A stretch of DNA of 64,000 bases, taken from positions 17,273 through 81,272 of IMG/VR virus record IMGVR_UViG_3300021963_005223; one strand, written 5' to 3'. The translations under genes and the position numbers were made by a program. Below the pieces are notes generated by a model, which saw nothing but the letters and a program-made list of their open reading frames with translations, was not told where the DNA came from and did not search any database. Positions 1-64,000 of this stretch are shown piece by piece (position 1 is the stretch's first letter; each line of letters begins with the position of its first letter). Origin of the DNA: a virus.

Positions 1-231
1 GGTTCTGAGCATCCTCGCTATAAACACGATTCACTGATGAATGGTGCATACAACTCACAGTTGGATAAGTTTATCATGGATCGTCCAGGAATCAAATTGT
101 GGACTCATGGTCATACTCATGAAGACTTTGACTACATGATTAAGCATTGTCGTGTTGTTTGTAATCCACGTGGTTATATTGACTACGAAGAACGTGCAGA
201 TCGTTTTCAACTTAAATTTGTGGAGGTTTAG
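1..231 (+). CDS. Calcineurin-like metallophosphoesterase, C-terminal part (5' truncated by window)
   Basis: The reading frame is open from base 1 and ends at TAG 229-231, so the gene starts upstream of the window. The visible 76 residues carry the metal-binding GHTH motif (WTHGHTHEDFDY) followed by CNPRGY, the usual C-terminal signature of calcineurin-like phosphoesterases. The N-terminal metal motifs (DxH, GNHD) lie outside the window, so the catalytic set cannot be checked. It is followed after 1 bp by the next small gene, in the same direction. The substrate is unknown. T4-like marine phages often carry such a phosphoesterase near their small early genes. Confidence 0.85.
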   Translation, partial: GSEHPRYKHDSLMNGAYNSQLDKFIMDRPGIKLWTHGHTHEDFDYMIKHCRVVCNPRGYIDYEERADRFQLKFVEV

Positions 232-232
232 T

Positions 233-568
233 ATGAGCCAATATTTTCCTGACAAGTGGGTCGTTGTAAAAATCTCTGGATCTGATACTCCACCTATACA
301 TAAAGTATTTGCTAGTTGGTATGGTGGATATGCAGGTTCAGATTCTTGGAAACTTAATAGTGGAATTACTAGAGCCATGTTAGATGGTACTGTATATTCA
401 TTTGATGGTTCGTCAGGATCAATCTATTATTGTAATAGAGAATCCTATGGACTTAGTAGTTATGGTAATAGTGTTCTTTCGAGGATGATCAATAACGCTG
501 CAGAGAATAATGTGTTGATTGAGATTCTTCCCGAGGAAACTAATTGGTTGGAGATACATTATGAGTAA
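233..568 (+). CDS. Hypothetical protein, 111 aa
   Basis: The ATG at 233 follows GGAGGTTTAGT, a strong ribosome site placed over the stop of the phosphoesterase gene; the open frame extends further upstream but that part overlaps the previous gene and is unlikely to be used. The protein is soluble with no signal peptide, opens with DKWVVVKISG and is rich in Ser, Gly and Tyr in the middle. This looks like the family of small phage proteins that begin 'DKWVVVKI', but I know no function. Its last 8 bases overlap the next gene (ATGAGTAA), implying coupled translation. Confidence 0.75.
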   Translation: MSQYFPDKWVVVKISGSDTPPIHKVFASWYGGYAGSDSWKLNSGITRAMLDGTVYSFDGSSGSIYYCNRESYGLSSYGNSVLSRMINNAAENNVLIEILPEETNWLEIHYE

Positions 569-740
569 GTGGACAATTATTGTAGAAGAAGATCCAGAAA
601 CAAAAGAACTAATGCTTCCTTTCTCTGATGATATGCTTGCTGAGGTTGGATGGAAAGAGGGTGATGTCCTCGAATGGATTGATAATAAAAATGGAAGCTG
701 GACTTTGAGGAAGAAAGATGAAATCACAAAAACAGATTGA
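561..740 (+). CDS. Small AbrB/MazE-fold-like phage protein, 59 aa
   Basis: Start chosen at ATG 561, 8 nt inside the previous gene, after GGAGATACATT. The sequence pattern, strand-turn-strand with GWKEGDVLEWIDN then GSWTLRKK, resembles the swapped-hairpin AbrB/MazE antitoxin fold ('D-x-L-x-W' followed by a basic strand), and small proteins of this type are common in T4-like marine phages. No partner toxin is visible. A second protein in the window (7005-7157) has the same GWKEGD core, so the phage holds two diverged copies. The function is probably DNA or protein binding; this is inferred from fold resemblance only. Confidence 0.75.
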   Translation: MSKWTIIVEEDPETKELMLPFSDDMLAEVGWKEGDVLEWIDNKNGSWTLRKKDEITKTD

Positions 741-888
741 ACAACACATCGAGGATATTCATAACAAGATTTGTCCTAATGAGATCGAGGAAGCAGTTGC
801 ATTTCTTTATGCGCAAGTTCTAAGACTCAAAGATGAAAATCAAGAACTTAAAGATAAAATCAAATTGATGGAGCAAGATTATGCCTAA
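718..888 (+). CDS. Short coiled-coil protein, 56 aa
   Basis: ATG 718-720 lies inside the end of the previous gene (23-nt overlap) and the frame runs to TAA 886-888. It encodes a charged helical protein: residues about 25-52 (VAFLYAQVLRLKDENQELK) form heptads with Leu/Val/Ile at a and d positions, so a coiled coil is likely. It fills the otherwise empty interval between two convincing genes, and its last 8 bases (ATGCCTAA) overlap the next start, the same arrangement as its neighbours. No function recognised. Confidence 0.7.
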   Translation: MKSQKQIEQHIEDIHNKICPNEIEEAVAFLYAQVLRLKDENQELKDKIKLMEQDYA

Positions 889-1186
889 GTTTACACTAAT
901 TGCAGAACATACGGATCTTTATGGTAAGCCAGATGGCACCAAAGTGAATTACGAATTTTTTGTTGACACTTTAGACAATGTTCTAGAGCATGTTGATTTG
1001 TTTATTCGTGGTTGTGGGTATAACCCAACTGGCAATTTAGATTATGTTCCTGATGAAGAATATTATGGAACAGGTCCAGAATGGTATAACGAAGAATTCG
1101 AAACACCTACGGACACTAAATACAACCCCGATCAAAAAGAAGTAGGTCATTCAGCTTATTTTTATGATACGGAGAGAAACAGATGA
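881..1186 (+). CDS. Hypothetical acidic protein, 101 aa
   Basis: Starts at ATG 881, overlapping the previous gene by 8 nt, and overlaps the next by 4 nt (ATGA). The product is acidic and Tyr-rich, with a beta-strand-like N-terminus (MPKFTLIAEHTDLYG) and an apparently disordered acidic C-terminal third (EEYYGTGPEWYNEEFETP). The N-terminal pattern is met in T4-like marine phages as a conserved protein of unknown role. No catalytic motif is seen. Confidence 0.75.
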   Translation: MPKFTLIAEHTDLYGKPDGTKVNYEFFVDTLDNVLEHVDLFIRGCGYNPTGNLDYVPDEEYYGTGPEWYNEEFETPTDTKYNPDQKEVGHSAYFYDTERNR

Positions 1187-1557
1187 GTAAAGTATTTACT
1201 GATGTGCAAGTTTTTATGCGTTCCGCTGGGCAAAAAATCGGAGAAGATAATTACGATCAAGCAGATCTTTACTCTAGTTTAATTGACGAAGAGTATCGTG
1301 AATACATTGATGCACTTCGTGACCACGACGACGCAGAAACGATCGATGCTTGCTTCGATATGATTTGGGTTATTGTTGGCTACATGCACTCACGTGGCTG
1401 GGATTGTGAAAATATCTGGGACGAGGGTGCAGCATCTAATCTTGCCAAGATTGATAGACTAACTGGTAAAGTTATTCGAAGAGAAGATGGTAAGATCTTA
1501 AAACCCGAAGGTTGGAAACCACCCAACTTTCATCAATTTGTAAAAGTAAAAAAATAA
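1183..1557 (+). CDS. MazG-like / PRA-PH superfamily nucleotide pyrophosphohydrolase
   Basis: 124 aa, all-alpha, beginning KVFTDVQVFMRSAGQ. It has the metal-binding helices of the MazG/dUTPase-type (all-alpha NTP pyrophosphatase) superfamily: EEYREYIDAL in the first and ETIDACFDMIWVIVGY in the second, giving the E-x-x-E ... E/D-x-x-D arrangement, followed by a short GKVIRREDGKILKPEGW tail shared by phage members. Such enzymes hydrolyse (d)NTPs to (d)NMP and pyrophosphate in the cytoplasm; the phage versions are thought to adjust nucleotide pools or ppGpp, though this is debated. Starts by 4-nt overlap with the preceding gene. Family call is firm, substrate unknown. Confidence 0.85.
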   Translation: MSKVFTDVQVFMRSAGQKIGEDNYDQADLYSSLIDEEYREYIDALRDHDDAETIDACFDMIWVIVGYMHSRGWDCENIWDEGAASNLAKIDRLTGKVIRREDGKILKPEGWKPPNFHQFVKVKK

Positions 1558-1570
1558 AAAAGGTAGTACC

Positions 1571-2092
1571 ATGAATATTAAACTTTATTTAGATATGGAT
1601 GGCGTGATAGCAGATTTTGACACAGCGTATACTGCGATTCAATCTATGTCAGCTGATGGAAGAAAGTTTCGCAAAGCTGTAATGGATTATAAAATCTTTA
1701 ACGATCTTGATTTTATGCCAGACGCAGAACAACTGCTGAACCATGTTAAAACACTCAAAGATGTTGATATTGAAATTTTGACATCGATGGGAACATTTGA
1801 TCCATTCGTTGGACAAGAAGTTCGTAAACAAAAAAGTCATTGGTTGAAAGAAAGAAACATCAACTATAAACCAAATTTCGTTCGTATGAAAGCAGAAAAA
1901 GCAAAGTATGCAACAAACCCTTATGGGGTTGCGGTTCCAAACATTTTAGTTGATGATTCAGTAGGATGTGTAGAACCATTTGATAAAGCAGGTGGTCGCG
2001 GAATTTTGCACACTAGTGCAGCAACAACAATTCCATTACTTGATTCAACAATTTTACAAGTCAGAGCACTTAACGGATTAAGACTAGGATGA
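1571..2092 (+). CDS. HAD-family 5'(3')-deoxyribonucleotidase-like phosphatase
   Basis: 173 aa. Motif I is clear at residues 8-14 (DMDGVIADFD: nucleophile Asp and acid/base Asp), motif II is IEILTSMG (Thr/Ser), and motif IV is NILVDDS near residue 125. The compact cap and length match the NT5C-type 5' nucleotidases that remove phosphate from deoxynucleoside monophosphates. A role in nucleotide recycling beside the MazG-like gene is plausible. An AGGTAGTACC leader precedes the ATG, 13 bp after the MazG-like gene; the last 4 bases overlap the next gene. Confidence 0.8.
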   Translation: MNIKLYLDMDGVIADFDTAYTAIQSMSADGRKFRKAVMDYKIFNDLDFMPDAEQLLNHVKTLKDVDIEILTSMGTFDPFVGQEVRKQKSHWLKERNINYKPNFVRMKAEKAKYATNPYGVAVPNILVDDSVGCVEPFDKAGGRGILHTSAATTIPLLDSTILQVRALNGLRLG

Positions 2093-2376
2093 ATGATTTA
2101 TTTGCAACCACTTTCAGATGGATAAAAGATGACTGGAACTCTAACCCATTTCGTTTCTTTATTGAAATCCTCGCTTGGGCTATCAGTATCGGCTGTAGTA
2201 TCACTATGGCTCTCACTGTTCCAACTCCGCCATTACTTATACTTTATCCTATCTGGATTGCTGGTTGCGCTATGTATGCTTGGGCTGCTTATACTAGGAA
2301 ATCGTTTGGGATGTTGGCTAACTACATGTTACTGGTGACGATTGACTTTATTGGATTGATTAGGATGTTAACATGA
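2089..2376 (+). CDS. Predicted inner-membrane protein, 95 aa
   Basis: Overlaps the HAD gene by 4 nt (ATGA). Two or three hydrophobic helices are evident: about residues 25-43 (FIEILAWAISIGCSITMAL), 50-70 (LLILYPIWIAGCAMYAWAA) and 75-94. The loop between the first two is rich in proline (VPTPPLLI). Members of this kind of small membrane protein recur in T4-like marine phages next to nucleotide genes, without known function. A membrane location in the infected cell is likely; it is not a typical holin but that cannot be excluded. Confidence 0.75.
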   Translation: MNDLFATTFRWIKDDWNSNPFRFFIEILAWAISIGCSITMALTVPTPPLLILYPIWIAGCAMYAWAAYTRKSFGMLANYMLLVTIDFIGLIRMLT

Positions 2377-2531
2377 ACTTTAGATTCTGGTTACAAGAAA
2401 TGTGGATGAAACATAAAGATGAATATGTTGAACTTGGAATTTCTATTCCAGAATCTAATGCGCAAGAATATTTCCGTAAATACAAGTATTGGTTGAAACG
2501 TGAATACAAACATCAAATGAGGAACAAGTGA
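2373..2531 (+). CDS. Small basic protein, 52 aa
   Basis: ATG 2373-2375 overlaps the preceding stop (ATGA) and the frame ends at TGA 2529-2531, itself overlapping the GTG start of the next gene. The product is aromatic and basic (NFRFWLQEMWMKHKDEY ... KYWLKREYKHQMRNK), probably helical. It fills a 150-base gap between two convincing genes with the same overlap style, which is the main evidence. No function recognised. Confidence 0.65.
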   Translation: MNFRFWLQEMWMKHKDEYVELGISIPESNAQEYFRKYKYWLKREYKHQMRNK

Positions 2532-3064
2532 ATATATTTTATCTACATCATGATACAAAAATTTGTGCAGAAATGCACGTTGATAAACATTGCGTAAAGA
2601 TGATTCTCGAATATGCTCAACTACTATCTACTGCTCATCGTGTCCTTGATGGTCACGAGTCCATTACTACTTCGGTTTCTGGGCGTAAGAAAAAAACTTG
2701 GACTATTAGCGATCATCGCAACGATGTCCTTTACAGTGCTACCCATATTAATCATCCTTCGGCTATTTGGGTAAGACAATCGCTTGAAAATTATCAATGG
2801 TTATACAATATGTTCCGTGATTTAATTAAGGAATATAATTATCGTTATGGTAAAGTGCATAAGTGTTCTATGTTGCTTGGCGACTTACAGTATCCACCAA
2901 ACAATATTCCTAAAGATAAACCATTTACTGAACCGACTCCAGCTATGCCAGATCATTACAAGGTAGCAGGAGATTCGGTTTCGTCATATAAAAATTATTA
3001 TCTGGGCGATAAACAAAGAATGTTTTCTTGGAAAAATCGTCCAACTCCGTCTTGGATTTGCTAA
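2528..3064 (+). CDS. Conserved T4-like phage protein of unknown function, 178 aa
   Basis: The frame begins with GTG 2528 overlapping the previous TGA; the N-terminal MNIFYLHHDTKICAEMHVDKH then HCVKMILEYAQLLSTAHR is a pattern I associate with a conserved protein of T4-like marine phages, and it supports this GTG start because the conserved part begins at residue 1. There are several conserved-looking His, Lys and Tyr residues (DKHCVKM, HPSAIWVR, SSYKNYYLGDK), suggesting an enzyme or nucleic-acid binder. No catalytic family can be named with confidence. Confidence 0.75.
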   Translation: MNIFYLHHDTKICAEMHVDKHCVKMILEYAQLLSTAHRVLDGHESITTSVSGRKKKTWTISDHRNDVLYSATHINHPSAIWVRQSLENYQWLYNMFRDLIKEYNYRYGKVHKCSMLLGDLQYPPNNIPKDKPFTEPTPAMPDHYKVAGDSVSSYKNYYLGDKQRMFSWKNRPTPSWIC

Positions 3065-3067
3065 ATA
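3061..3067 (+). promoter_or_regulatory. CTAAATA box 5 nt before a start codon (possible late promoter)
   Basis: CTAAATA directly covers the stop of the preceding gene and is followed by exactly five bases (caatt) and ATG 3073. It resembles the T4 late box TATAAATA lacking the first base. Because the TAA is also the stop codon, chance is a real alternative; the same spacing at 17532-17538 and 24654-24660 is what makes it worth marking. Confidence 0.35.
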
Positions 3068-3072
3068 CAATT

Positions 3073-3312
3073 ATGCCTACATATACTTTTATTGATAATA
3101 ATACTAACGAGAAGTTTGATAAATTTCTGAAAATTGCGGATCGTGAGCAATTCCTCAACGACAATCCCCATATTCAATCAGTTATAACTGCACCAGCAAT
3201 TACAGGCGATCATGTATCTGTTAAAAAGGATACAGGGTTCAAGGAGGTACTGCAAAAAATTAACGAAAGAAATCCACACAACGATTTAGGTAAAACTTCC
3301 TCACAATTATAA
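3073..3312 (+). CDS. FmdB-like small phage protein lacking the zinc cysteines, 79 aa
   Basis: Start set at ATG 3073 (MPTYTFIDNNTNEKFDKFLKI) rather than the upstream in-frame ATG at 3028, which lies inside the previous gene. The opening MPTYTF..D..T.E.FDKF is typical of FmdB-type zinc-ribbon proteins and their phage relatives, but here no CxxC knuckles follow, so no zinc ribbon can form. The C-terminus (GFKEVLQKINERNPHNDL) is the helix seen in phage homologues. A regulatory role has been suggested for the bacterial family; for the phage proteins it is unknown. Confidence 0.7.
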   Translation: MPTYTFIDNNTNEKFDKFLKIADREQFLNDNPHIQSVITAPAITGDHVSVKKDTGFKEVLQKINERNPHNDLGKTSSQL

Positions 3313-3327
3313 CCACAAGGATTTTTA

Positions 3328-4095
3328 ATGGCTCGCACATCAGCTGCAAAGAAAGTGGTAGACATTCATTATGACGAGCGTGAAACAAAACCTACTGCCA
3401 ATAATCAGTTAAAGTTACGTTTAGATAATTTAAAAACTTTTCAACCACTTACTGATAATCAGAAATTATTTTTTGATGCATATAAAACTGGCGATTATTT
3501 TATAGCATTACACGGAGTAGCAGGTACTGGTAAAACTTTTATTGCTCTCTATAAAGCAATTGAAGAAGTTCTTGATAAATCAAATCCCTTCAATAAAATT
3601 ATTGTAGTTCGTTCTGCGGTTCAATCTCGAGAAATTGGTCATCTTCCAGGCGACGTTAACGAGAAGATGGATATTTACGAACAACCGTATCGTCAAATTT
3701 GTCATCAGTTGTTTGATCGTAAAGATGCATGGGATCGTTTAGAGGAACAGGGATATATTCAGTTTATTTCAACGTCTTTTATTCGTGGTATGTCTTTCGA
3801 TAATGCAATTATTATTGTTGATGAGATGCAAAACTTGACATATGAAGAAATTGATACAGTTATGACACGTGTTGGTCATATGTCTAAGATTATTTGGTGT
3901 GGTGACTATCGTCAGACTGATCTAAATAAACGAAAGAACGATGTTACTGGTATTTTGAAATTTTTTGATATTGCACAGCACATGAAATCATTTACACGCA
4001 TTGAGTTTACTGTAGATGATATCGTTCGTTCATCATTAGTTAAAGATTATATTTTGGCTAAATTAAAGTACGAAGATCACGAGGACAAAAAATGA
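3328..4095 (+). CDS. phoH: PhoH-like P-loop ATPase
   Basis: 255 aa. Walker A is GVAGTGKT at residues 63-70 and Walker B is IIIVDEMQN at about 161-169, followed by a sensor-like WCGDYRQTD; together they are diagnostic of the PhoH core, which is related to the helicase domain of superfamily 1. PhoH is one of the commonest auxiliary genes of marine phages. In bacteria it is linked to phosphate starvation and RNA metabolism, but the phage function has not been settled. ATG 3328 follows CACAAGGATTTTTA; the end overlaps the endolysin start by 4 nt. No pho box was recognised upstream. Confidence 0.93.
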   Translation: MARTSAAKKVVDIHYDERETKPTANNQLKLRLDNLKTFQPLTDNQKLFFDAYKTGDYFIALHGVAGTGKTFIALYKAIEEVLDKSNPFNKIIVVRSAVQSREIGHLPGDVNEKMDIYEQPYRQICHQLFDRKDAWDRLEEQGYIQFISTSFIRGMSFDNAIIIVDEMQNLTYEEIDTVMTRVGHMSKIIWCGDYRQTDLNKRKNDVTGILKFFDIAQHMKSFTRIEFTVDDIVRSSLVKDYILAKLKYEDHEDKK

Positions 4096-4712
4096 TAACA
4101 GCAGAACAATTTAAACACTTATTCCCACGTGCTCAAGATCCAGCATCGTGGGCTGAGTCGATGAATAACGTATTCCCAACTTATGACATTAATACACCAC
4201 ATCGTGTAGCAGCATTCCTTGCTCAGTGTGGACATGAGTCTGGTGGTTGGACAGTATTCGAAGAAAACTTAAATTACTCAGCACAAGGTTTATGCAGTAT
4301 TTTTAAGAAGTATTTTCCTACACTTGAATCAGCAACACCATATGCACGCAAGCCAGAAATGATTGCTAATAAAGTTTATGGTGGACGTATGGGTAATGGA
4401 CCAGAAGAATCTGGCGATGGCTGGAAATATCGTGGACGTGGTCCAATTCAGTTAACAGGAAAATCTAACTATATGCAGTTTGCCAAGGATATGTTTGAAG
4501 ATTGGGAAAATCTTTTCGCAAATCCAGATTGGGTTACTGCAGATCGTGATTTTGCATTAATGTCAGCTATTTGGTTCTGGAATAAAAACGGATTAAATAA
4601 AGAAGCAGACGCAGGTGATATCAAGACAATGACAAGAAAGATTAATGGTGGATTTATTGGTCTTGATGATAGAATTAAACATTACAACGAAGCTATTCAT
4701 TTGTTAACATAA
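4092..4712 (+). CDS. GH19-type endolysin (chitinase-fold peptidoglycan hydrolase)
   Basis: 206 aa, no signal peptide. The catalytic region is typical of glycoside hydrolase family 19 lysozymes: CGHESGGWTVFEENLNYS (catalytic Glu in HES), then KYRGRGPIQLTGKSNYMQF and FWNKNGLN. These cleave the glycan of peptidoglycan and act as endolysins in phages, presumably released to the periplasm by a holin not identified here. The same fold recurs inside gp5 (20968-23850), so GH19 is used both for lysis and for entry. The start overlaps phoH by 4 nt and the end overlaps the next gene by 1 nt. Confidence 0.92.
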   Translation: MITAEQFKHLFPRAQDPASWAESMNNVFPTYDINTPHRVAAFLAQCGHESGGWTVFEENLNYSAQGLCSIFKKYFPTLESATPYARKPEMIANKVYGGRMGNGPEESGDGWKYRGRGPIQLTGKSNYMQFAKDMFEDWENLFANPDWVTADRDFALMSAIWFWNKNGLNKEADAGDIKTMTRKINGGFIGLDDRIKHYNEAIHLLT

Positions 4713-5503
4713 TGAAATACAAAACGATATTCATAAGTGATGTCCACTTAGGTACTCGTGATTGTCAAGCAAATAAATTAAATAATTTTCTTAAACATAA
4801 TACTTGCGAAACTTTATATCTTGTAGGAGATATAATTGATGCTTGGAAAATACAGCAAAATAAGTGGAGATGGAAACAACCACACACTAATGTTGTAAGA
4901 AGAATACTTGGTCATGCTAAACGTGGGACAAGAGTTGTATATGTAGCAGGAAATCATGATGAATTCTTAAGACCGATGATTCCATATGGATTTTCTTTTG
5001 GTCTGATTGAAATAATAAATCAAACAGAACATATTGGTATAGATGGAAAACGCTATCTTGTAACTCATGGTGATTTGTTTGATGGCATTACTCGTCTCGC
5101 TCCTTGGCTAGCGTTTCTTGGAGATAAACTTTATGACTTCGTACTTGAATGGAATTCAAGATTTAATTGGGTTCGTCATAAACTGGGATTTGGTTATTGG
5201 AGTCTGAGTAAATATCTAAAACATAAAGTTAAGAAAGCATCTGACTTTATGTTTCAGTTTGAAAAGAATCTTGCTGGGTATTGCAAGAAACGTGGCTTTG
5301 ATGGTGTTATATGTGGGCATATCCACCACGCAGAAATAAAAGAAATTGATGGCGTCGTTTATATGAACGATGGTGATTGGGTTGAATCTTGTACTGCACT
5401 CGTTGAGCATTATGATGGTCGCTGGGAAATAGTAACTTGGACCAAGGAGAATGACAATGTGGTTAATGATGTTGATAGCAGTGCACATAAACAACCCGAA
5501 TGA
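4712..5503 (+). CDS. LpxH-like metallophosphoesterase (UDP-2,3-diacylglucosamine pyrophosphatase family)
   Basis: 263 aa. The metal motifs are in order: FISDVHLG (residues 8-15), LVGDIIDAW (about 36-44), AGNHDEFL (near 82-89), THGDLFDG and CGHIHHAE. The overall arrangement, with GDIIDAWKI and the long Trp-rich helix insert, fits the COG2908 family that hydrolyses UDP-2,3-diacylglucosamine in lipid A synthesis. Its role in a phage is unclear: it might alter lipid A during infection, or the family resemblance may hide another substrate. It sits with a glycosyltransferase 110 bp downstream, which suggests an envelope-related pair. No membrane helix. Confidence 0.85.
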   Translation: MKYKTIFISDVHLGTRDCQANKLNNFLKHNTCETLYLVGDIIDAWKIQQNKWRWKQPHTNVVRRILGHAKRGTRVVYVAGNHDEFLRPMIPYGFSFGLIEIINQTEHIGIDGKRYLVTHGDLFDGITRLAPWLAFLGDKLYDFVLEWNSRFNWVRHKLGFGYWSLSKYLKHKVKKASDFMFQFEKNLAGYCKKRGFDGVICGHIHHAEIKEIDGVVYMNDGDWVESCTALVEHYDGRWEIVTWTKENDNVVNDVDSSAHKQPE

Positions 5504-5630
5504 CATTCCAGGAAGAATAAATTTACAATTTCAAACTCAACAACAGTGTGAACAAACTCTACAAACAATGACTTATTGGTTAAAGTTTGAACAATTTAAG
5601 ATTGAAGGTAAATGTCAAAAATTAAGTTAG
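5457..5630 (+). CDS. Small phage protein with N-terminal hydrophobic segment, 57 aa
   Basis: ATG 5457 lies inside the end of the phosphoesterase gene, preceded by AAGGAGAATGACA, a good ribosome site; the frame ends at TAG 5628-5630, overlapping the next gene by 19 nt. The product starts MWLMMLIAVHINNPNDIPG and ends with a helix containing QCEQTLQTMTYWLKFEQF, a layout I recognise from small proteins of T4-like marine phages (hydrophobic start, two Cys). It could be a short secreted or membrane-tethered peptide; function unknown. Confidence 0.65.
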   Translation: MWLMMLIAVHINNPNDIPGRINLQFQTQQQCEQTLQTMTYWLKFEQFKIEGKCQKLS

Positions 5631-6331
5631 AAGAAAAGATAACAATAGTTGTTCCATGTAAGAATGAAGAAAATTATATTTCTCACTTACTTGACCATCT
5701 AAAGAAACAAAACATTGGTAATACTCGCATTATTATTGCAGATGCTTCTACGGATAATACAAGAGAAGTTATTGCTAATAATAAAGGTAATTTGAATGTT
5801 GAGATTATCGATGGCGGACCAGTTTCTATTGCAAAAAATAATGGGGCGAAACTTGCAACTACACCATATATTCTATTCATTGATAGTGATGTAAGATTTT
5901 TTAAAGATACAGTTATATTTGACACTATTAAAGAATTAGAGTATAATAATCTTGACATGATTGGATTATATGCAAAATGTTACGATGGTGACATTAGAGC
6001 ACAAATTGGGTTTATGATATTTAATGCTATCAATGATATGATGAAACATTGGGTACCATTTGCGGTTGGTGCTTATATGTTAACACGAAGAGATAAATTT
6101 GAAGAGTATGGTGGATTCCCTGCTAAATATGGCACTAGCGAAGATTTCTTTTTATCAAAAAAGTATGATGTAAAGAAATTCAAATTAGTCAACCATTATT
6201 TTGGACAGGATAGTAGAAGGTTTCATAAAATGGGATACTTTGGCATGGCTTGGTATCTAATTAAAAACTTTTTTAATAGAAATAATGAAAATTATTGGAA
6301 TGAAATAGATTATACGAAATATTGGAAATGA
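5612..6331 (+). CDS. Family 2 glycosyltransferase
   Basis: 239 aa with a GT-A fold. The N-terminus TIVVPCKNEENYISHLLDHL (residues about 11-30) and IIIADASTDNT are the nucleotide-sugar site, and FIDSDVRF gives the DxD metal motif. The region after residue 130 (FMIFNAINDMMKHWVPFAVGAYMLTRR ... GTSEDFFLSKK) corresponds to the acceptor side, with ED as probable base. It would add a sugar to lipopolysaccharide, phage DNA or a virion protein; nothing in the sequence decides. Its neighbour is the LpxH-like gene, favouring an envelope target. The end overlaps the exonuclease gene by 4 nt. Confidence 0.88.
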   Translation: MSKIKLEEKITIVVPCKNEENYISHLLDHLKKQNIGNTRIIIADASTDNTREVIANNKGNLNVEIIDGGPVSIAKNNGAKLATTPYILFIDSDVRFFKDTVIFDTIKELEYNNLDMIGLYAKCYDGDIRAQIGFMIFNAINDMMKHWVPFAVGAYMLTRRDKFEEYGGFPAKYGTSEDFFLSKKYDVKKFKLVNHYFGQDSRRFHKMGYFGMAWYLIKNFFNRNNENYWNEIDYTKYWK

Positions 6332-6981
6332 AAACATTTATACATCATGAATTTCCCAAACTTGAACGTGATACAAAACCCGATGGTACGAGAGTATATA
6401 AAACACCATCGGGTCGAGCCTATCCCTCCGTCACCACAGTTACGGGACTGCACTCAAAACAATCAATCATGGAGTGGAGAAAGAAAGTCGGAGAAGAAGC
6501 AGCAAACAAAATCTCCAACAGAGCAGCCACTCGAGGAACAAGAATACATACCCTCTGCGAATCCTATTTGCGTGGAGAGTCTACTGAACCAGATATATTC
6601 GATCAAGAAATATATAAAGGGTTAGTTCCGTATCTCGATAAAATAAATAACATACATGCATTAGAAGATCCACTTTATTCTGACCATTTAGAAGTTGCAG
6701 GAACAGTTGATTGTATTGCAGAATATGATGGTAAACTTGCAGTTATAGATTTTAAAACTTCTTCGAAAGTTAAACAGCGTGACTGGATTACTGGTTATTT
6801 TATGCAAACATCTGCGTATGCTGTTGCATTCGAAGAGAGAACTGGGATACCAGTTGGACGTATGGTTATTATAATGGGTGTTGATGACCACGAACCACTT
6901 ATTTTTGAAGAAAAGAGAGATGATTGGATCGGCGAGTTTGTAAAATTGCGACAAGAATACAAACAAATTAAAAATATTTGA
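6328..6981 (+). CDS. PD-(D/E)XK family exonuclease
   Basis: Start chosen at ATG 6328, which overlaps the preceding TGA (ATGA), rather than the TTG six bases earlier. About 217 aa. The nuclease core is visible: HLEVAGTVDCIAEYDGKLAVIDFKTSSK gives the Asp of motif II (D in GTVD) and the D-x-K of motif III, with a further QTSAYAVAFEE helix (motif IV, Q-x-x-x-Y). This is the Cas4/RecB-like/MGME1-like nuclease type found in T4-like marine phages as 'exonuclease', acting on DNA in recombination or host DNA turnover. A perfect 10-bp inverted repeat lies in its first 90 bases (6378-6414). Confidence 0.85.
   Translation: MKTFIHHEFPKLERDTKPDGTRVYKTPSGRAYPSVTTVTGLHSKQSIMEWRKKVGEEAANKISNRAATRGTRIHTLCESYLRGESTEPDIFDQEIYKGLVPYLDKINNIHALEDPLYSDHLEVAGTVDCIAEYDGKLAVIDFKTSSKVKQRDWITGYFMQTSAYAVAFEERTGIPVGRMVIIMGVDDHEPLIFEEKRDDWIGEFVKLRQEYKQIKNI
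6378..6414. repeat. Perfect 10-bp inverted repeat inside the exonuclease gene
   Basis: ACCCGATGGT (6378-6387) and ACCATCGGGT (6405-6414) are perfect complements around a 17-base AT-rich spacer. In RNA it would form a stable GC-rich hairpin about 50 nt into the coding sequence. No T-tract follows. Confidence 0.8.
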
Positions 6982-7006
6982 CAAATATGAGAAAGTAGGG
7001 TATAAT
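6978..7006 (+). promoter_or_regulatory. Consensus sigma70-type promoter, probably for the tmRNA
   Basis: TTGACA (6978-6983), 17-bp spacer, TATAAT (7001-7006): a perfect match to the bacterial housekeeping consensus. Transcription would begin near 7013, downstream of the ATG at 7005, so this promoter cannot make a complete mRNA for that small gene and most likely drives the tmRNA gene that follows. Confidence 0.85.
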
Positions 7007-7157
7007 GTTATTAAATGCTGAAATCGCACCTAATATAATTATATTAGAAGAACGTAAACTTCCTGAAGGTTGGAAAGAAGGAGATATGTTTAAAGTTATT
7101 ATTGGTGCGAATGGACAAGTTACACTAATCAAGTCAACGCAAGATGGTGTAATGTAA
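7005..7157 (+). CDS. Small protein with GWKEGD core (AbrB-fold-like), 50 aa
   Basis: The frame runs from ATG 7005 to TAA 7155-7157. The core LPEGWKEGDMFKVIIGANGQVTL parallels GWKEGDVLEWIDNKNGSWTL in the 561-740 protein, so the reading frame is coding rather than accidental. The ATG overlaps the -10 box of the strong promoter, so full-length protein requires read-through from the exonuclease gene. An internal in-frame ATG at 7086 has a strong site in front (GAAGGAGAT) and would give only 23 residues from the promoter transcript. Function unknown; probable small DNA-binding or antitoxin-like protein. Confidence 0.6.
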   Translation: MLLNAEIAPNIIILEERKLPEGWKEGDMFKVIIGANGQVTLIKSTQDGVM

Positions 7158-7159
7158 GA

Positions 7160-7502
7160 ATTGCTGTATGAAGCAATGAGAAAGGTGTTCTGGACGTGGG
7201 TTCGACTCCCACCACCTCCACCTGAACATATTCCGAACCGAGTTATCGGTAGCAAAGCGAAACGCTGAGTATGTTCAGGTGGGGGTGCCATGGTTTCGAC
7301 AGGGCAATGAGTAACAGAGTGGACAGCACGACACAGAGAGTCGTAAAAAGTAAAAAACGTAAACGCAAACGACGCACAGTTCGCATTAGCAGCCTAAACA
7401 CTGCTTAGGGTTTCGGTAGGTTTCCTCGTAACAGAATAACCTACCACGAATTAGTGAAGTCTTTGCTCATAATTGGCAACCGATATCCTTGATATCTTGT
7501 AC
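7160..7502 (+). ncRNA. ssrA: Circularly permuted two-piece tmRNA (ssrA)
   Basis: The acceptor piece comes first: T-arm GTGGG-ttcgact-CCCAC (7196-7212), then the acceptor 3' strand CACCTCC (7213-7219), discriminator A and CC at 7221-7222; the final A of CCA is not encoded. A removed loop (about 7223-7280) follows, with stem TGAACATA/TATGTTCA. The coding piece starts at GGGGGTG (7281-7287), pairing seven bases with CACCTCC, followed by the conserved GGTTTCGACAGGG. The tag ORF is 7365-7397: GCA resume codon, ANDAQFALAA, stop TAA. Just upstream GTCGTAAAAAGT resembles the E. coli segment before the tag, and downstream CTGCTTAG is also conserved. A hairpin GGTAGGTT/AACCTACC (7415-7445) follows. The 5' and 3' ends given are approximate. 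Confidence 0.93.
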
Positions 7503-7560
7503 CAAGAAAAGTGACGACATTAATGTGCAGTAAATCATTAACTTTTATTAAGGAACTATC

Positions 7561-7773
7561 ATGAAATCAATTATCGCATTAGTAATGTTGGCATTTGCAA
7601 CTGTTTCGTTTGCAGCTGAACCTGCAAAGAAGCCAGAAGCAAAGAAAGAAGAAACAAACTGCGTAACTAAGGACAAACAAGGTAAATGTCCTCCAGCACC
7701 TAAGTCTGAGAAACCTACTCCTAAGAAAGTAGAGAAGAAAGACGACAAGACAGCTGATGCAGCAAAAAAGTAA
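7561..7773 (+). CDS. Secreted Lys/Ala/Pro-rich small protein, 70 aa
   Basis: Residues 1-18 (MKSIIALVMLAFATVSFA) form a clear Sec signal peptide with cleavage expected at SFA|AEP. The mature 52 residues are lysine-, alanine- and proline-rich with two cysteines (NCVTKDKQGKCPP) that could make a disulphide in the periplasm. AAGGAACTATC precedes the ATG. Such peptides are common in proteobacterial genomes, so it may be host-derived; a role at the envelope during lysis or superinfection is conceivable but unsupported. It lies just after the tmRNA gene, which could supply its promoter by read-through. Confidence 0.8.
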   Translation: MKSIIALVMLAFATVSFAAEPAKKPEAKKEETNCVTKDKQGKCPPAPKSEKPTPKKVEKKDDKTADAAKK

Positions 7774-7776
7774 TAC

Positions 7777-7783
7777 CTAAATA
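7777..7783 (+). promoter_or_regulatory. CTAAATA late-type promoter box
   Basis: CTAAATA (followed by ATAG) in the 83-bp gap between the secreted peptide gene and the 7857 gene. A 5-bp hairpin GATGG/CCATC lies just after it. The position, about 73 nt before the next start, suits a T4-type late promoter. Confidence 0.5.
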
Positions 7784-7856
7784 ATAGACAGTGGGTTGAT
7801 GGATCCCAATAAAACCATCATTACACACAACTCATAAACACACAAAGGAGTAAAAC

Positions 7857-8126
7857 ATGAGTAATATGACCCCGTTCGAGATTCGCCTAGAACTTTTAAA
7901 AATGGCGAAAGACATGCTTAATGACGAATATTATGGTAAGCGTGAACAAATTAGCAACGACTGGCATGTAAAAGTCGACTCTGCTAAAATCAATGGTGGA
8001 ACTATTCCAGAACATCCTGGGTTTCCATCTTATCCAAGTGAAGCCGATATTATTGCGAAAGCAACTGCTCTCAATGGTTTCGTTTCAAACATCCCAGTAG
8101 ATACAAAGACTAAGAAGTCCACCTGA
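7857..8126 (+). CDS. Conserved T4-like phage protein, 89 aa
   Basis: ATG 7857 follows AAAGGAGTAAAAC, an optimal ribosome site. The sequence MTPFEIRLELLKMAKDMLNDEYY followed by FPSYPSEADIIAKATALNGFVS is a recognisable pattern of small proteins in T4-like marine phages: a helical N-terminus then a Pro/Tyr-rich linker and second helix. It has no signal peptide. I know of no function; abundance in related phages suggests a virion-assembly or late role, which fits the late-type box upstream. Confidence 0.75.
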   Translation: MSNMTPFEIRLELLKMAKDMLNDEYYGKREQISNDWHVKVDSAKINGGTIPEHPGFPSYPSEADIIAKATALNGFVSNIPVDTKTKKST

Positions 8127-8135
8127 TAGGGATTG

Positions 8136-8163
8136 GAGTGTGCAGTCACATGCACACTCTTTA
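8136..8163 (+). terminator. Rho-independent terminator-like hairpin
   Basis: GAGTGTGCA (8136-8144), loop GTCACA, TGCACACTC (8151-8159), then TTT. The nine-base-pair perfect stem between two genes fits a terminator, although the T-run is short. Confidence 0.65.
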
Positions 8164-8180
8164 ACTTACTAAGGAGATTT

Positions 8181-8681
8181 ATGAAATTAATCCGAGTAAC
8201 ATTCATTTCAATAGCAGTAATGATAGCTGTTACAGCAGCTGTTACGTTTTATGATAAGGGTTATACAATACTCGATATCAAATATGGTCAGTTGACCAGT
8301 GATGCCAGAAAACAGGTAGACTGTTTGGCTGAAAACATTTATTATGAAGCAGGATATGAGCCACGTGATGGCCAAGTTGCTGTTGCCATGGTCACATTAA
8401 ATCGTGTACAGGATCCAAGATTCCCAAAAGACATTTGCGGAGTTGTAAAACAAAAAACACAAAGTACTTGTCAGTTCTCTTGGTTTTGTGAGCCAAGAAA
8501 ATACATAAACCAAAATGTTTATAAAGATAATTTAGAAGTTGCGTTGTATGTATACGCAAACTATGAAAATTTGCCAGACAACACTAATGGCGCAAAGTTT
8601 TACCATGCCGACTACGTTAACCCTAAATGGAAGTTGGAGAAAACTACTAAAATCGGTAGACACATTTTTTACAGGGATTAA
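8181..8681 (+). CDS. SleB-like cell wall hydrolase with N-terminal signal anchor
   Basis: Start at ATG 8181, after AAGGAGATTT; an earlier in-frame ATG at 8133 lies in the terminator hairpin and is unlikely. 166 aa. Residues 7-24 form a hydrophobic anchor or signal. The domain then shows CLAENIYYEAGYEPRDGQVAVAMVTLNRV (catalytic Glu in NIYYEA), the hallmark of the SleB/CwlJ hydrolase family (PF07486), followed by FPKDICGVVKQK...CQFSWFC and GAKFYHADYV. It would cut the peptidoglycan glycan from the periplasmic side. This is the second stand-alone lytic enzyme in the window after the GH19 endolysin. Confidence 0.88.
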   Translation: MKLIRVTFISIAVMIAVTAAVTFYDKGYTILDIKYGQLTSDARKQVDCLAENIYYEAGYEPRDGQVAVAMVTLNRVQDPRFPKDICGVVKQKTQSTCQFSWFCEPRKYINQNVYKDNLEVALYVYANYENLPDNTNGAKFYHADYVNPKWKLEKTTKIGRHIFYRD

Positions 8682-8692
8682 AGGTGATTGAT

Positions 8693-9250
8693 ATGATGCA
8701 AAAATTAAATTTACAGGTAAAAGAAGAACATTCACGCCATTCGTTTTTCTTGCTGATGGAAGAAGTTACATTGGCAACTTGTAAACAAGCAGTTGAGTGG
8801 ATATTTGAAAATAATTTCCAAGAAGATCGTGCCGATTTATTGAACATGGTTATCACTTCTCCAGGTGGTGACTTGAATGCAGCTTTTGCATTAGTTGATA
8901 CTATGCGTGGTTCAGCTATCCCAATTAGAACAATCGGACTTGGTCAGATTGCTTCAGCTGGACTAATGATTTTTATTGCTGGTGAAAAAGGAAACCGAAT
9001 CCTTACACCAAATACATCTATTCTTTCGCATCAATATTCGTGGGGTGCGTTTGGTAAAGAACATGAGTTATTTGCGACAGTGAAAGAATTTGATTTGACC
9101 ACGAAACGTATGATTAGTCATTATAAAAAATGTACTGGATTATCTGAGAAAAAGATTCGTGAGGTTCTATTACCACCACAAGATATGTGGTTATCAGCAA
9201 CCGAAGCAAAAGAGTTAGGATTGTGCGATGCAGTTAAAGACATTAATTAA
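8693..9250 (+). CDS. clpP: ClpP-like serine protease
   Basis: Start set at ATG 8693, with AAGGTG six bases ahead; a GTG at 8684 in the same frame would place the ribosome site inside the gene. About 185 aa, the length of bacterial ClpP. Catalytic Ser is in GQIASAGLMIFIAGEKGNR, catalytic His in LTPNTSILSHQYSWG, and the Asp is probably in the DLTTKRMI helix region; the N-terminal MVITSPGGDLNAAFALVDTMR holds the oxyanion-side GG. ClpP forms a barrel protease that degrades tagged or unfolded proteins with ClpX/ClpA; phage copies may replace host ClpP or process virion proteins. It lies about 1.2 kb after the tmRNA, whose tag ends in the ClpX-type LAA. Confidence 0.9.
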   Translation: MMQKLNLQVKEEHSRHSFFLLMEEVTLATCKQAVEWIFENNFQEDRADLLNMVITSPGGDLNAAFALVDTMRGSAIPIRTIGLGQIASAGLMIFIAGEKGNRILTPNTSILSHQYSWGAFGKEHELFATVKEFDLTTKRMISHYKKCTGLSEKKIREVLLPPQDMWLSATEAKELGLCDAVKDIN

Positions 9251-9419
9251 CTATTTAAAATACTCAGGAGTATGGGTTAACTTTGCTCTAAATCCATGTC
9301 ATTGGTCATTTAGATCAGAGTTCATGCACCCTGATGATTTAAATCCAAAAATGAAAGGTATATACTTGGTTTGTGGGTTTATTTCTGTCAGGATTATTAT
9401 TGATGATGGAAGTTGGTAA
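9228..9419 (+). CDS. Conserved small phage protein, 63 aa
   Basis: ATG 9228 overlaps clpP by 23 nt, with TTAGGATTG upstream. The layout, a helix NYLKYSGVWV, then NPCHWSF and a hydrophobic C-terminal strand pair ending RIIIDDGSW, recurs in T4-like marine phages as a short conserved protein. The hydrophobic C-terminal part may form a beta structure rather than a membrane helix. No function known. Confidence 0.75.
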   Translation: MQLKTLINYLKYSGVWVNFALNPCHWSFRSEFMHPDDLNPKMKGIYLVCGFISVRIIIDDGSW

Positions 9420-9430
9420 AGGGAGAAAAT

Positions 9431-9679
9431 ATGCCAGAATTAACTAACAACAAAGACAAACTTGGATTTATTATTGGTGCAACGCTAATTATAATTACAG
9501 GAATTATTTGTTTAACGTTTTACAATTATTATCAAACATTGGCGATTAAGTCGAACATCGAATCTGCTATCGTTAAAGGAATTGACCCTGTAGCAGTAAA
9601 ATGCGCATATTCCAGTGGCGACGTTATGTGCGTAGCCTATGCAGTGGCTCACGGACAGGGAAATACTCCTAAAAAATAA
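9431..9679 (+). CDS. Single-pass membrane protein, 82 aa
   Basis: ATG 9431 follows AAAGGGAGAAAAT and is preferred over an in-frame ATG at 9413 that would cover this site. One transmembrane segment is plain at about residues 11-31 (GFIIGATLIIITGIICLTF). The rest has two cysteines (VKCAYSSGDVMCVAYA), likely outside the membrane where they could pair. Followed directly by a terminator. Location is the inner membrane; function unknown, similar small proteins are frequent in cyanophages. Confidence 0.75.
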   Translation: MPELTNNKDKLGFIIGATLIIITGIICLTFYNYYQTLAIKSNIESAIVKGIDPVAVKCAYSSGDVMCVAYAVAHGQGNTPKK

Positions 9680-9702
9680 CCCTACAGGTTAAGGGGTTAT
9701 CT

Positions 9703-9730
9703 AACTCGTTGATTTTATACGAGTTTTTTA
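9703..9730 (+). terminator. Rho-independent terminator
   Basis: AACTCGT (9703-9709), nine-base loop, ACGAGTT (9719-9725), followed by TTTTTA. It ends the clpP-membrane protein transcript. Confidence 0.85.
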
Positions 9731-9735
9731 GGGGG

Positions 9736-9764
9736 TTTACAATAAATCAGTTTCGGTGTATAAT
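9736..9764 (+). promoter_or_regulatory. Sigma70-type promoter
   Basis: TTTACA (9736-9741), 17-bp spacer, TATAAT (9759-9764). Start of transcription near 9771, giving a 23-nt leader with AAAAGGAACTGTT before ATG 9794. Confidence 0.8.
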
Positions 9765-9793
9765 AGTCTTATGATGATTGAAAAGGAACTGTT

Positions 9794-10003
9794 ATGAAAT
9801 ATCGTGTTATTGTAAATGGTGTATCTTTTTATACTACTGGTGCTGCTATCAAACGTGGTGTTGGTGATAATGTTTCAGTGAATACTGTTGTGAGACAATT
9901 GTTCGAAAATATGTTCAACGCAATTGGCATCGCTTCTACAATGACAGTATACGACCATAAAATGGACCGAGTGAAGTATGACGTCCAAATATCTAAAGTT
10001 TAA
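9794..10003 (+). CDS. Hypothetical protein, 69 aa
   Basis: ATG 9794 has AAAAGGAAC ahead and its own sigma70-type promoter. The product is short, with a beta-rich start (KYRVIVNGVSFYTTGAAI) and end (VYDHKMDRVKYDVQISKV). An early gene judging by its promoter type. No family recognised with certainty; similar short proteins starting MKYRV are common in T4-like cyanophages. Confidence 0.75.
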   Translation: MKYRVIVNGVSFYTTGAAIKRGVGDNVSVNTVVRQLFENMFNAIGIASTMTVYDHKMDRVKYDVQISKV

Positions 10004-10004
10004 C

Positions 10005-10033
10005 TTTACATTAATTCAATACTCGGGTATAAT
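10005..10033 (+). promoter_or_regulatory. Sigma70-type promoter placing +1 at the start codon
   Basis: TTTACA (10005-10010), 17-bp spacer, TATAAT (10028-10033), then six bases and ATG 10040. Initiation seven bases after the -10 would fall on the A of the ATG, so a leaderless mRNA is predicted. Confidence 0.75.
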
Positions 10034-10039
10034 TATATT

Positions 10040-10390
10040 ATGATTCTTATTCACACTGGTCTTGGTCGATCCAAGAAACGTAAGCCAAATGCAAAGCAAC
10101 GTGAGTTGCAAGCATCATGGGAAGCCATGATAAAGAAGTATGCCACAAAGAAGGTTGCTCCAAGAAAAGAGCAATCACTCAGTGACGTATACTCACTCGG
10201 TACACCTGCTTGTCGTGAGACACCTAAGATTCCGAGTCTTCCATTTACTGCTGGTCCATGCACCAAAGCACCTGACAAGGTGTATACTGGTACTGCGATC
10301 AAAGGTATTGGTACTATGCATAAGTCAAATGCTGTTCCTATCTTTTCAGATCAGGAAGCGATTGACATTGCTAAAATGAGGAGAGGTTGA
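10040..10390 (+). CDS. Conserved phage protein, basic N-terminus, 116 aa
   Basis: The first residues MILIHTGLGRSKKRKPNAKQR, then a helix LQASWEAMIKKY and a Pro/Ser/Thr-rich part (GTPACRETPKIPSLPFTAG) and a short C-terminal helix DQEAIDIAKMRRG, match a conserved protein of T4-like marine phages with unknown function. The conserved block begins at this first Met, so the start is supported even though no ribosome site precedes it: the promoter's -10 ends only six bases before. A leaderless transcript is the simplest reading. The stop overlaps the next gene by 1 nt. Confidence 0.8.
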   Translation: MILIHTGLGRSKKRKPNAKQRELQASWEAMIKKYATKKVAPRKEQSLSDVYSLGTPACRETPKIPSLPFTAGPCTKAPDKVYTGTAIKGIGTMHKSNAVPIFSDQEAIDIAKMRRG

Positions 10391-10626
10391 TGGACAAAAA
10401 GATCTTAATGAAGATTCGTTTAAAGCAAGATGGAACGTGGGAACATGTTTATAACGATGGTTCTACGGATCAAGAGTTTTATGAATTGAACATTGTAGAA
10501 CTTGCTCGCATTCAACGTGAAAAACTCTTTAATCAATCGCAAGACTATCTAGAACAAGCAGTAGAGTTGTCTGGATATAAAGATGCGAAAGAAGTTATTG
10601 CTCATATACAACGAAAGACTAAATAA
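10390..10626 (+). CDS. Hypothetical protein, 78 aa
   Basis: ATG 10390, overlapping the previous TGA by 1 nt, follows GAGGAGAGGTTG; the TTG three bases earlier is not needed. The first half is a probable beta sheet (LMKIRLKQDGTWEHVYNDG) and the second a long helix (ELARIQREKLFNQSQDYLEQAVEL). It ends with TAA that overlaps the next ATG by 1 nt, within a tightly coupled run leading to gp33. No function recognised. Confidence 0.7.
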   Translation: MDKKILMKIRLKQDGTWEHVYNDGSTDQEFYELNIVELARIQREKLFNQSQDYLEQAVELSGYKDAKEVIAHIQRKTK

Positions 10627-10898
10627 TGAACGCTAAATTGAATAAAATTGTATCCGCAAGTCATGCAGGTGATGTTAAGGATGTTCAAGATCTTTACATT
10701 AGCCTATTGAATGACAAAATGAAACTTGACAAATTTTTTAGTATGTATCTGGATAAATTCGGTAACAAAATGGATCCCGAAAAAACTGATACTAATATCT
10801 GGAAACTTTATAATCTTAAATCGAAAGAATATTCGGAACTTAATCATGCTATTAGAACAGCCAGTTATTACCTCAATAAACACGCTAAGAATGTTTAA
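10626..10898 (+). CDS. Helical hypothetical protein, 90 aa
   Basis: ATG 10626 is joined to the previous stop (TAATG). Predicted to be all helical, charged, with no membrane segment: KLNKIVSASHAGDVKDVQDLYISLL then KFFSMYLDKFGN and ELNHAIRTASYYLNKHA. A CTAAATA string ends at the start codon, but without spacing for a promoter to serve this gene. Overlaps gp33 by 8 nt. Position just upstream of gp33-gp59-gp32 suggests a small middle-mode protein; function unknown. Confidence 0.7.
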   Translation: MNAKLNKIVSASHAGDVKDVQDLYISLLNDKMKLDKFFSMYLDKFGNKMDPEKTDTNIWKLYNLKSKEYSELNHAIRTASYYLNKHAKNV

Positions 10899-11106
10899 AA
10901 CTTCAAACGAATTTTCTCTTTACATTGAACAAGTTGTCAATGAAAAACGCATCACGCACATGGATGCTATTCTTGAATATTGTAAAGAGAACTATCTTGA
11001 GCCACAGGATATTGCTAAGTTAGTCAATAAATCCTTAAAAGAAAAGGTGGCTCTTAATATGCAAGAGTTAAATTATCTCCCTAAGAAAGCACAACTGGAT
11101 GTTTAA
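10891..11106 (+). CDS. 33: gp33-like late transcription coactivator
   Basis: ATG 10891 gives 71 aa (MFKTSNEFSLYIEQVV), preferred over the longer open frame from 10726, whose extra part is in a shadow of the previous gene. The helices FSLYIEQVVNEKRITHMDAILEYCKENYLEPQDIAKL and the C-terminus EVALN-like..QELNYLPKKAQLDV resemble gp33 of marine T4-like phages, and the order gp33, gp59, gp32 is that of T4. In T4, gp33 bridges host RNA polymerase and the sliding clamp gp45, enabling late transcription with gp55. The hydrophobic-acidic C-terminal end is the expected clamp contact. Late-type boxes elsewhere in the window fit this role. Confidence 0.75.
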   Translation: MFKTSNEFSLYIEQVVNEKRITHMDAILEYCKENYLEPQDIAKLVNKSLKEKVALNMQELNYLPKKAQLDV

Positions 11107-11287
11107 GTATTTCTGGTTAGTTATACCAGCAGTTGCATATGTAATTATGATAGGGTCGCTTTTTTATGTTCTCGCAAAACAAGAAAACAGAACTATTCGA
11201 TATGATTGTACTTGGGTAGAGATCTCTCCAGATATTCCACCTAAAGTAAAAGAAGAATGTAGGAAGAAACTAAGTGGACGGATTTAA
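11099..11287 (+). CDS. Small membrane protein between gp33 and gp59, 62 aa
   Basis: ATG 11099 overlaps gp33 by 8 nt and the end overlaps gp59 by 14 nt. One transmembrane helix is evident at about residues 5-26 (FWLVIPAVAYVIMIGSLFYVLA). The remaining 35 residues have two cysteines (YDCTWVEISPDIPPKVKEEC) likely in the periplasm. No function recognised; the tight overlap on both sides implies a translated gene. Confidence 0.7.
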   Translation: MFKYFWLVIPAVAYVIMIGSLFYVLAKQENRTIRYDCTWVEISPDIPPKVKEECRKKLSGRI

Positions 11288-11888
11288 AGCGTATAAGTAT
11301 TACATAGCTGTCAAACTCCATTTCACCAAAGACAATTTCGATGTATTTAAAAATCGTGGTAACCTAAAGGGAACACGTGATGCATTTAATGCAAGGAACG
11401 ATCGTTTAATGTTCGAGAAACTTGCAAGGAAATATCCTGTTGATAAGGATTTGATACAATATTATGTGGCTACCTTTGCTTATGGTAGTGATACAGCAGT
11501 TTATTCTATGGAAGAAGCAGAAAGTAATTTGATTGAGTGGAATCGCAGAAAGCAAAGTATCACTAAAATTTTCTCTGATGATTGCAATAAAATTTTATTG
11601 GATGCTTGCAAGAATAAATTTAAAGAAGATTTTATTTTTAACTTGACAAATAAAGGTTATTGTAGTATACTTAAATTATTCCTTGGTAATCAGATAACAC
11701 TTGAAACAGTCAGAATTATTGATGACTTTCATCCTATGATTGATACTTGGAAAACTAACTCGTCAATGATATTACTTTGGGAAAACGATATACGTAGAAT
11801 TGAAAAATCTAAAGGTTTCGTGAAATACGATAAGATTAAAATTCAAAAAGTTTTTAATAGTTTCTTGGAAGAAGTTAAAGAGTTATAA
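11274..11888 (+). CDS. 59: gp59-like DNA helicase loader
   Basis: 204 aa from GTG 11274, close to the 217 aa of T4 gp59. The N-terminal half FKAYKYYIAVKLHFTKDNFDVFKNRG then FEKLARKY has the same pattern as T4 gp59 (YKLYLMIKQHMNGKYDVIKYN ... FFQKLSEKY), and the C-terminal half is the helical domain with YCSILKLFLGNQITLETVRIIDDF. gp59 loads the gp41 helicase on gp32-coated ssDNA at forks and recombination intermediates. Position directly before gp32 (with one small gene between) matches T4 order. The GTG start is supported by the conserved residues beginning there. Confidence 0.88.
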   Translation: MDGFKAYKYYIAVKLHFTKDNFDVFKNRGNLKGTRDAFNARNDRLMFEKLARKYPVDKDLIQYYVATFAYGSDTAVYSMEEAESNLIEWNRRKQSITKIFSDDCNKILLDACKNKFKEDFIFNLTNKGYCSILKLFLGNQITLETVRIIDDFHPMIDTWKTNSSMILLWENDIRRIEKSKGFVKYDKIKIQKVFNSFLEEVKEL

Positions 11889-11889
11889 A

Positions 11890-12114
11890 ATGGGCAAGAC
11901 TTGGAATAATCATTCGAAGAAATTCGATGATGAGCAAGCCAGTAAGCGATCTGGTAAACATGCTAAACATTCTAATAATAAAAAGAGTGGAGGTATGAAA
12001 ACGCTAAATAGTTATGTTGAAGAAGATTATGATGATCCTTTCGAGGATACACTTGAAATTCATGATGAGATTTTTATACAACATAATACTAATACAAACG
12101 ACGATACTCCGTAA
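11890..12114 (+). CDS. Hypothetical hydrophilic protein, 74 aa
   Basis: ATG 11890, one base after gp59's stop. The product has a basic, His/Lys/Ser-rich N-terminal half (KTWNNHSKKFDDEQASKRSGKHAKHS) and an acidic C-terminal half (VEEDYDDPFEDTLEIHDE), so it is probably disordered. Short 'MGKTWR..' proteins occupy the same gp59-gp32 interval in other T4-like marine phages. A nucleic-acid contact through the basic half is possible but not shown. Confidence 0.7.
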   Translation: MGKTWNNHSKKFDDEQASKRSGKHAKHSNNKKSGGMKTLNSYVEEDYDDPFEDTLEIHDEIFIQHNTNTNDDTP

Positions 12115-12131
12115 ATACGAAAGGAAATACT

Positions 12132-13040
12132 ATGGACATTCAAGCACTTCGCAAAATGCGCAATTCTGACTTCGGCAAAATCGCTGGAGAGTTCGAGAAA
12201 ATCGCAAATCCCCAAACCCAAACTAAGTCATATGCTGATGATCGCTTCTGGAAACTAGAAGGTGATAAAGCAGGTAATGGTACAGCCACACTTCGCTTTC
12301 TACCACGTGTAGAGGGTGATGAGTTGCCATGGGTTCGTATATTTTCTCATGGATTCCAAGGTCCGACTGGGAAATGGTATATTGAAAATTCCCTCACTAC
12401 TCTTAATGAGAACGATCCAGTCGGTGAGTTGAACACCAAACTTTGGAACTCTGGTTCTGAAGCCAACAAGAAAATTGCTCAAGCACAAAAGCGTAAACTA
12501 AGTTTTATCGCTAACGTGTTGATCGTTTCTGATCCTAAGCACCCAGAGAACGAAGGTAAAGTATTCCTATTTAAATTTGGTAAGAAAATCTTTGATAAGA
12601 TTATGGACAAAGCACGTCCTACTTTCGAAGATGAAAAGCCAGTGAACGTGTTCGACTTCTGGGAAGGTGCCAACTTCAAACTGCGTATGCGTAAGAAGGA
12701 TGGTTATACCAATTATGATGAATCTGCTTTCGCTGAGCCATCTGCAATTTCATCTGACGATGAAGCAATTCTTAAGGTTGCTAATGCTCAATATAAATTG
12801 GCAGAGTTCCTCGATCGTAAGAACTTCAAGTCTTATGATGAGTTGAAAAAGAAACTGGAAGAAGTATTGTCTGGTGATTCTTTTGCAGGTAAATCTGCAG
12901 CTGAACTTTCTGAGGAAGAAGATCGTCCAGTTGCTTCTGCACCAAAGATCGCAAGTAAACCTGCACCATCCATTGCGTCAGCTAGTGACGACGATGAAGA
13001 TGTAATGTCTTATTTCGAGAAGATTGCTAAAGAAGATTAA
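12132..13040 (+). CDS. 32: gp32-like single-stranded DNA binding protein
   Basis: 302 aa, the length of T4 gp32 (301). N-terminal basic segment (LRKMRNSDFGKIAGEF) corresponds to the self-cooperativity B domain; the OB-fold core starts at DDRFWKLEGDKAGNGTATLRFLPR and contains aromatic and basic strands; the C-terminal tail is acidic (EEDRPVASAP ... SDDDEDVMSYFEKI), which in T4 binds gp59, polymerase and other replication proteins. No zinc Cys/His set is evident in the core, unlike T4. AAAGGAAATACT precedes the ATG. A terminator shared with the opposite-strand tail genes follows. Confidence 0.93.
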   Translation: MDIQALRKMRNSDFGKIAGEFEKIANPQTQTKSYADDRFWKLEGDKAGNGTATLRFLPRVEGDELPWVRIFSHGFQGPTGKWYIENSLTTLNENDPVGELNTKLWNSGSEANKKIAQAQKRKLSFIANVLIVSDPKHPENEGKVFLFKFGKKIFDKIMDKARPTFEDEKPVNVFDFWEGANFKLRMRKKDGYTNYDESAFAEPSAISSDDEAILKVANAQYKLAEFLDRKNFKSYDELKKKLEEVLSGDSFAGKSAAELSEEEDRPVASAPKIASKPAPSIASASDDDEDVMSYFEKIAKED

Positions 13041-13057
13041 TCTTTAGAGTAGAAAAG

Positions 13058-13083
13058 AAAAGGGAGCTTCGGCTCCCTTTTTT
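13058..13083. terminator. Bidirectional terminator
   Basis: AAAAGGGAGC-TTCG-GCTCCCTTTTTT: ten paired bases around a TTCG tetraloop with a T-run on the plus strand and AAAA/TTTT on the minus side. It separates converging gp32 (plus) and the tape measure gene (minus) and can stop transcription from both. Confidence 0.92.
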
Positions 13084-13084
13084 A

Positions 13085-14878
13085 TTATGTTGCGAATCGT
13101 GACCTAACGTATCGACTCATTGTTTGTTCTTGATTGCGAACAGGTAATTGAACCACTGAATTATTAGTTGTCTTATTATTTGTTACTGGAGCGACAACAG
13201 TATTACCACCACTACCACCACCTGCTACTGCAGCAGTTCTGGCTCCATCATTGGCAGCTGATTGATTGGAAACGAAGTTTGCTTGTCCCATCGCTGCACC
13301 CATAGCAACAATTTTATCAGTAGGTAATGCAGCAATGGCTTTAATATTTTCTGGTTTAATATCAGAGAACATCTTAAGTCCAGCACCAAGTTTCTCAACA
13401 CCAATACCTGCTTTCTCAATATTTTGTCCATGTTCACCTAAAGCAATAATCTGATCCACTGGAGATTTTTGTCCAGAAACTTTAGATAGTAGACCACCAA
13501 CTAAGTTGCCTATACCACCTACTACGTTGGCTGCAGCAAAAGCAGCCATACCACCAGAAACTGCCAGTAAACCTGCGCCAACCATCATAAGATTGTTTCC
13601 ATCTACAGCAGCTAATCTTTCAATGGAAGAGGTGATAGCATTTATGGTTGCAATAATTGCTTCAGATATGGCTCCGATAACACCCATAACAACATTACCG
13701 ACAGCACTAATAATTTCAGGAATTTTTTCAATAGCTGCCACGAATACGTTTTGAACAACGTCTGCCACTTTAATTAAAACTGGAGCGAATGCTTCCATAA
13801 ATGGCGCAGCGTATTCAAGTGCTTTACCTATTCCCATAAACGCTAAAACTGCTGCACCAAGACCTAGAAGAACTTTTGGATTTGCTAAAGCAGAAACACC
13901 TTGCGCAATTCCTATTAGCAGTGCTTTAATACCTGCACCTGCGCCAGCACCGATTGATTTTAAACCAGCTCCAAGTGCTTTAAATCCTGCACCTAGTGCT
14001 CCTAGTATTCCAGCACCCATCCCACTACCATCACTGGGAGCAGCTGCTTTCATTTTATCACCACCCATTGCAGATGTGTTCTTTGATATTTCTTGTAGTA
14101 GTTTAGTTTGTGCTTCTTCACGACGAGCAGATTCCATTTCTTCTTCAGAAACATTCATCGCATCGTTTTGTTCTTTATTTGTTAATTCAGTTCCAGCTGC
14201 TTGTGGTTTTGCTATTAAATTCGCACGTAAGTCTGTTTTAGCAAATGCATCAGATAGTGATTCACGTTTAGATAATAAACGCTGTCCTTCTTTCGTACCA
14301 GCCATTTGTTTATCATTTAAGCCAGTTTCTTTTTTAAACTTTTCTAAATCAGCTTCATTTGATTTAATACTCTTTGCTGTCTTATTTCTTTCTTCAAAAT
14401 CTTGACCAAGTTCTTTATATGACTTTTCGCTTCCTAGTTTCTTTTGCTGATCAGCGAATTCTCTTGAAGCAATTTTCTTATCAAACATACCACCTACATT
14501 AATTGCTTTGAGTGCAGTTGTCCCTGTTGCTCTGGCTGATCCAAATTTATCCCCAAAACTTTTCCCAAGATTTGCAAATTTATCTCTAATCGAGTCGAAG
14601 GTTTTTACAGTTGACGCTATATTTGCAATTGCTTCAGATTCTTCACCTTTGATTCTTTTTAATTCGTCCGCAGAAACTTTACTAACTTGAACAAGTTCTT
14701 CTTGTTGTTCTAGCTGTTTCTTTTGGACTTTAAGTATTTCTTCTTCACGTTTAGCTGGCGCACCAGATTCAGCCAATGTTCTAATTGTTTGAATGTGTTC
14801 TAGCGATAACTGTTGAACTTCCAACAGTTTCTTAAAATCGCTCGATTGAACATGAATCGTCATCGGTGGTTTAGCCAT
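13085..14878 (-). CDS. 29: Tail tape measure protein, gp29-like
   Basis: 597 aa, near T4 gp29 (590). The N-terminal 200 residues are helical with heptads and many Lys/Glu/Gln (EILKVQKKQLEQQEELVQVSK), followed by a Gly/Ala-rich hydrophobic centre (residues about 275-440: GAGILGALGAGFKALGAGLK, KVLLGLGAAVLAFMGIGKAL, EIISAVGNVVMGVIGAISEA), then a short C-terminal domain ending SRYVRSRFAT. Hydrophobic segments between coiled coils are typical of tape measures. It follows the gp26/gp51-like chaperone pair exactly as tape measures do in other tailed phages. It would set tail length and pass into the membrane. The gp29 name rests on size, composition and position rather than on motif identity. Confidence 0.72.
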   Translation of the reverse strand: MAKPPMTIHVQSSDFKKLLEVQQLSLEHIQTIRTLAESGAPAKREEEILKVQKKQLEQQEELVQVSKVSADELKRIKGEESEAIANIASTVKTFDSIRDKFANLGKSFGDKFGSARATGTTALKAINVGGMFDKKIASREFADQQKKLGSEKSYKELGQDFEERNKTAKSIKSNEADLEKFKKETGLNDKQMAGTKEGQRLLSKRESLSDAFAKTDLRANLIAKPQAAGTELTNKEQNDAMNVSEEEMESARREEAQTKLLQEISKNTSAMGGDKMKAAAPSDGSGMGAGILGALGAGFKALGAGLKSIGAGAGAGIKALLIGIAQGVSALANPKVLLGLGAAVLAFMGIGKALEYAAPFMEAFAPVLIKVADVVQNVFVAAIEKIPEIISAVGNVVMGVIGAISEAIIATINAITSSIERLAAVDGNNLMMVGAGLLAVSGGMAAFAAANVVGGIGNLVGGLLSKVSGQKSPVDQIIALGEHGQNIEKAGIGVEKLGAGLKMFSDIKPENIKAIAALPTDKIVAMGAAMGQANFVSNQSAANDGARTAAVAGGGSGGNTVVAPVTNNKTTNNSVVQLPVRNQEQTMSRYVRSRFAT

Positions 14879-14881
14879 ACT

Positions 14882-15028
14882 TTACCTTTTTTTCTGTGCT
14901 TCTAATCTCTGTTTTTCTTCTTCTAAATGCTTAATTAACATGGCAACATACACTTCTCTTTCAAACGGAATCATATTCTCAAGTTCCGTTAGCGAGTATT
15001 TGTGGTACTGCATCAAAGCAAAATTCAT
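14882..15028 (-). CDS. 51: gp51-like tail assembly chaperone part (likely -1 frameshift extension of gp26)
   Basis: From ATG 15028 the frame encodes 48 aa: FALMQYHKYSLTELENMIP then FEREVYVAMLIKHLEEEKQRL, the pattern of the second, frameshifted part of tail assembly chaperones (lambda GT-type) and of small T4-like gp51 proteins. The same frame is open upstream to 15070, where it meets the T-run at the end of gp26, so the likely main product is a gp26 fusion reading SFF-LINLCHDSLFNYYK-MNFALMQ. The isolated ATG has no convincing ribosome site. Four bases separate its stop from the tape measure ATG. Chaperone for the tape measure is the expected function. Confidence 0.75.
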   Translation of the reverse strand: MNFALMQYHKYSLTELENMIPFEREVYVAMLIKHLEEEKQRLEAQKKR

Positions 15029-15066
15029 TTTATAATAATTGAACAAACTATCATGACAAAGGTTTA

Positions 15067-15780
15067 TTAAAAAAAACTTTGGAGTCCCTCCAAAACTTTA
15101 TGGTGAGCACGATTACAAACAGGGCAGTTATAATTAACTTCTTGTTTTAATCTCGGCATAGTTTCAAAGAACTTTTGCACTTTGGCAAATTGCTCAGAAG
15201 TTAAGTTGTTAATAAAATCTAACAGTTCTTCTTGAGTCTGTTCTTTTCCATAAAATAGTTCGTCACCTTGATAAATGTAATCAATACATTCAGCAACAAT
15301 TTTGAATAAATCATCAAGATTGTTTACATCAAGGTTCTGTAATTTCTTTAACACTTGCATTGTAGGGTATTTCATCACAACACCAACGTCGCCGAATAAG
15401 TGAACCTTATTATTGTGGTCTGGTGATTTTTCTACCTGCAGTTTCGTAATATCAAAAGAGATTTGAACTCTGGCTTTTTCATCTTCGCAAACATCACATG
15501 GGAAAATTAAATCTACAGTTTCCCCAACAGACTTTGCACGCAATTGAGTGAAAATATATTCTAAATCAAATGTTGCTATTTCATCAGCATTAAAATCTCC
15601 AACTACACACGTCTTAATAACATCTTTAAGCGTATTAACCATAACGATTGGGTCTTCGCTTTGTTGTGCCATCATTAATGCTTTTTCTTCACGAACCAAA
15701 AATGGTCTATATTTTACTTCTTTCCCAGTAGATGGGATCGTCAACGTATACGTTGGCGTGCTACTCATTGGTAATGCCAT
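15067..15780 (-). CDS. 26: gp26-like baseplate hub / tail assembly chaperone
   Basis: 237 aa from ATG 15780 (MALPMSSTPTYTLTIPSTGK), with AAAGGAGATTGAAT upstream; a TTG six bases earlier overlaps that site and is rejected. The sequence has the T4 base-plate protein family pattern (PF12322-like): EVKYRPFLVREEKALMMA, TFDLEYIFTQLRAKSVGE, and two CxxC pairs (FPCDVCEDE and NCPVCNRAHH) able to bind zinc. It ends GLQSFF at a run of eight T, where a -1 shift continues into the gp51-like frame. In T4, gp26 is needed for hub assembly. Confidence 0.85.
   Translation of the reverse strand: MALPMSSTPTYTLTIPSTGKEVKYRPFLVREEKALMMAQQSEDPIVMVNTLKDVIKTCVVGDFNADEIATFDLEYIFTQLRAKSVGETVDLIFPCDVCEDEKARVQISFDITKLQVEKSPDHNNKVHLFGDVGVVMKYPTMQVLKKLQNLDVNNLDDLFKIVAECIDYIYQGDELFYGKEQTQEELLDFINNLTSEQFAKVQKFFETMPRLKQEVNYNCPVCNRAHHKVLEGLQSFF
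15068..15076 (-). promoter_or_regulatory. Programmed -1 frameshift slippery site
   Basis: On the minus strand the gp26 gene ends AGT TTT TTT TAA. The T-TTT-TTT heptamer is a classical -1 slippery site; after slippage, reading continues TTA ATA AAC CTT and stays open for 62 codons to TAA at 14882-14884, joining gp26 to the gp51-like protein. The stop codon directly after the site would favour slippage. Confidence 0.75.
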
Positions 15781-15782
15781 AT

Positions 15783-16208
15783 TCAATCTCCTTTAGTCAT
15801 ATTCTTAATAAGTTTATTCAACTCAGTCGTGCTACCAACAAAGATAGCGTTATTATTAGTTACCTGTTTTGCTGCTTCAGCTTTACTAGGTGCATCAAGT
15901 TTTTGTTTTTGCTGATGTAAGTCCATCAATTGTTGGTTTACGTCAGCTAATTGTTTCATCAAATTGCCCACAACTTCGAAAGCACGTGGGTGCTCAGATT
16001 GTTTTGCAACTTCCAATGCATCTGTTAATGCCAATTGTCCTTGTTGCAATAATACACGAAGATTGTTTCTGGCGACTGTATAGTCGTCTTCAATCTTTTC
16101 ATTTACTGGAGTTATAGTATTTCCTGTAGAATCCAATACTTCAACTTCAGTTTTCTTTTCAATCTTAACTGTATCAAAAACTTCTGACAATTTATCATCA
16201 ATTTTCAT
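15783..16208 (-). CDS. 16: gp16-like terminase small subunit
   Basis: 141 aa (T4 gp16 164 aa). The pattern EDDYTVARNNLRVLLQQGQLALTDALEVAKQSEHPRAFEVVGNLMKQLADVNQQLMDL parallels T4 gp16 (LEDDYGVVRRNMH ... [27 protein letters not shown]), and the end NAIFVGSTTELNKLI parallels NATVFMGSPTELMDEI. gp16 forms rings that regulate the large terminase gp17 during packaging of the concatemer. Unlike in T4, it is not next to gp17 (58701-60281) but on the other strand amid tail genes. AAAGGATTATT precedes the ATG. Confidence 0.85.
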   Translation of the reverse strand: MKIDDKLSEVFDTVKIEKKTEVEVLDSTGNTITPVNEKIEDDYTVARNNLRVLLQQGQLALTDALEVAKQSEHPRAFEVVGNLMKQLADVNQQLMDLHQQKQKLDAPSKAEAAKQVTNNNAIFVGSTTELNKLIKNMTKGD

Positions 16209-16218
16209 AATAATCCTT

Positions 16219-16226
16219 TATTTATT
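16219..16226 (-). promoter_or_regulatory. Late-type promoter box AATAAATA (minus strand)
   Basis: Minus-strand GAGAATAAATAAAGG overlaps the stop region of the gp54 gene; the box ends ten bases before the gp16 ATG. It resembles the T4 late consensus TATAAATA with one mismatch. Confidence 0.5.
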
Positions 16227-16923
16227 CTCTACCACTAAAGTTCATAGTGTTGTAATCTTGTTGAAATCCAGTAAAGTTAGAAGCATATTGTTCTGGTACA
16301 CTTGCATAGCTAGACAGTTCTCTATCATTAAGTGTTGGTAGTTTTGTCCAACGTGCCCAAGGAGATTCTTTAGTTTCCATCGGAGCAGAAAACGATCTAG
16401 AAGTCCAATATTTGTAATTCATAGAAATTTGTAATTTCATAACTTCTTTTTGGTCATATCCAACTTGAATCTGTCCAACATTTTTTGGATAGCATTCATT
16501 CATTTCAATTTCGTAGCGTTTTCTATTTTTAGTGTCTTCTACTTCAATTTTAATTTCTGATGTATAGTCATCATAATAGTTAAAATTTCTAGAAAATGGA
16601 TCTTGAATTGACTCCATCCACTGATCAAAAAACTTTTTAACTTCCATGTTGTTATCTACATAAAAAGATAAATTGGCATTATCAAACATTTTTTCGTTTG
16701 GTGCTTCACGAACTTCACCATGAATTCTAATCTGATTGGTTGCCATAGTTACACCTGGGATAGTTATATCAGAACAGAATAAAAGAATTTTTCTCATGTT
16801 TGGTGCATACGACATACTCTTAGGGACTCTAATTGATACAGTATATCTTGATGTTCTCATCAACCCTTCGGTTTTAACCAGAGAGATAAAATTCTTTAAA
16901 ACTCCATTTTTTGGTTCAGACAT
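16222..16923 (-). CDS. 54: gp54-like baseplate-tail tube initiator
   Basis: 233 aa. The sequence has a tube-protein (gp19-like) character: MSEPKNGVLKNFISLVKTEGLMRTSRYTVSIRVP, CSDITIPGVTMATNQI, FYVDNNMEVKKFFDQWMESIQDP and YPKNVGQIQVGYDQKEVMKLQISMNYKYW. This is the pattern of T4 gp54, which sits on gp48 and starts tail tube polymerisation. The protein is shorter than T4 gp54 (320 aa), like its marine phage relatives. Located between the 199-aa conserved gene and gp16; it starts three bases after the upstream stop. Confidence 0.82.
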   Translation of the reverse strand: MSEPKNGVLKNFISLVKTEGLMRTSRYTVSIRVPKSMSYAPNMRKILLFCSDITIPGVTMATNQIRIHGEVREAPNEKMFDNANLSFYVDNNMEVKKFFDQWMESIQDPFSRNFNYYDDYTSEIKIEVEDTKNRKRYEIEMNECYPKNVGQIQVGYDQKEVMKLQISMNYKYWTSRSFSAPMETKESPWARWTKLPTLNDRELSSYASVPEQYASNFTGFQQDYNTMNFSGRE

Positions 16924-16926
16924 TTT

Positions 16927-17526
16927 TTAACCCATTTTTCTAAGTGAATCTGCCCAGATTGCATCTTTAGATGAACCCACAAATCTTTCAACTGGAAGCA
17001 ACATTGCAGTAGCCCAATCATTTGCAGGAATTTCCCTAAAGGGTGATCTTACATGATTTAACAGATAATGTTTAACGCATGGAATCGCTCCATTATAACG
17101 AGATACTCCATCTATAAGTGCCCAAGAATATTTGATTCTTGTCGTTTCGTTCATTTTATCGTTACTCTTAAAAATCATTAAACGATCTAGTAAACGAACA
17201 CGTAATTGGTATGGTAAATAATGCATATTTAAACCCAAGAATCCACCTTCTACTTTTCTAAACGGGAAAACTAGAGGGAACCTATCATAATACGGTAGAG
17301 TATCTTTTAGTTTTGGGTCATAAAAATACATATAAAGTTTCCCAGGAGTGATACTGGTCTTTAGTTGTGTCGTATCGCCCTGTAATACTTTAGGTGGTGT
17401 TATTCTCTGTTTGTTTAACAGTAGAACTTGTTGTTCAAACCAGCCACGAGACTTTTTAGCTGCAGTCTTGAGGTCGTATTGGTTTTTCTCAAATACGTCT
17501 TGTAATGTTGTTGGATTTTTAGCCAT
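16927..17526 (-). CDS. Conserved T4-like phage protein between gp4 and gp54, 199 aa
   Basis: The sequence is strongly patterned: TLQDVFEKNQYDLKTAAKKSRGWFEQQVLLLNKQRITP, then GKLYMYFYDPKLKDTLPYYDRFPLVFPF and GGFLGLNMHYLPYQLRVRLLDRLM, ending PVERFVGSSKDAIWADSLRKMG. I recognise this as a protein conserved in T4-like marine phages and usually placed next to gp4; it is often listed as structural. Function is not established. A CTAAATA box lies exactly five bases before its ATG. Confidence 0.8.
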   Translation of the reverse strand: MAKNPTTLQDVFEKNQYDLKTAAKKSRGWFEQQVLLLNKQRITPPKVLQGDTTQLKTSITPGKLYMYFYDPKLKDTLPYYDRFPLVFPFRKVEGGFLGLNMHYLPYQLRVRLLDRLMIFKSNDKMNETTRIKYSWALIDGVSRYNGAIPCVKHYLLNHVRSPFREIPANDWATAMLLPVERFVGSSKDAIWADSLRKMG

Positions 17527-17531
17527 ATTAT

Positions 17532-17538
17532 TATTTAG
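17532..17538 (-). promoter_or_regulatory. CTAAATA box 5 nt before a start codon (minus strand)
   Basis: On the minus strand CTAAATA-ataat-ATG, in the 15-bp gap after gp4. Initiation five to six bases after the box would fall on the start codon of the 199-aa gene. Confidence 0.5.
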
Positions 17539-17541
17539 GCA

Positions 17542-17976
17542 TTATAAGCCAAGTTCGTTTTCTGTAATGATTTTAAATTCCCACCCACGATCTTTGGCGT
17601 ATTCTGTAGCTGCTTGCCATTTAGCCTGATTTTTAATAAAAGTCATAGATTCAGTTATGTATTTCTGTGTTTGGCGACCTGGATATTCAGGTGGTTGAGT
17701 TTGTTTAAAAGGTTTAACCTCGATAAGATAGGTCTTTAATATACCATCTTTTTGTTTAACTTGTATCTGAAAATCAACAAAATAACGATGTAATTTATTG
17801 TCTGTGGGACATCTATATGGAACTATAGTTTCCTCGGATCTCCATTTTATAACTGAGGGGTTTTTGTCACACCAAGAAGCGAATCTGGTCTCCCAGGAGC
17901 TGCGCATAATTATGTTTGTTGGATCCCCAGCATATTTTTCTGGAAATATTGGTTTGAATAATCTTTTGTGAAACAT
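17542..17976 (-). CDS. 4: gp4-like head completion protein (PD-(D/E)XK fold)
   Basis: 144 aa (T4 gp4 150 aa). The pattern KRLFKPIFPEKYAGDPTNIIMRSSWETRFASWCDKNPSVIKWRSEE, then LHRYFVDFQIQV and YLIEVKPFKQ, is the family signature; YFVDF...IEVK forms the D ... E-x-K nuclease-like core. In T4, gp4 completes the filled head before tail joining. It is the first gene of the minus-strand tail block, divergent from gp48, with a late-type box about 27 bases upstream. Confidence 0.9.
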   Translation of the reverse strand: MFHKRLFKPIFPEKYAGDPTNIIMRSSWETRFASWCDKNPSVIKWRSEETIVPYRCPTDNKLHRYFVDFQIQVKQKDGILKTYLIEVKPFKQTQPPEYPGRQTQKYITESMTFIKNQAKWQAATEYAKDRGWEFKIITENELGL

Positions 17977-17978
17977 GC

Positions 17979-18009
17979 CTAAATAATATGATATCGATCA
18001 ACTATTTAG
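17979..18009. promoter_or_regulatory. Divergent late promoters, inverted CTAAATA boxes
   Basis: CTAAATA (17979-17985, plus) and TATTTAG (18003-18009, CTAAATA on minus) form an inverted repeat. The plus box is 39 bases before gp48, the minus box 26 bases before gp4. Each would read away across the other, serving the two divergent late blocks. Confidence 0.65.
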
Positions 18010-18024
18010 CTTCAGGATACAAAT

Positions 18025-19200
18025 ATGGCATTTCAAGACGAAATGGGTAATTATTACGGTGATGGTTCGAGCCAAAACGCTGAGCCAAAAAACTCATCAC
18101 AGCCAGCTGTTCCACCAAAAGTATTAACTGGTCCTTTATATACTTCTAGAGAAAGAACTACGTTTGATAGCAAAACTTACAATATAGAACAACATTCATA
18201 CCCTCAAGATATTATGAGTTTTGAATATGGTGGAAACTATGTATTGTTTTATATTAATGTTGCTGTTGAATCTAAACTATTCAATGATGCTAAAGTTGAG
18301 ACAGTTGCTGACGTCCCAACCAGAGATAGAGGTTCAACTATTGCTATGAATGAAAAGTTATATGACGACCCTACTAGCGGAAAATCTAAAGCTGCTTTTG
18401 TTGGATTAAATGCAGCAGGACAAGTAATTGAAGGTGCTGCAGCTGGTGGTTTATTTGCAGGTAGAAAGGGTGCTGTTGTTGGAGCAACTTTAAATGCTGC
18501 TCCAGCTGCTATTGGTATCGGTGCTGCAGCGACTCAAGCTGCTTCTGTAACTCGTGCGCAGAAAAGATTAAAAACTGCTATTGCATTGCATATTCCAAAC
18601 CAATTAAATATTCGTTATGGTGTTTCTTATGGCGAGGAAGATACATTTTCATATCAAGCTGCAGCTGCTGGCGCAGAAGCAATACTTAAAGCATTAGAAG
18701 GTGGTGGAGCAAAAAATTTAGGTAATGATGCAGCTGCGATTGTTGGCGCGATGGGATTAAAAAGTGATAAACAAGGTGCAGCTGCCAGCGCAGCATTTGG
18801 TTTGGCATCAAACCCAAAGAAAGAACAAGTATTTAAGAATGTCGACTTTAGAACATTCCAGTTTGACTATCAGTTCTTTCCAAGAAATAAAGATGAAGCA
18901 GCCAATGTTATAGAAATTATTAATACATTCAAATATCACATGCATCCAGAATTTAAAGATGCGAATGAATTTTTATATGTTTATCCTTCTGAGTTTGATA
19001 TAACATATTATCAAAACGGACAAGAGAATCAAAATTTACATCGTCATACTTCTTGCGTACTAACAGAAATGAATGTGAACTATACACCTAACGGACAGTT
19101 TAACAGTTTTGATAATGGTATGCCAACGCAAATTAATATAACATTAAGTTTCCGTGAACTTTCACTTCTTACTAAAGATAAGATTAAGGATGGTCTATAA
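18025..19200 (+). CDS. 48: gp48-like baseplate tail tube cap
   Basis: 391 aa. N-terminal disordered stretch with Pro/Ser/Gln (residues 1-40), then FDSKTYNIEQHSYPQDIMSFEYGGNYVLFYINV, a long Ala/Gly-rich insertion (about 120-270), and a tube-like C-terminal part (FPRNKDEAANVIEIINTFKYHMHPEF ... YVYPSEFDITYYQNG ... CVLTEMNVNYTPNGQF). This is the pattern of gp48 in marine T4-like phages; it caps the hub and receives gp54. Its stop overlaps the gp53 start by 1 nt. Confidence 0.85.
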   Translation: MAFQDEMGNYYGDGSSQNAEPKNSSQPAVPPKVLTGPLYTSRERTTFDSKTYNIEQHSYPQDIMSFEYGGNYVLFYINVAVESKLFNDAKVETVADVPTRDRGSTIAMNEKLYDDPTSGKSKAAFVGLNAAGQVIEGAAAGGLFAGRKGAVVGATLNAAPAAIGIGAAATQAASVTRAQKRLKTAIALHIPNQLNIRYGVSYGEEDTFSYQAAAAGAEAILKALEGGGAKNLGNDAAAIVGAMGLKSDKQGAAASAAFGLASNPKKEQVFKNVDFRTFQFDYQFFPRNKDEAANVIEIINTFKYHMHPEFKDANEFLYVYPSEFDITYYQNGQENQNLHRHTSCVLTEMNVNYTPNGQFNSFDNGMPTQINITLSFRELSLLTKDKIKDGL

Positions 19201-19691
19201 TGTACTTCGAAGATTTCCCAAAATTTTTATATGACTTCGAAATTAAAGGTGAACGTAGATCATTCGTTGTCACCGATATAACAAGAAACATTCGTTTCCG
19301 CAGAGACGTTCTTGCAAATATAACAGTATATGATGAGTATGATGTTGTTGATGGTGAAACACCAGAAATTGTAGCGGAGAAAATATATGGCGACGCACAA
19401 TTTCACTGGGTAGTCATGTTAGCAAATGAAAGATTTGATTACAGATCTGATTGGGTAATGGATTATCCAAGACTTTCTGCGTTTATTGAAGATAAGTATG
19501 GCAATCAAGCTGATCAACCGCATCATTATGAAGATGCTAAAGGTAATATCGTTCATTCCTCAGCTCCAGGTGCAGCATCGGTTTCTAATCGTCAATATGA
19601 AGAAGATTTAAATGAAAAGAAAAGAAGAATTAAAATAGTTTCCCCACAAATATTAAATACAATATTAACTAACTTCGATAATTTATTATAA
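19200..19691 (+). CDS. 53: gp53-like baseplate wedge protein
   Basis: 163 aa. MYFEDFPKFLYDF, then ITRNIRFRRDVLANITVYDEYDVVDGETPEIVAEKIYGDAQFHWVVMLAN and RLSAFIEDKYGNQ are the typical gp53 features, including a LysM-like segment around the middle. gp53 joins neighbouring wedges when the baseplate closes around the hub. The gene is locked between gp48 and gp27 by 1-nt overlaps on both sides. Confidence 0.92.
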   Translation: MYFEDFPKFLYDFEIKGERRSFVVTDITRNIRFRRDVLANITVYDEYDVVDGETPEIVAEKIYGDAQFHWVVMLANERFDYRSDWVMDYPRLSAFIEDKYGNQADQPHHYEDAKGNIVHSSAPGAASVSNRQYEEDLNEKKRRIKIVSPQILNTILTNFDNLL

Positions 19692-20968
19692 TGCAGCCAC
19701 AACAAACATTAAGATTTGCTGGTGATGTATCAGTAGGTAAAGTTAGAGTAATATCACAAAGCGGATTTTATCAAGACATTGCCAATCAAATTATAGGTAT
19801 ACAAGTTTTTGAAGACTTGTTATCGCCTTTCATCACAGGTACTTTAATTATTAAAGACTCTTTAGATTTAATTAATCTATTTCCATTCGTAGGTGAAGAA
19901 TATGTTGAACTTGATATTAAAACACCAACATTAAAAACAGGAAATATATCTGGTAAGTTTTACATCTATAAGATGACAGACAGAGAAATGCTTAAAGATA
20001 AACAAGTAGTTTATCAATTACACTTCACTTCTCAAGACGCACTAATTGATTTAAATAAAAGTATTAGTAAAACTTTTACAGGTAAAGTATCTGATATTGC
20101 AAATACATTATTGACGGATAAGACTAATGGTATACAATCAACTAAGAAAAATATTGTAGAAGAGACATCCAATTCAACCAAATATACTTCTAATTTCTGG
20201 TCTCCGATTAAAAACTTATTATATTTAACTGACAACGCTGTAAGTAAAAATGCTTCACCGAGTTATGTGTTTTTTGAAAACAGAGACGGATATAATTTCG
20301 TTTCTTTAGATTTTTTATATAAACAACCAATTATAGCCAACTTCACATTTGACAATTATGTTCGTGATGATAGACCAATGGGTGGAAGTATTAAAAATTT
20401 AGAAGAAGATTATAAAAGAATTATTGGAATTAAAATTCCAACAGGAATAGATTATATTGATAGAATCTCTTCTGGTGTTTATGGTTCCAGAATGTATACA
20501 CATGATATTGCTTCTAAGAAAATATCAAGTAATAATTTTGATATGTTAAAAAATGCCAAAAAGCAAAGTCGTTTAAACGAGTTCCCTCCTGCTTCCAAGA
20601 AAGTTATATATCGTTACGGTTCAACTATTATGTTTAAACCAAAATATTATAATAACTTTTCTAATTTTGGTGATGTGACTAATGCTGGAATAATCCAAGA
20701 AAGAACGTCATTAATGAAACAAGCAGAATCAACTAAAATACAAATTGTAGTTCCTGGACGTTGTGATTATACGGTAGGTAGAAAAGTTTATGTAAAACTT
20801 AATAAGATTGAACCAGTCAGTAAGAACGATAAGAATACTATTGACAACATGTTCTCTGGGAATTATATTATATCTGCAATAAATCATTTTATCACTAAAG
20901 AAAAACATGAAAGTACTTTAGAGTTGATAAAAGATTCTTTATTAATTAATCTGGATAAGGCGAAATAA
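19691..20968 (+). CDS. 27: gp27-like baseplate hub
   Basis: 425 aa (T4 gp27 391). The N-terminus shows VRVISQSGFYQDIANQIIGIQVFEDLLSPFITGTLIIKD, typical of hub beta-barrels shared with VgrG, and the C-terminus has QIVVPGRCDYTVGRKVYVKL and NYIISAINHFITKEKHESTLELIKDS. gp27 trimers form the upper hub above gp5. It precedes gp5 with a 1-nt overlap, as expected. Confidence 0.9.
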   Translation: MQPQQTLRFAGDVSVGKVRVISQSGFYQDIANQIIGIQVFEDLLSPFITGTLIIKDSLDLINLFPFVGEEYVELDIKTPTLKTGNISGKFYIYKMTDREMLKDKQVVYQLHFTSQDALIDLNKSISKTFTGKVSDIANTLLTDKTNGIQSTKKNIVEETSNSTKYTSNFWSPIKNLLYLTDNAVSKNASPSYVFFENRDGYNFVSLDFLYKQPIIANFTFDNYVRDDRPMGGSIKNLEEDYKRIIGIKIPTGIDYIDRISSGVYGSRMYTHDIASKKISSNNFDMLKNAKKQSRLNEFPPASKKVIYRYGSTIMFKPKYYNNFSNFGDVTNAGIIQERTSLMKQAESTKIQIVVPGRCDYTVGRKVYVKLNKIEPVSKNDKNTIDNMFSGNYIISAINHFITKEKHESTLELIKDSLLINLDKAK

Positions 20969-23850
20969 TGGAGTTGTATACTGGTGTAGTTGAGAATAGA
21001 CAAGACCCACTAAAACTTGGTCGTTGTCAAGTTCGTGTGGTTGGTATCCACACAGATGATAAAACATTATTACCAACAGAAGATTTACCATGGGCATATC
21101 CGATGCAACCTGTTACATCTGCTGCTATTAGTGGATTGGGTTACTCACCTACAGGTCCAGTTCCTGGCACATGGGTTATTGTTATGTTCCGTGACTCAGA
21201 TCAACAACAGCCAATTATTTTAGGTACTGTTGGTGGTATACCTCAAACTAAAGCTGGCTCAAGAGCATCGGATGATTCTAATGATTCAATTCTACCAACT
21301 GAAGGTGGAATTTTAACAGACAGTAGTGGTAATCCTGTTACTGATAGCTCAGGACAACCAATTACAACTGGAACAGATGCAGCAAACAACTCTGCGCCAG
21401 TACCAGTAGCGTCAACTGCACCAGTTGTTACACCAAGTACAGACATTCCAACTACTCCTCCGCCAAAATCTGGTGCCGCAAATAAAGCGTCTGATGGTAT
21501 CAAAGCACTCATCGCTGCTTGTGACAAAGTTGGTTTGACTACAAAATATGCAAAGTGCGCATTACTTGGTATTGCTGGTGGTGAGTCAAAGTGGGTTCCA
21601 CAAAAAGAAGATTATCAATATAACCCAACAAGACTTAAACAAATTTTCTCTGGAGCTACGCCAGAAGTTATAGATCAATATTCATATGCAAGAAAGAAAG
21701 GTATGTCTCGTCAAGAGTTCTTTTCTTTCTTCTATGGTCCATCTTTCCGTGGAAAAAATTTCTTGGGAAATAAAAATAATGACGATGGTGGTAAATATTA
21801 TGGTCGTGGTTTTATTCAGTTGACTGGACGTGCAAATTATGAAAGATATCAAAAACTTGGATTAGCTGCTGGCTTAAATATTGACATTGTAAATAACCCA
21901 GATTCACTTGATGATGATTTAAATACTTCTGCTCTTATTGCTGCTCTTTACATTAAGGATAGAGTTAAGGGTTGGGAAAAACTGATGTATCAAGAAGGAT
22001 TCTTTGAAGCAGCGAAGACTTCAGTTGGTGTTAACTCTCCCGATATTGCATTAGTTAAAAAACAATACTATGAATATTTCTTGGGCGGACAAACTGGTCC
22101 AGAGCCAACTAATAAAGATGCAACTGCAGTTGAACCAAATTTAACACCTGCAGAAATAAAAGCTGCACCTCCAGAAAAACAAGAAGCATACAAAGAAGAT
22201 CGTTCTGGTAATGCTACTCAATATGGTTTCACAGATCCATCTGGTAAATATCCATTACGTGATCATATGAATGAGTCTGATACTAATAGACTTGCACGTG
22301 GTGTTATTGAAGGTACTTGTTTCCAATTTAAAGATTTAATGCGTCAGAGAGATGTGCCAACTGCAAAAGGTTTAAAGTGGTCACAACCTCTTTCACCATA
22401 TAATACCATTTATCCTTACAATAAGGTATTTGAATCTGAATCTGGTCACTTAATGGAATTTGATGATTCTCCTGCAGGTGAGCGTATTCATTTATATCAC
22501 CGCAAGGGAACATATCTTGAGATTGACCCAAATGGATCTCAATTAAATTTTATCGTTGGTGATAGTTATCAAATAGTATTGCGAAACAATAACCTTTATG
22601 TTAAAGGTTCGGGTAATATAACTGTCGGTGGCAATCTTCGTGTTTTGGTGCAAGGGGATGCTAATATTGAAGTGGAAGGTAACAGTAGTATTCTGATGAA
22701 AGGTGACGCAGAATTAGGTGTTGCTGGTAATCTAGACATGACTGTTGGTGAAGATTTCAATTTAAAAGTTAATGGCGATTATAATGTTATGGCAACAAAC
22801 ATTAGAAATTATGCAGAAGAAAAACACCAGACGTATGCGTCTTCCAATGTTGAAGTTAAATCTGATATGATTATTTTACAAAAGGCACAAGAAATTAACA
22901 TCAATTCAGATGGTGAGATGAATATTCTCTCAGGTGCAACAATGCATGTAGATTATTCAGAAGGACAATTTGGTAATGGTGCAGCTGGCGCAGAACCAGA
23001 TGCGGTAGAAGCAGTCGATTTAACTGCTCCAGAATTAATACAAGCAGTTGTTCCAAGTTTTGACAATTTACCACCACCAGAAAGATCTTTCGAAGATATT
23101 GCTAAATTTGAAACTCCTGATGAGTGGGAAACGCCAGCTGGACAGAAAGAAAAAGAAAAGCAGTATAACACTCCTGAATTTAAAGCACCTGAGAATAAAA
23201 TTCCAGAAGCACAGGAAGTTCCACCTCCTACTGCACCAAATACAGTTAAAGGTAAACCAGTTGATACTGCTCCAGTATATAACACAACTGAATATGGTCC
23301 ATCATTTAAACTTTCGAAGAATTTCACGATTGCTCAATTGGTTGAACCATCAGTTATCCTTAGAGATATTGCAGTTGGTGGTAGTGTAATAACTAAACAA
23401 GATATTGTTGCTAATCTTGTTGCTCTTGCAGAAAATGTTTGCGAACCATTATATTCAACTTATGGTCCAACCAGTGGCAAGTTCGCACCGCAATCTCCAA
23501 AAGGTGCTTGGTGCATTAACTCTTGCTTAAGAAATGGTACTGGAAGATCACAACATGATATTGGCCAAGCAATAGATTTGCGTTACAATCCTAAACGTTC
23601 TTTCGAAGAAATGTGGAAATTTGCTCTTGAGTTAGAAAAGACATTACCATATGATCAAATTATTCTTGAGTATAGAAGACCAGGAGCTAAGTTTAATCCA
23701 GGTCCAGGTTGGATGAATTGGATTCATATTTCTTATAATCCAAAAGGTTTACGTAAACAAAACTTTACTATGATTGATGACGTTTCAGTAAATGCACAAG
23801 GACAAGTGCAAGCTGGAAGTAGAGGACTATTCTTGTTTGGAACATCATAA
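20968..23850 (+). CDS. 5: gp5-like tail spike with GH19 and M15 peptidase domains
   Basis: 960 aa, much longer than T4 gp5 (575). Residues 1-90 are the OB-fold (LYTGVVENRQDPLKLGRCQVRV ... PGTWVIVMFRDSD). After a Thr/Pro linker (100-165), residues about 165-375 are a GH19 hydrolase (LLGIAGGESKWVPQ, YYGRGFIQLTGRANYERY). Residues about 475-690 are a triple-stranded beta-helix (GNITVGGNLRVLVQGDANIE, GDAELGVAGNLDMTVGEDF). After a second Pro/Glu linker, residues about 770-930 resemble M15 D,D-/L,D-peptidases: SQHDIGQAIDLRY (His, Asp) and WIHISY (His). It would pierce the outer membrane and cut both glycan and peptide. gp5 of T4 has only a lysozyme. Confidence 0.9.
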   Translation: MELYTGVVENRQDPLKLGRCQVRVVGIHTDDKTLLPTEDLPWAYPMQPVTSAAISGLGYSPTGPVPGTWVIVMFRDSDQQQPIILGTVGGIPQTKAGSRASDDSNDSILPTEGGILTDSSGNPVTDSSGQPITTGTDAANNSAPVPVASTAPVVTPSTDIPTTPPPKSGAANKASDGIKALIAACDKVGLTTKYAKCALLGIAGGESKWVPQKEDYQYNPTRLKQIFSGATPEVIDQYSYARKKGMSRQEFFSFFYGPSFRGKNFLGNKNNDDGGKYYGRGFIQLTGRANYERYQKLGLAAGLNIDIVNNPDSLDDDLNTSALIAALYIKDRVKGWEKLMYQEGFFEAAKTSVGVNSPDIALVKKQYYEYFLGGQTGPEPTNKDATAVEPNLTPAEIKAAPPEKQEAYKEDRSGNATQYGFTDPSGKYPLRDHMNESDTNRLARGVIEGTCFQFKDLMRQRDVPTAKGLKWSQPLSPYNTIYPYNKVFESESGHLMEFDDSPAGERIHLYHRKGTYLEIDPNGSQLNFIVGDSYQIVLRNNNLYVKGSGNITVGGNLRVLVQGDANIEVEGNSSILMKGDAELGVAGNLDMTVGEDFNLKVNGDYNVMATNIRNYAEEKHQTYASSNVEVKSDMIILQKAQEININSDGEMNILSGATMHVDYSEGQFGNGAAGAEPDAVEAVDLTAPELIQAVVPSFDNLPPPERSFEDIAKFETPDEWETPAGQKEKEKQYNTPEFKAPENKIPEAQEVPPPTAPNTVKGKPVDTAPVYNTTEYGPSFKLSKNFTIAQLVEPSVILRDIAVGGSVITKQDIVANLVALAENVCEPLYSTYGPTSGKFAPQSPKGAWCINSCLRNGTGRSQHDIGQAIDLRYNPKRSFEEMWKFALELEKTLPYDQIILEYRRPGAKFNPGPGWMNWIHISYNPKGLRKQNFTMIDDVSVNAQGQVQAGSRGLFLFGTS

Positions 23851-24365
23851 TGTGGGAACCTGTTAATGCTTTATTGGGTACTTATGCGGAGTTAGCTTCG
23901 TTCAGTCATACAATACAATATTATACAGAAACTGCAGGAGACCCAACTGCAACACCTCCAACTACTGGTGGTAGAACTTATTACTCAGTTAGAATTATAC
24001 CGCAAGAAATTAATCCAAATAGTGTGAGTATTTCTGGCGCAACTTTATCTGGGTTTTACAAAGGTATATTTAATGATGGTTTGACGACTAGAGACCGTAA
24101 AGGAAATATAACTACAATTACAACATTGGGTTCAAATGCCAGCGTCTGGGACGCAGTTAATAGATCCAATGTTCATGAAGTTATTGGGTTTGACCCAGAT
24201 ATGACTCGTAGTAGAACATTTTCTTATGTTGCACAAGCGTATGACCCATTAACCCCAAATACTATAATTGAGAGTCAGACATATAATGTTCTTTGTGAAG
24301 ATAAAAACTGGACTCCAGGAATGATGTCTTTAAAGGAATTGGTTTCATATGCCAGCAATAACTAG
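23850..24365 (+). CDS. Virion protein between gp5 and PAAR, 171 aa
   Basis: ATG 23850 overlaps gp5 by 1 nt and the end overlaps the PAAR gene by 17 nt. The sequence is beta-rich with Thr/Pro segments (DPTATPPTTGGRTYYSVRIIPQEINPNSVSIS), and C-terminal GMMSLKELVSYASNN. Position suggests a spike-associated structural protein or adaptor for PAAR; I cannot assign a family. Confidence 0.75.
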   Translation: MWEPVNALLGTYAELASFSHTIQYYTETAGDPTATPPTTGGRTYYSVRIIPQEINPNSVSISGATLSGFYKGIFNDGLTTRDRKGNITTITTLGSNASVWDAVNRSNVHEVIGFDPDMTRSRTFSYVAQAYDPLTPNTIIESQTYNVLCEDKNWTPGMMSLKELVSYASNN

Positions 24366-24651
24366 AATTGGAGATAAGTCAACAGGACATGGGTGTTTTC
24401 CACCAACTGTTATGATAACCACACCTGTAGCAAAAACCTATTTTAATGGGAAATTTCCAGGTGTTGTGAGTCCAAACTGTAAATGGGCAGCTCATACTTG
24501 TGGAAGACAAACTCATAACTCAGATCAAAGGTATCCAACCTCTGGTGCAAGTAAAACGTATATTGAAGGTAATAAAGTAGCAAGAATAGCCGACCCAATC
24601 GCCTGTGGTGATGCAATTGGTCAAGGATCTTCGAATTCTTTTGTAGAATAG
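24349..24651 (+). CDS. PAAR spike-tip protein
   Basis: 100 aa. PAITRIGDKSTGHGCFPP at the start, CKWAAHTCGRQTH in the middle and VARIADPIACGDAIGQGSSN at the end form the PAAR cone, with His and Cys residues likely holding a metal ion at the tip. PAAR proteins (gp5.4 in T4) sharpen the gp5 spike. The ATG at 24349 lies 17 nt inside the previous gene. Confidence 0.92.
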   Translation: MPAITRIGDKSTGHGCFPPTVMITTPVAKTYFNGKFPGVVSPNCKWAAHTCGRQTHNSDQRYPTSGASKTYIEGNKVARIADPIACGDAIGQGSSNSFVE

Positions 24652-24653
24652 GA

Positions 24654-24660
24654 CTAAATA
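24654..24660 (+). promoter_or_regulatory. CTAAATA box 5 nt before the gp25 start
   Basis: CTAAATA-attag-ATG in the 14-bp gap between PAAR and gp25. Initiation at the usual distance would make a leaderless gp25 mRNA. Confidence 0.5.
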
Positions 24661-24665
24661 ATTAG

Positions 24666-25058
24666 ATGGCACGCAATACAAGAAACTTTTCGGATTTAGA
24701 CTTAAATTTCACTGCTCATCCAGTGACGAAAGATATCGTCCTGAGATATGATGAAAATGCTATAAAAACCAGTCTAAAAAACCTAATCTTAACATCAAAT
24801 TTTGAGAGACCTTTCCATAGTGAAATAGGATCTCCAATTAAGCGTTTGTTGTTCGAACCAGCCACACCAATGTTGGCTGTTGTTATGAAACGTGCAATCG
24901 TAGATACTGTTAATAATTTTGAGCCACGTGTTCAATTATTAAATGTTGATGTTGATGTATCAATAGATAGTAACGCTATTAGAGTTACGATAGAATTTAA
25001 AATAGTAAATACCGAAAGACCTTTAACTCTTGACCTCGTATTAGAGAGAACCCGATAA
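24666..25058 (+). CDS. 25: gp25-like baseplate wedge protein
   Basis: 130 aa (T4 132). NFSDLDLNFTAHPVTKDIVLRYDENAIKTSLKNLILTSNFERPFHSEIGSPIKRLLFEP is the GPW/gp25 family signature, including the ERPF motif shared with type VI TssE. It forms a core wedge component that starts sheath assembly. The AGATGG at its start lacks a good ribosome site, as expected if leaderless. Overlaps gp6 by 1 nt. Confidence 0.93.
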   Translation: MARNTRNFSDLDLNFTAHPVTKDIVLRYDENAIKTSLKNLILTSNFERPFHSEIGSPIKRLLFEPATPMLAVVMKRAIVDTVNNFEPRVQLLNVDVDVSIDSNAIRVTIEFKIVNTERPLTLDLVLERTR

Positions 25059-26908
25059 TGGCAAATAAAAAGATAAACGTAACAGAGTTAGATTTTGATG
25101 CGATAAAATCTAACCTTAAGAATTTCCTAAAAGGACAAGAACAATTTCAAGATTATGATTTTGAGGGTTCTGGTCTTTCAATTCTTTTAGATGTTCTGGC
25201 TTATAACACACATTATAATGCTCTTTATAATAACTTAACAATTAATGAGATGTTTTTGGATTCAGCCAGCAAAAGAAACAGCGTTGTTTCTTTGGCAAAA
25301 ATGCTCGGTTACGTTCCACGTTCTTGCTCTTGCGCAACTTCCACAGTTCGTTTAACTGTAAATAGTGGAATTGCTGGACCAAGTGCTTTAACCCTACCAG
25401 CTTATAGCACGTTTTTAACTTCTGTTGATGGAGTCCAGTATACATTCTATACAACTTCTTCTTATACAATTACTGGTACAGGAACATCTTATACATTCGA
25501 TAATATTAAAATTGTTGAAGGAACTCCACTTAATTTCATTTGGGAATACTCCAACGCAAACAATTATATTATTCCAAACGCAAACATAGATCTATCAACA
25601 TTAAAAGTTAAAGTTCAAGAATCAGCTAATTCTGATTTTTATGAAACTTTCACAAACTCATCTTCGATCACTACAGCCGATGCAACAACTAAAGTTTATT
25701 TTGTGAAAGAGATTGATGATGGATTATATCAATTAACTTTTGGCGATGGTGTTATTGGTAGAGAATTGTCTGCTGGCAATATTATTCATATTGAATATAT
25801 GGCATCTTCATTGGCTGCACCAAATGGAGCAAGATTGTTCCAATACACTGGACAAACATTAATATCTAATGCATCAAACGTAGTAACATGTTTGGCACCT
25901 GCTTCTGGTGGTTCTGTAGCAGAAGATATTGAAAGAATTCGTTTTAATGCACCAAGAACTTATGCATCACAAAATCGTTGTGTAACACCAGACGATTATA
26001 AAGCATTAATTTATTCCGCACTACCATCAGCTAAAGCAGTTTCTGTTTGGGGTGGTGAAGACAATAATCCTCCAGTTTATGGAAAAATTTTCGTTTGTGT
26101 TAAACCTGTTGACTCATCTAAATTAACACAACTTCAAAAGTCTGAGTTGGTTAATACAATACTACAAAGTAAAAACGTAGTTTCTGTTATCCCAGAAATA
26201 GTAGACCCAGAATATTTAAATATATCACTTAATGTTGATGTAAAATATAACCCAAGAGAGACTACTAGATCTGCTCCAGAAATTCAAACTATTGTAACTA
26301 ATACAATTTTTGATTATGATGATAATGAGTTAGAAAGTTTTGATGGTGTATTCCGTTTCTCAAAATTATCTGCAGCCATTGATGCTTCAGAAAAATCAAT
26401 TACAAACAATACAATGACTGTATTGTTAAGAAGAAATATTGCACCTCGTTATAATGTTTCTGCGCAGTATCTATTGAATATTATTAATCCAATATATTAC
26501 TCAGAAGCTCCTGGTGGTTCATTGGGTACAACAGGATTTTATATTTACGGTAGTGATGATATTCACTATCTCGATGATAATGGATCCAACATTCGCTTAT
26601 TTAAATATGGATCCAATGCTCAAAAGTTTATTGTTAATGAACAAATTGGAACTATTGATCACGCTAAGGGTATTTTAGATATTCGCAATTTACATATTGT
26701 AGCGTTGGCAGATATTGATTGGGAAATTACACTTAAACCAAAATCAAATGACGTAGTTTCTGCATTAACGCAAATTGCTAAAATAGCCAGAGATCATTTA
26801 TACGTAACTGCAACACCAGATCAAACTGCTATTGGAGATCTACGTGCTGGATTTAATTATACATTTAGCTCCTCAAATGCAACAGTTACAGGCGATAGAG
26901 TAATTTAA
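25058..26908 (+). CDS. 6: gp6-like baseplate wedge protein
   Basis: 616 aa (T4 gp6 660). FDAIKSNLKNFLKGQEQFQDYDFEGSGLSILLDVLAYNTHYNALYNN and MFLDSASKRNSVVSLAKMLGYVPRS are unmistakable gp6 (baseplate J-like) features, and RCVTPDDYKALIYSALPSAKAVSVWGGEDNNP marks the second conserved block. gp6 dimers form the inner baseplate ring. It sits between gp25 and the gp7-position gene with no spacing. Confidence 0.95.
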   Translation: MANKKINVTELDFDAIKSNLKNFLKGQEQFQDYDFEGSGLSILLDVLAYNTHYNALYNNLTINEMFLDSASKRNSVVSLAKMLGYVPRSCSCATSTVRLTVNSGIAGPSALTLPAYSTFLTSVDGVQYTFYTTSSYTITGTGTSYTFDNIKIVEGTPLNFIWEYSNANNYIIPNANIDLSTLKVKVQESANSDFYETFTNSSSITTADATTKVYFVKEIDDGLYQLTFGDGVIGRELSAGNIIHIEYMASSLAAPNGARLFQYTGQTLISNASNVVTCLAPASGGSVAEDIERIRFNAPRTYASQNRCVTPDDYKALIYSALPSAKAVSVWGGEDNNPPVYGKIFVCVKPVDSSKLTQLQKSELVNTILQSKNVVSVIPEIVDPEYLNISLNVDVKYNPRETTRSAPEIQTIVTNTIFDYDDNELESFDGVFRFSKLSAAIDASEKSITNNTMTVLLRRNIAPRYNVSAQYLLNIINPIYYSEAPGGSLGTTGFYIYGSDDIHYLDDNGSNIRLFKYGSNAQKFIVNEQIGTIDHAKGILDIRNLHIVALADIDWEITLKPKSNDVVSALTQIAKIARDHLYVTATPDQTAIGDLRAGFNYTFSSSNATVTGDRVI

Positions 26909-28735
26909 ATGACAACCGAATTAAGAAGAAGTAAGTTATCTTCATTAATTTCAGGACAACTCCCAGAGTTTGTCCGTGAAGATCATCAAACTTTCGTCGC
27001 ATTCTTAAAAGCATATTACACTTATCTGGATAATACTTCTCCAGATATTAAAGACTTAAGAGATTTAGACAAAACATTAAATTCTTTTATAGACCATTTT
27101 AGGAATGAGGTTGGTTTAAATTTACCAACACAGATTAATGCAAATCCTAGATTTTTATTACAACATATTAAAGATCAATACTTAGCTAAAGGTTCTGAGT
27201 CATCCTATAAGTTATTATTCAGACTTTTGTTTGATAAAGAAGTTTCTATTGATTATCCATCTAAACAAATATTTCGTGTTTCAGATGGTAAATGGAATCA
27301 AGACGTTTCTATTATTGCAAAAGTTACTTCAGGTCATCCAGATCAAGTTGTTGGAAAACTTATTGATGTTATTACACCAACCAAAATTATTCGTGTTCAA
27401 ATTGATAGAAGACAATATATTGAGATTGAAGTTGAACGTGTAGTACAAATTGCAGATGATATCTATGAATTTTACGTAGACCGAAGATTTTTCGGTGATG
27501 TTGGAATCGGCGATAGATTACGTTATAAAACTGGAGATATCTATTTTACCGCAGATATTCTTGCCACTACATCTAAATTAAAAGTATTAGTACCAGGAAC
27601 TGGTTTCAAAATAGGGCAGCTTTACCCGATTAGAAATAGTAAGGGTACTGGTTCTATTATGAAGATAACTAGAACTAATACGGAAGGTGGAATTTTAGAC
27701 GCAGAGTTTATTAAGTTCGGTACTGGCTATACAACAGATTTTACATCAACCATTTATGCTGACTTAGGACAGTCAGCAGCTGGAACTGGTGGAAGTTCTT
27801 TGCAGATAATCGGTGGTAATATTAGTATTACTGAAGCTACCGATGGATTCACTGAATCTGGATCAATCAATAAATCAGATTATGCTGTAGCCAATGCTAT
27901 CGATGGAACTTATGCTGGTGACATTCTACGTGAATTTGGATCTGCTGGTGGAGGAAATGAATTTTCTAGCCCTTACGATCCTGCAGTTATTAAAGTTACT
28001 CTTGGTGCATTGGCAAAATACCCAGGATACTATATTACCAACGATAGTTTCTTGAATGATGCAATTTTTATTCAAGACAGTCGCTTTTACCAACCATTTT
28101 CTTATGTTTTAAAGATAGATGAAAGTTTAGATTCATACAAATCTATCGTTAAAACATTACTGCACCCTGCAGGTATGGCTGTATTTGGTGAATATGAAAT
28201 TAAAAACGAGTTTGACATCGCCCTCACTCTTGAGGCGATGATTAAAAATCTATCAGTAACTATTCAAGATACTCAAAATATTGTAGATTTAGCTCCTAAT
28301 GTATTTTTAACCAAAGGGTTTACTGACGACTCGGTTTCTATTTCTGATCCTACAGTTTCTTTATTGACATGGAAACCTCTGGAAGATACACTGTCAGCAC
28401 CAACAGATAGTCAGACTTTGTTATTCGGAAAAGGTTTAACCGATACGCAATTTTTATCTGATAGTACAACCAATGACATTGGTAAATCGTTATTAGATTT
28501 GCCAATACTTATCGACTCTGCACCTACCTTTGCTATAACCAAAGGACTTATAGATACACCAGTAATAACTGAACTACCTTACTTTTCGGTGACTAAATAT
28601 ATTAATAACACTGGTTCTGGAGATGATATAACAACGCCAGTTGATTCTGGTGGTTTTATGATTTTAAACCCATATGCTGAAGCTGGTTGGTTTTTAGAAC
28701 AGTATGTTGGAATCCCAATTAACTTCTCAGGCTAA
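26909..28735 (+). CDS. Baseplate wedge protein in gp7 position, 608 aa
   Basis: ATG 26909 immediately follows gp6. LSSLISGQLPEFVREDHQTFVAFLKAYYTYLD then FLLQHIKDQYLAKGSESSYKLLFRLLFDKEVSIDYPSKQIFRVSDG is the pattern of the large gp7-like wedge proteins of marine T4-like phages, which are shorter than T4 gp7 (1032 aa). The last third contains four repeats of about 25-30 residues of the type 'LLTKGFTDDSVSISDP / LLFGKGLTDTQFLSD / FAITKGLIDTPVITE', probably beta-hairpins. A baseplate periphery location is inferred from gene order. Confidence 0.7.
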   Translation: MTTELRRSKLSSLISGQLPEFVREDHQTFVAFLKAYYTYLDNTSPDIKDLRDLDKTLNSFIDHFRNEVGLNLPTQINANPRFLLQHIKDQYLAKGSESSYKLLFRLLFDKEVSIDYPSKQIFRVSDGKWNQDVSIIAKVTSGHPDQVVGKLIDVITPTKIIRVQIDRRQYIEIEVERVVQIADDIYEFYVDRRFFGDVGIGDRLRYKTGDIYFTADILATTSKLKVLVPGTGFKIGQLYPIRNSKGTGSIMKITRTNTEGGILDAEFIKFGTGYTTDFTSTIYADLGQSAAGTGGSSLQIIGGNISITEATDGFTESGSINKSDYAVANAIDGTYAGDILREFGSAGGGNEFSSPYDPAVIKVTLGALAKYPGYYITNDSFLNDAIFIQDSRFYQPFSYVLKIDESLDSYKSIVKTLLHPAGMAVFGEYEIKNEFDIALTLEAMIKNLSVTIQDTQNIVDLAPNVFLTKGFTDDSVSISDPTVSLLTWKPLEDTLSAPTDSQTLLFGKGLTDTQFLSDSTTNDIGKSLLDLPILIDSAPTFAITKGLIDTPVITELPYFSVTKYINNTGSGDDITTPVDSGGFMILNPYAEAGWFLEQYVGIPINFSG

Positions 28736-28756
28736 TAAATTTTATAGGAGATACAA

Positions 28757-29200
28757 ATGGACTTAAATGAAAATCTAAAAATGAAGGGTGAACTTACTAT
28801 CGTTCACAAAAATGCTGAAGGACAAATTAAAGATGTAATTAGCATTCCTAACTTGGTAGTTACAGCTGGTAAACAATACATTGCTTCACGCATGGTTGGT
28901 GCTTCTGCTACTGTTATGACTCACATGGCTATCGGTACTGGTACTACAACTCCAGCAGTTGGAGATAGTACATTAGGAACTGAAGCTGGACGTGTTTCTT
29001 TAGCATCTTTTTCCGCTAGTGGAACAAGCGTAACTGCAACTGCAACTTTCCCAGCAGGTACTGGTACTGGTGCTATTACTGAAGCAGGTATTTTAAATGC
29101 AGCTTCTGCTGGTACTATGCTTTGCCGTACTACATTCCCAGTTGTAAACAAAGCAGCTGGTGATAGCATTGCTATTACTTGGGTTATTACTGTAAGCTAA
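28757..29200 (+). CDS. Virion structural protein, 147 aa
   Basis: ATG 28757 follows AGGAGATACAA. Beta-rich, Ala/Thr/Gly-rich protein: [38 protein letters not shown] then [12 protein letters not shown] and [22 protein letters not shown]. This form, '[12 protein letters not shown]', is seen in many structural proteins of tail fibres and baseplates. It could decorate or join fibre bases. No T4 equivalent is recognised. Confidence 0.75.
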
Positions 29201-29213
29201 TAAAACTAAAACC

Positions 29214-31781
29214 ATGCCATCTTCTTCTGCGCTACTAAAGTCGTCTTTACACAATTCAATTGCTAAAGGTCTCTATAATGAGATACAGAATCGCACAGCC
29301 AAATATTATTATTTTTTAGGTAAGACTCTGCAGTGGCCACAGGAATTATCGCCACCAACCCCAATTGATTCTCGTAAATATGATTTAGAATCACGTAATG
29401 AAATTATTACAATGAAAGAAATTCGTTCAACAGATGTAGCGTTTATTGTTGATCGAATTAACTGGCAATCTAATACCGTATATGATATGTATGATGATCA
29501 TTATTGTGATGAATTAGATGGTATTAATTTAATTTCTGGTGGTTATGGATATGCTGATCCTCCAACTGTTAATATTACAGGTGGTGGTGGAACAGGTGCT
29601 ACTGCTGTTTCATACATATCAAATGGTGTTGTAATAGCAATAGAATTAACAAACGCTGGTCGTGGATATGTAAGCACACCAACTGTTACATTAACTGGTG
29701 GTGGTGGCGAGGGATCACTTGCTACTGCTGTTCTTCCTATTTCTTTCTCTGGTAAGCAGAGAATGGAAGACTGCAATTTTTATGTTGTGACTGATGAATT
29801 CAACGTATACAAATGTTTAGATAACAATAACAACGCTGCTTCTACATACAAGCCAGTTGGTACTACTGTTGATCCAGTTACACTGCCAGATGGATATATG
29901 TGGAAATACATGTATAGTATTCCTATTGCTTTACGTAATAAGTTTCTGACAGAAGCATATATGCCAGTTGTCACTGCTATTCGCCCACAATTTTATTCTA
30001 GTGGAGCAATACAAACAGTTAAAGTAGACAAACGTGGTCAGAACTACACATATGCAAATATCTCTGTTTCTGGAGACGGATATAGAGAACTTGATCCATT
30101 GTTTATTATTGGAAGTAATGTATCCAATCAAGGTTCTGGTTATATATCAGCAACAGTAGATATTACTCCACCATTTACTTCTTCAACATGGACAGCTAGT
30201 ATTAATGTTCTACTTGGCCAAAAATATAAGTATGGTAATAATATCTATGAAGTAGTTTTACCTGGAACAACTGCAGCACCAGCACCAACACATGGTTCTG
30301 GAATAATATCAAATGGTACTGCTGCTTTAAAATATATCGGTACAGTTGCAAGAGCAACAGCAACGGTATCAGCAAATAAAGTGACTGCAATTAACCTTAT
30401 CGGCGCAGTTAGAGAAGTTGCACTTACAGATGGTGGTGTTGGTTATATAAATGCACCAGCTGTTTCTTTCTCTGGTGGAGCAGGATCTGGTGCAACTGCT
30501 TCTGTTATAATGACTGGCACTTCAGTAAGAACTGTAGTTATTTCCAATTCTGGAGATAATTATACTTCTACTCCATCAGTAACCCTTGGAACTTCTTGGA
30601 CTGCAGCAACAGCACTTACTTTACAGCAACAAGTTTATGTTGCTAATAGGCTATATACAGTAACAACTGCAGGAACAACAGGAGGTGTTGCTCCTACTCA
30701 TACAAGTGGTTCTGCTTCTAGCGGAACTGCAACACTAGCATATGCTGGTCGCCCTGCAACTGGTTCAGTTGTGTTAAGATATGGTACTGGTTACTCTAGT
30801 TTACCAACTGTTACTATTAGTTCAACAAGTGGAACTGGAGCAACTGCTTATCTTTCTGGTATAAAGTCAGAAGCAAAATTAATACCACTATTAAATAGTG
30901 GAGAATTAATTGGAGTTGAAATTGAAGATGGTGGTATTGGTTATACATACGCCAACTTAACAGTTACTGGTGATGGAACTAATGCAGAACTTTCTGCAGA
31001 TTTATCTCCAGGCGATGTAAGTACACTTCAGGCTAACACTGAGTTATTAACTGTTGATGGACGTATTATGTCTATTAAAGTTATATCAGGTGGATATGGT
31101 TATGCTGGTGCCACTATAACTATTACTGGCGATGGTACTGGCGCAGCTGCTGAAGCTATTACTGAAAATGGTAAAATTAAAAAAATCCGTATGACTAATT
31201 ATGGTCAAGGTTATCGCTGGGCACAAGTTACAATCAGTGGTTCTGGTTTTGGTGCAACTGCAAGAGCTATTATGACTGACTTTGGTGGTCACGGGAAAGA
31301 TTCTATCAATGGTTTATATGCTAGATCTTTAATGTTCTATTCAAATGTGTCTAGAGATAAAAATCAAGGATTTGACGTTAACAATGACTTCCGTCAAATT
31401 GGAATTATTAAAAACCCAAGAAAATATGGATCAACATATTCATTAGATTCTATTTTGGCATCAGCTTGTTTCGTTGTCAATGGGTCTATTAATACTAACA
31501 ATTTTGTAAAAGACCAGACCATTTACTTGTCGAATAATGGAGCTAGATTTAGAATAGTCAATTTAACTAGCAATTCTGCCTTAGTGCAAAGTTTAGACAA
31601 TGCAATACCAGTGGTTGGGTCAGTATTAACCAACGACGCATCACAAAATTTCACAGTTTCTGGATTGACTCTACCAACAGTAGATAAATATTCTGGTGAT
31701 CTGCTTTTCGTGGACAATAAACAAGCGTTTACTCCAACCGCAGACCAAACAGTAACTCTTAGAACTGTTATAAAATTCTAA
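29214..31781 (+). CDS. 8: gp8-like baseplate wedge protein expanded with Gly-rich modules
   Basis: 855 aa against 334 in T4 gp8. The start [36 protein letters not shown] and [25 protein letters not shown]...[10 protein letters not shown] match gp8-like wedge proteins of marine phages. Between and after these are at least seven repeats of a G-x-GY-x-x-x-P-x-V-x-(I/L)-x-GGGG-x-GA motif (for example [19 protein letters not shown] near residue 104, [19 protein letters not shown] near residue 405, [17 protein letters not shown] near 624). The same module occurs in gp14 and gp18 here. gp8 bridges wedge parts; the added modules probably project from the baseplate. Confidence 0.8.
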
Positions 31782-31809
31782 CAATAGTAATTAACTAGAA
31801 GAGTAAAAG

Positions 31810-34800
31810 ATGATCGATTTCAATACCGAACCATATAATGACGATTACGACGAGAACAGTAAATTCTATAGAATTTTGTTCCGTCCAAGTTTCGCTCTAC
31901 AGGCTCGTGAATTAACACAATTACAATCTATCCTTCAGAAACAAATCCAGCGTCATGGAGATAATATCTTCAAACAAGGTTCAATGGTTCTGCCTGGACA
32001 AATATCGATTGATACTAATGCACAATATGTTAAATTGCAGCCATTATATAATGGCGTAGCTGTAGAAACATTTTTATCTAATCTTAAAGATAAAGTTATT
32101 GTTGGTTCAAATAGCAGCCTGACAGCAGAAGTTATCAAAGTTCAAAGTGCTGAGCAAACTGAGCCATCAACAATTTATGTTCGTTATAAAAATTCTGGAA
32201 GCAACAATACAACTAAAGTATTTGCTGCAGGAGAAGTAATTACAACAGAAGATACTCAATATTCTTTCCAAGCTATAGCAGATACCCCAACTGGAATGGG
32301 TTCAATTGTTTCCATTGAACGTGGTGTTTATTACGTTAATGGTTTCTTTGTTCTAGTTGGCGCACATTCTATTATTCTTGACAAATATAGCAACACACCA
32401 TCATATCGTGTTGGATTGAATGTAGAAGAAAAAATTGTTACTCCTGAAGAAGATGCAACTTTATTGGATAATGCCCAAAATAGTTTCAACTATGCTGCTC
32501 CAGGTTCTCATCGTTATTATATCGATTTAACTCTAAAGAAAGTTTCTTTAGAGTCAGCTTCTGACGCCAACTTTATTGAATTGCTACGTGTTGAAAATGG
32601 TGTCAATAAAAAGATTACTACTAAGACAGAATATTCTGTTTTAGAACAAACACTGGCTCGTCGCACTTATGATGAGTCTGGTGATTATACTGTAAGAAAC
32701 TTCAATATTGATATTCGTGAACATCGCACAAATAATCGTGGCGCATGGATACAAAATACTGCATTCTTAATCGGCGACGTTGTCACTAATGCTGGTAAAA
32801 CATATGTAGCTAAAAATAGTGGAACTTCTGTTACAACTGCTCCAGTACATACTACTGGTACCGCATATGATGGTCCAGGATCTACTGGTATTCAATGGGA
32901 ATATACAACAACACCAGTTTACAATCGTGGCATCTACAAAAATGGTGATGAGTCTAAACTTGCTATCGGTTTAGAGCCAGGAAAAGCATATGTTCGTGGA
33001 TATGAGATTGAAAAGATCGCCACAGAATATGTTGCTATTAACAAATCTCGTGAATATTCTCAGGCAGATAATGCTTTTATTTCTGCAGAAATAGGTAATT
33101 ATGTTGTAGTCAACAATCTATGTAAGATTCCTCCAATCGGAACTAATGCTGTAGTTAATCTGAGAGATCAATTAACTGCAACACGTGGAACTGAAGCAGG
33201 ATCTATCATTGGTACTGCACGTGTTCGTGGTATAGAATGGGACAATGGATCAATTGGATCTACTACAGCATCATATAAGTTATTTTTGTATGATATCAAT
33301 ATGGCCAGTGGTAAACAGTTCTCTAGAAACGTTAAATCGTTTGGATTGACTTCAACAGGATTTACTGCTGATGTTAACCCAATCACTACACCATTAATTG
33401 GTTCTGTTACTGCTGCTGGAACAACTGTTACTGGTAATGGAACTTCTTTTTTAACAGATTTAATTGTTGGTGACTATATTTACGTTAACAACGCATCATA
33501 TAGAATTACTGCAATCGCTTCTCAAGTTTCATTAACAATATCTGCTTCTCTAACTGCAACAAACGCAGCATATAGTTTAGTCAAAACTAACGTGTTAGCA
33601 ACTAATCTAGAGAAGTCTTTATTCAGTTTACCATATAGCACAGTTCGTTCTTTAAGAAGTGCATTATCAACGAATGATACTTCTTACACAGTTTCAGCAT
33701 TATACAGCGAAACTGTAGCTTCAGGTAATATTAACTTGAATGCTGCAGCAGGAACTTTTGCTTCTGGTTCTGTCACTGGAAACTTTATTGTGACTAGAAA
33801 TGATAATGGTGATATTATTCCTATTAACAGTGTAACAGTAACAGGAAGTTCTGCCACTATTAACGTTGGCACATTATATAATGGTGTTACTTGTACTATT
33901 GTTGGAACATTAAACAAAACTGGTTCTAGTTCTACAGAGAAAACTAAAACACACGTTACTGGTGCGACTAAAACATTTACAACTTTAACAACAGTTTCTC
34001 CAACAACATTATCTTTAGGTAAAGCTGACTGCTGGAAGATTAACAGCGTTAAAATGGATTCTGGTTCTTTTGCATCCCCAACAGGTTCTTATACTATCGA
34101 TATTTCTGATCGTTATGAATTTGATAATGGTCAAAGATCAACCCATTATGATCTTGGTAGAATTGTATTAAAAGATACATACGCTCCACCATCTGCACCT
34201 ATACAAGTAACTTTTGAATATTTTACTCATTCAGTTGGAGATTATTGCAGCGTTAATTCATATCCTGCAACTATTTCATATTCAGAAATTCCAGCAGAAT
34301 TAAGAGATGGTTTAGACTTCCGTCCAAGAATTGATGACGATGGCATTAACTTCAGCACGGTAACTCAATTACCAAGACGTGGTTCTAACATAACTACAGA
34401 CTTTACTTATTATTTGTCCAGAAAAGAAAAAATTGCTGTTGACATAAATGGTAATTTCTTTAATATTTCTGGAACATCATCTATTAATCCAGGTGATGCT
34501 GAAGATTCTTCAACAGGAATGATTCTTTACAAACTAACTCTTTCTCCTTATACTTTTGATACTACAAGCAACAATATTAAAATTGAATCTGTTGATAATA
34601 GACGTTATACAATGCGCGACATCGGTAAATTAGAAAAGCGTATTGATAACTTAGAATATTACACTTCACTTTCGTTACTAGAACAACAAACTGAGTCTTT
34701 AAAAATAACAGACTCTACTGGTCTAGACAGAATGAAGAATGGATTTATAGTTGATAACTTTACAGGTCACGGTATCGGCGCAGCTGATTCTGTAGACTAT

Positions 34801-37800
34801 CGTTGTTCAGTTGATATGAACAAAGGTGAGCTACGCCCATTCTATACAATGAAAAACGTCAATTTAATTGAAAAGGCATCTACTAATGCTGCTCGTTCAG
34901 CAGCAAAATATTCACAATATGGAGATGTTATAACTCTTCCAATCTTAGAGAATGTTCCGTTAATTAAACAACAGTTTGCTTCTCGTTTAGAAAACATCAA
35001 TCCATTTGCAGTATTCACTTTCCTTGGTGATGTTAAACTAAATCCTCAAACTGATGACTGGTTTGAAACTGAACGTCGTCCAGATATTATCAATAATATA
35101 GAAGGTAATTTTACAACAATCAATACTCTTGCTGAAAAAGCTGGAGCATTGGGTACTGTTTGGAATGCTTGGCAAACTCAATGGACTGGTCAACAAGTTA
35201 GTGGAACATTTGGTTTTGCAAACGCAAATTCTGGTTCAGTTAATTTCGGTGGAGTATTTGGAACTGTTAGCGCAAACTTTGGTAGCAGAGGTGGTGGTGC
35301 ACGTCGTTGGGTTACGGCAGAACTAACAGCCACTCAAGTTGGTCAAACACGATCAGGTATCAAAACTGATATTGTAGCAAAAATTGATAAACAAATTGTT
35401 GCCGATCGTGTATTATCAACAGCTGTTATTCCATATATTCGTTCTAGAAATGTTTTAGTTCAAGTTCGTGGTTTAAAACCATTAACACGTTTCTACCCAT
35501 ATTTTGATGATGTAGATATGTCTGCGTATTGCACGCCAGCATCCAAAATTACTTATACATCAACTAGCGGAACATTTGATGCTACAACAAACGTAGGTGG
35601 TATCGCTACTGAAGAAGCACGACGCATTAATGGCGATTCTCAAGTTTGTTTGAATCGTGGTGATTATATTAGAGGTGTTACAAGTAATGCTACTGCTGTT
35701 GTAATTGGAACTGAAACGGATTATGACACTAATACTAAATCTTTATTTGTTGTAAACATAAAGGGAACATTCCAGAATAATGAACAAATTACTGGTTCTG
35801 TTTCTAATGCAGTTGGAGTTATTAACTCCATCACTGTAAATGCAACAGGTGGAAATCTTGTAACTAATAAGAGTGGCGATGTTAATCTACTATTCTTTAT
35901 TCCAAATACAGACTCAGTTCGTTTCCGCACTGGCTCACGTGAGTTTAAACTTGTAGATAGCTCTACTGCAAATGGCGCATTTACTTCTCGTGGTCGTGCT
36001 CAATATAGAGCAGAGGGTATCGTTGAAACTAAACAAGCAACTGTAAATGCAGTACGTAATGCTGAGTTGGTTCAGAACGTAGTCGAAGATAGCAGAACTA
36101 TTATTGAGACATCTTCACGTGTTCTATCAGACACAGGTTGGTATGACCCTCTTGCACAAACATTCTTGATCGACAACAAAGGTGGTGCATTTTTAACTAA
36201 GGTCGACATTTTCTTTGCAAGTAAAGATACTGCTATTCCTGTCACTTTGGAAATTCGTGAAGTTATAAACGGATATCCAGGTAAGCGTGTTTTACCATTC
36301 TCACGTGTAACTCTACGTCCAGAGCAAGTAAACATTTCAACTAACACAGTTGATTTAGATGGAGTAGCAACTCCTACATTTGATACTCCAACATCGTTTG
36401 TGTTTCAATCTCCTGTTTATGTTCAGGATGCATCTGAATATTGTATCGTTTTAATTTCAGATTCTAACAAATATAAATGTTGGATTTCTCAGTTGGGTGA
36501 TACTGTCCCAGGAACAAGCAGAACTATTTCTGAACAACCATATCTTGGATCGCTATTTAAATCTCAGAATGCTTCAACATGGACAGCAGATCAAACTCAA
36601 GATTTAATGTTTACAATATACAAAGCTAAATTTGATATATCTGGAGTTGGAACAGTTCAGTTTGTTAATGATGTTCTTCCTTATACCACATTAGATACAG
36701 ATCCATTCCAAATGACTGCTGGATCTAATATTATTCGTGTATGGCAAAATAATCATGGTTTAACAGATGGTTCTAAAGTAACTATCTCTGGTGTTTCTGG
36801 AACATTAAATGGTATACCTGCTGCAGAATTAAATGGAACATGGTTTATAAGTAATATTGACGTTGATTCTTATACAATTACTACAACAACCACAGCAACT
36901 AAGACTGGCTATTATGGTGGAACTACAGTAAGAGCTACTGGACAGGTTCAATATGATTCAGTTATGCCAGTTGCTCAAGTTCAAAATTTCTCAGAAACTT
37001 CTACAACATATTCATTGAAAACTACATCTGGAAGATCAGTTGATGGTTCTGAAACTCCATATGTTCAGGATATTTCTTTCGGTGCTTGTTTAGTTAATGA
37101 GAATAACTATTTTTATAGCCCACGTTTAGTTTCTTCTGAAATAAACGAAAATACATTTACTGGTGGCAATAAATCAGTGACTTTTGCTATAAACTTATCT
37201 TCAACTAATAATTCTTTATCGCCAGTTTTAGATACACAGCGTATGAGTTTGATTGCTATTTCCAATAGAATTAACTCTCCTTCTCATACCAATACCAATG
37301 TAACTCCAACTGACTATACTCAGTTATTTACTGGCGCAACGGGAGCATTTAGCTTCTCTGGCTCTACAATAACTTCCACTGTTTCTGCAGTTAGAAATTT
37401 AATGCAGACTATCGGTATTGGTCAATTTATTAGAGTAGAGGGAACTACAACTGCTGGAAACGCTGGAACTTATCTTGTAACTGATGTCATCGACAATGGA
37501 AGTAATTGCACGATTACTGTTTCTGGAGTAACATTTACTTCTGAAAATGCGGTTACTGGAACTATAGTTTCTACAGTTAACCTGTTTACAGACGAGATTG
37601 CTCCAGTAGGATCTTCAACGATTTCCAAGTATGTTTCCAAGACTATTAAATTGGCTCTTCCATCTACATTCATGAAGATCAGGTATTCAGCCAATATTCC
37701 AAACCAGTCTGACGTTTTAGTTTATTATAAGACTATTTTGGGGTCTTCGGGTAATATAGATAAGACTAAATATACTTTAGCAACCCCTATTTCAACACCA

Positions 37801-37959
37801 ACTAAAGTTGAAAATGGAAATGAAAGATTCTATGATGTGGACTACTCTTTAAATAATTTGAATCCATTCGATACTGTTCAGGTCAAGTTAGTTATGAAGT
37901 CTACTAATACATCTGCAGTTCCAAGAATTAAAGATTTAAGAATTATTGCATGCGCATAA
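31810..37959 (+). CDS. Giant DUF4815-type virion protein, 2049 aa
   Basis: The N-terminus FNTEPYNDDYDENSKFYRILFRPSFALQARELTQLQSILQKQIQRHGDNIFKQGSMVLPG is the DUF4815 pattern of large structural proteins in marine T4-like phages. The protein continues with Ig-like beta segments (about residues 520-720), a central part with PLAQTFLIDNKGGAFLTKVDIFFASKD (near 1447) and a C-terminal beta-rich region ending RIKDLRIIACA. It is probably a baseplate-fibre connector in the position of gp9-gp10. Largest gene in the window. GAAGAGTAAAAG precedes the ATG. Confidence 0.8.
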   Translation: MIDFNTEPYNDDYDENSKFYRILFRPSFALQARELTQLQSILQKQIQRHGDNIFKQGSMVLPGQISIDTNAQYVKLQPLYNGVAVETFLSNLKDKVIVGSNSSLTAEVIKVQSAEQTEPSTIYVRYKNSGSNNTTKVFAAGEVITTEDTQYSFQAIADTPTGMGSIVSIERGVYYVNGFFVLVGAHSIILDKYSNTPSYRVGLNVEEKIVTPEEDATLLDNAQNSFNYAAPGSHRYYIDLTLKKVSLESASDANFIELLRVENGVNKKITTKTEYSVLEQTLARRTYDESGDYTVRNFNIDIREHRTNNRGAWIQNTAFLIGDVVTNAGKTYVAKNSGTSVTTAPVHTTGTAYDGPGSTGIQWEYTTTPVYNRGIYKNGDESKLAIGLEPGKAYVRGYEIEKIATEYVAINKSREYSQADNAFISAEIGNYVVVNNLCKIPPIGTNAVVNLRDQLTATRGTEAGSIIGTARVRGIEWDNGSIGSTTASYKLFLYDINMASGKQFSRNVKSFGLTSTGFTADVNPITTPLIGSVTAAGTTVTGNGTSFLTDLIVGDYIYVNNASYRITAIASQVSLTISASLTATNAAYSLVKTNVLATNLEKSLFSLPYSTVRSLRSALSTNDTSYTVSALYSETVASGNINLNAAAGTFASGSVTGNFIVTRNDNGDIIPINSVTVTGSSATINVGTLYNGVTCTIVGTLNKTGSSSTEKTKTHVTGATKTFTTLTTVSPTTLSLGKADCWKINSVKMDSGSFASPTGSYTIDISDRYEFDNGQRSTHYDLGRIVLKDTYAPPSAPIQVTFEYFTHSVGDYCSVNSYPATISYSEIPAELRDGLDFRPRIDDDGINFSTVTQLPRRGSNITTDFTYYLSRKEKIAVDINGNFFNISGTSSINPGDAEDSSTGMILYKLTLSPYTFDTTSNNIKIESVDNRRYTMRDIGKLEKRIDNLEYYTSLSLLEQQTESLKITDSTGLDRMKNGFIVDNFTGHGIGAADSVDYRCSVDMNKGELRPFYTMKNVNLIEKASTNAARSAAKYSQYGDVITLPILENVPLIKQQFASRLENINPFAVFTFLGDVKLNPQTDDWFETERRPDIINNIEGNFTTINTLAEKAGALGTVWNAWQTQWTGQQVSGTFGFANANSGSVNFGGVFGTVSANFGSRGGGARRWVTAELTATQVGQTRSGIKTDIVAKIDKQIVADRVLSTAVIPYIRSRNVLVQVRGLKPLTRFYPYFDDVDMSAYCTPASKITYTSTSGTFDATTNVGGIATEEARRINGDSQVCLNRGDYIRGVTSNATAVVIGTETDYDTNTKSLFVVNIKGTFQNNEQITGSVSNAVGVINSITVNATGGNLVTNKSGDVNLLFFIPNTDSVRFRTGSREFKLVDSSTANGAFTSRGRAQYRAEGIVETKQATVNAVRNAELVQNVVEDSRTIIETSSRVLSDTGWYDPLAQTFLIDNKGGAFLTKVDIFFASKDTAIPVTLEIREVINGYPGKRVLPFSRVTLRPEQVNISTNTVDLDGVATPTFDTPTSFVFQSPVYVQDASEYCIVLISDSNKYKCWISQLGDTVPGTSRTISEQPYLGSLFKSQNASTWTADQTQDLMFTIYKAKFDISGVGTVQFVNDVLPYTTLDTDPFQMTAGSNIIRVWQNNHGLTDGSKVTISGVSGTLNGIPAAELNGTWFISNIDVDSYTITTTTTATKTGYYGGTTVRATGQVQYDSVMPVAQVQNFSETSTTYSLKTTSGRSVDGSETPYVQDISFGACLVNENNYFYSPRLVSSEINENTFTGGNKSVTFAINLSSTNNSLSPVLDTQRMSLIAISNRINSPSHTNTNVTPTDYTQLFTGATGAFSFSGSTITSTVSAVRNLMQTIGIGQFIRVEGTTTAGNAGTYLVTDVIDNGSNCTITVSGVTFTSENAVTGTIVSTVNLFTDEIAPVGSSTISKYVSKTIKLALPSTFMKIRYSANIPNQSDVLVYYKTILGSSGNIDKTKYTLATPISTPTKVENGNERFYDVDYSLNNLNPFDTVQVKLVMKSTNTSAVPRIKDLRIIACA

Positions 37960-37960
37960 A

Positions 37961-38188
37961 ATGGAACAATATCTAAAGGTATCTGGTCACGACAATCTAG
38001 TCAGAGACATGTCTTCCAAGGCAGTCATAAATACTAGTATGTCCGAATATGAAGAATATATGGCACTTCGTAAAGCAAAAGAACAAGAACAACAACTTAT
38101 TGCAAACCAGACTGAAGAAATAAATAATCTAAAGTCAGATATATCTGAGATTAAGCAGATGTTACAAATGCTTATTAAAGATCGCTGA
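37961..38188 (+). CDS. Coiled-coil virion-region protein, 75 aa
   Basis: ATG 37961 just after the giant gene's stop is chosen instead of ATG 37946 inside it, because the conserved part begins MEQYLKVSGHDNLVRDMSSKAVINTSMSEYEEYMALRKAK. The second half is a long coiled coil (EEINNLKSDISEIKQMLQMLIKDR). Small proteins of this sort are conserved next to fibre genes in marine T4-like phages. Function unknown; possibly a scaffold or structural peptide. Confidence 0.75.
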   Translation: MEQYLKVSGHDNLVRDMSSKAVINTSMSEYEEYMALRKAKEQEQQLIANQTEEINNLKSDISEIKQMLQMLIKDR

Positions 38189-38204
38189 AAAATAAGGGAA
38201 AATA

Positions 38205-39377
38205 ATGGCGACACTCGTTTTAAGACAAACTAAGGGACTACCCCTTACCAACGCTGAAGTTGATGGGAACTTTACCAACTTAAATGATGAGTTGGCGACC
38301 AAACTTCCTTCCACCTCATACACTGCAGCTGACGTTTTAACAAAAATTAAGACTGTAGATGGAACAGGTTCTGGTTTAGACGCAGACCTTTTAGATGGTC
38401 TAAGCACTAGTTCAACCTTACCAGGAATTGTGGATAAAAGTTCTGTTGTGACTCGAGACACATCTGGTAATACTGCCCTAAACCAATTATCGCTTACTGG
38501 TGCATTATCTGGTACAACTGCTACATTTAGTGGTGGTGTTTCAGTTGGCTCAATCACTATAGCAGGTGGATCCATTCCAGTTTCTGCTGGTGGTACAGGA
38601 GCTACAACTGCTCAGAATGCAAGAATAAATTTAGGTTTGGTTTTAGATACAGACGTTCAAGCGTATAATTCAAATTTACAAGCATTATCTGCTGCTTCAC
38701 CAGCAGCAGATAGATTACCATATTATACTGGTGCTTCCACTGCAGCTTTAGCAACTTTCACTTCTTTCGGAAGAACTTTAGTTGCTTCTACTGACGTTTT
38801 TGCTGCAAGAACTAATCTTGGTTTAGTTTTGGGTACTGACGTACAACCTTTCTCAGCTGAACTTTCTTCTGTAGCTGGTTTGTCGACTACTGGTATAATT
38901 ATCAGAACTGGTGCTGGAACCAAAGCAACAAGAACTATTACAGGAACAGCTGGAGAAGTTGTTGTAAGTAATGGTGATGGTGTAGCTGGAAACCCAACAT
39001 TAAGTCTTGGTACAGGTATTGCAAAATTATCTGCAAATAACACCTTCGCTGGAACTAACACTTTCCAAGTAATTTATGCAACTGAAGTTAATACAACCTC
39101 AGACGAAAGACTGAAAGAGAACATCCAAACGCTAAATAATGCTGTGGATATTGTTAATAGTTTGCGTGGCGTAGCCTATATTAAGGGTGGCAAAGCAGAA
39201 CTTGGTTTGATAGCTCAAGAAGTTGAACAGGTTATCCCTCAAGTTGTTGGGACAGATATGTCTGGTTATAAAACCATCGCCTATGGAAATATGGTTAGTA
39301 TATTGGTCGAAGCTATCAAAGAACAACAAAAAACAATTAGAGAATTAACTACTCGTTTAGAGAAACTGGAGAAATAA
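38205..39377 (+). CDS. Tail fibre with S74 intramolecular chaperone
   Basis: 390 aa. N-terminus TLVLRQTKGLPLTNAEVDGNFTNLNDE is the fibre attachment pattern of marine phages; the middle is Gly/Thr-rich beta repeats (VSAGGTGATTAQNARINLGL). The C-terminus [29 protein letters not shown]...LGLIAQEVEQVIPQVV is the peptidase S74 chaperone domain, which trims itself off after trimerisation (Ser of SDERLKEN). It is a short fibre; the receptor is unknown. Followed two bases later by the Cys-rich gene. Confidence 0.9.
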   Translation: MATLVLRQTKGLPLTNAEVDGNFTNLNDELATKLPSTSYTAADVLTKIKTVDGTGSGLDADLLDGLSTSSTLPGIVDKSSVVTRDTSGNTALNQLSLTGALSGTTATFSGGVSVGSITIAGGSIPVSAGGTGATTAQNARINLGLVLDTDVQAYNSNLQALSAASPAADRLPYYTGASTAALATFTSFGRTLVASTDVFAARTNLGLVLGTDVQPFSAELSSVAGLSTTGIIIRTGAGTKATRTITGTAGEVVVSNGDGVAGNPTLSLGTGIAKLSANNTFAGTNTFQVIYATEVNTTSDERLKENIQTLNNAVDIVNSLRGVAYIKGGKAELGLIAQEVEQVIPQVVGTDMSGYKTIAYGNMVSILVEAIKEQQKTIRELTTRLEKLEK

Positions 39378-39378
39378 T

Positions 39379-39759
39379 ATGGCAATTCATGCAGCAACTG
39401 GATTTAAAAGATCTGATGGAACAGATGTAGTAAACCTGTTCTGGAACTACTATGATGCAGGTAACAGAAACTATACTGAAGGTAATGGTAACTGCGGATG
39501 GAACTGTGCATGTAATAACTGTAATTCCAACTGTAACTGTAACTGCGGTAACTGCGACGCTGGAGATATTTCTATTAACGTAGCTACTACCGATAGACGT
39601 ATTAACATGTTCCGCAACACTGCTTATGCAGACGGTATCCGTCACGACAATCAAGATAACACTTTAGGTGGTTTCCAATGGTTCCGCACAAACTGTAACT
39701 GTAACTGTGCATGTAACTGTAATTGCGCTTGCGACTGTGCTTGTGCTTGTGCATGTTAA
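39379..39759 (+). CDS. Cysteine-alternating protein, 126 aa (possible radical-SAM substrate)
   Basis: The product has no signal peptide. Residues 1-36 are an ordinary leader-like part (AIHAATGFKRSDGTDVVNLF). Two cysteine blocks follow: residues 39-59 with Cys at 39, 43, 45, 48, 52, 54, 56 and 59, and residues 106-126 with Cys at every second position (106, 108, ... 126), mostly alternating with Asn then Ala, ending in Cys126. Nineteen of 126 residues are Cys. The DNA is a near-microsatellite of AACTGT. It is followed by an unknown gene and a radical-SAM/SPASM enzyme. The alternating pattern could be a thioether-linked RiPP-type core, a metal-binding array or a disulphide-linked beta-helix on the virion. 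I know of no assigned family. Confidence 0.8.
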   Translation: MAIHAATGFKRSDGTDVVNLFWNYYDAGNRNYTEGNGNCGWNCACNNCNSNCNCNCGNCDAGDISINVATTDRRINMFRNTAYADGIRHDNQDNTLGGFQWFRTNCNCNCACNCNCACDCACACAC

Positions 39760-39773
39760 TGGAGACAGAATAA

Positions 39774-40703
39774 ATGTTTAAAATTATTAAAACTCAAATT
39801 ACAGCATCTTTAAAAGAAGGTTCTGAGATTGGTATAAATGCCAATTATAGAACAACAATGGGCTATAATTCTGAAGACAAAACAATTTCAGTAAAAGTAG
39901 AAAAATTAAACAGACCAGATTTGACTCGTGAAGAAAATTTGGAAGTAACATACACAGAAGTAGCTTCTAGAATATTTGGTTTAGAAGATTTTCCACAAAA
40001 TACTGATAACATAACTTGGTTCACTGAGTATGATGTTGAAGCAAATAAAATTTCAGATCCGATTGAGATTTGGGATTGGGTTGCTACATTACAACAAAAG
40101 ACTCCTCCTGCTCCAAATGTTCCATATACTATCGGTTCTTTACAAACAGACTTCGCAGCTCACTTTACGCCAAAAATACTTCCATTATTTCATTTAGGTT
40201 CTTTCAATAAATCAGTTGAAAATTTTGAAGGTTCATTGTTACAATTTTACGTAACAAATGCAGACCAAACTACATTGGCTCCACATGATACAATTTTAAC
40301 AGATCCAAATCTAGAAGTTAAAACTTCATTAGAAAAATCTCAGTGGAGTAGTATCAATATTTTACCTATGCTTTCATACAATTTACTAGACGCTAATGGA
40401 GATGTAGTTGAAGTTGAACAGACTAAGATGGTAACACCTCGTCACCAAAAAGTAACTTTACCTAAAGCTGATGAATATTCTGTTAGAATTAACTTCACTA
40501 AACCTGCATTTAAAAATATTTCCAATACATATAATGTTTCAGTGGTTAATGGCGGAATTAATAAAAATAGGATTGTAATTTCAGAAGGATCTTCTGTTGT
40601 TCTAGTTAATGCACGTGGACTAAATTCTGGAGACTTCGTTAAAGTTAAGCTAAATATTGGAAAGTATAATAGTTTCGGTGAATTCTGGATTAATATTCAG
40701 TAA
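39774..40703 (+). CDS. Hypothetical protein in the Cys-rich/radical-SAM island, 309 aa
   Basis: ATG 39774 lies 14 bp after the Cys-rich gene, behind GGAGACAGAATAA. It is beta-rich with no signal peptide and no membrane segment: FKIIKTQITASLKEGSEIGINANYRT, ASRIFGLEDFPQNTDNITWFTEYD, a Pro-rich linker (QKTPPAPNVPYTIG), and a C-terminal Ig-like part (VSVVNGGINKNRIVISEGSSVVLVNARG). It resembles a virion or carrier protein more than an enzyme. I recognise no family. A hairpin follows it, so it may share a transcript with the Cys-rich gene. Confidence 0.75.
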   Translation: MFKIIKTQITASLKEGSEIGINANYRTTMGYNSEDKTISVKVEKLNRPDLTREENLEVTYTEVASRIFGLEDFPQNTDNITWFTEYDVEANKISDPIEIWDWVATLQQKTPPAPNVPYTIGSLQTDFAAHFTPKILPLFHLGSFNKSVENFEGSLLQFYVTNADQTTLAPHDTILTDPNLEVKTSLEKSQWSSINILPMLSYNLLDANGDVVEVEQTKMVTPRHQKVTLPKADEYSVRINFTKPAFKNISNTYNVSVVNGGINKNRIVISEGSSVVLVNARGLNSGDFVKVKLNIGKYNSFGEFWINIQ

Positions 40704-40723
40704 ATTTGAACTAATAATTTTGA

Positions 40724-40755
40724 AATAAATACTCGATATCTTGTCGAGTATTTTA
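40724..40755 (+). promoter_or_regulatory. Late-type box overlapping a terminator-like hairpin
   Basis: AATAAATA (40724-40731) runs into the hairpin AAATACTCGA (40727-40736), loop TATCTTG, TCGAGTATTT (40744-40753), a perfect ten-pair stem followed by TAAATAA. The hairpin can end the upstream transcript; the box could start the radical-SAM gene's transcript, with the hairpin partly in its leader. Confidence 0.6.
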
Positions 40756-40773
40756 AATAATTTAAAGGTGAAT

Positions 40774-42249
40774 ATGAGTAAATATAGATTAATTCTACAG
40801 GGTTCTAATGATGTAAAAGAAGTTTTGGTTTATGATCCAATAACTTCTGAAATGGTTTGGGAAGAATCTGGGGAAAGACCATCCTTGCAGCATTTGGGTC
40901 AAGATATCGAATATAAAGTTACAGCATCAAAACAGTGGAAACCATTTAAGGTTACCAATCCACACGACCCAGATCTGCATGGTCGTAAATCCAAAAAGCC
41001 AACAACATTAAAAATTACCATGGGTCTTAAGTGCAATTTTAAGTGCACTTATTGTAACCAAGCTCATCAGCCACACGATCCAGTTGGTGGTCCAGAAGAT
41101 GCGGATGATTTAATCCAAAAAATCAAAACAAACTTTGAACTTGGAACTTATGACCCAGTAAGAATCGAATACTGGGGTGGAGAACCATTTGTTTATTGGA
41201 AAACTTTAAAACCACTATCTGAGAAATTGCGTAAAGTGTATCCAAAAGCACAGTTTACTATTGTTACCAATGGTTCTATGTTAGATCGAGAAAAAGTCGA
41301 CTGGCTAAACCAGATGGGATTCTCAGTAGGTATGTCTCATGATGGTCCATTGCATGCTCAAAATCGTGGACCAGATCCATTGGATGATCCAAAGATGCGT
41401 TTCGGTATCGCTTACGCATTAAAAACTATGGGTCAAATGCGTTTTTCTTTTAACGCAGTTTTAACAAGAGAAAATGTTTCTTTAGCTGCAGTAAGAAACT
41501 TTATTCTTGATAAAATTAACCAAAGACATCCAGATTACCCTGATCAACCTGGTATTGATCAGCGAGAAATTCATGTTACCACTGAAGAATTGCTGTTACC
41601 GTATGACGATGATGGAATGAAACATTCATTGGTTACTCCAGATGAAAAGAAGATGATTCTTCATAACCTTTTCTGGGAAACAATTAATCAAAGAAATGAG
41701 TTTAGTTGGACTGTGCATAGTAAAATTAAAAACTTTTTTGACAGTTTGATTAATCAAAGACCTGCTGAGGCTCTTGGTCAAAAATGCGGTATGGATAGAG
41801 AAGACAATATTGCGATTGACATGAAAGGTAATGTAACCACTTGCCAAAATACTTCTTCTTTGACTAAACACCATATTGGTAACATTGAAGATTTTGATAA
41901 TATTCGTTTAACTACTTCATACCACTGGAGTACTAGAAGTGAGTGTCCAAGTTGCCCAGTAGTTCAATTATGTCAAGGTGCTTGTTTATTCTTAGAAGAC
42001 AAGTATTGGGAACAAGCGTGTGAAAACTTGTTCTATTATAACTTGGCGATGCTGGCTTCTTCTCTGTTTATACTTACAGGAGGTCTTGTACTAGTAGAAG
42101 TACAAGGAGAAAAGATAAGAAACGAAGGAATCACTTCGATACCAGTTATTGATATTAATTTTGTCAAATCTGATGGTAAAGAAACTTCCTGGAAAGTTCG
42201 TAAACCAATCGGTATTCCAGTTGTAACAGTTCCAGTTGGCTTGCAGTAA
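40774..42249 (+). CDS. Radical SAM/SPASM peptide-modifying enzyme
   Basis: 491 aa from ATG 40774 (AAAGGTGAAT upstream); an upstream in-frame ATG lies in the hairpin. Residues 81-100 contain the iron-sulphur motif C87-x3-C91-x2-C94 (MGLKCNFKCTYCNQA). SAM-binding GGEPF follows (YWGGEPFVYWKTL). The C-terminal part has the SPASM arrangement: QKCGMD, DMKGNVTTCQN, HIGNIEDF, CPSCPVVQLCQGACLF and WEQACEN, giving seven cysteines for auxiliary clusters. The last 70 residues (after FYYN) include a hydrophobic helix and a strand domain that are unusual. Such enzymes install crosslinks on Cys-rich peptides or oxidise protein Cys/Ser. The 126-aa Cys protein nearby is a natural candidate substrate; this is inference. 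Confidence 0.9.
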   Translation: MSKYRLILQGSNDVKEVLVYDPITSEMVWEESGERPSLQHLGQDIEYKVTASKQWKPFKVTNPHDPDLHGRKSKKPTTLKITMGLKCNFKCTYCNQAHQPHDPVGGPEDADDLIQKIKTNFELGTYDPVRIEYWGGEPFVYWKTLKPLSEKLRKVYPKAQFTIVTNGSMLDREKVDWLNQMGFSVGMSHDGPLHAQNRGPDPLDDPKMRFGIAYALKTMGQMRFSFNAVLTRENVSLAAVRNFILDKINQRHPDYPDQPGIDQREIHVTTEELLLPYDDDGMKHSLVTPDEKKMILHNLFWETINQRNEFSWTVHSKIKNFFDSLINQRPAEALGQKCGMDREDNIAIDMKGNVTTCQNTSSLTKHHIGNIEDFDNIRLTTSYHWSTRSECPSCPVVQLCQGACLFLEDKYWEQACENLFYYNLAMLASSLFILTGGLVLVEVQGEKIRNEGITSIPVIDINFVKSDGKETSWKVRKPIGIPVVTVPVGLQ

Positions 42250-42250
42250 T

Positions 42251-42589
42251 ATGTCTTTTTTGAAGTGCAAAATCTGGCTGGTTGAGCAATATCCAAGATA
42301 TGGGTCTAATTATAATTTGTTCCCAATATCTGATATTATAGATTATGATTCTGATAATACATTTTATGACTATAAAGAAGATAAATCCCAGCATTTTATA
42401 AATATGATGGTTCCAGAATTTGAAATTTATGCAACAGAAGAACAGATTGAAATTTTAAATAAATATACTGAAGAGATTATCAGTAAAAAGATTCCGATAC
42501 TTAGAAATGTGCAAAAGGGTGATGTGGAGTATTGGATGATAGATACTACATTTTTAGACTATCATCTTAAAACAAAAAATATCCAATAG
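42251..42589 (+). CDS. Hypothetical protein, 112 aa
   Basis: ATG 42251 begins one base after the radical-SAM stop and has AGTAAT before it; the gene lies in the same direction. The product is acidic with many Tyr/Ile residues (CKIWLVEQYPRYGSNYNLF, IIDYDSDNTFYDY) and a helix EEQIEILNKYTEEIISK. It has no CxxC motif and does not look like a classical RiPP recognition element, although a small alpha/beta partner of the radical-SAM enzyme is possible. No family recognised. Confidence 0.7.
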   Translation: MSFLKCKIWLVEQYPRYGSNYNLFPISDIIDYDSDNTFYDYKEDKSQHFINMMVPEFEIYATEEQIEILNKYTEEIISKKIPILRNVQKGDVEYWMIDTTFLDYHLKTKNIQ

Positions 42590-42598
42590 GAGAAAAAA

Positions 42599-43546
42599 AT
42601 GAATGCAAAACATGTTAAATGGGTCATTGCACATGAACCTATCGGCTTGTTTCTTAAAGTAGCGGATCGTTTCGCTACAGAAGTAAACGAGAAGACTGGT
42701 GGAATGTTCAATATTGAAGTTTTATCATTGTCAGATTATTCTGCAAAATATAACGATGGCAAAAAGATCACTAAAAATGAGTTAATGACTTTAGTTGATT
42801 CTGGTGCTATTGAAATGAGCCACATCTATACTACTTGGTTAGCTGATTATAATAAAGATCTACATGCTTTAGATCTACCTTTCTTATTCCGTGACCACGA
42901 TCACGCTGATGCAGTTCTAGAAGGTGAAATTGGTACTGAGTTGTTAGCTGGTGTATCTAAGAATTCTAATATTCACGCTATGTCTTTCACTTACTCTGGT
43001 GGTTATCGTGTTGTTCCAGCTAACTTCCGTGCTGATACTGTAGAAGCATGGAGAGGTCAAGCTGTTCGCACTTCACGTTCTCCAGTAGCTGTTGAGACAT
43101 TTAAGTTACTAGGTGCTGAGCCAAAAGAGCACATCGCTCTAGAAGAAATGAATGAATATGCAGATAAAGGTGAAATTGCTGCTGGTGAATCAACTTACGT
43201 TCGCATTTTCCCACTAGATCAGTATAAATCTTTTAAAGTTGTTAATGACACTGCTCATAGCTTGTTCTTAACTTCTATTATTGTTAACAAAGACTTTATG
43301 GCTCAGTTTGACGAAGAAACTCGAGAGATTCTAGCTACTGCTGCATTTAATGCTGCTCGTGTAGAGCGTCGTGAATCTGTAGCTGACATTCCTAACATCT
43401 TGGCTGAATGTCAAGAAAAAGGTGTTGAAGTTGTTCGTATGTCTACTGAAGAACAGAAGAAGTTCCAAGAAGTTACTTCTGCTGTTTATGAAAAGTTTGC
43501 AGACTATTTCACTCCAGGATTAGTGCAGAAAATTAAGTTACAATAA
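42599..43546 (+). CDS. DctP-family (TRAP transporter) solute-binding protein without signal peptide
   Basis: 315 aa after AGGAGAAAAAA. The family pattern is unmistakable: FATEVNEKTGGMFNIEVL, ALDLPFLFRDHDHADAVLEGEIGTELL, GYRVVPANFR, AWRGQAVRTSRSPVAVETFKLLGAEP, EMNEYADKGEIAAGES and a C-terminal helix pair. The conserved Arg of the carboxylate pocket may be within RTSRSP. Normal DctP proteins are periplasmic and carry a signal peptide; this starts MNAKHVKWVIAHEP and directly enters the first strand. No TRAP membrane subunits are near. It may have been captured for a cytoplasmic or virion role. Codon use looks like its neighbours. Confidence 0.88.
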   Translation: MNAKHVKWVIAHEPIGLFLKVADRFATEVNEKTGGMFNIEVLSLSDYSAKYNDGKKITKNELMTLVDSGAIEMSHIYTTWLADYNKDLHALDLPFLFRDHDHADAVLEGEIGTELLAGVSKNSNIHAMSFTYSGGYRVVPANFRADTVEAWRGQAVRTSRSPVAVETFKLLGAEPKEHIALEEMNEYADKGEIAAGESTYVRIFPLDQYKSFKVVNDTAHSLFLTSIIVNKDFMAQFDEETREILATAAFNAARVERRESVADIPNILAECQEKGVEVVRMSTEEQKKFQEVTSAVYEKFADYFTPGLVQKIKLQ

Positions 43547-43563
43547 GCGTTTTGACAAATGAT

Positions 43564-43581
43564 GGGGAGCTTCGGCTCCCC
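43564..43581 (+). terminator. Terminator-like hairpin
   Basis: GGGGAGC-TTCG-GCTCCCC: seven perfect pairs with a TTCG loop, almost the same stem as the 13058-13083 terminator. It is followed by AAAATAATTATTCC, not a clean T-run, so termination efficiency is uncertain. Confidence 0.6.
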
Positions 43582-43612
43582 AAAATAATTATTCCTTTTA
43601 ATCAATTTTACA

Positions 43613-44665
43613 ATGACTATGAATAAAGAATGTTTATATTATAATTGCTATAATGTTCCAGAAGTAATACAAGCTGGAGATAAAAGTATTGAACCTTATC
43701 TATCACCAGATTATTCAGATAAAGTTTTCCAGTTTTATAGAAAATATAAAATGGATTTGACTAATGTAGTATGTGATAGAATGGATATCCTTCCACATTA
43801 TATTAACATAAAAAAGAATCAATTTCCACTACCAAAAATTGAGCCAGATTTTAATATGTCTTTTGCTGAGTGCGTTGAAAAACGAGCAAAAGAAATTTTG
43901 GCACTCAATAAACCAATAACGGTAGTTTGGAGCGGTGGTATTGATAGTACACTTGTAATATTTTCACTGCTTCAATTTTGCAATGACCCATCACAAATTA
44001 CTGTTTATGGAACTTATAACTCTATTGTAGAGTCTGGTGATGTATTTGAAAAATATATCCTGCCAAGGGGTGTCAAATATCAGTTTGCAGTATCATCTAG
44101 AAAATACTTTAAAGATGATACACAAATCTATATCTCTGGTTTTATGGGTAATCAATTATTTGGACCAGTTGATGATTTTTCATATTCAAAAGCTACATTG
44201 TTTCATCACCATCTTAGAGGTAATGGTGATATTGAAGATTCTTACGAAACTGTGTTGACTGAAGAGATGCACGAGTTTTTATTACCTGCACTTAAAGCCA
44301 GTCCAAAGAAAATAGAAACTGTTAGAGATTTACGCTGGTTTGGTATTTTTATGTTAGATTGGCACCAGTCATATTATGATATTTTAATCAAAACAAAAAA
44401 TTATGATAAAGTTTATCATTTTTTTGATGATGCTGATATGCAAAAATATTCTATGACAACAAAAGAGCCATACACAAAAGTAAAGGGAAACCCTCTGACC
44501 CATCGCTGGGTCATGAGGGAATTAATTGAAGAGTGGGGGAAGTGCTCTCACTATGCTTGGAACAAACCAAAGAGTATATCAAACTTGGCCAATAGAGCTG
44601 CTGACTGGTATTTTATAATGCCAGATCATAGTTTGATTACTCCAAACAATATTAAATTTAATTAG
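43613..44665 (+). CDS. PP-loop ATP pyrophosphatase, asparagine-synthase-like
   Basis: 350 aa. The PP-loop SGGIDST is at about residues 104-110 (ITVVWSGGIDSTLVIFSLL), the ATP-binding signature of asparagine synthase and related adenylating ligases. The region after it (FMGNQLFGPVDDF, HQSYYDILIK) suggests a single-domain synthetase without an N-terminal glutaminase. It could make amide or other acyl bonds on a small molecule or peptide. No good ribosome site precedes ATG 43613, or ATG 43619. It closes the plus part of the Cys-rich/radical-SAM/DctP island and meets the next gene tail to tail with 4-nt overlap. Confidence 0.8.
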   Translation: MTMNKECLYYNCYNVPEVIQAGDKSIEPYLSPDYSDKVFQFYRKYKMDLTNVVCDRMDILPHYINIKKNQFPLPKIEPDFNMSFAECVEKRAKEILALNKPITVVWSGGIDSTLVIFSLLQFCNDPSQITVYGTYNSIVESGDVFEKYILPRGVKYQFAVSSRKYFKDDTQIYISGFMGNQLFGPVDDFSYSKATLFHHHLRGNGDIEDSYETVLTEEMHEFLLPALKASPKKIETVRDLRWFGIFMLDWHQSYYDILIKTKNYDKVYHFFDDADMQKYSMTTKEPYTKVKGNPLTHRWVMRELIEEWGKCSHYAWNKPKSISNLANRAADWYFIMPDHSLITPNNIKFN

Positions 44666-45291
44666 TAATTAACAAACCCAACATAAACATTTAAGAATAC
44701 TTGTGCTTGGTCTGATAAATTAGTTTCAACGTAGCGTTGCAAATATCCTGGAGTGACAACAATTTCACCAACACGAGCACGAATTCCATAGTTTGTTGCA
44801 ACTAAACCATTAGAAACCAGTTGGCGAATTGTTTGGACTCCACCTCTTGTATCAGCGAAATATGTGTTTGGTGGGAACTGTCCTGTATGCAAAACGAATG
44901 TTAAAATTAGAGGAACGTGTTCATAGCAATGTAATGGTACATGCTCTTGTGGCTGTTGGAAAAATACGCTAGAACCAAGGATCTCGGGCAATCTCTTTAG
45001 ATCTTGATTTTCTTTATCTTCAAATTCTTCTAATTGCTTGCAAGTACTATATACGAACCCTCTAAATTTTTCTACTAGTGGGTTGTCAATACCCATAATA
45101 TTTACATTCCCAGTTTCATTATTATGCTGGTTGTAAATAGCTAAAAATTCATTGAGTTCTTCTTCATTTAAATTAAAAGAAAAACAGCGCAAAGGTGTTG
45201 GGAAAAGTGATTTTTCGAATGTTTTTGTCACTTCAATAGAAGTTTCTTGACTTGTAGAAACTTCAGTCTGGGGTTGTTGATTTTCTTGCAT
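44662..45291 (-). CDS. Divergent protein, possibly a degraded 2OG-oxygenase-like fold, 209 aa
   Basis: Minus strand, ATG 45291 after GGAGATAAA. N-terminal 25 residues are Gln/Thr/Ser-rich; then FEKSLFPTPLRCFSFNLNEEELNEFLAIYNQHNN and a C-terminal part HVPLHCYEHVPLILTFVLHTGQFPPNTYFAD ... VVTPGYLQRYVETNLSDQAQVFLNVYVGF. The C-terminal pattern resembles the strands of the phage 2OG-Fe(II) oxygenase family (his-containing strand, 'PGYLQ.YV..N.SDQ.RV.LN'), but the usual H-x-D and distal His are not visible, so it would be inactive as an oxygenase. An alternative is a structural protein. A perfect late box TATAAATA lies upstream. Confidence 0.65.
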   Translation of the reverse strand: MQENQQPQTEVSTSQETSIEVTKTFEKSLFPTPLRCFSFNLNEEELNEFLAIYNQHNNETGNVNIMGIDNPLVEKFRGFVYSTCKQLEEFEDKENQDLKRLPEILGSSVFFQQPQEHVPLHCYEHVPLILTFVLHTGQFPPNTYFADTRGGVQTIRQLVSNGLVATNYGIRARVGEIVVTPGYLQRYVETNLSDQAQVFLNVYVGFVNY

Positions 45292-45334
45292 TTTATCTCC
45301 ATAAGTTAATTAAATTTCAGCTTTCGCTCAAAGG

Positions 45335-45381
45335 TATTTATACACCCGTCTTGTATTTAGCGTTTTCAAATAGAATAAATA
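45335..45381. promoter_or_regulatory. Divergent late promoter region
   Basis: On the minus strand TATAAATA (45335-45342, exact T4 consensus) and CTAAATA (45354-45360) precede the 44662-45291 gene. On the plus strand AATAAATA (45374-45381) is 26 bases before the GTG of 45408. The 116-bp interval has no gene. Confidence 0.75.
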
Positions 45382-45407
45382 AACATGTATATTGGGAGAA
45401 AAATTAA

Positions 45408-45743
45408 GTGGCTACAGTTACAAACTTATACGTAGATCAGGGTTCGTTTTACAGAACTCACGTCACAGTTGCTAATTCCGATGGGAATGCTCTGGACTTA
45501 ACTGGTTTTACTGTTGCTTCTCAGATGAGAAAGTCATATCAGTCTTCGACTGGATTTAACTTCACAACTTCTATAAGTAATCCGACTCAAGGTAGGGTTA
45601 GACTTGAACTAACTTCTGAACAATCAAGAGTCATCCCTGCAGGTAAATATCTTTATGATGTTGAAATTCTATCTCCAACAGGGGAGAGAACTAGAGTCGT
45701 TGAAGGTATAGTTTTAATAAACCCAGAAATCACGAAGATCTAA
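45408..45743 (+). CDS. Fibre-region structural protein, 111 aa
   Basis: GTG 45408 after GGGAGAAAAATTAA. VTNLYVDQGSFYRTHVTVANSDGNALDLTGFTVASQMRKSY is an immunoglobulin-like strand pattern met in small baseplate-upper/fibre attachment proteins of marine phages; C-terminus YLYDVEILSPTGERTRVVEGIVLINP. It stands first in the fibre operon and may form a connector between fibre and baseplate. No T4 homologue named. Confidence 0.75.
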   Translation: MATVTNLYVDQGSFYRTHVTVANSDGNALDLTGFTVASQMRKSYQSSTGFNFTTSISNPTQGRVRLELTSEQSRVIPAGKYLYDVEILSPTGERTRVVEGIVLINPEITKI

Positions 45744-45744
45744 A

Positions 45745-45975
45745 ATGGCAGATATTATCGCTACAGTAGACGATCCGTATGGATCATCATTAGACTCTGG
45801 AACAACAGTTACAGCATCATCTACATCGGTACCACCAAATACAATCGAAAATATGTTAGATGTAGATTTGCAGACGTTGACTGATGGGGCATTACTAATT
45901 TACAAAAATACCACCTCCAAATGGACTGCTTCCACGATGTTGGATAAGCAGAACATGGAAGGTGGAGAATTTTAA
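45745..45975 (+). CDS. Small fibre-region protein, 76 aa
   Basis: ATG 45745, one base after the previous stop. A short acidic protein (ADIIATVDDPYGSSLDSGTTVTASSTSVPPNTIENMLDVD) ending with the repeat-like segment LTDGALLIYKNTTSKWTASTML seen at fibre N-termini; the same '[13 protein letters not shown]' phrase occurs in the 52981 fibre near residue 519. This suggests a separated fibre domain. Function: fibre base or adaptor, inferred. Confidence 0.7.
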   Translation: MADIIATVDDPYGSSLDSGTTVTASSTSVPPNTIENMLDVDLQTLTDGALLIYKNTTSKWTASTMLDKQNMEGGEF

Positions 45976-45990
45976 TCGGAGACATAAAAG

Positions 45991-48927
45991 ATGGCATCTA
46001 TAATCAGAATTAAACGCTCGTCTACAAACGGAAATCCAGCAACGCTGGGTGCTGGTGAACTAGCATACTCTGCCTTAGCAGGAACAGTATCGAATGGTGG
46101 TGATCGCCTATACATAGGTATGGGTACAGAAACCTCAGGTAATGCTGCGAACCACGTAATTATCGGTGGTAAGTATTTTACCGATATGATGGATCATACT
46201 CCAGGAACTTTAACTGCAAGTTCTGCACTTATTACTGATTCCAGCAATAAAATTGATGTAATTAACGTAGGAAATTTAACTCTTACTGGTAGTACAAATA
46301 CTATTAGTTCCACTGATACTAATGGTAATATTTTATTAGACCCAGCTGGCACTGGCTATGTTCAGGTCGTTGGTACTAATGGTTTTATCCTTCCTGTTGG
46401 TACGACTGCTCAAGCAGGTCCAGCAATCCAAGGTACTGTTCGTTACAATACTGATAAATCTTCTTTCGAAGGTTACAACGGAACTAACTGGGGTTCACTT
46501 GGTGGTGTTAAATCTGTTGATGGTTTAACATATATTATCGCTGAAACTTCTCCAGGTGCTTCTGACGATACATTAAGATTCTACGCAAGTAATAACGTCA
46601 CTGCTGTTCAAGTAGCTACATTAGATCAAACTAAATTAGCAGTTCTACAAACTACTGCTTCAACTAGCACTACTACTGGTGCGTTGACCGTAGCTGGTGG
46701 CGTTGGTATCGCAGGTAATTTATATGTTGGTGGCAACCTTAGCATCGCAGGTACTGATTTAAATATCGGTAGCGTACAATTCAATAATGGTTTAACATTA
46801 TCTGGATCTACAACTGCTGCAACTGAATACTTCACAATTACCGATGGCGCAGCAACTCCAGTAACAAAATTCCAAGTAGATACTTCAAGTGGTAATACCA
46901 CTATCGCTGGAACATTGAGTGTTACTGGTGCTACAACTATTACTGGCGCAGCTACTCTAAGTTCTACTCTTGGTGTTACTGGTGCTACAACATTAAGTTC
47001 TACTCTTGGTGTTACTGGCGACCTTTCTGTAAACACTAATAAGTTTACTGTTGCTTCTGCGACTGGTAATACTTCTGTTGCTGGAACATTGGGTGTTACT
47101 GGTGCTACAACATTAAGTTCTACTCTTGGTGTTACTGGAGCAACTACTCTAAGTTCTACTCTTGGTGTTACTGGTGCTACAACTCTATCGAGCACATTAG
47201 ATGTAACTGGCAACTTAAACGTAAACACTAACAAATTCAGTGTTATCGCATCATCTGGTAATACTTCTATTGCTGGTACTTTAGGTGTAACAGGTAATAC
47301 AACTCTATCTGGTACTCTTGGTGTAACTGGTGCTACTACTCTTTCTTCTACAGCTAACGTAGTTGGAGATTTCTCAGTTGCTACCAACAAGTTTACTGTT
47401 GCAGCTTTAACAGGTAATACAGCTGTAGCTGGCACTTTAGGTGTTACTGGCGATACAACTTTAACAGGCGACTTGGCAGTTAATGGTGGTGATATTACTA
47501 CCACCGCTACAACATTTAACTTAATTAATACTACTGCGACTACTTTAAATATTGGTGGCGCAGCGACTTCTCTAACACTTGGTGCTACAAGTGGTACTGC
47601 TACTATCCGCAATACTACTGTTGCGATTACCAATAATGCTACAGTTGGTGGCACTTTAGGTGTAACAGGTAATACTACTCTATCAGGTACTCTTGGCGTA
47701 ACTGGTGCTGCAACGATTACTGGTATTATTAATGCCAACGGAGGTATTACTGCAACTGGTTCTGTTAGTGTAACTGCTGGTGGAACAAATACAAATATTA
47801 ACCTTGTCCCACAAGGTACTGGTACTGTTGACGTTGCAAGTAAGCGTATTACCAACGTTGCTGAACCAACTCAAGCTACAGACGCTGCAACTAAGAACTA
47901 TGTTGATGCTGTTAAGACTGGTTTAGATCCAAAGGATTCAGTTCGTGTCGCTACAACTGCTGCATTAACTGTTACTTACTCTAACGGATCTTCTGGTGTC
48001 GGAGCAACATTAACCAATGCTGGAACACAAGCTGCAATAACTATCGACTCTATTGTACTAGCAGTCGGAGATCGTGTCTTAGTTAAGAACCAAGCAACTG
48101 CTTCCCAGAATGGTATCTATACTGTAACCAACGTTGGTTCAGCTTCTACAAACTGGGTATTAACTCGTTCTATTGACGCTGAAACATCAACAGAACTTAC
48201 TGGTGGTGCATTTACTTTCGTTGAAGAAGGTACTACTAATGGTGATAATGGTTTCGTTTGTACTACAGACGGAGCAGTTACAATTGGTACTACATCAATT
48301 AACTGGGTACAGTTCTCTGGTGCTGGTCAAATTATTGCTGGTGCTGGTTTAACTAAGACTGGTAACCAAATTGACGTTGTAGGTACTGCAAACCGAATTG
48401 ATGCTAACGCAGATAATATTGACATTTCTGCAAACTATGTTGGTCAAGCGTCTATTACAACTCTGGGTACTATTAGTACTGGTACTTGGCAGGGTACTAT
48501 TGTTGCTGGTCAATATGGTGGTACTGGTGTAAACAACTCAGGTAAGACAATTACTCTTGGTGGTAACTTAACTACTAGTGGTGCGTTTAACACTACTCTT
48601 ACTGCAACTGGCACAACTTCTGTCACTCTTCCAACTTCTGGAACTCTTGCGACATTAGCTGGTACTGAAACATTTACCAACAAGACTTTAACATCACCAA
48701 CAATCAACTCTGGTGCTATTTCTGGAACATTCACTGGAAATGCAACATTGTCAGGTGTAATCACTTTATCAAACACAACTGATGCAACCAGCACTACTGC
48801 TGCTGGAGTTGTTATGTCTGGTGGCTTGGCAGTTGCTAAAGCAGTATATGTTGGTACAAACATTACTGGTGCGGGTGCTTCAACTTCGACTCTTGATGGA
48901 TTTAACATCGATGGTGGAACTTACTAA
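45991..48927 (+). CDS. Long tail fibre with 12-residue repeats, 978 aa
   Basis: ATG 45991 after GGAGACATAAAAG. N-terminus ASIIRIKRSSTNGNPATLGAGELAYSALAG is the fibre-attachment pattern. The central part (about residues 305-490) is made of tandem TLGVTGATTLSS units interrupted by VNTNKFTVASATGNTSVAG blocks. A later conserved domain PTQATDAATKNYVDAVKTGLDPKDSVRVAT (near 635) is the collar of many fibres. The end, with WQGTIVAGQYGGTGVNNSGKTITLGGN, is shared with the 50958 fibre. Trimeric beta-structure is expected. Confidence 0.85.
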   Translation: MASIIRIKRSSTNGNPATLGAGELAYSALAGTVSNGGDRLYIGMGTETSGNAANHVIIGGKYFTDMMDHTPGTLTASSALITDSSNKIDVINVGNLTLTGSTNTISSTDTNGNILLDPAGTGYVQVVGTNGFILPVGTTAQAGPAIQGTVRYNTDKSSFEGYNGTNWGSLGGVKSVDGLTYIIAETSPGASDDTLRFYASNNVTAVQVATLDQTKLAVLQTTASTSTTTGALTVAGGVGIAGNLYVGGNLSIAGTDLNIGSVQFNNGLTLSGSTTAATEYFTITDGAATPVTKFQVDTSSGNTTIAGTLSVTGATTITGAATLSSTLGVTGATTLSSTLGVTGDLSVNTNKFTVASATGNTSVAGTLGVTGATTLSSTLGVTGATTLSSTLGVTGATTLSSTLDVTGNLNVNTNKFSVIASSGNTSIAGTLGVTGNTTLSGTLGVTGATTLSSTANVVGDFSVATNKFTVAALTGNTAVAGTLGVTGDTTLTGDLAVNGGDITTTATTFNLINTTATTLNIGGAATSLTLGATSGTATIRNTTVAITNNATVGGTLGVTGNTTLSGTLGVTGAATITGIINANGGITATGSVSVTAGGTNTNINLVPQGTGTVDVASKRITNVAEPTQATDAATKNYVDAVKTGLDPKDSVRVATTAALTVTYSNGSSGVGATLTNAGTQAAITIDSIVLAVGDRVLVKNQATASQNGIYTVTNVGSASTNWVLTRSIDAETSTELTGGAFTFVEEGTTNGDNGFVCTTDGAVTIGTTSINWVQFSGAGQIIAGAGLTKTGNQIDVVGTANRIDANADNIDISANYVGQASITTLGTISTGTWQGTIVAGQYGGTGVNNSGKTITLGGNLTTSGAFNTTLTATGTTSVTLPTSGTLATLAGTETFTNKTLTSPTINSGAISGTFTGNATLSGVITLSNTTDATSTTAAGVVMSGGLAVAKAVYVGTNITGAGASTSTLDGFNIDGGTY
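46895..47462 (+). repeat. Tandem 36-bp fibre repeats (TLGVTGATTLSS units)
   Basis: Coding repeats of the 12-residue unit, perfect or nearly so at DNA level (for example three in a row at about 47080-47195), interspersed with 20-residue spacers. Recombination between units could change fibre length. Confidence 0.8.
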
Positions 48928-48970
48928 ATAGTATCATAAGGGTAGTTGTTACTACCCTATTACCTTTTTT
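48924..48970 (+). terminator. Terminator-like hairpin after the first long fibre gene
   Basis: AGGGTAGT (48939-48946), TGTT, ACTACCCT (48951-48958), then ATTACCTTTTTT. An eight-pair stem with a T-run seven bases later. CTAAATA (48924-48930) covers the stop codon of the fibre gene and could be a late box for the next gene. Confidence 0.65.
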
Positions 48971-48980
48971 AAGGATTTGA

Positions 48981-50954
48981 ATGGCTAATAAAGTCTTACT
49001 GAAGAAGTCTTCAGTTGCGGCAAAAATTCCGCTATCAACTGATTTGGATTACGGTGAATTGGCATTAAACTATGCTGATGGTAAACTGTATTTCAAAAAT
49101 TCGTCAAATGCAATTCAATCCTTCACAAACGACTCTTCGCTCGTTACCTTAACTGGTACACAAACCCTCACCAACAAAACCCTCACATCACCAACTTTAA
49201 CTGGTGGTACGATCAACAACACCATAATTGGTGGTTCAACTCCAGCTGCAGGTTCTTTCACCACTTTAACAGCGAGTAGTACAATAACTGCTTCTGGAAT
49301 TGTTAGTGGTTCAGAATTAACTTCAACTCTGGCAAGTGGTGACGAGGGTGGACAGATAAATTTAGCAAAGCCACCAAACGCCACGATAGCTGCTGGAGTC
49401 ACGATTGATGTATGGCAAAATAGATTAAGATTTTTTGTACAAGGTGGTGATGCTCGTGGCGCATATATTGACTTATCAGCTGCAAGTGCAGGTGTAGGCA
49501 CTAATCTTATATCAACATCTGGCGGTGGTACATTAACTTCGATTACTGCTGGTACTGGTTTAACTGGTGGAACAATTACAACTTCTGGTACTATCGCAAT
49601 CGATACTTCCGTTGTTGCGACATTAACTGGTACTCAGACATTAACCAATAAGACTCACGATAATACTAATAGTTATGTCACTAAATCGTCGTTGTTTACA
49701 CTTCAAGACGCAACTGATACAACTAAACAAGCAGTATTTTCTTTGTCTGGTATTACAACTGCCACAACTAGAACATATACTCTTCCAAATGCAAGCACTA
49801 CATTAATTGGTGCAGCTGGTGGAACTTTTAGTGGTGGTGTAACTTTTTCTAGCGCAACGAATTATTTTGGTAACTCTACTGCTACAGGAACAACAGAACT
49901 TGCTAGTGGAGCAACAGTTTCGGCTTCTACTAAAACAGTTAATATTGGTACTGGTGGTCTTACTGGTTCAACAACTACAATGGCTATCGGTTCCACATTT
50001 GGAACTACTGTAACAGCAAATGGAACTTGGACATATTCAACTCCACTAGCAAACTCAAACTTAGCAAATTCTGCAATAACTATTAATGGTACTTCCATCA
50101 GTTTAGGTAGTTCTGGATCAATTACTACTACTGCTATTACTGAAGGAACGAACCTTTACTATACTAATGCAAGAGCAAGAGCAGCTCAATCAGCTGGTAC
50201 TGGTATTTCTTATAATAGTACTACTGGTGTTATTAGCACTGTTCAAGATATTGCGACAACTGCTTCACCAACATTCGCTGGATTATCAACTACTGGAACT
50301 TTAACAGTTGGTGGCGATTTAGTTGTTAACGGAACAACTACTACTGTTAACTCTACTACAATAACAGTTGACGATAAAAATATTGAGTTGGGATCTGTAG
50401 CTACCCCAACAGATATTACTGCCAATGGTGGTGGTATTACATTAAAAGGTAGCACTGACAAGACCTTTAACTGGGTTTCTTCTACTGCATCTTGGACTTC
50501 TTCAGAGAATTTAGATTTAGCATCTGGTAAAACATTTAAAATTAATGGTTCAGATGTATTGACATCTAGTCAAGTATTGGGTAAAACTCTACCTTCTGGA
50601 ACTGTTGTTGGTACTACAGATTCACAGACGCTTACAAATAAAACACTAACAAGCCCAACGATAAATAATGCTACAGTAAATAATTTAATAATCACTGGAA
50701 CTTTAACAGCAGGTGGTGGAGTAGGAACTGCTGGACAAATTCTTCAGTCTACTGGAACTGGTGTTGAGTGGACGAGCGCAGCTGGCTCTGATCCAGCTGA
50801 TATAATGTATTTTAATATATTAAGTAGAGTTGGTGAAGTACAAGCAAAGCTAACTTCGCTTTTGCAGAATTATTTAGATTTCGACAATCAAACATTTAGA
50901 ACTCCAGTTGGATTTGTTGACACGAGAACACAAACTATTAATGTAACAGGATAA
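48981..50954 (+). CDS. Tail fibre-like protein, 657 aa
   Basis: ATG 48981 follows AAGGATTTGA. N-terminus NKVLLKKSSVAAKIPLSTDLDYGELALNYADGKLYFKNSSNAI is the 'LDYGELALNYADGKLYYKN' fibre cap pattern of marine phages. The middle contains ALTGTQTLTNKTLTSPT repeats and the block [29 protein letters not shown] (near residue 455) shared with the 50958 and 52981 genes. The C-terminus ends with ILSRVGEVQAKLTSLLQNYLDFDNQTFRTP. No S74 domain. The host range role is inferred. Confidence 0.82.
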   Translation: MANKVLLKKSSVAAKIPLSTDLDYGELALNYADGKLYFKNSSNAIQSFTNDSSLVTLTGTQTLTNKTLTSPTLTGGTINNTIIGGSTPAAGSFTTLTASSTITASGIVSGSELTSTLASGDEGGQINLAKPPNATIAAGVTIDVWQNRLRFFVQGGDARGAYIDLSAASAGVGTNLISTSGGGTLTSITAGTGLTGGTITTSGTIAIDTSVVATLTGTQTLTNKTHDNTNSYVTKSSLFTLQDATDTTKQAVFSLSGITTATTRTYTLPNASTTLIGAAGGTFSGGVTFSSATNYFGNSTATGTTELASGATVSASTKTVNIGTGGLTGSTTTMAIGSTFGTTVTANGTWTYSTPLANSNLANSAITINGTSISLGSSGSITTTAITEGTNLYYTNARARAAQSAGTGISYNSTTGVISTVQDIATTASPTFAGLSTTGTLTVGGDLVVNGTTTTVNSTTITVDDKNIELGSVATPTDITANGGGITLKGSTDKTFNWVSSTASWTSSENLDLASGKTFKINGSDVLTSSQVLGKTLPSGTVVGTTDSQTLTNKTLTSPTINNATVNNLIITGTLTAGGGVGTAGQILQSTGTGVEWTSAAGSDPADIMYFNILSRVGEVQAKLTSLLQNYLDFDNQTFRTPVGFVDTRTQTINVTG

Positions 50955-50957
50955 ACC

Positions 50958-52949
50958 ATGGCAAATAGAATTCCTTTAATTATCGATTCAACATCGAAAC
51001 GAATAAAAGAATTACCTTCTGGAGATAACTTAGATCTTACAGGAAATGGTATTTCTGCAGTTCGTGATATTATTCCAGAAACAGATGTAACATATAACTT
51101 AGGTTCTGCAACTAAGAGATGGAACTCTCTTTATGTTTCTGGAAACACAATTTTTGTTGGTACTGCGAGCATCTCAGTTAACGCAAGCAACATTCAAATT
51201 GGTATCGGTGCGAATACTGCAACTATTCCTGTAGCTTCTTCCCAAACTTTTGCCACTTTAAGTGGGTCAGAAACATTAACAAACAAGACAATCAATTTAG
51301 CAAATAATACACTAACTGCAACTAGTGCACAAATTCTTGCTGCTGTTTCTGACGAAACTGGTTCTGGTGTTTTGGTATTTAATACTAGCCCTACTCTTGT
51401 AACTCCAATTCTTGGAACTCCGCAGTCTGTTACATTGACAAACGCTACTGGCTTACCAGTTTCAACTGGTATCTCTGGTTTAGGTACTGGCGTCGCTACT
51501 TTTTTAGCTACACCATCTTCTGCAAATTTAGCTGCAGCATTAACTGATGAAACTGGTTCTGGCTCTGTAGTATTCAGCGCATCGCCAACATTTACTGGTA
51601 CTGCAAATTTTGCAGCGATTGGAACAACTGGGAATGCAACAGTTGGTGGTAACTTAACAGTTACTGGTGATTTCATTGTCAATGGAACTACAACTACTGT
51701 TAACTCTACTACAATAACAGTTGATGATATTAATATCGAATTAGGTTCTGTAGCTACACCAACTGATATTACAGCCAATGGTGGTGGTATTACTCTTAAG
51801 GGTACTACAGATAAGACTATCAGTTGGTCTTCAATCGGTTGGACTTCTTCTGAAGATTTTAACCTTGCTACGGGTAAATCGTTTGAAATTAATGGAACTT
51901 CTGTTTTATCATCCACAACATTAGGTTCTGGTGTTATTAATTCTTCGTTAACATCGGTTGGTACTATTGCTACTGGTACTTGGCAAGGTACTATCGTTAG
52001 TCCAACTTATGGTGGCACTGGTGTTAACAACGGAACTAAGACTATCACTCTTGGTGGTAACTTAACAACTTCTGGTGCATTTAATACTACATTAACTGCA
52101 ACAGCCAATACTACAGTAACACTACCAACTACTGGAACTCTTTCTACTTTAGCTGGTACAGAAACACTAACAAATAAAACAATCGCTGCTGGTTCAAATA
52201 CTATTAGCGGATTAACCAACGCAAACCTTTCTGGTTCTGCTGGTATCACTAATGCAAACTTAGCGAATAGTTCTATTACTGTTGGCAATACTGCTATTTC
52301 TCTGGGTGCTTCAAGTACTACACTTGCTGGTTTAACTTCTGTTACATCAACATCTTTTGTTGGTGCTTTAACTGGTAATGCTTCTACTGCAACAACTCTT
52401 GCAACAGCAAGAGCAATCAATGGCGTAAACTTTGATGGTAGTGCTGCAATTACAATCACTGCCAATACCACTAACGGATTAACAATTGGTACTGGTCTTT
52501 CTGGAACTTCATTCAATGGTTCTTCAGCTGTCACTATAGCAATCGATTCTACTGTTGCTACTTTAACTGGTACTCAAACTCTTACCAACAAATCATTGGG
52601 TGGATTTGATCAAAAGACTGGTTCTACTAGCATCGCCAATAATGCAGTTGCTCAAGCATCAGTTGCAACAATTACTCAGACTGCAGTCGATACATTCGCA
52701 GCAGCGACTTATCGTTCAGCTAAGTATGTTATTCAAATTACACAAGGATCAAATTACCAAGTTGAAGAAATTCTAGTTATACATAACGGAACAACCACTA
52801 CATTAACCAATTATGCTGTTATGAACACCAATGGCATTCTAGGAACTTTTGCAACAGATATTAGTGCAGGTAATGTGCGTTTATTGGTAACAATGAATTC
52901 TGCAACAGCTGCAACAATAAATATAACAAGAACGACAATAGTTGTATAA
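50958..52949 (+). CDS. Tail fibre-like protein, 663 aa
   Basis: ATG 50958, three bases after the previous stop. Begins NRIPLIIDSTSKRIKELPSGDNLDLTGNGISAVRDIIPETDVTYNLGSATKRWNSLYVSGNTI, a pattern ('NLGS.TKRW..LYVSG') common in phage fibres. It shares the [17 protein letters not shown] block with neighbours (about 51660-51790), the YGGTGVNNGTKTITLGGN block with 45991, and the [23 protein letters not shown] block with 52981. C-terminal domain VIQITQGSNYQVEEILVIHNGTTTTL is a compact beta head, likely receptor-binding. Confidence 0.82.
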   Translation: MANRIPLIIDSTSKRIKELPSGDNLDLTGNGISAVRDIIPETDVTYNLGSATKRWNSLYVSGNTIFVGTASISVNASNIQIGIGANTATIPVASSQTFATLSGSETLTNKTINLANNTLTATSAQILAAVSDETGSGVLVFNTSPTLVTPILGTPQSVTLTNATGLPVSTGISGLGTGVATFLATPSSANLAAALTDETGSGSVVFSASPTFTGTANFAAIGTTGNATVGGNLTVTGDFIVNGTTTTVNSTTITVDDINIELGSVATPTDITANGGGITLKGTTDKTISWSSIGWTSSEDFNLATGKSFEINGTSVLSSTTLGSGVINSSLTSVGTIATGTWQGTIVSPTYGGTGVNNGTKTITLGGNLTTSGAFNTTLTATANTTVTLPTTGTLSTLAGTETLTNKTIAAGSNTISGLTNANLSGSAGITNANLANSSITVGNTAISLGASSTTLAGLTSVTSTSFVGALTGNASTATTLATARAINGVNFDGSAAITITANTTNGLTIGTGLSGTSFNGSSAVTIAIDSTVATLTGTQTLTNKSLGGFDQKTGSTSIANNAVAQASVATITQTAVDTFAAATYRSAKYVIQITQGSNYQVEEILVIHNGTTTTLTNYAVMNTNGILGTFATDISAGNVRLLVTMNSATAATINITRTTIVV

Positions 52950-52980
52950 TTTCAAATTAACTCGTGGATAGGGAAACGGG

Positions 52981-55563
52981 ATGGCAAACGAATTCATAGT
53001 AAAAAATGGTCTAATCGCACCAAATGTGCAGGTTTCTGGTTCATCATCAGGAATAACTACACTAAACGCTGCAGCCACTGCATCTGGTACATTAACACTT
53101 CCAGCAGCAACTGATACTCTACTTGGTAGAGCAACAACTGATACTTTAACTAATAAAAGTATTAGTGGATCTACCAACACTCTAACAAACATCCCAAACT
53201 CTGCGTTAACCAATTCAACCATATCTGGTGTTGCTCTTGGTAGTAACTTAAACGCATTAACGATTGGAACTGGTTTAAGTGGAACTTCATATAATGGTTC
53301 TTCTGCTGTAACAATCGCACTTACAAGCACTGGTGTTACTGCTAGTTCTTATGGTTCTTCTACAGCAGTTCCAGTTTTAACTATTGATGCACAAGGACGA
53401 ATTACTGCAGCATCCACAGCAACAATCTCTGGTGCTTTAACTTTCACTGGTGATGTTACTGGATCAGGTACAACAGGAACTTCTACTGCATTAACTCTGG
53501 CATCCTCAGGTGTTACTGCTGGCACTTATACTAAGATTACAGTTGATGCTAAAGGTCGTGCCACTGTAGGTGCTTCTGCTACAACTACCGATATTGCTGA
53601 AGGTACTAACTTATATTACACAGATGCTCGTGCAAGAGCATCAAACTCAGCTGGTACTGGCATTTCTTATAACAGTTCTACTGGTGTTATCAGCACTGTT
53701 CAAGATATTGCAACCACAGCTTCCCCAACATTCGCTGCTGTTACTACAACTGGTAATGGATCTGTTGGTGGCAATTTAACAGTTACTGGTGACTTAACTG
53801 TTAATGGAACCACAACTACTGTTAACTCAACAACACTAACTGTTGACGATAAAAATATTGAATTGGGTTCTATCGCTAGCCCATCAAATGCAACTGCAGA
53901 TGGTGGTGGTATCACTCTTAAGGGTGCTACAGATAAAACCTTTAACTGGGTAAACGCTACTGGTGCTTGGACATCATCTGAAGATATAGCATTAGCAGCG
54001 GGTAAAGATTTAGTCCTTGCTGGGTCAACATCTGGAACTGTTAGATTAGAAGCAACTGCTACAGCTGGAACAACTACTATTGTTTTCCCTGCTACATCTG
54101 GAACTGTTGTAACAACAGGTGATACTGGTTCTGTAACCAATACAATGTTGGCAGGTTCCATTGATACATCTAAGATTACTGGTTTGGCAGCATCTGCTAC
54201 AACAGATACAACAAACGCTGCAAATATTACTAGTGGAACATTACCTAATGCAAGATTAAGTGCCATTCCTAACTCTGCTCTGGCAAGTAGTTCTGTAACT
54301 GTTGGTACTACTGCGATTGCTTTAGGTGCTTCTTCAACAACTCTAGCTGGTTTAACATCGGTTACTTCTACTTCTTTCGTTGGCGCATTAACTGGTAATG
54401 CATCTACTGCAACAACTCTTGCAACAGCAAGAAATATTGCTGGTGTTTCATTTAATGGTTCTGCTGATATATCTTTATCATTGGCAACTGGTCATACCGA
54501 TGTTGCTATTACTTCTCCAGCAAATAATCAGCTATTAGTTTATAATTCTACAACTGGTAAGTGGACAAACACTTCTGGTATTACTGGTCCAACTGGTCCA
54601 ACTGGTCCAACTGGTCCAACTGGTCCAACTGGTACTGCAGGTACTAACGGATCTCCTGGTCCAACTGGTCCAACAGGAACTGCTGCAACAGTTACTGTAG
54701 GAACGACAACTACAGGTCCAGCTGCAGTAACAAACAGCGGAACAACAAGTGCTGCGATTTTAAACTTTACTGTACCACAAGGTCCAACTGGTCCAACAGG
54801 TCCAACAGGTCCAACTGGTCCAACTGGTCCAACTGGTACTGCAGGTACTAACGGATCTCCTGGTCCAACAGGTCCAACAGGTCCAGCAGGTCCAACAGGT
54901 CCAACAGGTGCTGCTGGATCAGTTGATAATACCGATAGAACATTAAAGTCTTTGAGATTCACTGGTGTTGGTGGTGACTCTGGTAATGGATCGGTGTTTG
55001 ATTCGTATGCTATTTATCAACAAGGTGGTTCTTGGACTCACCCATATCCAGACTTATGTATCGGTTACCACACTGGTATTAAGATTGGTGCGAGTTCTGG
55101 TTATAACGGCATAAGATTCTATAATAACTCAGATTGGGCGACACAAACATTTTCAGTGAATGATGGTGATAATAATACCAGAGCATATTATGCAATATAC
55201 GCTAATGCTTCTGATGAACGTCTAAAAGAAAATGTTTTAAAGATTCCAAACGCATTAAATAAAGTTTTATCTATTGATGGGGTAACATTCGATTGGATGG
55301 ATAAAACTAAAGATTATGGATTCGTACCATCAGAGAAACATGAAGTTGGAGTTCTTGCTCAACAAATTCAAAAAGTTCTTCCAGAAGCAGTCACTCAAGC
55401 CCCATTTGACTATGATTACGTTGAAGGAAAAGCAGTATCTAAATCTGGTCAGAATTTCTTAACAGTTAAGTATGAAAAACTTGTTCCTCTTTTAATTGAA
55501 GCTATTAAAGAGCAACAAAAACAAATTGAAGAATTAAAGGAGATTGTCAATGCTAAAATTTAA
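52981..55563 (+). CDS. Collagen-like tail fibre with S74 chaperone, 860 aa
   Basis: ATG 52981. N-terminus [22 protein letters not shown] is the fibre attachment pattern. The middle has the shared [24 protein letters not shown] block (near 278). Residues about 534-645 are two runs of GPT collagen-like triplets separated by [19 protein letters not shown]-terminal [33 protein letters not shown]...[18 protein letters not shown] is the S74 intramolecular chaperone (catalytic Ser in SDERLKEN). It is the second S74 fibre in the window. Confidence 0.88.
54583..54912 (+). repeat. Collagen-like GPT repeat tract
   Basis: Two runs of (GGT CCA ACT/ACA) triplets, about nine and thirteen units, around a non-repeated linker of about 60 bases and a repeated [10 protein letters not shown] phrase. 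Frequent slippage is expected here. Confidence 0.85.
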
Positions 55564-55705
55564 TTGTAAAGTTGTTGGAGGTAATATCCCCGAAGGTGAG
55601 TTTGTTATTGTTGAGGTAGATGCAGAAAATGCTGGATATGCATTACCATTAGCAATTGTTAACCATCCTGGATCATTCGTTTTGGAAATAACACAAGTCA
55701 GTTAA
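55550..55705 (+). CDS. Small protein after the collagen fibre, 51 aa
   Basis: ATG 55550 lies 14 bases inside the fibre gene with AAGGAGATTGTCA upstream; TAA 55703-55705. Product: [46 protein letters not shown], a small beta-barrel-like protein. The strong ribosome site and filled gap support it. Function unknown; a late box follows at its stop. Confidence 0.7.
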
Positions 55706-55713
55706 TATAAATA
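55706..55713 (+). promoter_or_regulatory. Exact T4-type late promoter TATAAATA
   Basis: TATAAATA directly after the stop of the 51-aa gene and 18 bases before ATG 55732. An exact consensus match, and the clearest late promoter in the window on the plus strand. Confidence 0.8.
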
Positions 55714-55731
55714 CATTTGAAAGTATATATT

Positions 55732-56298
55732 ATGAGAGGTGAATGGGTTTATAATGAGAACTTTTATACCAAAAAAGTTTGCGATTATATTATACAAAAT
55801 GCATTAAAAATTGAACCTGAAAAACCTACATTAGGGTATGAAGGTAAAGTGACTGATGATAAGTATAGAAGAAGCGATATTCGTTGGATAAAACCTGATA
55901 ATACAGATTTTCAATTTCTATTTGATGATTATTGGAGATTTGCTTTATCAGTTAATAAAGATTGGTTTGGTTTTAATATCAATAGCCTTCCATATTTGCA
56001 GTTTACTGAATATGATGAAAGTTATCAAGGTGAATACAAATCGCATCAAGATGTATTCTGGATTAACTCTTCTTCAAATCATAGAAAGTTGACTAGCATT
56101 ATTCAGTTATCTGACGAAACGACATACGAGGGTGGAGATTTAATTTTAGAAAATGTTTCTGAATCTCCTCCAGAAAAAATTAAAAACCAAGGAACTATGT
56201 TAACATTTCCTTCTTTTATTTACCATAGGTTAACTCCTGTAACAAAAGGAAAACGATATAGTTTAGTTGGGTGGTTCGAAGGACCAAAATTTACATAA
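55732..56298 (+). CDS. 2OG-Fe(II) oxygenase
   Basis: 188 aa from ATG 55732; the TTG 15 bases upstream lies in the promoter leader and is rejected. Iron ligands are seen: the H-x-D in YKSHQDVFW (near 103-105) and the distal His in IYHRLTPVTKGKRYSLVGWFEGP, where the Arg binds 2-oxoglutarate. The N-terminus NENFYTKKVCDYIIQNALK is typical of phage prolyl-hydroxylase-like enzymes. These occur in fibre regions of cyanophages; hydroxylation of virion collagen-like or fibre proline/lysine is a reasonable guess, since a GPT-collagen fibre lies just upstream. Confidence 0.88.
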   Translation: MRGEWVYNENFYTKKVCDYIIQNALKIEPEKPTLGYEGKVTDDKYRRSDIRWIKPDNTDFQFLFDDYWRFALSVNKDWFGFNINSLPYLQFTEYDESYQGEYKSHQDVFWINSSSNHRKLTSIIQLSDETTYEGGDLILENVSESPPEKIKNQGTMLTFPSFIYHRLTPVTKGKRYSLVGWFEGPKFT

Positions 56299-56307
56299 GA
56301 GAAAATT

Positions 56308-57048
56308 ATGGCTATTGTAACATCAAGACAAGGACTTAAAGAGTATGCACTAAGAGCACTTGGTGCACCTGTGCTTGAAATAAACGTAGACGAAGACCAA
56401 CTAGAAGATCGCATCGATGAAGCATTAGAATATTGGAAGTTATATCATTATGAAGGTATTGAACGAGTTTATCTAAAACATACTGTCACTTCAACCGATA
56501 TTACAAACAAATACATTCCTATTGCAGATGCAGTTTATGGAATCACACGTGTGATTCCTGTATCACAGACATCCTCTTCTAAAAGTCTTTTTGATGTTCA
56601 ATATCAACTTCGTTTACATGATTTATATGATCTAACTTCAACCTCAATGATTTATTACAAAACCGTAATGTCTCATATCGCTTTACTTGATATGGAACTA
56701 AATGGTCCACAGATGTTTAGATTTAATCGTTTACAAAATAGATTAAATATAGATTTAAAATGGGGTGAGGATGTAAAGGTAGGAAACATTATTGTTTGCG
56801 AAGCGTATCGTGCTTTAGATCCAACTGAATTTTCAAGAGCATGGAATGAATCTTGGTTAAAGAAATATGTTACTGCGCTATTTAAAAAGCAATGGGCAAC
56901 AAACATCAAAAAGTTTTCAGGAATTCAGCTTCCAGGTGGAGTCACTTTGGATGGCGATAAATTGTATGACGAAGCAGTAGGAGAAATTAAAGAGTTAGAA
57001 GACGAATTGCAAAATAAATCTGCTCCACTCGATTTCTTCCTAGGATAA
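56308..57048 (+). CDS. 13: gp13-like neck protein
   Basis: 246 aa. SRQGLKEYALRALGAPVLEINVDEDQLEDRIDEALEYWKLYHYEGIER, MSHIALLDMELNGPQMFRFNRLQNRLNIDL and ECEAYRAL-like 'VCEAYRALDPTEFSRAWNESWLKKYVTALFKKQWATNIKKF' are strongly conserved in gp13 of T4-like phages. It forms the connector under the portal. GAGAAAATT precedes the ATG. A perfect 20-bp palindrome is at 56539-56558. Confidence 0.93.
   Translation: MAIVTSRQGLKEYALRALGAPVLEINVDEDQLEDRIDEALEYWKLYHYEGIERVYLKHTVTSTDITNKYIPIADAVYGITRVIPVSQTSSSKSLFDVQYQLRLHDLYDLTSTSMIYYKTVMSHIALLDMELNGPQMFRFNRLQNRLNIDLKWGEDVKVGNIIVCEAYRALDPTEFSRAWNESWLKKYVTALFKKQWATNIKKFSGIQLPGGVTLDGDKLYDEAVGEIKELEDELQNKSAPLDFFLG
56539..56558. repeat. Perfect 20-bp palindrome inside gp13
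   Basis: GGAATCACACGTGTGATTCC reads identically on both strands. It has no loop, so as DNA it could be a dimeric protein-binding site; as RNA it would be poor at folding except at its ends. Confidence 0.9.
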
Positions 57049-57049
57049 C

Positions 57050-57952
57050 ATGACTACAACTAATGTTTATTTTTCTCATGGAACAAAAAATGAGCAGTAT
57101 CTTGTAGAAGATCTGATCATCGAGTCTCTGCGCATTTATGGGCAAGAGGTTTATTATATTCCAAGAACTCTAGTTTCAAAAGATAACGTATTGGGCGAAG
57201 ATCGCCTATCAGAATTTAAAAGTGCATTTCCTGTAGAAATGTATTTTGAAAACATAGACAACTTTGGTGGTCAAGGTGCGTTTATTCAGAAATTTGGTTT
57301 AATGATGGAACAGTCTGCAACCCTAGTAGTTGCGAGACGTCGCTGGGAACAATTTATTGGTCGTTATGGTGTAACCACTATTCCATCTCGTCCATGCGAG
57401 GGAGACTTAATTTATTTCCCATTATCAAAAGGATTGTTCGAAGTTAAGTTTGTTCAACACCAAGATCCATTCTATCAGCTTGGTAAACTGTATGTTTACA
57501 AATTACAAGTTGAATTGTTCCAATATAGTTCTGAACGTATTGATACTGGAGTTAAACCGATTGATGCATTTGAAACACTAAAAACATTTACAACTAACAT
57601 TACTAGAACTGAATCTGGAAGTATTGTTAAAGTAAACATAACAAATCAAGGAACTGGATATACAACAATTCCAGATGTTATTGTTACAGGTGGTGGAGGT
57701 AAAGGTGCTAAATTGTCAGCAATTGTAACTAATAATAAAGTTACTGGCGTAAATATTATTGATGCTGGAACTGGATATAATTCAGCTCCAACTTTAACAA
57801 TTTCTGGACCAACTGGAACAGGTGCCATAGCAACTGCTGTTGTTGAAGCAGATATTGATAAACCAGATTCATTCGGCGACAATAATACATTTAAAGAAGA
57901 AGCATCAGATATATTATTTTCTGAAACGAATCCATTTGGCGAGGTTCAATAA
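57050..57952 (+). CDS. 14: gp14-like neck protein with inserted Gly-rich module
   Basis: 300 aa. NVYFSHGTKNEQYLVEDLIIESLRIYGQEVYYIPRTLVSKDNVLGED, FGLMMEQSATLVVARRRWEQFI and YFPLSKGLFEVKFVQHQDPFYQLGKLYVYKLQVELFQYS are gp14 hallmarks; the end FGDNNTFKEEASDILFSETNPFGE also belongs to it. Between residues about 195 and 265 there is an insertion of two units GTGYTTIPDVIVTGGGGKGA and GTGYNSAPTLTISGPTGTGA, the same module as in gp8 and gp18. gp14 forms the neck ring with gp13. A 1-nt overlap joins gp15. Confidence 0.9.
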   Translation: MTTTNVYFSHGTKNEQYLVEDLIIESLRIYGQEVYYIPRTLVSKDNVLGEDRLSEFKSAFPVEMYFENIDNFGGQGAFIQKFGLMMEQSATLVVARRRWEQFIGRYGVTTIPSRPCEGDLIYFPLSKGLFEVKFVQHQDPFYQLGKLYVYKLQVELFQYSSERIDTGVKPIDAFETLKTFTTNITRTESGSIVKVNITNQGTGYTTIPDVIVTGGGGKGAKLSAIVTNNKVTGVNIIDAGTGYNSAPTLTISGPTGTGAIATAVVEADIDKPDSFGDNNTFKEEASDILFSETNPFGEVQ

Positions 57953-58698
57953 TGTTAAGTGGAAGTGTATATTATCACGGAATTATTCGCAAAAGTATTG
58001 TAGCTTTTGGACGTTTGTTTAGCGACATTTATATCGATCGTAAACAAGGTGATTCTGTTACTGGAACAACTGTTCAAAGATTACAGGTTCCTCTGGCGTA
58101 TGCTCCAAAGGAAAAATGGTTAGTTCGTATAGAACAAGATCCAGAATTATCAAACAATACATATACTACATTACCACGTATGTCTTTCGAGATTACTGGG
58201 TATACTTATGATTCGGTTAGAAAAATTAACCGTATGCAAAAAATTACATGTGGTTCAGGTTTGGAATCGATGAGTTATGTTTATACTCCTGTGCCATATA
58301 ATATAGATATATCATTGTATGTGTTGACGAAAACCCAAGAAGATGGTTTACAAATTATTGAGCAGATTCTTCCAACATTTACACCTGAATATACGCTAGC
58401 AGTTAAAACTGTTCAGGATATGAATATTGTTTTAGATGTTCCTATCATTTTAAATAGCGTTTCTGTTCAAGATGATTATGATGGAGATTTTCAGACTCGT
58501 CGTTTTGTAACACATACTTTAAACTTTACATTAAAGACTAGCCTTTTTGGTCCTGTTTCTGGTCAAGGAGTTATTACTCAAGTTAATGCCAATGTTGGGC
58601 AAAATGAAGACTTCAGTAATCCGAACAGAGTCTACGTTGCAGAAGGAGATTCAGCGACTGCAACAGTTAGCCAGGAAAATTGGGAAGATAATTTCTAA
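57952..58698 (+). CDS. 15: gp15-like tail sheath stabiliser / terminator
   Basis: 248 aa. SGSVYYHGIIRKSIVAFGRLFSDIYIDRKQGDSVTGTTVQRLQVPLAYAPKEKWLVRIEQDPE and QRMQKIT... VYTPVPYNIDISLYVLTKTQEDGLQIIEQILPTFTPEYTLAV fit gp15 of T4-like phages. It caps the tail and binds the neck. It is followed after two bases by gp17; gp16 is not here, being on the minus strand at 15783-16208. Confidence 0.92.
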   Translation: MLSGSVYYHGIIRKSIVAFGRLFSDIYIDRKQGDSVTGTTVQRLQVPLAYAPKEKWLVRIEQDPELSNNTYTTLPRMSFEITGYTYDSVRKINRMQKITCGSGLESMSYVYTPVPYNIDISLYVLTKTQEDGLQIIEQILPTFTPEYTLAVKTVQDMNIVLDVPIILNSVSVQDDYDGDFQTRRFVTHTLNFTLKTSLFGPVSGQGVITQVNANVGQNEDFSNPNRVYVAEGDSATATVSQENWEDNF

Positions 58699-58700
58699 AA

Positions 58701-60281
58701 ATGGTTAAAATATATAATGCTAATGCGAACTTAAAAGCTGCTGGAGTAACAGTTCAATTCACTCCAGAGAATGTTCAAGAGTATTTAAAGTGTCGTGATG
58801 ATCCAATTTATTTTATAGAGAACTACTGTCAGATTGTTTCTCTTGATAAGGGTTTAATTCCCTTTAAATTATACGATTGTCAAAAAGAAAAAGTTAAAGT
58901 TATTCATGAGAATCGCAGAGTGATTCTTATGGAAGGAAGACAGCAGGGTAAAACAACTACTTCCGCTGCATATATTTTGTGGTATACATTATTTCAAGAT
59001 AACAAGACAGTTGCTATTCTTGCAAACAAAGCAACTGCTGCTCGAGAAGTTTTATCTCGTTATCAGTTAATGTATGAAGGATTACCACTCTGGTTGCAAC
59101 AAGGTGTTACCACTTGGAATAAGGGTGACATTGAATTAGAAAATGGTAGTAAAGTATTTACTGCTGCAACATCTGCTTCTGGTATTCGTGGTAAATCTGT
59201 TAACTTACTGTACGTTGACGAAACTGCGATTATTCCAAATACAGTTGCCGAAGAATTCTTTACATCAGTTTACCCAACTATTTCTGCTGGTGAAACTACC
59301 AAGATTCTTTTAAGTTCTACACCACTCGGTTACAATCATTTCTGGAAGTTCTGGAATGATGCTGAGAAAGGTAGAAACGGATTTGTTCCATTATTCATTC
59401 CTTACTGGAAAATTCCAGGACGTGATGATAAATGGGCAGCTGAGCAAAAAGCCATGCTCGGCGAGTTAAAATATAACCAAGAAGTTTTATGTAAGTTCTT
59501 AGGTTCTAGTTTAACTTTAGTCAATGCTGATGTGATTGCAAAGATGTCTGTTGCAGTTCCTATATTCAGCAAAGATGGTTTAGATCTATATGAAAATCCG
59601 CAAGAAGGACATACTTATGTGTTGGTAGCGGATACAGCGAAAGGTGTTGGTGGAGATTATTCTGCTTTCACTATTGTCGATATCACGGAAGTTCCTTATA
59701 GACTTATCGGTAAATATCGAAGAAATGATATTAGTCCATTGATGTATCCTAGTGTAATTTATCACGTGGCTACTCAATTTAATCAAGCATTCGTTTTAGT
59801 TGAAATTAACTCTAGCGAACAGGTTCCATACATTTTACATCATGAATTAGAATATGAAAATTTAGTCTTTGTGAATAGAAGCACAGGGTTCCAAACTGTT
59901 ACTGGTGGCTTTGGTGGCGGACAGACTCAATTAGGCGTAAATACAGATAAAAAGGTTAAAAGAACTGGTTGTCATAATTTCAAAGCGTTATTAGAGGAAA
60001 ATAAGTTAATTATCGAAGACGCAGATATTATATCAGAAATTTCAACTTTTATTGAAAAACGCAATTCTTATGAAGCAGATGAGGGGTATCATGATGATAT
60101 GGTTATGTCTTTGGTTCTGTTTTCTTGGCTAACTTCTACGAGTTATTTTAAAGACCTAAATAATGTAAACCTAAGACAAATTATGTATGAGAAAAAGATT
60201 AAAGCGATGGAAGAAGAACTTACCCCATTTGGCTTTTATGATAATGGGGATACAAGAGAGAAACCACTATTAAACTTTTGA
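58701..60281 (+). CDS. 17: gp17-like terminase large subunit
   Basis: 526 aa (T4 610). Walker A at about 77-87 (LMEGRQQGKTTTS), Walker B at about 168-175 (LLYVDETA), and the coupling motif LLSSTP. The nuclease domain begins near residue 285: VLVADTAKGVGGDYSAF (first Asp), VLVEINSSEQVPYIL (second acidic residue) and DEGYHDDMVMSLVLFSW (third Asp). The enzyme pumps and cuts concatemeric DNA into proheads. Shorter than T4 by its N- and C-terminal tails. No ribosome site stands out: TTCTAAAA precedes the ATG, so coupling with gp15 is likely. Confidence 0.95.
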   Translation: MVKIYNANANLKAAGVTVQFTPENVQEYLKCRDDPIYFIENYCQIVSLDKGLIPFKLYDCQKEKVKVIHENRRVILMEGRQQGKTTTSAAYILWYTLFQDNKTVAILANKATAAREVLSRYQLMYEGLPLWLQQGVTTWNKGDIELENGSKVFTAATSASGIRGKSVNLLYVDETAIIPNTVAEEFFTSVYPTISAGETTKILLSSTPLGYNHFWKFWNDAEKGRNGFVPLFIPYWKIPGRDDKWAAEQKAMLGELKYNQEVLCKFLGSSLTLVNADVIAKMSVAVPIFSKDGLDLYENPQEGHTYVLVADTAKGVGGDYSAFTIVDITEVPYRLIGKYRRNDISPLMYPSVIYHVATQFNQAFVLVEINSSEQVPYILHHELEYENLVFVNRSTGFQTVTGGFGGGQTQLGVNTDKKVKRTGCHNFKALLEENKLIIEDADIISEISTFIEKRNSYEADEGYHDDMVMSLVLFSWLTSTSYFKDLNNVNLRQIMYEKKIKAMEEELTPFGFYDNGDTREKPLLNF

Positions 60282-60293
60282 AATTGCGGTTTC

Positions 60294-60301
60294 AATAAAT
60301 A
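60294..60301 (+). promoter_or_regulatory. Late-type promoter box before gp18
   Basis: AATAAATA with a further AAATT, in the 82-bp gap between gp17 and gp18. A leader of about 55 nt and AAGGAG before the sheath ATG fit high expression. A short hairpin GAAA/TTTC just before it is too weak to call a terminator. Confidence 0.65.
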
Positions 60302-60363
60302 AATTAGTGCTTTCAAGTGCTCCTCGAAGCAAAACAGAATAACATGTAATAAGGAGAATTACA

Positions 60364-62529
60364 ATGCCTTTTCAATTAAGTCCTGGCGTTGCAGTTGTAG
60401 AAAAAGACTTTACCTCTATTGTTCCAGCAGTTTCGACTTCTGCTGGTGCTTTTGCTGGAGTGTTCCAGTGGGGTCCAGTTTTACAACCTGTAACCATTTC
60501 TTCTGAAACCGAACTTGTTCGTCGTTTCGGAAAACCAAACGTAGATAGCTCTGCATCATTTTTTACAGCAGCAAACTTCTTATCTTACACTAATAACCTT
60601 TTGGTTGTTCGTGCAGATACAATCACTCATCGCAATGCTGTAGCTAACCCATCTGGTCTAGTTACTGCAATTCCTGTAACAGCTGCTGGTACTGGTTATA
60701 CTGCTGTACCTACTGTTACTATCGGTGCACCACAAGTTGCTGATGGTTTTCAAGCTACTGCAGTAGCTGTTTTAGCTGGTAGAAATGTTACTGCTGCGAC
60801 TGTTTCTGCTGGTGGTGCTGGTTATACTGGAACACCTACCGTTACGTTTACAGCACCAACAACTGTTGGTGGAACAGCAGCAACTGGAACAGTAGTTGTT
60901 TCTGGTGGAGTTGTCACTGGAATTACAGTTACCAATGGTGGTTCAGGATATACTACTGCACCAACAGCAATTATTAGTGGTACTGGTACTGGTGCAACAG
61001 TTGGAACAATTACATTGTCCACAACAACAATTGCAAGTATAACGATTACTAACAGTGGATCAGGATATACTACTGCACCTACAGTAACTATCACTGGTGG
61101 TGGTGGCTCTGGCGCAACTGCCAATTCAGTTGTTACAATTGGTGGCGTTAAAATTAATAACGAAGACGATTACTTAGTGACTTACGCTAATGGCGCAGGA
61201 ACATTCGGTGAATTCGCTGCAAAGTATCCAGGAACTTTGGGTAACTCTCTACTAGTTTCTCTTGCAGATTCTTCAAGTTTTGCTACTTGGACATATAAAG
61301 CTGAATTTGATACTGCTCCAGGTACTTCTGATGCAGCAGCTTCAGTTGGTGGTTCAAACGATGAACTTCATGTAATCGTTATCGATGAAGATGGTTTATG
61401 GACTGGTGTTCCAGGAACTATTTTAGAAAAATTTGCTTATGTGTCAAAAGCAGGAGACGCTAAGAAATTTGATGGAACCAATAACTATTATAAAGACGTA
61501 ATCAATTCTCGCTCACAGTATGTCTGGTGGATGGATCATCCAACTGGTTCAACTAACTGGGGCAACACTGTAGCAGGAACTACATTTGCTAATGCAGCAG
61601 CTGTATCTCGTTCTCTTGCTGGTGCTGTTGATAACTTAATTCCAACAGATGGTCAACGTATTGCAGCATGGAATCTTTTCTCTGATGATGCTACTTATGA
61701 CATTTCATTAATCCCAGCTGGTAAAGCATCTACAACTGTTGCTAATGCTATTATTGCTATTGCAGAATCTAGAAAAGATTGCGTAGTATTCATCTCTCCA
61801 CAAGATAATAATGGCGACATTATCAGCACATCAAACAGTGGTGATCAAGCTGTACAAAAAATTATTACTTACCGCAATGCATTAACTAGTACTTCTTACG
61901 CAGTTCTTGACTCTGGATACAAATATCAGTATGATCGTTATAACGATAAGTATCGTTATATTCCATTAAATGGTGACGTTGCTGGTCTATGCGCTCGCAC
62001 TGATTACACAAATGATGCATGGTTCTCTCCAGGTGGTTTGAATCGTGGTCAAATCAAGAACGTAGTTAAGTTAGCAGTTTCTCTTGATAAAACAGATCGT
62101 GACAATTTATACAAGAATGGTATTAACCCTGTTGTTACATTCCCAGGAGATGGTACTGTTCTATTCGGCGATAAGACTCTATTGGCTAAACCATCTGCAT
62201 TCGATCGCATCAACGTGCGTCGTTTGTTTATCGTTCTTGAGAAAGCAATTGCAACTGCTGCTAAGTATCAGTTGTTTGAATTCAACGATGGATTTACTCG
62301 TGCTCAATTTAAGAACTTAGTTGAGCCATTCCTACGTGATGTTCAAGGTCGTCGTGGTATTACTGACTTCGTTGTTAAGTGTGACGACTCTAACAATACT
62401 GGCGAAGTTATTGACCGTAACGAATTCGTTGCTGATATCTTTATTAAGCCAGCACGTTCAATTAACTTTATTACTCTTAACTTCGTTGCTGCTCGCTCTG
62501 GAATTAATTTCAGCGAGATCGGTGGCTAA
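60364..62529 (+). CDS. 18: gp18-like tail sheath with inserted Gly-rich modules
   Basis: 721 aa (T4 659). [57 protein letters not shown] and the C-terminal [52 protein letters not shown] are core sheath features. Residues about 100-270 hold an insertion of four to five units with G-x-GYT-x-x-PTVTI-x-GGGG-x-GATA ([70 protein letters not shown]). They sit at a position corresponding to the exposed domain, probably facing outward. Sheath contraction function unaffected. Start has AAGGAGAATTACA. Confidence 0.93.
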
Positions 62530-62535
62530 TTAGAG

Positions 62536-62543
62536 AATAAATA
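62536..62543 (+). promoter_or_regulatory. Late-type promoter box before gp19
   Basis: AATAAATA in the 37-bp gap between gp18 and gp19, 23 bases before the start ATG 62567, with AAAGGAGATTTAA as ribosome site. Confidence 0.65.
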
Positions 62544-62566
62544 AAGAAAGAACAAAGGAGATTTAA

Positions 62567-63160
62567 ATGGCAAATATTAGCGACTTCAAAGCGCAAATGA
62601 TTGGTGGCGGTGCTCGCCCTAATCAATTCCGTGTTGAATTGGTCTTCCCAACTTACGTACCACTAGGTGTCGTAGCTGGTCAACGTGCTCAGTTCTTATG
62701 TAAGTCTGCTCAGTTACCAGCGTCCACTATCGAGAACATTCAAGTTCTTTATAAAGGTCGCCAAGTAAACTTTGCAGGTGAACGTAATTTCGCACCTTGG
62801 ACTGTATCGATTTACAATGATACTACTTTCAATATCCGTAATGCTATGGAACAATGGCAATCTGGTATTCAAAGTTACAGTTCAACTGATGGTAGAACAA
62901 ACCCACGTGACTATCAAGTAGATTTACAAGTTCATCAATTAGATCGTTCTGGCGCAATCATCAAGAGCTATAAGTTCGTTGATGCATTCCCAACAGTTAT
63001 TGGTCCAATCGCATTAGATTTTGACCAACAAAATCAGATCGAACAATTTGATGTTGAGTTCCAATTCAATTACTTTACTTCTAATGCAACTGAGGGTGGT
63101 GGAATCAATCTTAATGTTTCCGTTGATACACCAATCGGTAGTTTCCCACTACCAATTTAA
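62567..63160 (+). CDS. 19: gp19-like tail tube protein
   Basis: 197 aa (T4 163). ANISDFKAQMIGGGARPNQFRVELVFPTYV, FLCKSAQLPASTIENIQVLYKGRQVNFAGERNFAPWTVSIYNDTTFNIRNAMEQWQSGI and DAFPTVIGPIALDFDQQNQIEQFDVEFQFNYF are the standard gp19 pattern. It polymerises inside the sheath around the tape measure. Slightly longer C-terminus than T4. Strong ribosome site and own late box. Confidence 0.94.
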   Translation: MANISDFKAQMIGGGARPNQFRVELVFPTYVPLGVVAGQRAQFLCKSAQLPASTIENIQVLYKGRQVNFAGERNFAPWTVSIYNDTTFNIRNAMEQWQSGIQSYSSTDGRTNPRDYQVDLQVHQLDRSGAIIKSYKFVDAFPTVIGPIALDFDQQNQIEQFDVEFQFNYFTSNATEGGGINLNVSVDTPIGSFPLPI

Positions 63161-63183
63161 CTTTATAATTAGGGTTTTTAATT

Positions 63184-64000
63184 ATGCAAATTTTTGGATT
63201 TGAGATAAAACGCAAGCAGCCAGCAAACGAGATCGGAGCTGTAGTTACTCCGATCTCTGACGATGGTTCTACAGTCGTATCTACTTCAGCCACTTCCTAT
63301 TATGGAATGGTTATGGATATGGATACGATCGTTAAAAATGAAAACGATCTTATTCGTCGCTACAGAGAAACTTCTCTATATGCTGATTGTGATGCTGCGA
63401 TTGAAGATATTGTAAACGAAGCGATTATCGCTGAACCTGATGATCAAGCTGTAAAAATTAACTTAGATAAAGTTAAATTATCTGAGTCAATTAAAGGTAA
63501 AGTTAGAACAGAGTTTGACGAAGTTCTTCGTTTATTAAACTTTGATGACAAGGGTCATGATATTTTCCGTCAGTGGTATATTGATGGAAGAGTTTATTAT
63601 AATATCTTATTAGATCCAAAACAACCTAAGTTAGGTATTCAAGAATTGCGTTATGTGGATCCTCGTAAGATTCGCAAGATTAAAAAAGTTGAAAAGAAGA
63701 GAACTCCGCAAGGAATTGATGTTGTAGTTAAGAATGAAGAGTTTTACCTGTACAATGATAAAGGTATTCAAGAGAATACTACACAGGGAATTAAACTCTC
63801 ACTAGATTCAATTATCTACACTTCTTCAGGAATGGTAGATCAAAATACTGGTATGATGATGTCTTATTTGCACAAAGCAATTAAGCCAACGAACCAGTTA
63901 AAGATGATTGAAGATGCGGTAGTTATTTACCGTATATCACGTGCTCCAGAAAGACGTGTGTTTTACGTAGACGTTGGTAACTTACCAAAGTTAAAAGCTG
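63184..64000 (+). CDS. 20: gp20-like portal protein, N-terminal part (3' truncated by window)
   Basis: ATG 63184 is the likely start, after TTTATAATTAGGGTTTTTAATT; the frame is open to the window end (272 codons). RYRETSLYADCDAAIEDIVNEAIIAEPDD, KIRTEFDEVL-like 'KVRTEFDEVLRLLNFDDKGHDIFRQWYIDGRVYYN', ELRYVDPRKIRKIKKV and AVVIYRISRAPERRVFYVDVGNLPKLKA are classic gp20 blocks, the latter used as a marine-phage marker. The portal initiates head assembly and is the packaging channel. The C-terminal half lies outside the window. Confidence 0.95.
   Translation, partial: MQIFGFEIKRKQPANEIGAVVTPISDDGSTVVSTSATSYYGMVMDMDTIVKNENDLIRRYRETSLYADCDAAIEDIVNEAIIAEPDDQAVKINLDKVKLSESIKGKVRTEFDEVLRLLNFDDKGHDIFRQWYIDGRVYYNILLDPKQPKLGIQELRYVDPRKIRKIKKVEKKRTPQGIDVVVKNEEFYLYNDKGIQENTTQGIKLSLDSIIYTSSGMVDQNTGMMMSYLHKAIKPTNQLKMIEDAVVIYRISRAPERRVFYVDVGNLPKLKA

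Follow-up and report, generated by a model that had tools for sequence, protein, structure and literature searches.

Two-piece tmRNAs are already known as a kind in phages, the Methylophilales phage Melnitz and the Pelagibacter phage Mosig being the examples closest to the present case. Buchholz 2022 (PMC9004378) gives 53 two-piece forms among 133 unique phage tmRNA structures, and presents Melnitz and Mosig as T4-like phages with a permuted tmRNA, as found here. Both tmRNAs are described there as alpha-type with a glutamine riboswitch, whereas the gene reported here fits the beta model best. In Melnitz, PhoH, a PD-(D/E)XK nuclease and SsrA follow in the same order as in the present locus, and in Mosig the nuclease also lies upstream of SsrA. 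The T4-like Pseudomonas phage pf16 encodes SspB, a partner of the ssrA/ClpXP pathway; unlike for the phage studied here, its authors found no tmRNA (PMC5587285).

The present gene is located in a stretch of 64,000 nucleotides (positions 17,273 to 81,272 of IMG/VR virus record IMGVR_UViG_3300021963_005223), hereafter called the window. An initial annotation made from the sequence had assigned it to a T4-like phage. This assignment was supported by PHROG matches to SSB (gp32-like), baseplate hub and wedge, terminase, sheath and tube proteins. The best phage match of the hub protein was found in Synechococcus phage BUCT-ZZ01 (32%). Two tail-tube-like proteins (PHROG 45) are encoded on opposite strands of one record, at 16222-16923 (-) and 62567-63160 (+).

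Anatomy and type of the tmRNA gene

The only RNA gene that ARAGORN identified in the window is a permuted tmRNA (7131-7488, +), with its coding part at 7365-7397 and the same tag, ANDAQFALAA, as read in the initial annotation. The Rfam model RF01850 (beta_tmRNA) matched at 7111-7469 over its full length (1-331 of 331) with 133.2 bits against a threshold of 84, and RF04321 (tmRNA_permuted) matched at 7162-7397 with 128.9 bits against a gathering threshold of 47. The circularly permuted two-piece organisation proposed initially was thus borne out by ARAGORN and by an end-to-end match, and the covariance-model search that had been recommended showed that the pieces do fold. A complete permuted (two-piece) tmRNA gene is present at 7162-7469 (+). 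The extent first given, 7160-7502, was close to this, although the position of the 3' end is only approximate. Among three older models, the alpha tmRNA model reached 50.3 bits in the window, barely above its cut-off of 50, and the cyano model stayed below its cut-off of 70 with 47.8 bits; the gene is beta-type in the sense that the beta model scored best of these three. RF01850 was also the top member of its clan in 18 of 18 scanned relatives. No riboswitch reached the Rfam threshold in the window.

Table 1. Features of the tmRNA locus (window coordinates)
Feature	Position	Strand	Description	Basis
PhoH	3328-4095		upstream of tmRNA	
PD-(D/E)XK exonuclease	6322-6981	+	upstream neighbour, also in Mosig and Melnitz	PHROG 298
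Sigma70-type promoter	6978-7006	+	TTGACA-N17-TATAAT, 12 of 12; -10 overlaps orf50 ATG	
orf50	7005-7157	+	small coding gene directly upstream of tmRNA	
Acceptor (tRNA-like 3') piece	7162-7222	+	helix-2 strands, T arm, acceptor 3' strand, discriminator, CC	sequence, ARAGORN, Rfam, conservation
Helix-2 outer strand	7162-7166	+	TGCTG, pairs with CAGCA 7324-7328	read from sequence
Helix pairing	7186-7192	+	TGTTCTG, with CAGGGCA 7300-7306	read from sequence
T stem	7196-7200/7208-7212	+	loop TTCGACT	read from sequence
Acceptor 3' strand	7213-7219	+	CACCTCC	read from sequence
Discriminator and CC	7220; 7221-7222	+	A, then CC; next base T	read from sequence
Excised spacer	7223-7280	+	58 nt; acceptor-helix extension with two small hairpins, without ORF	
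Coding piece	7281-7469	+	acceptor 5' strand, G3-U70, D-like loop GGTTTCGAC, helix 2, tag frame, 3' hairpin	
Acceptor 5' strand	7281-7287	+	GGGGGTG; G1 at 7281	
Tag frame	7365-7397	+	ANDAQFALAA + TAA; resume codon GCA 7365, stop TAA 7395-7397	
3' hairpin after tag frame	7415-7445	+	GGTAGGTT 7415-7422 / AACCTACC 7438-7445	
70-aa protein	7561-7773	+	signal-peptide-like start	by eye
89-aa protein	7857-8126	+	part of conserved block	
Cell wall hydrolase	8133-8681	+	Hydrolase_2	Pfam 3.2e-24
ClpP-like serine protease	8684-9250	+	PF00574	Pfam 1.5e-30

The acceptor piece precedes the coding piece, and the acceptor strands pair across the permutation. The acceptor helix continues unbroken into the spacer, and the resulting hairpin (7213-7289) was predicted at -44.8 kcal/mol (z = -8.96), none of 200 dinucleotide shuffles being equally good. 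The third pair of the acceptor is G3-U70, the alanine identity pair. The tag frame of the window has a resume codon, a stop and an end of the LAA type. As stated in the initial annotation, CCA lacks its terminal A in the DNA. The idea that this is a phage oddity was rejected: of 51 permuted bacterial genes of the beta type, 23 likewise lack the A, compared with 7 of 69 phage genes.

Conservation among related phages and origin

Viral contigs were gathered in four ways, by the acceptor pattern, the tag, the ClpP protein and a small ORF family. Stem statistics were confined to the latter three sets, since these had not been selected by the acceptor. Genes were retained when ARAGORN gave a tag containing ND or NE with a start inside the locus, the others being dropped; this resulted in 76 distinct genes, of which 72 remained after a 97% filter. 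Together with the window gene and four genes added by hand, 77 genes were submitted to the acceptor script, which tests as many as five offsets when locating the 5' strand and retains the best one. It placed 69 genes and left eight unplaced and uncounted (L147, L154, L354, L388, L301 and L366-L368).

The seven-base acceptor pairing pointed out initially, with 7 of 7 pairs in the window, is kept in the relatives: all seven pairs form in 69 of 69 placed phage genes, window included, and G3-U70 is invariant in the same set. Changes on both sides of pairs 4-6 were found in 11 of these genes and are compensatory only (GGGGATG/CATCTCC, n = 9; GGGGCAG/CTGCTCC, n = 1; GGGCCAG/CTGGTCC, n = 1). The latter two were detected by the script, in L332 and L374, where the acceptor is rebuilt by double changes with G3-U70 kept. 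By eye, an acceptor changed to GGGCCTG/CAGGTCC was seen in L366-L368, again with G3-U70.

The T stem is paired in 68 of 68 genes and P2 in 65 of 68, a count which omits L147, L150, L154, L354 and L388; in both, pairing survives double changes. The 3' hairpin forms with 8 of 8 pairs in 57 of 59 genes, with compensatory changes, while nine more genes have no anchor. Many genes of the stem set are related, and they are therefore not independent events. The tag ends in LAA in 71 of 72 genes (exception: L388), 37 of the 72 having been retrieved through the tag itself. CTGCTTAG is kept in most of the phage group, but not in four aligned bacterial genes. T-arm and hairpin types appear shuffled among relatives. 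The compensatory changes in the stems argue for a long retention of the phage tmRNA.

With respect to origin, comparison with host ssrA had been proposed at the outset. Among 399 bacterial genomes belonging to the same order as the beta-proteobacterial genome G002, 85 gave a match, only in short blocks and at best over about 40 nt at 90%; a recent host capture was rejected on these grounds. The tag pattern with its TAA stop was found in 65 viral stretches and gave no exact match in the bacterial genome contigs scanned. That scan covered the TAA stop only, and another pattern does recover ssrA genes from the same collection. The capture by a phage suggested in the initial annotation agrees with the beta model being the best one, but with no near host copy found in the 399 genomes and the tag with its TAA stop absent from the scanned collection, any capture must be old. 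A recent capture from the host, or a functionless relic such as the product of imprecise excision or the remnant of an attachment site, could appeal to the same fit to a beta bacterial model. It is extremely improbable, as the gene is complete, its stems carry compensatory changes, no near host copy was found, and the position downstream of the nuclease is common to the marine phages Mosig and Melnitz. The data rather fit an old acquisition followed by exchange between viruses. The latter is proposed because the core of the window spacer (7223-7280) recurs identically in L151:6239-6597, whose T arm and coding piece differ from those of the window.

Expression, neighbourhood and proposed function

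The sigma70-type promoter of the window ends 124 nt before the called tmRNA start. Among the 69 relatives with enough upstream DNA, some of them near-identical, a promoter with at least 10 of 12 positions within 160 nt was found in 34, compared with 206 of 3088 control stretches from the same loci; a 12 of 12 promoter was found in 7 of 69 against 18 of 3106. The late-promoter octamer TATAAATA was not found in the 600 bases upstream of the window gene. At the level of sequence, a perfect sigma70 promoter without the octamer upstream suggests that the tmRNA is transcribed early by the host RNA polymerase. In Buchholz 2022, the Melnitz tmRNA is also placed behind a proposed early promoter (PMC9004378). 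The initial annotation had envisaged rescue of ribosomes late in infection. The cassette does contain lysis-type genes as well, which is nothing specific, and both the missing octamer and the enrichment of sigma70-like promoters ahead of the tmRNA genes of relatives speak against this timing, which is regarded as unlikely.

The conserved orf50 begins within this promoter, its ATG overlapping the -10 box (TATAATG, 7000-7010). Transcripts initiated here would therefore lack this start codon and cannot express orf50 from it. Neither Pfam nor PHROG assigned orf50 to a family. The possibility that orf50 is an artefact of the promoter was rejected, since its differences by codon position from three relatives (6/1/12, 6/1/13 and 3/1/10) follow a coding pattern.

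The conserved cassette ends in a phage ClpP protease, encoded 1.2 kb downstream of the tmRNA on the same strand. Its residues S91, H116 and D182 align with Ser, His and Asp of a solved ClpP (8cj4), which we take to be the catalytic residues. A scan with the window ClpP gave 80 loci, 47 of them with at least 3 kb of upstream DNA and 33 with less. A tmRNA was present in all 47, in 46 according to ARAGORN and in L301 by inspection, where acceptor and tag sequences are visible by eye; with 2 kb upstream, ARAGORN found it in 52 of 57 ClpP loci. The same 47 loci contain the cell wall hydrolase in 47 cases, the 89-aa protein in 42 and the exonuclease in 40. As the whole block is conserved, the linkage of tmRNA and ClpP alone is no proof of joint function, and as the scan retrieved close relatives only (78-99% identity), the 47 of 47 represent one clade. 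Outside this clade, tmRNA and ClpP are both present in BUCT-ZZ01 and Phosso, while Mosig and Melnitz have a tmRNA but no ClpP match, in contrast to the linked gene of the window. In eight large related records the tmRNA was found in 8 of 8, within a scan in which 10 of 10 records matched, and ClpP in 7 of 8, G405 having the tmRNA without ClpP. ClpP is not required for carrying a tmRNA.

The gene very probably encodes a functional beta-type two-piece tmRNA of the phage, which would be processed by the host and would add ANDAQFALAA with the help of host SmpB. Host RNA polymerase would transcribe it from the sigma70-type promoter, presumably for early action; host tRNA-processing enzymes would remove the 58-nt spacer hairpin, the host CCA-adding enzyme would supply the missing A of the acceptor piece, and host alanyl-tRNA synthetase would charge it via G3-U70. 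The tmRNA could then enter ribosomes stalled on broken messages together with SmpB and append the tag, with the likely benefit that ribosomes stay in circulation while host mRNA is destroyed. The use of host SmpB is presumed because no PF01668 match was found in the window's 81,272-base record, possibly a fragment, nor in any of eight related records (0/8).

The same lack of a phage SmpB would suit an inhibitory decoy, a phage RNA titrating host SmpB. PMC4131195 and PMC11915505 offer a precedent in phage DS6A, whose tRNA-like-only RNA has been proposed to act in this way. However, a decoy would have no need of a tag frame, stop, helix 2 and 3' hairpin, all of which are complete here and conserved; this explanation is very unlikely.

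An extension of the preferred reading, a functional tmRNA working with host SmpB, rather than an opposing one would be that tagged chains of host or phage are destroyed by host ClpX or ClpA docked on the phage ClpP, and their amino acids recycled. Linkage does no more than suggest that tagged chains are degraded by the phage ClpP. The proximity and common orientation of the two genes, the conserved triad residues, the tmRNA in every ClpP locus with at least 3 kb upstream, the LAA end of nearly all tags and the occurrence of the two nearest isolate-phage ClpPs (BUCT-ZZ01 and Phosso) in genomes with a permuted tmRNA are in favour of it. Nevertheless, the linkage lies within one clade and is common to other neighbours such as the cell wall hydrolase, a tmRNA without ClpP exists, and host ClpP could serve equally; joint tagging and degradation is considered possible but somewhat doubtful.

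A widespread and apparently uncultured T4-like group has thus long kept its own ribosome-rescue RNA. With a tag found here only in viral contigs, host-type promoters and a ClpP beside the gene, these phages may run their own trans-translation.

Small protein genes in the excised spacer and comparison with known systems

In relatives of the window gene, the permutation has probably been put to use, the excised spacer serving to accommodate small protein genes; with the linked ClpP included, the locus would be a phage-run rescue cassette with a cargo slot, of which the window, with a spacer (7223-7280) containing no ORF but only a stem, would be the empty form. Spacers could be read in 151 phage genes of all tag types (83 distinct), and the long ones tend to contain an open frame. 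On the ClpP-selected set, the spacer finder placed 55 of 80 loci, giving 35 distinct spacers. A single ORF fills eight of these 35, from a little downstream of the discriminator to a stop beside G1, compared with 124 of 6300 shuffled spacers. Of the spacers of at least 140 nt, eight of nine are filled; the ninth (L323) has an ORF whose homologues immediately precede the tmRNA in L341 and L111. Most filled spacers have a ribosome-binding-like AAGGA right after CCA, with an ATG about 14 nt after the discriminator and a TGA stop that lies one base ahead of G1, where the coding piece begins. With this layout, one transcript could yield both the two-piece tmRNA and a small mRNA. Spacer-filling genes were found in L063, L152, L321, L330, L331, L332, L335 and L358, and further ones in L362-L369, L371, L372, L377, L379, L419, L420, L423 and L425. 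Shorter spacers (<140 nt) also contain ORFs, of 26 aa in L139 and of 38 and 35 aa in L123 and L128, the latter two running into the coding piece.

The small protein genes of three spacer families look to be under purifying selection: synonymous change far exceeds non-synonymous change, and homologues also occur outside any spacer. In the 41-aa membrane-type family, 15.5 of 21.8 synonymous and 12.5 of 101.2 non-synonymous sites are changed in the pair L063/L332. This family comprises 30 loci, nine of which pass a strict test for lying within a tmRNA spacer, with three more (L366-L368) in genes with the acceptor CAGGTCC/GGGCCTG, several directly upstream of the tmRNA (e.g. L370, L376, L378, L380, L383, L384 and L387) and the rest elsewhere. 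A 52-aa family of seven loci lies in the spacers of L419, L420, L423 and L425 and upstream of the tmRNA in L424; L419 and L424 differ from each other at 21.0 of 29.7 synonymous sites and at 14.0 of the 126.3 remaining sites. A 54-aa family has two loci, the spacer of L426 (contig of L330) and L427, which is without a nearby tmRNA motif, and 27.5 of 34.0 synonymous against 22.5 of 128.0 other sites differ. None of eight spacer proteins had a PHROG match below E = 0.01 (best 0.011), and the 54-aa protein had no match in phage records.

In L421 and L422, the 52-aa ORF (1001-1156) sits between apparently decayed halves of a tmRNA gene, and the nested gene may there outlive the RNA gene. In Melnitz (MZ577097.1, 46096-46224, in L401), the SsrA spacer holds an open frame that is unannotated, preceded by a GGAG site and identical in the four isolates. 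The jumbo Sinorhizobium phage Phosso (L396, 349596-350198), whose genome has two ClpP genes, carries a permuted tmRNA missed by ARAGORN; no convincing ORF was found in its spacer of about 400 nt.

A literature search of titles and abstracts, with subscription papers mostly out of reach, returned nothing on a tmRNA-ClpP link or on spacer ORFs. As far as these searches reach, a beta-type phage member with a linked ClpP and spacer genes in its relatives is new, and protein genes nested in the excised part of a permuted RNA gene look like a new arrangement. The lake T4-like phage BUCT-ZZ01 (ON615601) also has a permuted tmRNA and a ClpP 51% identical to that of the window, but its tmRNA is unannotated in the stretch shown and has the tag ANDETFSMALAA instead of ANDAQFALAA, and its ClpP lies near PhoH, about 41 kb away from the tmRNA compared with 1.2 kb in the window. 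The beta-proteobacterial permuted tmRNA (RF01850) resembles the window gene in the full-length model match and in ACC without an encoded A, which is common on both sides. In contrast, the window gene scores 133 bits, under half of the 295-305 bits of three bacterial genes, its tag is ANDAQFALAA whereas most bacterial loci have ANDERFALAA, and its distance from discriminator to G1 is 60 nt compared with 7-46 nt in 46 bacterial genes.

Follow-up and report, generated by a model that had tools for sequence, protein, structure and literature searches.

A predicted programmed −1 ribosomal frameshift joining gp26 and a gp51-like segment in an uncultivated T4-like phage

The gp26 gene of an uncultivated marine T4-like phage very probably ends in a programmed −1 ribosomal frameshift, which would yield two chaperones, a short gp26 (gpG-like) and a long gp26-gp51 fusion (gpGT-like). 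We put the probability of this reading at about 0.93. The observations that carry it are a slippery sequence at the end of gp26, the conservation of this signal in related loci, selection acting in the −1 frame, homology between the fusion and T4 gp51, and a chaperone-like fold of gp26.

The gp26 gene, slip site and −1 frame in the window

The analysed stretch of DNA (the window; 64,000 nucleotides) comes from an 81 kb virus record of a T4-like phage, for which the closest isolate, as judged by gp26, is Pelagibacter phage HTVC008M (43.5% identity). The gene order on the minus strand was found to be gp4, gp2 (DNA end protector), tail tube protein, small terminase, gp26, the gp51-like segment and a 597-residue gene; the features are compiled in Table 1. 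Profile searches revealed a match of PF12322 to residues 9-237 of gp26. The protein contains two CxxC pairs, CDVC near residue 95 and CPVC near residue 220, which might make up a zinc ribbon as in T4 gp26; neither pair is present in gp26 of HTVC008M or S-RIM44, so some lineages seem to have lost the site.

Around the slip site, the minus strand reads TTG GAG GGA CTC CAA AGT TTT TTT TAA TAA ACC. The initial annotation had described a TTTTTTT heptamer with a stop right behind it at the gp26 end, and both are seen in the minus-strand sequence, where the run is in fact 8 T's long, as the stop codon contributes its T to the seven of the heptamer. Among the 72 ATG-initiated ORFs of at least 80 aa in the window, gp26 alone carries an in-phase T6 within its last 10 codons. 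A −1 slip would bring TTA ATA AAC CTT TGT CAT GAT (LINLCHD) into frame as the codons read next. The −1 frame had been predicted to be open through 14 linker codons towards the next gene; it reads LINLCHDSLFNYYK-MNFALMQYHKYSL... and stays open for 62 codons, of which the 14 linker codons (peptide LINLCHDSLFNYYK) precede the first ATG, and it closes with a TAA (14884-14882) 3 nt ahead of the ATG at 14878 with which the next gene begins. In profile searches, the −1 segment matched phrog_634, "baseplate hub assembly catalyst" (E 1.5e-26), and the extension also matched positions 238-281 of phrog_150. BLASTP of the segment against the C-terminus of T4 gp51 gave an E value of 5e-9 as a single comparison.

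The product of the next gene is a putative tape measure protein, as judged from its position and composition. In HTVC008M and Cr30, the tape measure annotation is on the gene right after gp51 or one further. Profile searches with the 597-aa gene gave no Pfam or PHROG match, and the similarity of its product to the HTVC008M tape measure was not significant. Elsewhere in the window, at 8684-9250 on the plus strand, a translation resembling a ClpP-type serine protease (MVITSPGGDLNAAFALVD..., IASAGLMIF...) was noted by eye.

Table 1. Positions of the features discussed, in window coordinates
Feature	Position	Strand	Size or basis
Head closure gp4	17976-17542	−	
gp26, short form (TAC-N, lambda gpG counterpart)	15067..15780	−	237 aa; PF12322 E 2e-63, phrog_150 E 1.3e-69 (profile searches), AlphaFold model
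Shine-Dalgarno-like GGAGGG, proposed stimulator	15086..15091	−	GGAGG ends 10 nt upstream of the heptamer
Slippery heptamer T_TTT_TTT (plus strand AAAAAAA), in phase with gp26	15070..15076	−	sequence
gp26 stop TAA, directly behind the heptamer	15069-15067	−	sequence
−1 frame extension (TAC-C, lambda T counterpart)	14882..15070, including stop	−	62 aa, LINLCHDSLFNYYKMNFALMQYHKYSLTELENMIPFERE...QKKR
Putative tape measure protein, next gene downstream	13085..14878	−	597 aa; position and composition

Conservation of the slip site and selection in the −1 frame

Loci of gp26 were gathered from viral contigs and isolates using five gp26 sequences and T4 gp51 as queries, which gave 190 usable loci, 16 of T4 type and 174 others. 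A conserved T-run and an open −1 frame at the gp26 ends of related phages had been named as the check to perform, and an in-phase TTTTTTT or TTTTTTC with an open −1 frame was indeed found in 173 of the 174 non-T4-type loci, the lone exception being Vibrio phage K452. The slip site was absent from all 16 T4-type gp26 loci. Across the 173 loci, the heptamer was placed 7 to 31 nt before the stop, and the complete −1 extensions were all 56-68 aa long. The retention of both the heptamer and the open −1 frame in 173 loci implies that the T-run is not due to chance. In the 75 divergent representatives (<85% nucleotide identity), the first Phe codon of the heptamer was TTT in 75/75 and the preceding base was T in 75/75, whereas in the remainder of gp26 TTT makes up 68% of Phe codons (nominal p 4e-13, relatedness ignored). 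The −1 frame was free of stops for 30 codons in 116/116 distinct loci, while frames 0 and +1 had a stop within 30 codons in every one of them.

This breadth bears on whether gp26 and gp51 might be a single ORF in which the homopolymer was miscounted, homopolymers being error-prone under some sequencing methods. The frame relation is, however, common to 173 loci from independent assemblies and isolates, including KVP40, Aeh1, HTVC008M and S-RIM44, and most loci have T6C instead of a long homopolymer, by which a sequencing or assembly artefact is already refuted. Transcriptional slippage, with one U added to the run in part of the mRNA, would lead to the same −1 product; 8 consecutive T's are present in the window and its clade, and slippage by bacterial RNA polymerase occurs where 9 A or T stand in a row (PMC5009743). 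Yet most relatives carry TTTTTTC, with only 6 T's, and an unchanged −1 extension, so that the shared mechanism needs no polymerase slippage, and the upstream GGAGG, whose position is under selection, would act on ribosomes. We consider slippage of the polymerase very unlikely, though conceivable for the 8-T run of the window taken by itself.

The proposal that the linker codons stay open because they are used was borne out by their substitution pattern. In linker codons 0-13, purifying selection acts on the −1 frame alone, with dN/dS values of 0.18 in window-like loci and 0.10 in all loci, as opposed to about 1-2 when the same bases are read in other frames. Together with the frame being open in 116 loci, the low dN/dS confined to that frame argues for translation of the linker in the −1 frame. 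This evidence also speaks to the alternative in which gp51 is a separate gene, translated from the ATG at codon 15 of the −1 frame, with the T-run being incidental. Many related records do annotate a CDS from the internal ATG, and in KVP40-type phages an ATG overlaps the gp26 stop; against this stand the conservation, as protein, of the codons ahead of the ATG, the fixed first Phe codon and preceding base in the 75 representatives and the fact that T4 gp51 is one continuous fusion. Furthermore, the candidate −1-frame start codons lack a Shine-Dalgarno sequence, and the location of the first −1-frame ATG differs among loci. The mean Shine-Dalgarno value at this ATG was −0.13 kcal/mol versus −4.45 kcal/mol at the gp26 start; in the window, the corresponding values were +1.0 and −8.7 kcal/mol. 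A separately initiated gp51 is judged very unlikely.

The related phage records that were examined have either two annotated genes or the second one unannotated. Where the gp51-like segment is annotated in public records, it is given as a separate CDS begun at the internal ATG, and several isolate records, such as NC_020837 (S-CAM1) and KU686210 (S-WAM1), hold no annotated gene for it.

In the Vibrio lineage of phages K452 and K397, the gp51-like segment lies in the −1 frame with a TAATG stop/start overlap and without a slippery heptamer (ACG CTT TTT GCG TAATG in K452, L089 2902-3905; CTTTTCAAG TAATG in K397, L193 1381-2337). The next annotated genes in these two phages are not tape measure genes. 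This lineage may use reinitiation or another slip, and its −1 arrangement without the heptamer counts against the frameshift explanation.

T4 genes 26 and 51, the gp26 fold and known systems

Alignment of the fusion profile to T4 gp51 covered positions 23-282, crossing the junction, whereas the alignment to T4 gp26 ended at the junction. PF12322 was matched by both T4 proteins. T4 gp51 covers almost all of phrog_150 and its C-terminal part, which corresponds to the −1 extension of the window, covers phrog_634. In T4, genes 26 and 51 are complete and lie on opposite strands, whereas in non-T4-type phages the long form would arise via the frameshift. Since gp51 aligns across the junction, gp26 aligns up to it and the two genes are on separate strands, the alignments indicate that T4 encodes each form, the short one and the fused long one, in a complete gene of its own and that T4 gp51 is homologous to the whole fusion. 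T4 gp28, suggested by eye as a third paralogue, was dismissed, as the fusion profile gave no support for it; T4 gp26 weakly matches the gp28 PHROG phrog_1140 (E 0.0009).

The AlphaFold model of gp26 had a mean pLDDT of 83.7. Comparison of model residues 1-85 with the HK97 gp13 tail assembly chaperone (2ob9) gave Z 7.7 and an rmsd of 3.8 Å over 83/107 residues, whereby, according to the warning of the tool, matches of Z 7-8 can be common. Two structures whose function is unknown also matched, 3fgx at Z 7.7 and 5ir0 at Z 5.6, followed by an unrelated structure at Z 3.7. A sequence search with gp26 against the PDB returned nothing significant. The model thus suggests, with moderate strength, a tail assembly chaperone-like fold for gp26, and because Foldseek alone gave an E value of about 1 for 2ob9, the match is taken as support and not as proof.

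The initial annotation had likened the arrangement to lambda G/GT, a likeness that is supported by the location ahead of the gene in the tape measure position, the fold match to HK97 gp13 and the homology of the fusion to T4 gp51. Its pairing of gp26 and gp51 with G and GT stood in the first half: gp26 is the counterpart of G, but the counterpart of GT is here the gp26-gp51 fusion and not the gp51 ORF alone, which is the long form only in T4 itself. A tail assembly chaperone role for the T4 "baseplate hub" proteins gp26 and gp51 is supported by many metagenomic loci, as is the view that the gp51 of non-T4-type phages forms one half of a fusion and is not a separate gene.

The 2022 Virology paper of Vladimirov, Gautam and Davidson is reported to have established which proteins serve as tail assembly chaperones in T4-like phages, with frameshifting reportedly conserved in several T4-like groups and with T4 genes 26 and 51 as separate forms. 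In the system reported there for T4-like phages not of the T4 type, a gp26-family TAC-N and a poly-T −1 signal would lead to TAC-NC, and the window, from another uncultivated phage lineage, shows the same layout. Because a gp26/gp51 frameshift is reportedly already published for T4-like phages, the window is a further and well-supported new case of a known arrangement; its upstream GGAGG without downstream structure is possibly an addition to what was published. Two citing papers describe, respectively, one short gene plus one fused long gene in some T4-like phages (PMC10885494) and poly-T slip sequences in TAC-N genes of T4-like phages (PMC12846349).

Proposed course of the frameshift and its stimulators

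We infer the following course, which includes the shift itself, its rate, the role of GGAGG and the binding partners of the products. Most ribosomes on gp26 would be stopped by the TAA, giving the short form of the tail assembly chaperone (237 residues). In a minority, the 16S anti-Shine-Dalgarno sequence would pair with the upstream GGAGG and so hold the ribosome over T_TTT_TTT; these ribosomes would slip one base back and read 62 further codons, resulting in the 299-residue gp26-gp51 fusion. By analogy to lambda gpG/gpGT, the short form would coat the tape measure protein, probably the product of 13085-14878, and tail tube subunits would be recruited by the C-terminal extension that the few long copies carry; neither chaperone would need to stay in the virion.

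A Shine-Dalgarno-like element upstream of a homopolymeric slip heptamer is shared with E. coli dnaX, in which it is located about 10 nt upstream; dnaX differs in having A_AAA_AAG and a downstream stem-loop, whereas the window has T_TTT_TTT with no downstream structure seen. The slip sequence of lambda G/GT, GGGAAAG, likewise differs from that of the window, and no sequence similarity between the two systems was shown. The lambda ratio of gpG to gpGT is about 30:1, and gpGT binds the major tail protein through its T part (PMC5009743). Counting against the frameshift, U_UUU_UUU is much less shift-prone than A_AAA_AAG in E. coli constructs (PMC5009743).

For the GGAGGG of the window, the duplex with the anti-Shine-Dalgarno sequence was calculated at −9.8 kcal/mol. 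Over the 75 representatives, the mean was −6.26 kcal/mol, compared with −4.72 ± 0.14 in synonymous resampling (0/300), and Glu codons at the upstream element were GAG in 35/42 cases versus 147/533 elsewhere. Duplex strength beyond that of synonymous resampling and the GAG bias point to selection on the GGAGG element at the nucleotide level, beyond the protein sequence, and on the basis of this codon bias a stimulator role is possible. An upstream hairpin (TTTTGGAG-GGA-CTCCAAAG) predicted in the window was set aside as incidental, its pairing not being preserved in relatives on inspection by eye.

Downstream of the heptamer, neither a pseudoknot nor a hairpin was detected in the window (z about 0 or above). 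Over all representatives, downstream folding had a mean z of −1.5 at offset 5. In cyanophage-type loci (L104-L179), unlike the window, a hairpin (CTCTTCCA...TGGAAGGG) was observed about 2-38 nt past TTTTTTC, with 87.6% of cells paired versus 43-53% when slid. As this pairing is high but compensatory changes in the covariation analysis were no higher than in shuffles, the cyanophage hairpin is likely, though not proven, to be real.

We give even odds to a picture in which the stimulators differ by clade, the window having a strong GGAGG and T_TTT_TTT with no downstream structure and the cyanophage-type loci combining T_TTT_TTC and a downstream hairpin with an upstream element of lesser strength, while T4 replaced frameshifting by gene duplication and the Vibrio K452 lineage lost the heptamer; this two-stimulator picture is descriptive, the groups being compared without correction for phylogeny. 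The comparison of stimulators lends itself to simple tests of how a frameshift signal comes to be rewired without loss of its product. A trade-off between the upstream and downstream elements was considered and set aside; with relatedness uncorrected, their rank correlation was weak (rho −0.29).

Follow-up and report, generated by a model that had tools for sequence, protein, structure and literature searches.

The radical SAM/SPASM (rSAM) enzyme encoded in the window, i.e., the whole stretch of 64,000 nt that was analysed (positions 17,273 to 81,272 of the IMG/VR virus record IMGVR_UViG_3300021963_005223), is probably the dedicated maturase of an (Asn/Ala/Asp-Cys)n tract on a tail-fibre-tip protein, with thioether formation as the most likely chemistry. 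This reading was favoured because tract and enzyme were paired in both directions, the tract carriers were mostly fibre-type proteins, the predicted fold of the enzyme was CteB-like and the codons of the conserved Cys varied synonymously. The open reading frames and motifs listed in a preliminary description were all found in place, and the locus was organised as follows (window positions):

38205..39377, + strand: tail-fibre gene with a C-terminal Peptidase_S74 chaperone (Pfam Peptidase_S74, 3.7e-13; PHROG tail fibre)
39379..39759, + strand: Cys-tract protein of 126 aa, the proposed substrate (19 Cys, two tracts)
39774..40703, + strand: 309-aa protein with a C-terminal stretch of ~60 aa that aligns to the recurrent partner family c2 (hhalign)
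40774..42249, + strand: radical SAM/SPASM enzyme of 491 aa, the proposed tract maturase (Pfam, PHROG, SPASM model, AF2)
42251..42589, + strand: 112-aa protein of family c5, kept behind the rSAM gene in T4-like phages
42599..43546, + strand: DctP-like solute-binding protein without signal peptide (Pfam DctP, 5e-40)
43613..44665, + strand: PP-loop ATPase (motif WSGGIDST), forming a neighbouring module with DctP
44662..45291, - strand: 2OG-Fe(II)-oxygenase-like protein, immediately behind the block (phrog_81, 1e-6)

The last 11 of the 19 Cys in the Cys-tract protein were placed at each second residue up to the C-terminus (inner tract, NCGWNCACNNCNSNCNCNCGNC; C-terminal tract, NCNCNCACNCNCACDCACACAC). 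Fifteen Cys columns were invariant among 17 homologues, and 14 of these switched between TGT and TGC, so that conservation concerns the amino acid and not the DNA, and the pattern is not due to chance. The window protein matched nothing among INPHARED phages and no family in Pfam or PHROG, and its AF2 model (pLDDT 42) gave no usable fold. Its gene directly follows that of the Peptidase_S74 fibre; this position, along with the fibre-fused relatives described below, suggests a location at the fibre tip. The late expression proposed earlier was not borne out by T4-type promoters: TATAAATA had three copies in the window where 7.7 were expected, without enrichment over the window as a whole and without any copy upstream of the Cys gene.

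The start codon of the rSAM gene is ATG 40774, preceded by AAAGGTG (that of the mechanical ORF being TTG 40741). The gene product belongs to the radical SAM superfamily with a SPASM domain, harboring both the CX3CX2C core (C87-x3-C91-x2-C94, the three Cys invariant in 27 sequences) and seven invariant SPASM Cys (C338-x13-G-x4-C357 ... C391-x2-C394-x5-C400-x3-C404 ... C416), in line with the motif CX9-15GX4C-gap-CX2CX5CX3C-gap-C (PMC6231123). Pfam Radical_SAM (2e-10) and the SPASM domain model TIGR04085 both matched above cut-off. A match to phrog_1802 at 7e-63 indicates that the enzyme family is already catalogued; it is listed as a radical SAM domain-containing protein with no function or substrate given, and its connection to fibre tracts is first made here. 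The AF2 model (pLDDT 89) displayed an N-terminal domain of about 70 aa with three strands, and its nearest solved fold was CteB (5WHY/5WGG), followed by the anaerobic sulfatase-maturating enzyme (anSME). Of the RRE partners typical of RiPP biosynthesis, PqqD-like neighbours were confined to two distant bacterial loci (L302; L292 below cut-off).

The core CX3CX2C and SPASM motifs are common to the window enzyme and to CteB, PapB and AlbA, which mature ranthipeptides or sactipeptides. However, the window enzyme fell below the cut-offs of these families (69.2 bits against 340 for the PapB family ranthipeptide maturase NF047865, its best NCBIfam match), and its proposed substrate is a fibre-type Asn-Cys protein instead of a short leader-core peptide. 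QhpD, the maturase of quinohemoprotein amine dehydrogenase, also has a SPASM domain and introduces Cys thioethers into a protein subunit. It was matched by the window enzyme at 7.8e-13, below cut-off, but is a cellular rather than a virion system and its substrate is unrelated to the Cys tract. The NCBIfam systems His-Xaa-Ser HxsB/HxsC, TIGR04463 rSAM_vs_C_rich and Cys-every-fifth CefB likewise combine a low-complexity tract protein with a dedicated rSAM enzyme, although their tracts and enzyme families are different (scores far under cut-offs) and their tract proteins are not tail fibres.

The enzyme might instead act on the tract without cross-linking it, through conversion of Cys to formylglycine as in anSME, epimerisation or desulfurisation, but this is unlikely. 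anSME acts on a Cys of a large protein and was among the nearest relatives by profile (full-length match) and by fold, nearly as close as CteB, and the corresponding enzyme of Achromobacter phage JWF carries the annotation "anaerobic sulfatase-maturating enzyme". Nevertheless, the window enzyme reached only 61.7 bits against the anSME model TIGR03942 (cut-off 349.45), the locus contained no nearby sulfatase, and the C-x-P/A-x-R sulfatase motif was absent from the tract and the locus. In addition, the enzyme family lacked a Cys at the place of Cys261, which completes the four Aux I ligands in anSME; with seven SPASM Cys, its Aux I site is predicted to be open, like that of CteB.

The association between tract and enzyme was strong, and extended far beyond this phage. 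Selection by the enzyme alone yielded 99 non-redundant loci, 80 of which had an ORF on the same strand that carries an (Asn-Cys)n tract; the opposite strand displayed such a tract in four, and tracts of other residues appeared in zero to four. About one fifth of the enzyme loci had no tract by the rule applied, some of them being contig ends or containing fewer NC. In the other direction, the enzyme gene accompanied 49 of the 53 tract ORFs that had enough sequence downstream; two of the remaining four had more distant rSAM genes and two were doubtful ORFs, and no clear NC-tract gene with sufficient flank lacked an rSAM gene. ORFs with NCNC that neighbour other and weaker rSAM genes (L057, L072, L085, L095 and L157) were kept separate. 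Campylobacter phage rSAM genes, with 27-29% identity over the core only, occurred in another context that was tract-free in the stretch read, and were not counted. Loci with a DctP gene followed the same trend: the tract was found in 26 of the 28 that also encoded the rSAM enzyme (the other two ending in FINCRNCNC) and in none of the 13 that did not. The preliminary description had linked the Cys protein to the rSAM enzyme, and the pairing upholds this link.

An unmodified tract, used at the fibre tip to bind metal or to form disulfides while the rSAM enzyme has another job in the locus, appears improbable. Alternating Cys would bind soft metals, but such a role leaves unexplained both the near-obligate two-way pairing and the lack of tracts in loci without the rSAM gene. 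The occurrence of a tract-bearing fibre beside its own rSAM gene in many phages and prophages rather suggests a previously undescribed chemical change to the Cys-rich terminus of a protein that contacts the host. No description of this pairing of NC-tract fibre and rSAM was found in the open-access literature as judged by titles and abstracts.

Many tract carriers matched tail-fibre or collagen-like tail families. The earlier proposal that the Cys protein belongs to the virion was thereby supported, the relatives' tracts being located on tail-fibre-type proteins. Its comparison with a RiPP core behind a leader was apt in part: in relatives, entire fibre proteins bear the tract, in some cases mid-chain, and carriers were mostly fibre proteins of 100-600 aa rather than short precursors with leader and core, a short peptide precursor being found only in the distant bacterial locus L292. 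In 78 of 103 cases, no more than 10 aa separated the tract from the C-terminus. At least 10 loci, with at least three origins on the tree, encoded a Hint-like domain directly behind the tract, where autocleavage would leave the tract terminal. The trunk of the window fibre (residues 1-267) shared 52-54% identity with fibres of sister phages (L054, L103, L127, L187 and L218), which end in NC tails where the window fibre ends in the Peptidase_S74 chaperone. The tract is carried by a separate 126-aa protein in the window and by the fibre's own C-terminus in sister phages.

Modification of this tract by the rSAM/SPASM enzyme could plausibly amount to cross-linking. By likeness to CteB and PapB, the most likely product would be a series of thioether bridges between Cys sulfur and carbon atoms of the neighbouring Asn, Ala or Asp (sactionine or ranthionine type), which may provide a rigid, redox-stable tip. 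Chances are about even that the pairing reflects a widespread, undescribed virion modification in which rSAM enzymes cross-link alternating Cys tracts at fibre tips, in some cases with Hint autocleavage exposing the modified terminus, and which makes the host-contact tip rigid or reactive. If so, phages would finish one part of their host-recognition machinery in the host cytoplasm with an oxygen-sensitive radical enzyme. Virion maturation would thereby gain a new type, the substrates of SPASM enzymes would be extended by a new class (virion structural proteins), and enzymes for stapling Cys-Asn repeats at a selected end of a protein could become available. The unannotated phrog_1802 gains a testable function, and the motif NCNCxCNC picks out candidate substrates directly.

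The DctP-like protein displayed no signal peptide, as judged by eye, and the PP-loop protein had no Pfam family, showing weak Asn-synthase, LarE, QueC and nitrile-synthetase matches. The gene order rSAM-c5-DctP-PP-loop recurred in many T4-like phages, among them a second group with an rSAM enzyme that shares only about 38% identity with that of the window. Such an order would fit one pathway of four genes, in which a small ligand is delivered by DctP, while the PP-loop ATPase and the rSAM enzyme act jointly on the tract, the former by activating or amidating it. There is, however, little probability of this, because DctP and PP-loop genes occurred together without rSAM or tract (e.g., L347, L379 and L396-L399), while rSAM-tract loci outside T4-like phages mostly had neither. 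The four-gene pathway was therefore dropped as leading reading, and DctP and the PP-loop ATPase were treated as a conserved but separable neighbouring module, outside the tract reaction. Likewise, the 112-aa c5 protein was not assigned to this reaction.

Other genes recurred around the enzyme. Partner family c2 was found in 91 loci, and its alignment with the 309-aa protein (hhalign probability 92.8%, E 3.9e-7, 60 columns) makes the latter possibly a substrate-presenting or fibre part. Oxygenases of family c3 (PF13759) were often encoded near the rSAM gene in other loci, and family c20, to which the 2OG-Fe(II)-oxygenase-like protein of the window belongs, aligned with c3.

The source record (IMG/VR, virus) is 81,272 bases in full, and all island genes named by the preliminary description were found in the window. 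The features discussed here are:

39379-39759, Cys protein (19 Cys in 126 residues), C-terminus reading NCNCNCACNCNCACDCACACAC
3' of the Cys protein gene, 309-aa protein
3' of the Cys protein gene, start ATG at 40774, radical SAM (rSAM)/SPASM enzyme
3' of the Cys protein gene, same block, 112-aa protein
3' of the Cys protein gene, 42599-43546, DctP-like protein
3' of the Cys protein gene, PP-loop ATPase
3' of the Cys protein gene, minus strand, 2OG-Fe(II)-oxygenase-like protein

An alignment of 17 homologues of the Cys protein displayed 15 invariant Cys columns, and the use of both TGT and TGC codons in 14 of them points to selection on the Cys residue itself.

The pairing of the alternating Cys tract, mostly Asn-Cys (NC) repeats, with the rSAM enzyme is real and widespread. 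Both genes co-occurred in further viral contigs, and two isolated phages of Achromobacter, JWF and 2-1, carried rSAM relatives (39% and 35% identity) two genes behind a tail-fibre protein with NCNCDCNCNCSC or NCNCDCNCSC. Scanning viral contigs for NCNCxCNC yielded 120 stretches; the enzyme accompanied 44 of the 69 that were in frame within an ORF and 1 of the 51 that were not (Fisher p 1e-13), ORFs in this and the following pairing counts being called mechanically and related loci not representing independent events. The proposed Cys-tract/rSAM link also held when tract genes devoid of rSAM were looked for: a stricter tract rule left 53 ORFs followed by 3.5 kb or more of sequence, and 49 of these had the enzyme. 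The remaining four were found near weaker rSAM genes (L057, L157) or were short or doubtful ORFs (L126, L140).

For the reverse search, an enzyme profile built from loci initially found via the tract was run on viral and genome collections, so that the loci were picked by the enzyme alone. Non-redundant loci with 3.5 kb or more of upstream sequence numbered 99, and 80 of them contained a same-strand tract ORF (at least three alternating Cys and at least two NC). The same rule was satisfied on the opposite strand at 4 of the 99, and a pattern of any residue other than Cys at 0 to 4. In five rule-negative loci (L165, L184, L220, L246, L256) the tract was cut at the contig end or held fewer NC. 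Tract Cys were preceded by N (427), A (99) or D (42), every other residue accounting for fewer than 10.

NCNC-bearing ORFs in L057, L072, L085, L095 and L157 were close to other, more distant rSAM genes and may belong to separate Cys-rich peptide systems. Nine Rhodobacterales genomes (L279, L283, L288, L289, L291, L293, L299, L300, L303) repeated one gene order with a common 635-base gap between tract gene and rSAM, and fibre-like and lysin-like genes lay upstream in L289; this is a conserved prophage or related element.

Among 65 diverse tract carriers, many matched PHROG tail-fibre, tail-collar or collagen-like minor-tail families, and others Pfam collagen, Hint, CBM_5_12 or Peptidase_S74. 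In 78 of 103 non-redundant carriers, no more than 10 aa separated the tract from the C-terminus. Residues 1-267 of the window fibre (38205-39377) shared 52-54% identity with fibres ending in NC tails, while its own C-terminus was a Peptidase_S74 chaperone rather than such a tail, and the Cys protein was encoded by the next gene. Read most simply, this arrangement has the Cys protein, a putative virion protein, replacing the tract-bearing fibre tip.

In the JWF and 2-1 fibres, the tract stood directly ahead of a Hint-like domain. In both phages and in L198, L214, L231, L249-L252, L255 and L281, the start of the N-terminal motif of this domain fell on the last tract Cys or no more than a few residues away, several of the Hint matches being below the Pfam cut-off and that of JWF above it. 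Judging from known Hint chemistry, autocleavage would leave the tract as the C-terminus. On the rSAM tree this layout required four changes, at least three of them on well-supported branches.

Other arrangements were also observed. A 2,081-aa phage protein (L110:3914-10159) carried NCNCACNCACDC internally, just ahead of a stretch resembling by eye the window 2,049-aa protein (31810-37959), with the contig end near. Small tract proteins occurred in tandem (three in L191:5596-6508, two in L305:5183-5647), each with an NC/AC tract at or near its end.

The AF2 model of the enzyme was confident (pLDDT 89.3, pTM 0.89). Its nearest solved folds were CteB (5WHY, E 9e-14; 5WGG) followed by anSME, and its nearest sequence profiles TigE (8VPO), anSME and CteB. 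Against each NCBIfam maturase family among the matches listed, the enzyme fell short of the cut-off, and it was therefore assigned to none of them, the general SPASM domain model being the only NCBIfam-type model passed. Invariant Cys of the family (C87, C91, C94, C338, C357, C391, C394, C400, C404, C416) comprised a SPASM set in agreement with the published motif (PMC6231123). The Aux I ligands of anSME are Cys255, Cys261, Cys276 and Cys330, while CteB has an open Aux I site (PMC6231123). Unlike anSME, the family displayed no Cys at the Cys261 position in the profile alignment, and may use a non-Cys Aux I ligand, as in PqqE. The lack of a Cys261 equivalent, together with the open site of CteB, favours thioether over formylglycine chemistry.

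The enzyme is most likely a maturase of tracts at tail-fibre tips. That the tract protein is its substrate appears highly probable, while thioether links as its product stand at about even chances; the fibre-tip reading with thioether as the likeliest, not certain, chemistry is moderately favoured as a whole.

Bacteriovoracaceae and a single proteobacterial MAG (L292) carried a distant rSAM clade in chromosomal surroundings. PqqD-like neighbours were encoded in L302 (L302:9326-9658, above the Pfam cut-off) and L292 (L292:9348-9647, just below), and L292:9777-9965 encoded a 62-aa peptide ending in GACACACGGPCY. These loci are a possible RiPP-like chromosomal counterpart, and their features suggest that a RiPP maturase of CxC cores was the ancestor of the phage enzyme, or that the two descend from a common one. 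A Bacteriovoracaceae genome harbored a DctP homologue (L301:3039-4046, 46% identity) with an apparent signal peptide, three genes away from an rSAM relative.

Across 176 loci compared, rSAM had three recurrent companions: c2 (about 285 aa, 91 loci), sharing its last ~60 columns with the window 309-aa protein; c3 (about 227 aa, 81 loci), 2OG-Fe(II) oxygenases akin to the window minus-strand gene; and, behind rSAM in T4-like phages, c5-DctP-PP-loop. The preliminary description had tentatively read the Cys protein, rSAM, DctP and PP-loop as a single system, which the DctP loci argue against. Where enough upstream sequence was available, 26 DctP loci had both rSAM and tract, 13 lacked both, 2 had rSAM but no tract by the rule, and no tract occurred in the absence of rSAM (p 6e-9). 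The fibres of the two rule-negative loci end in FINCRNCNC, also an NC tail. DctP and PP-loop genes also adjoined each other without rSAM (e.g., L379, L396-L399). Enzyme and tract therefore form one unit, and DctP/PP-loop another. Between two groups of T4-like phages (the window compared with L103, L127, L159, L187, L217, L218, L221 and L222), identity of DctP reached 64-85%, far above the 36-41% of the adjoining rSAM, a difference indicative of recent exchange or strong constraint.

A strong hairpin (GGGGAGCTTCGGCTCCCC, 43563-43582) directly 3' of the DctP gene may mark it as the last gene of a transcription unit. Elsewhere in the window, ARAGORN predicted a tmRNA gene (7131-7488, plus strand, marked tmRNA*, tag peptide ANDAQFALAA), which may hint at the host lineage.
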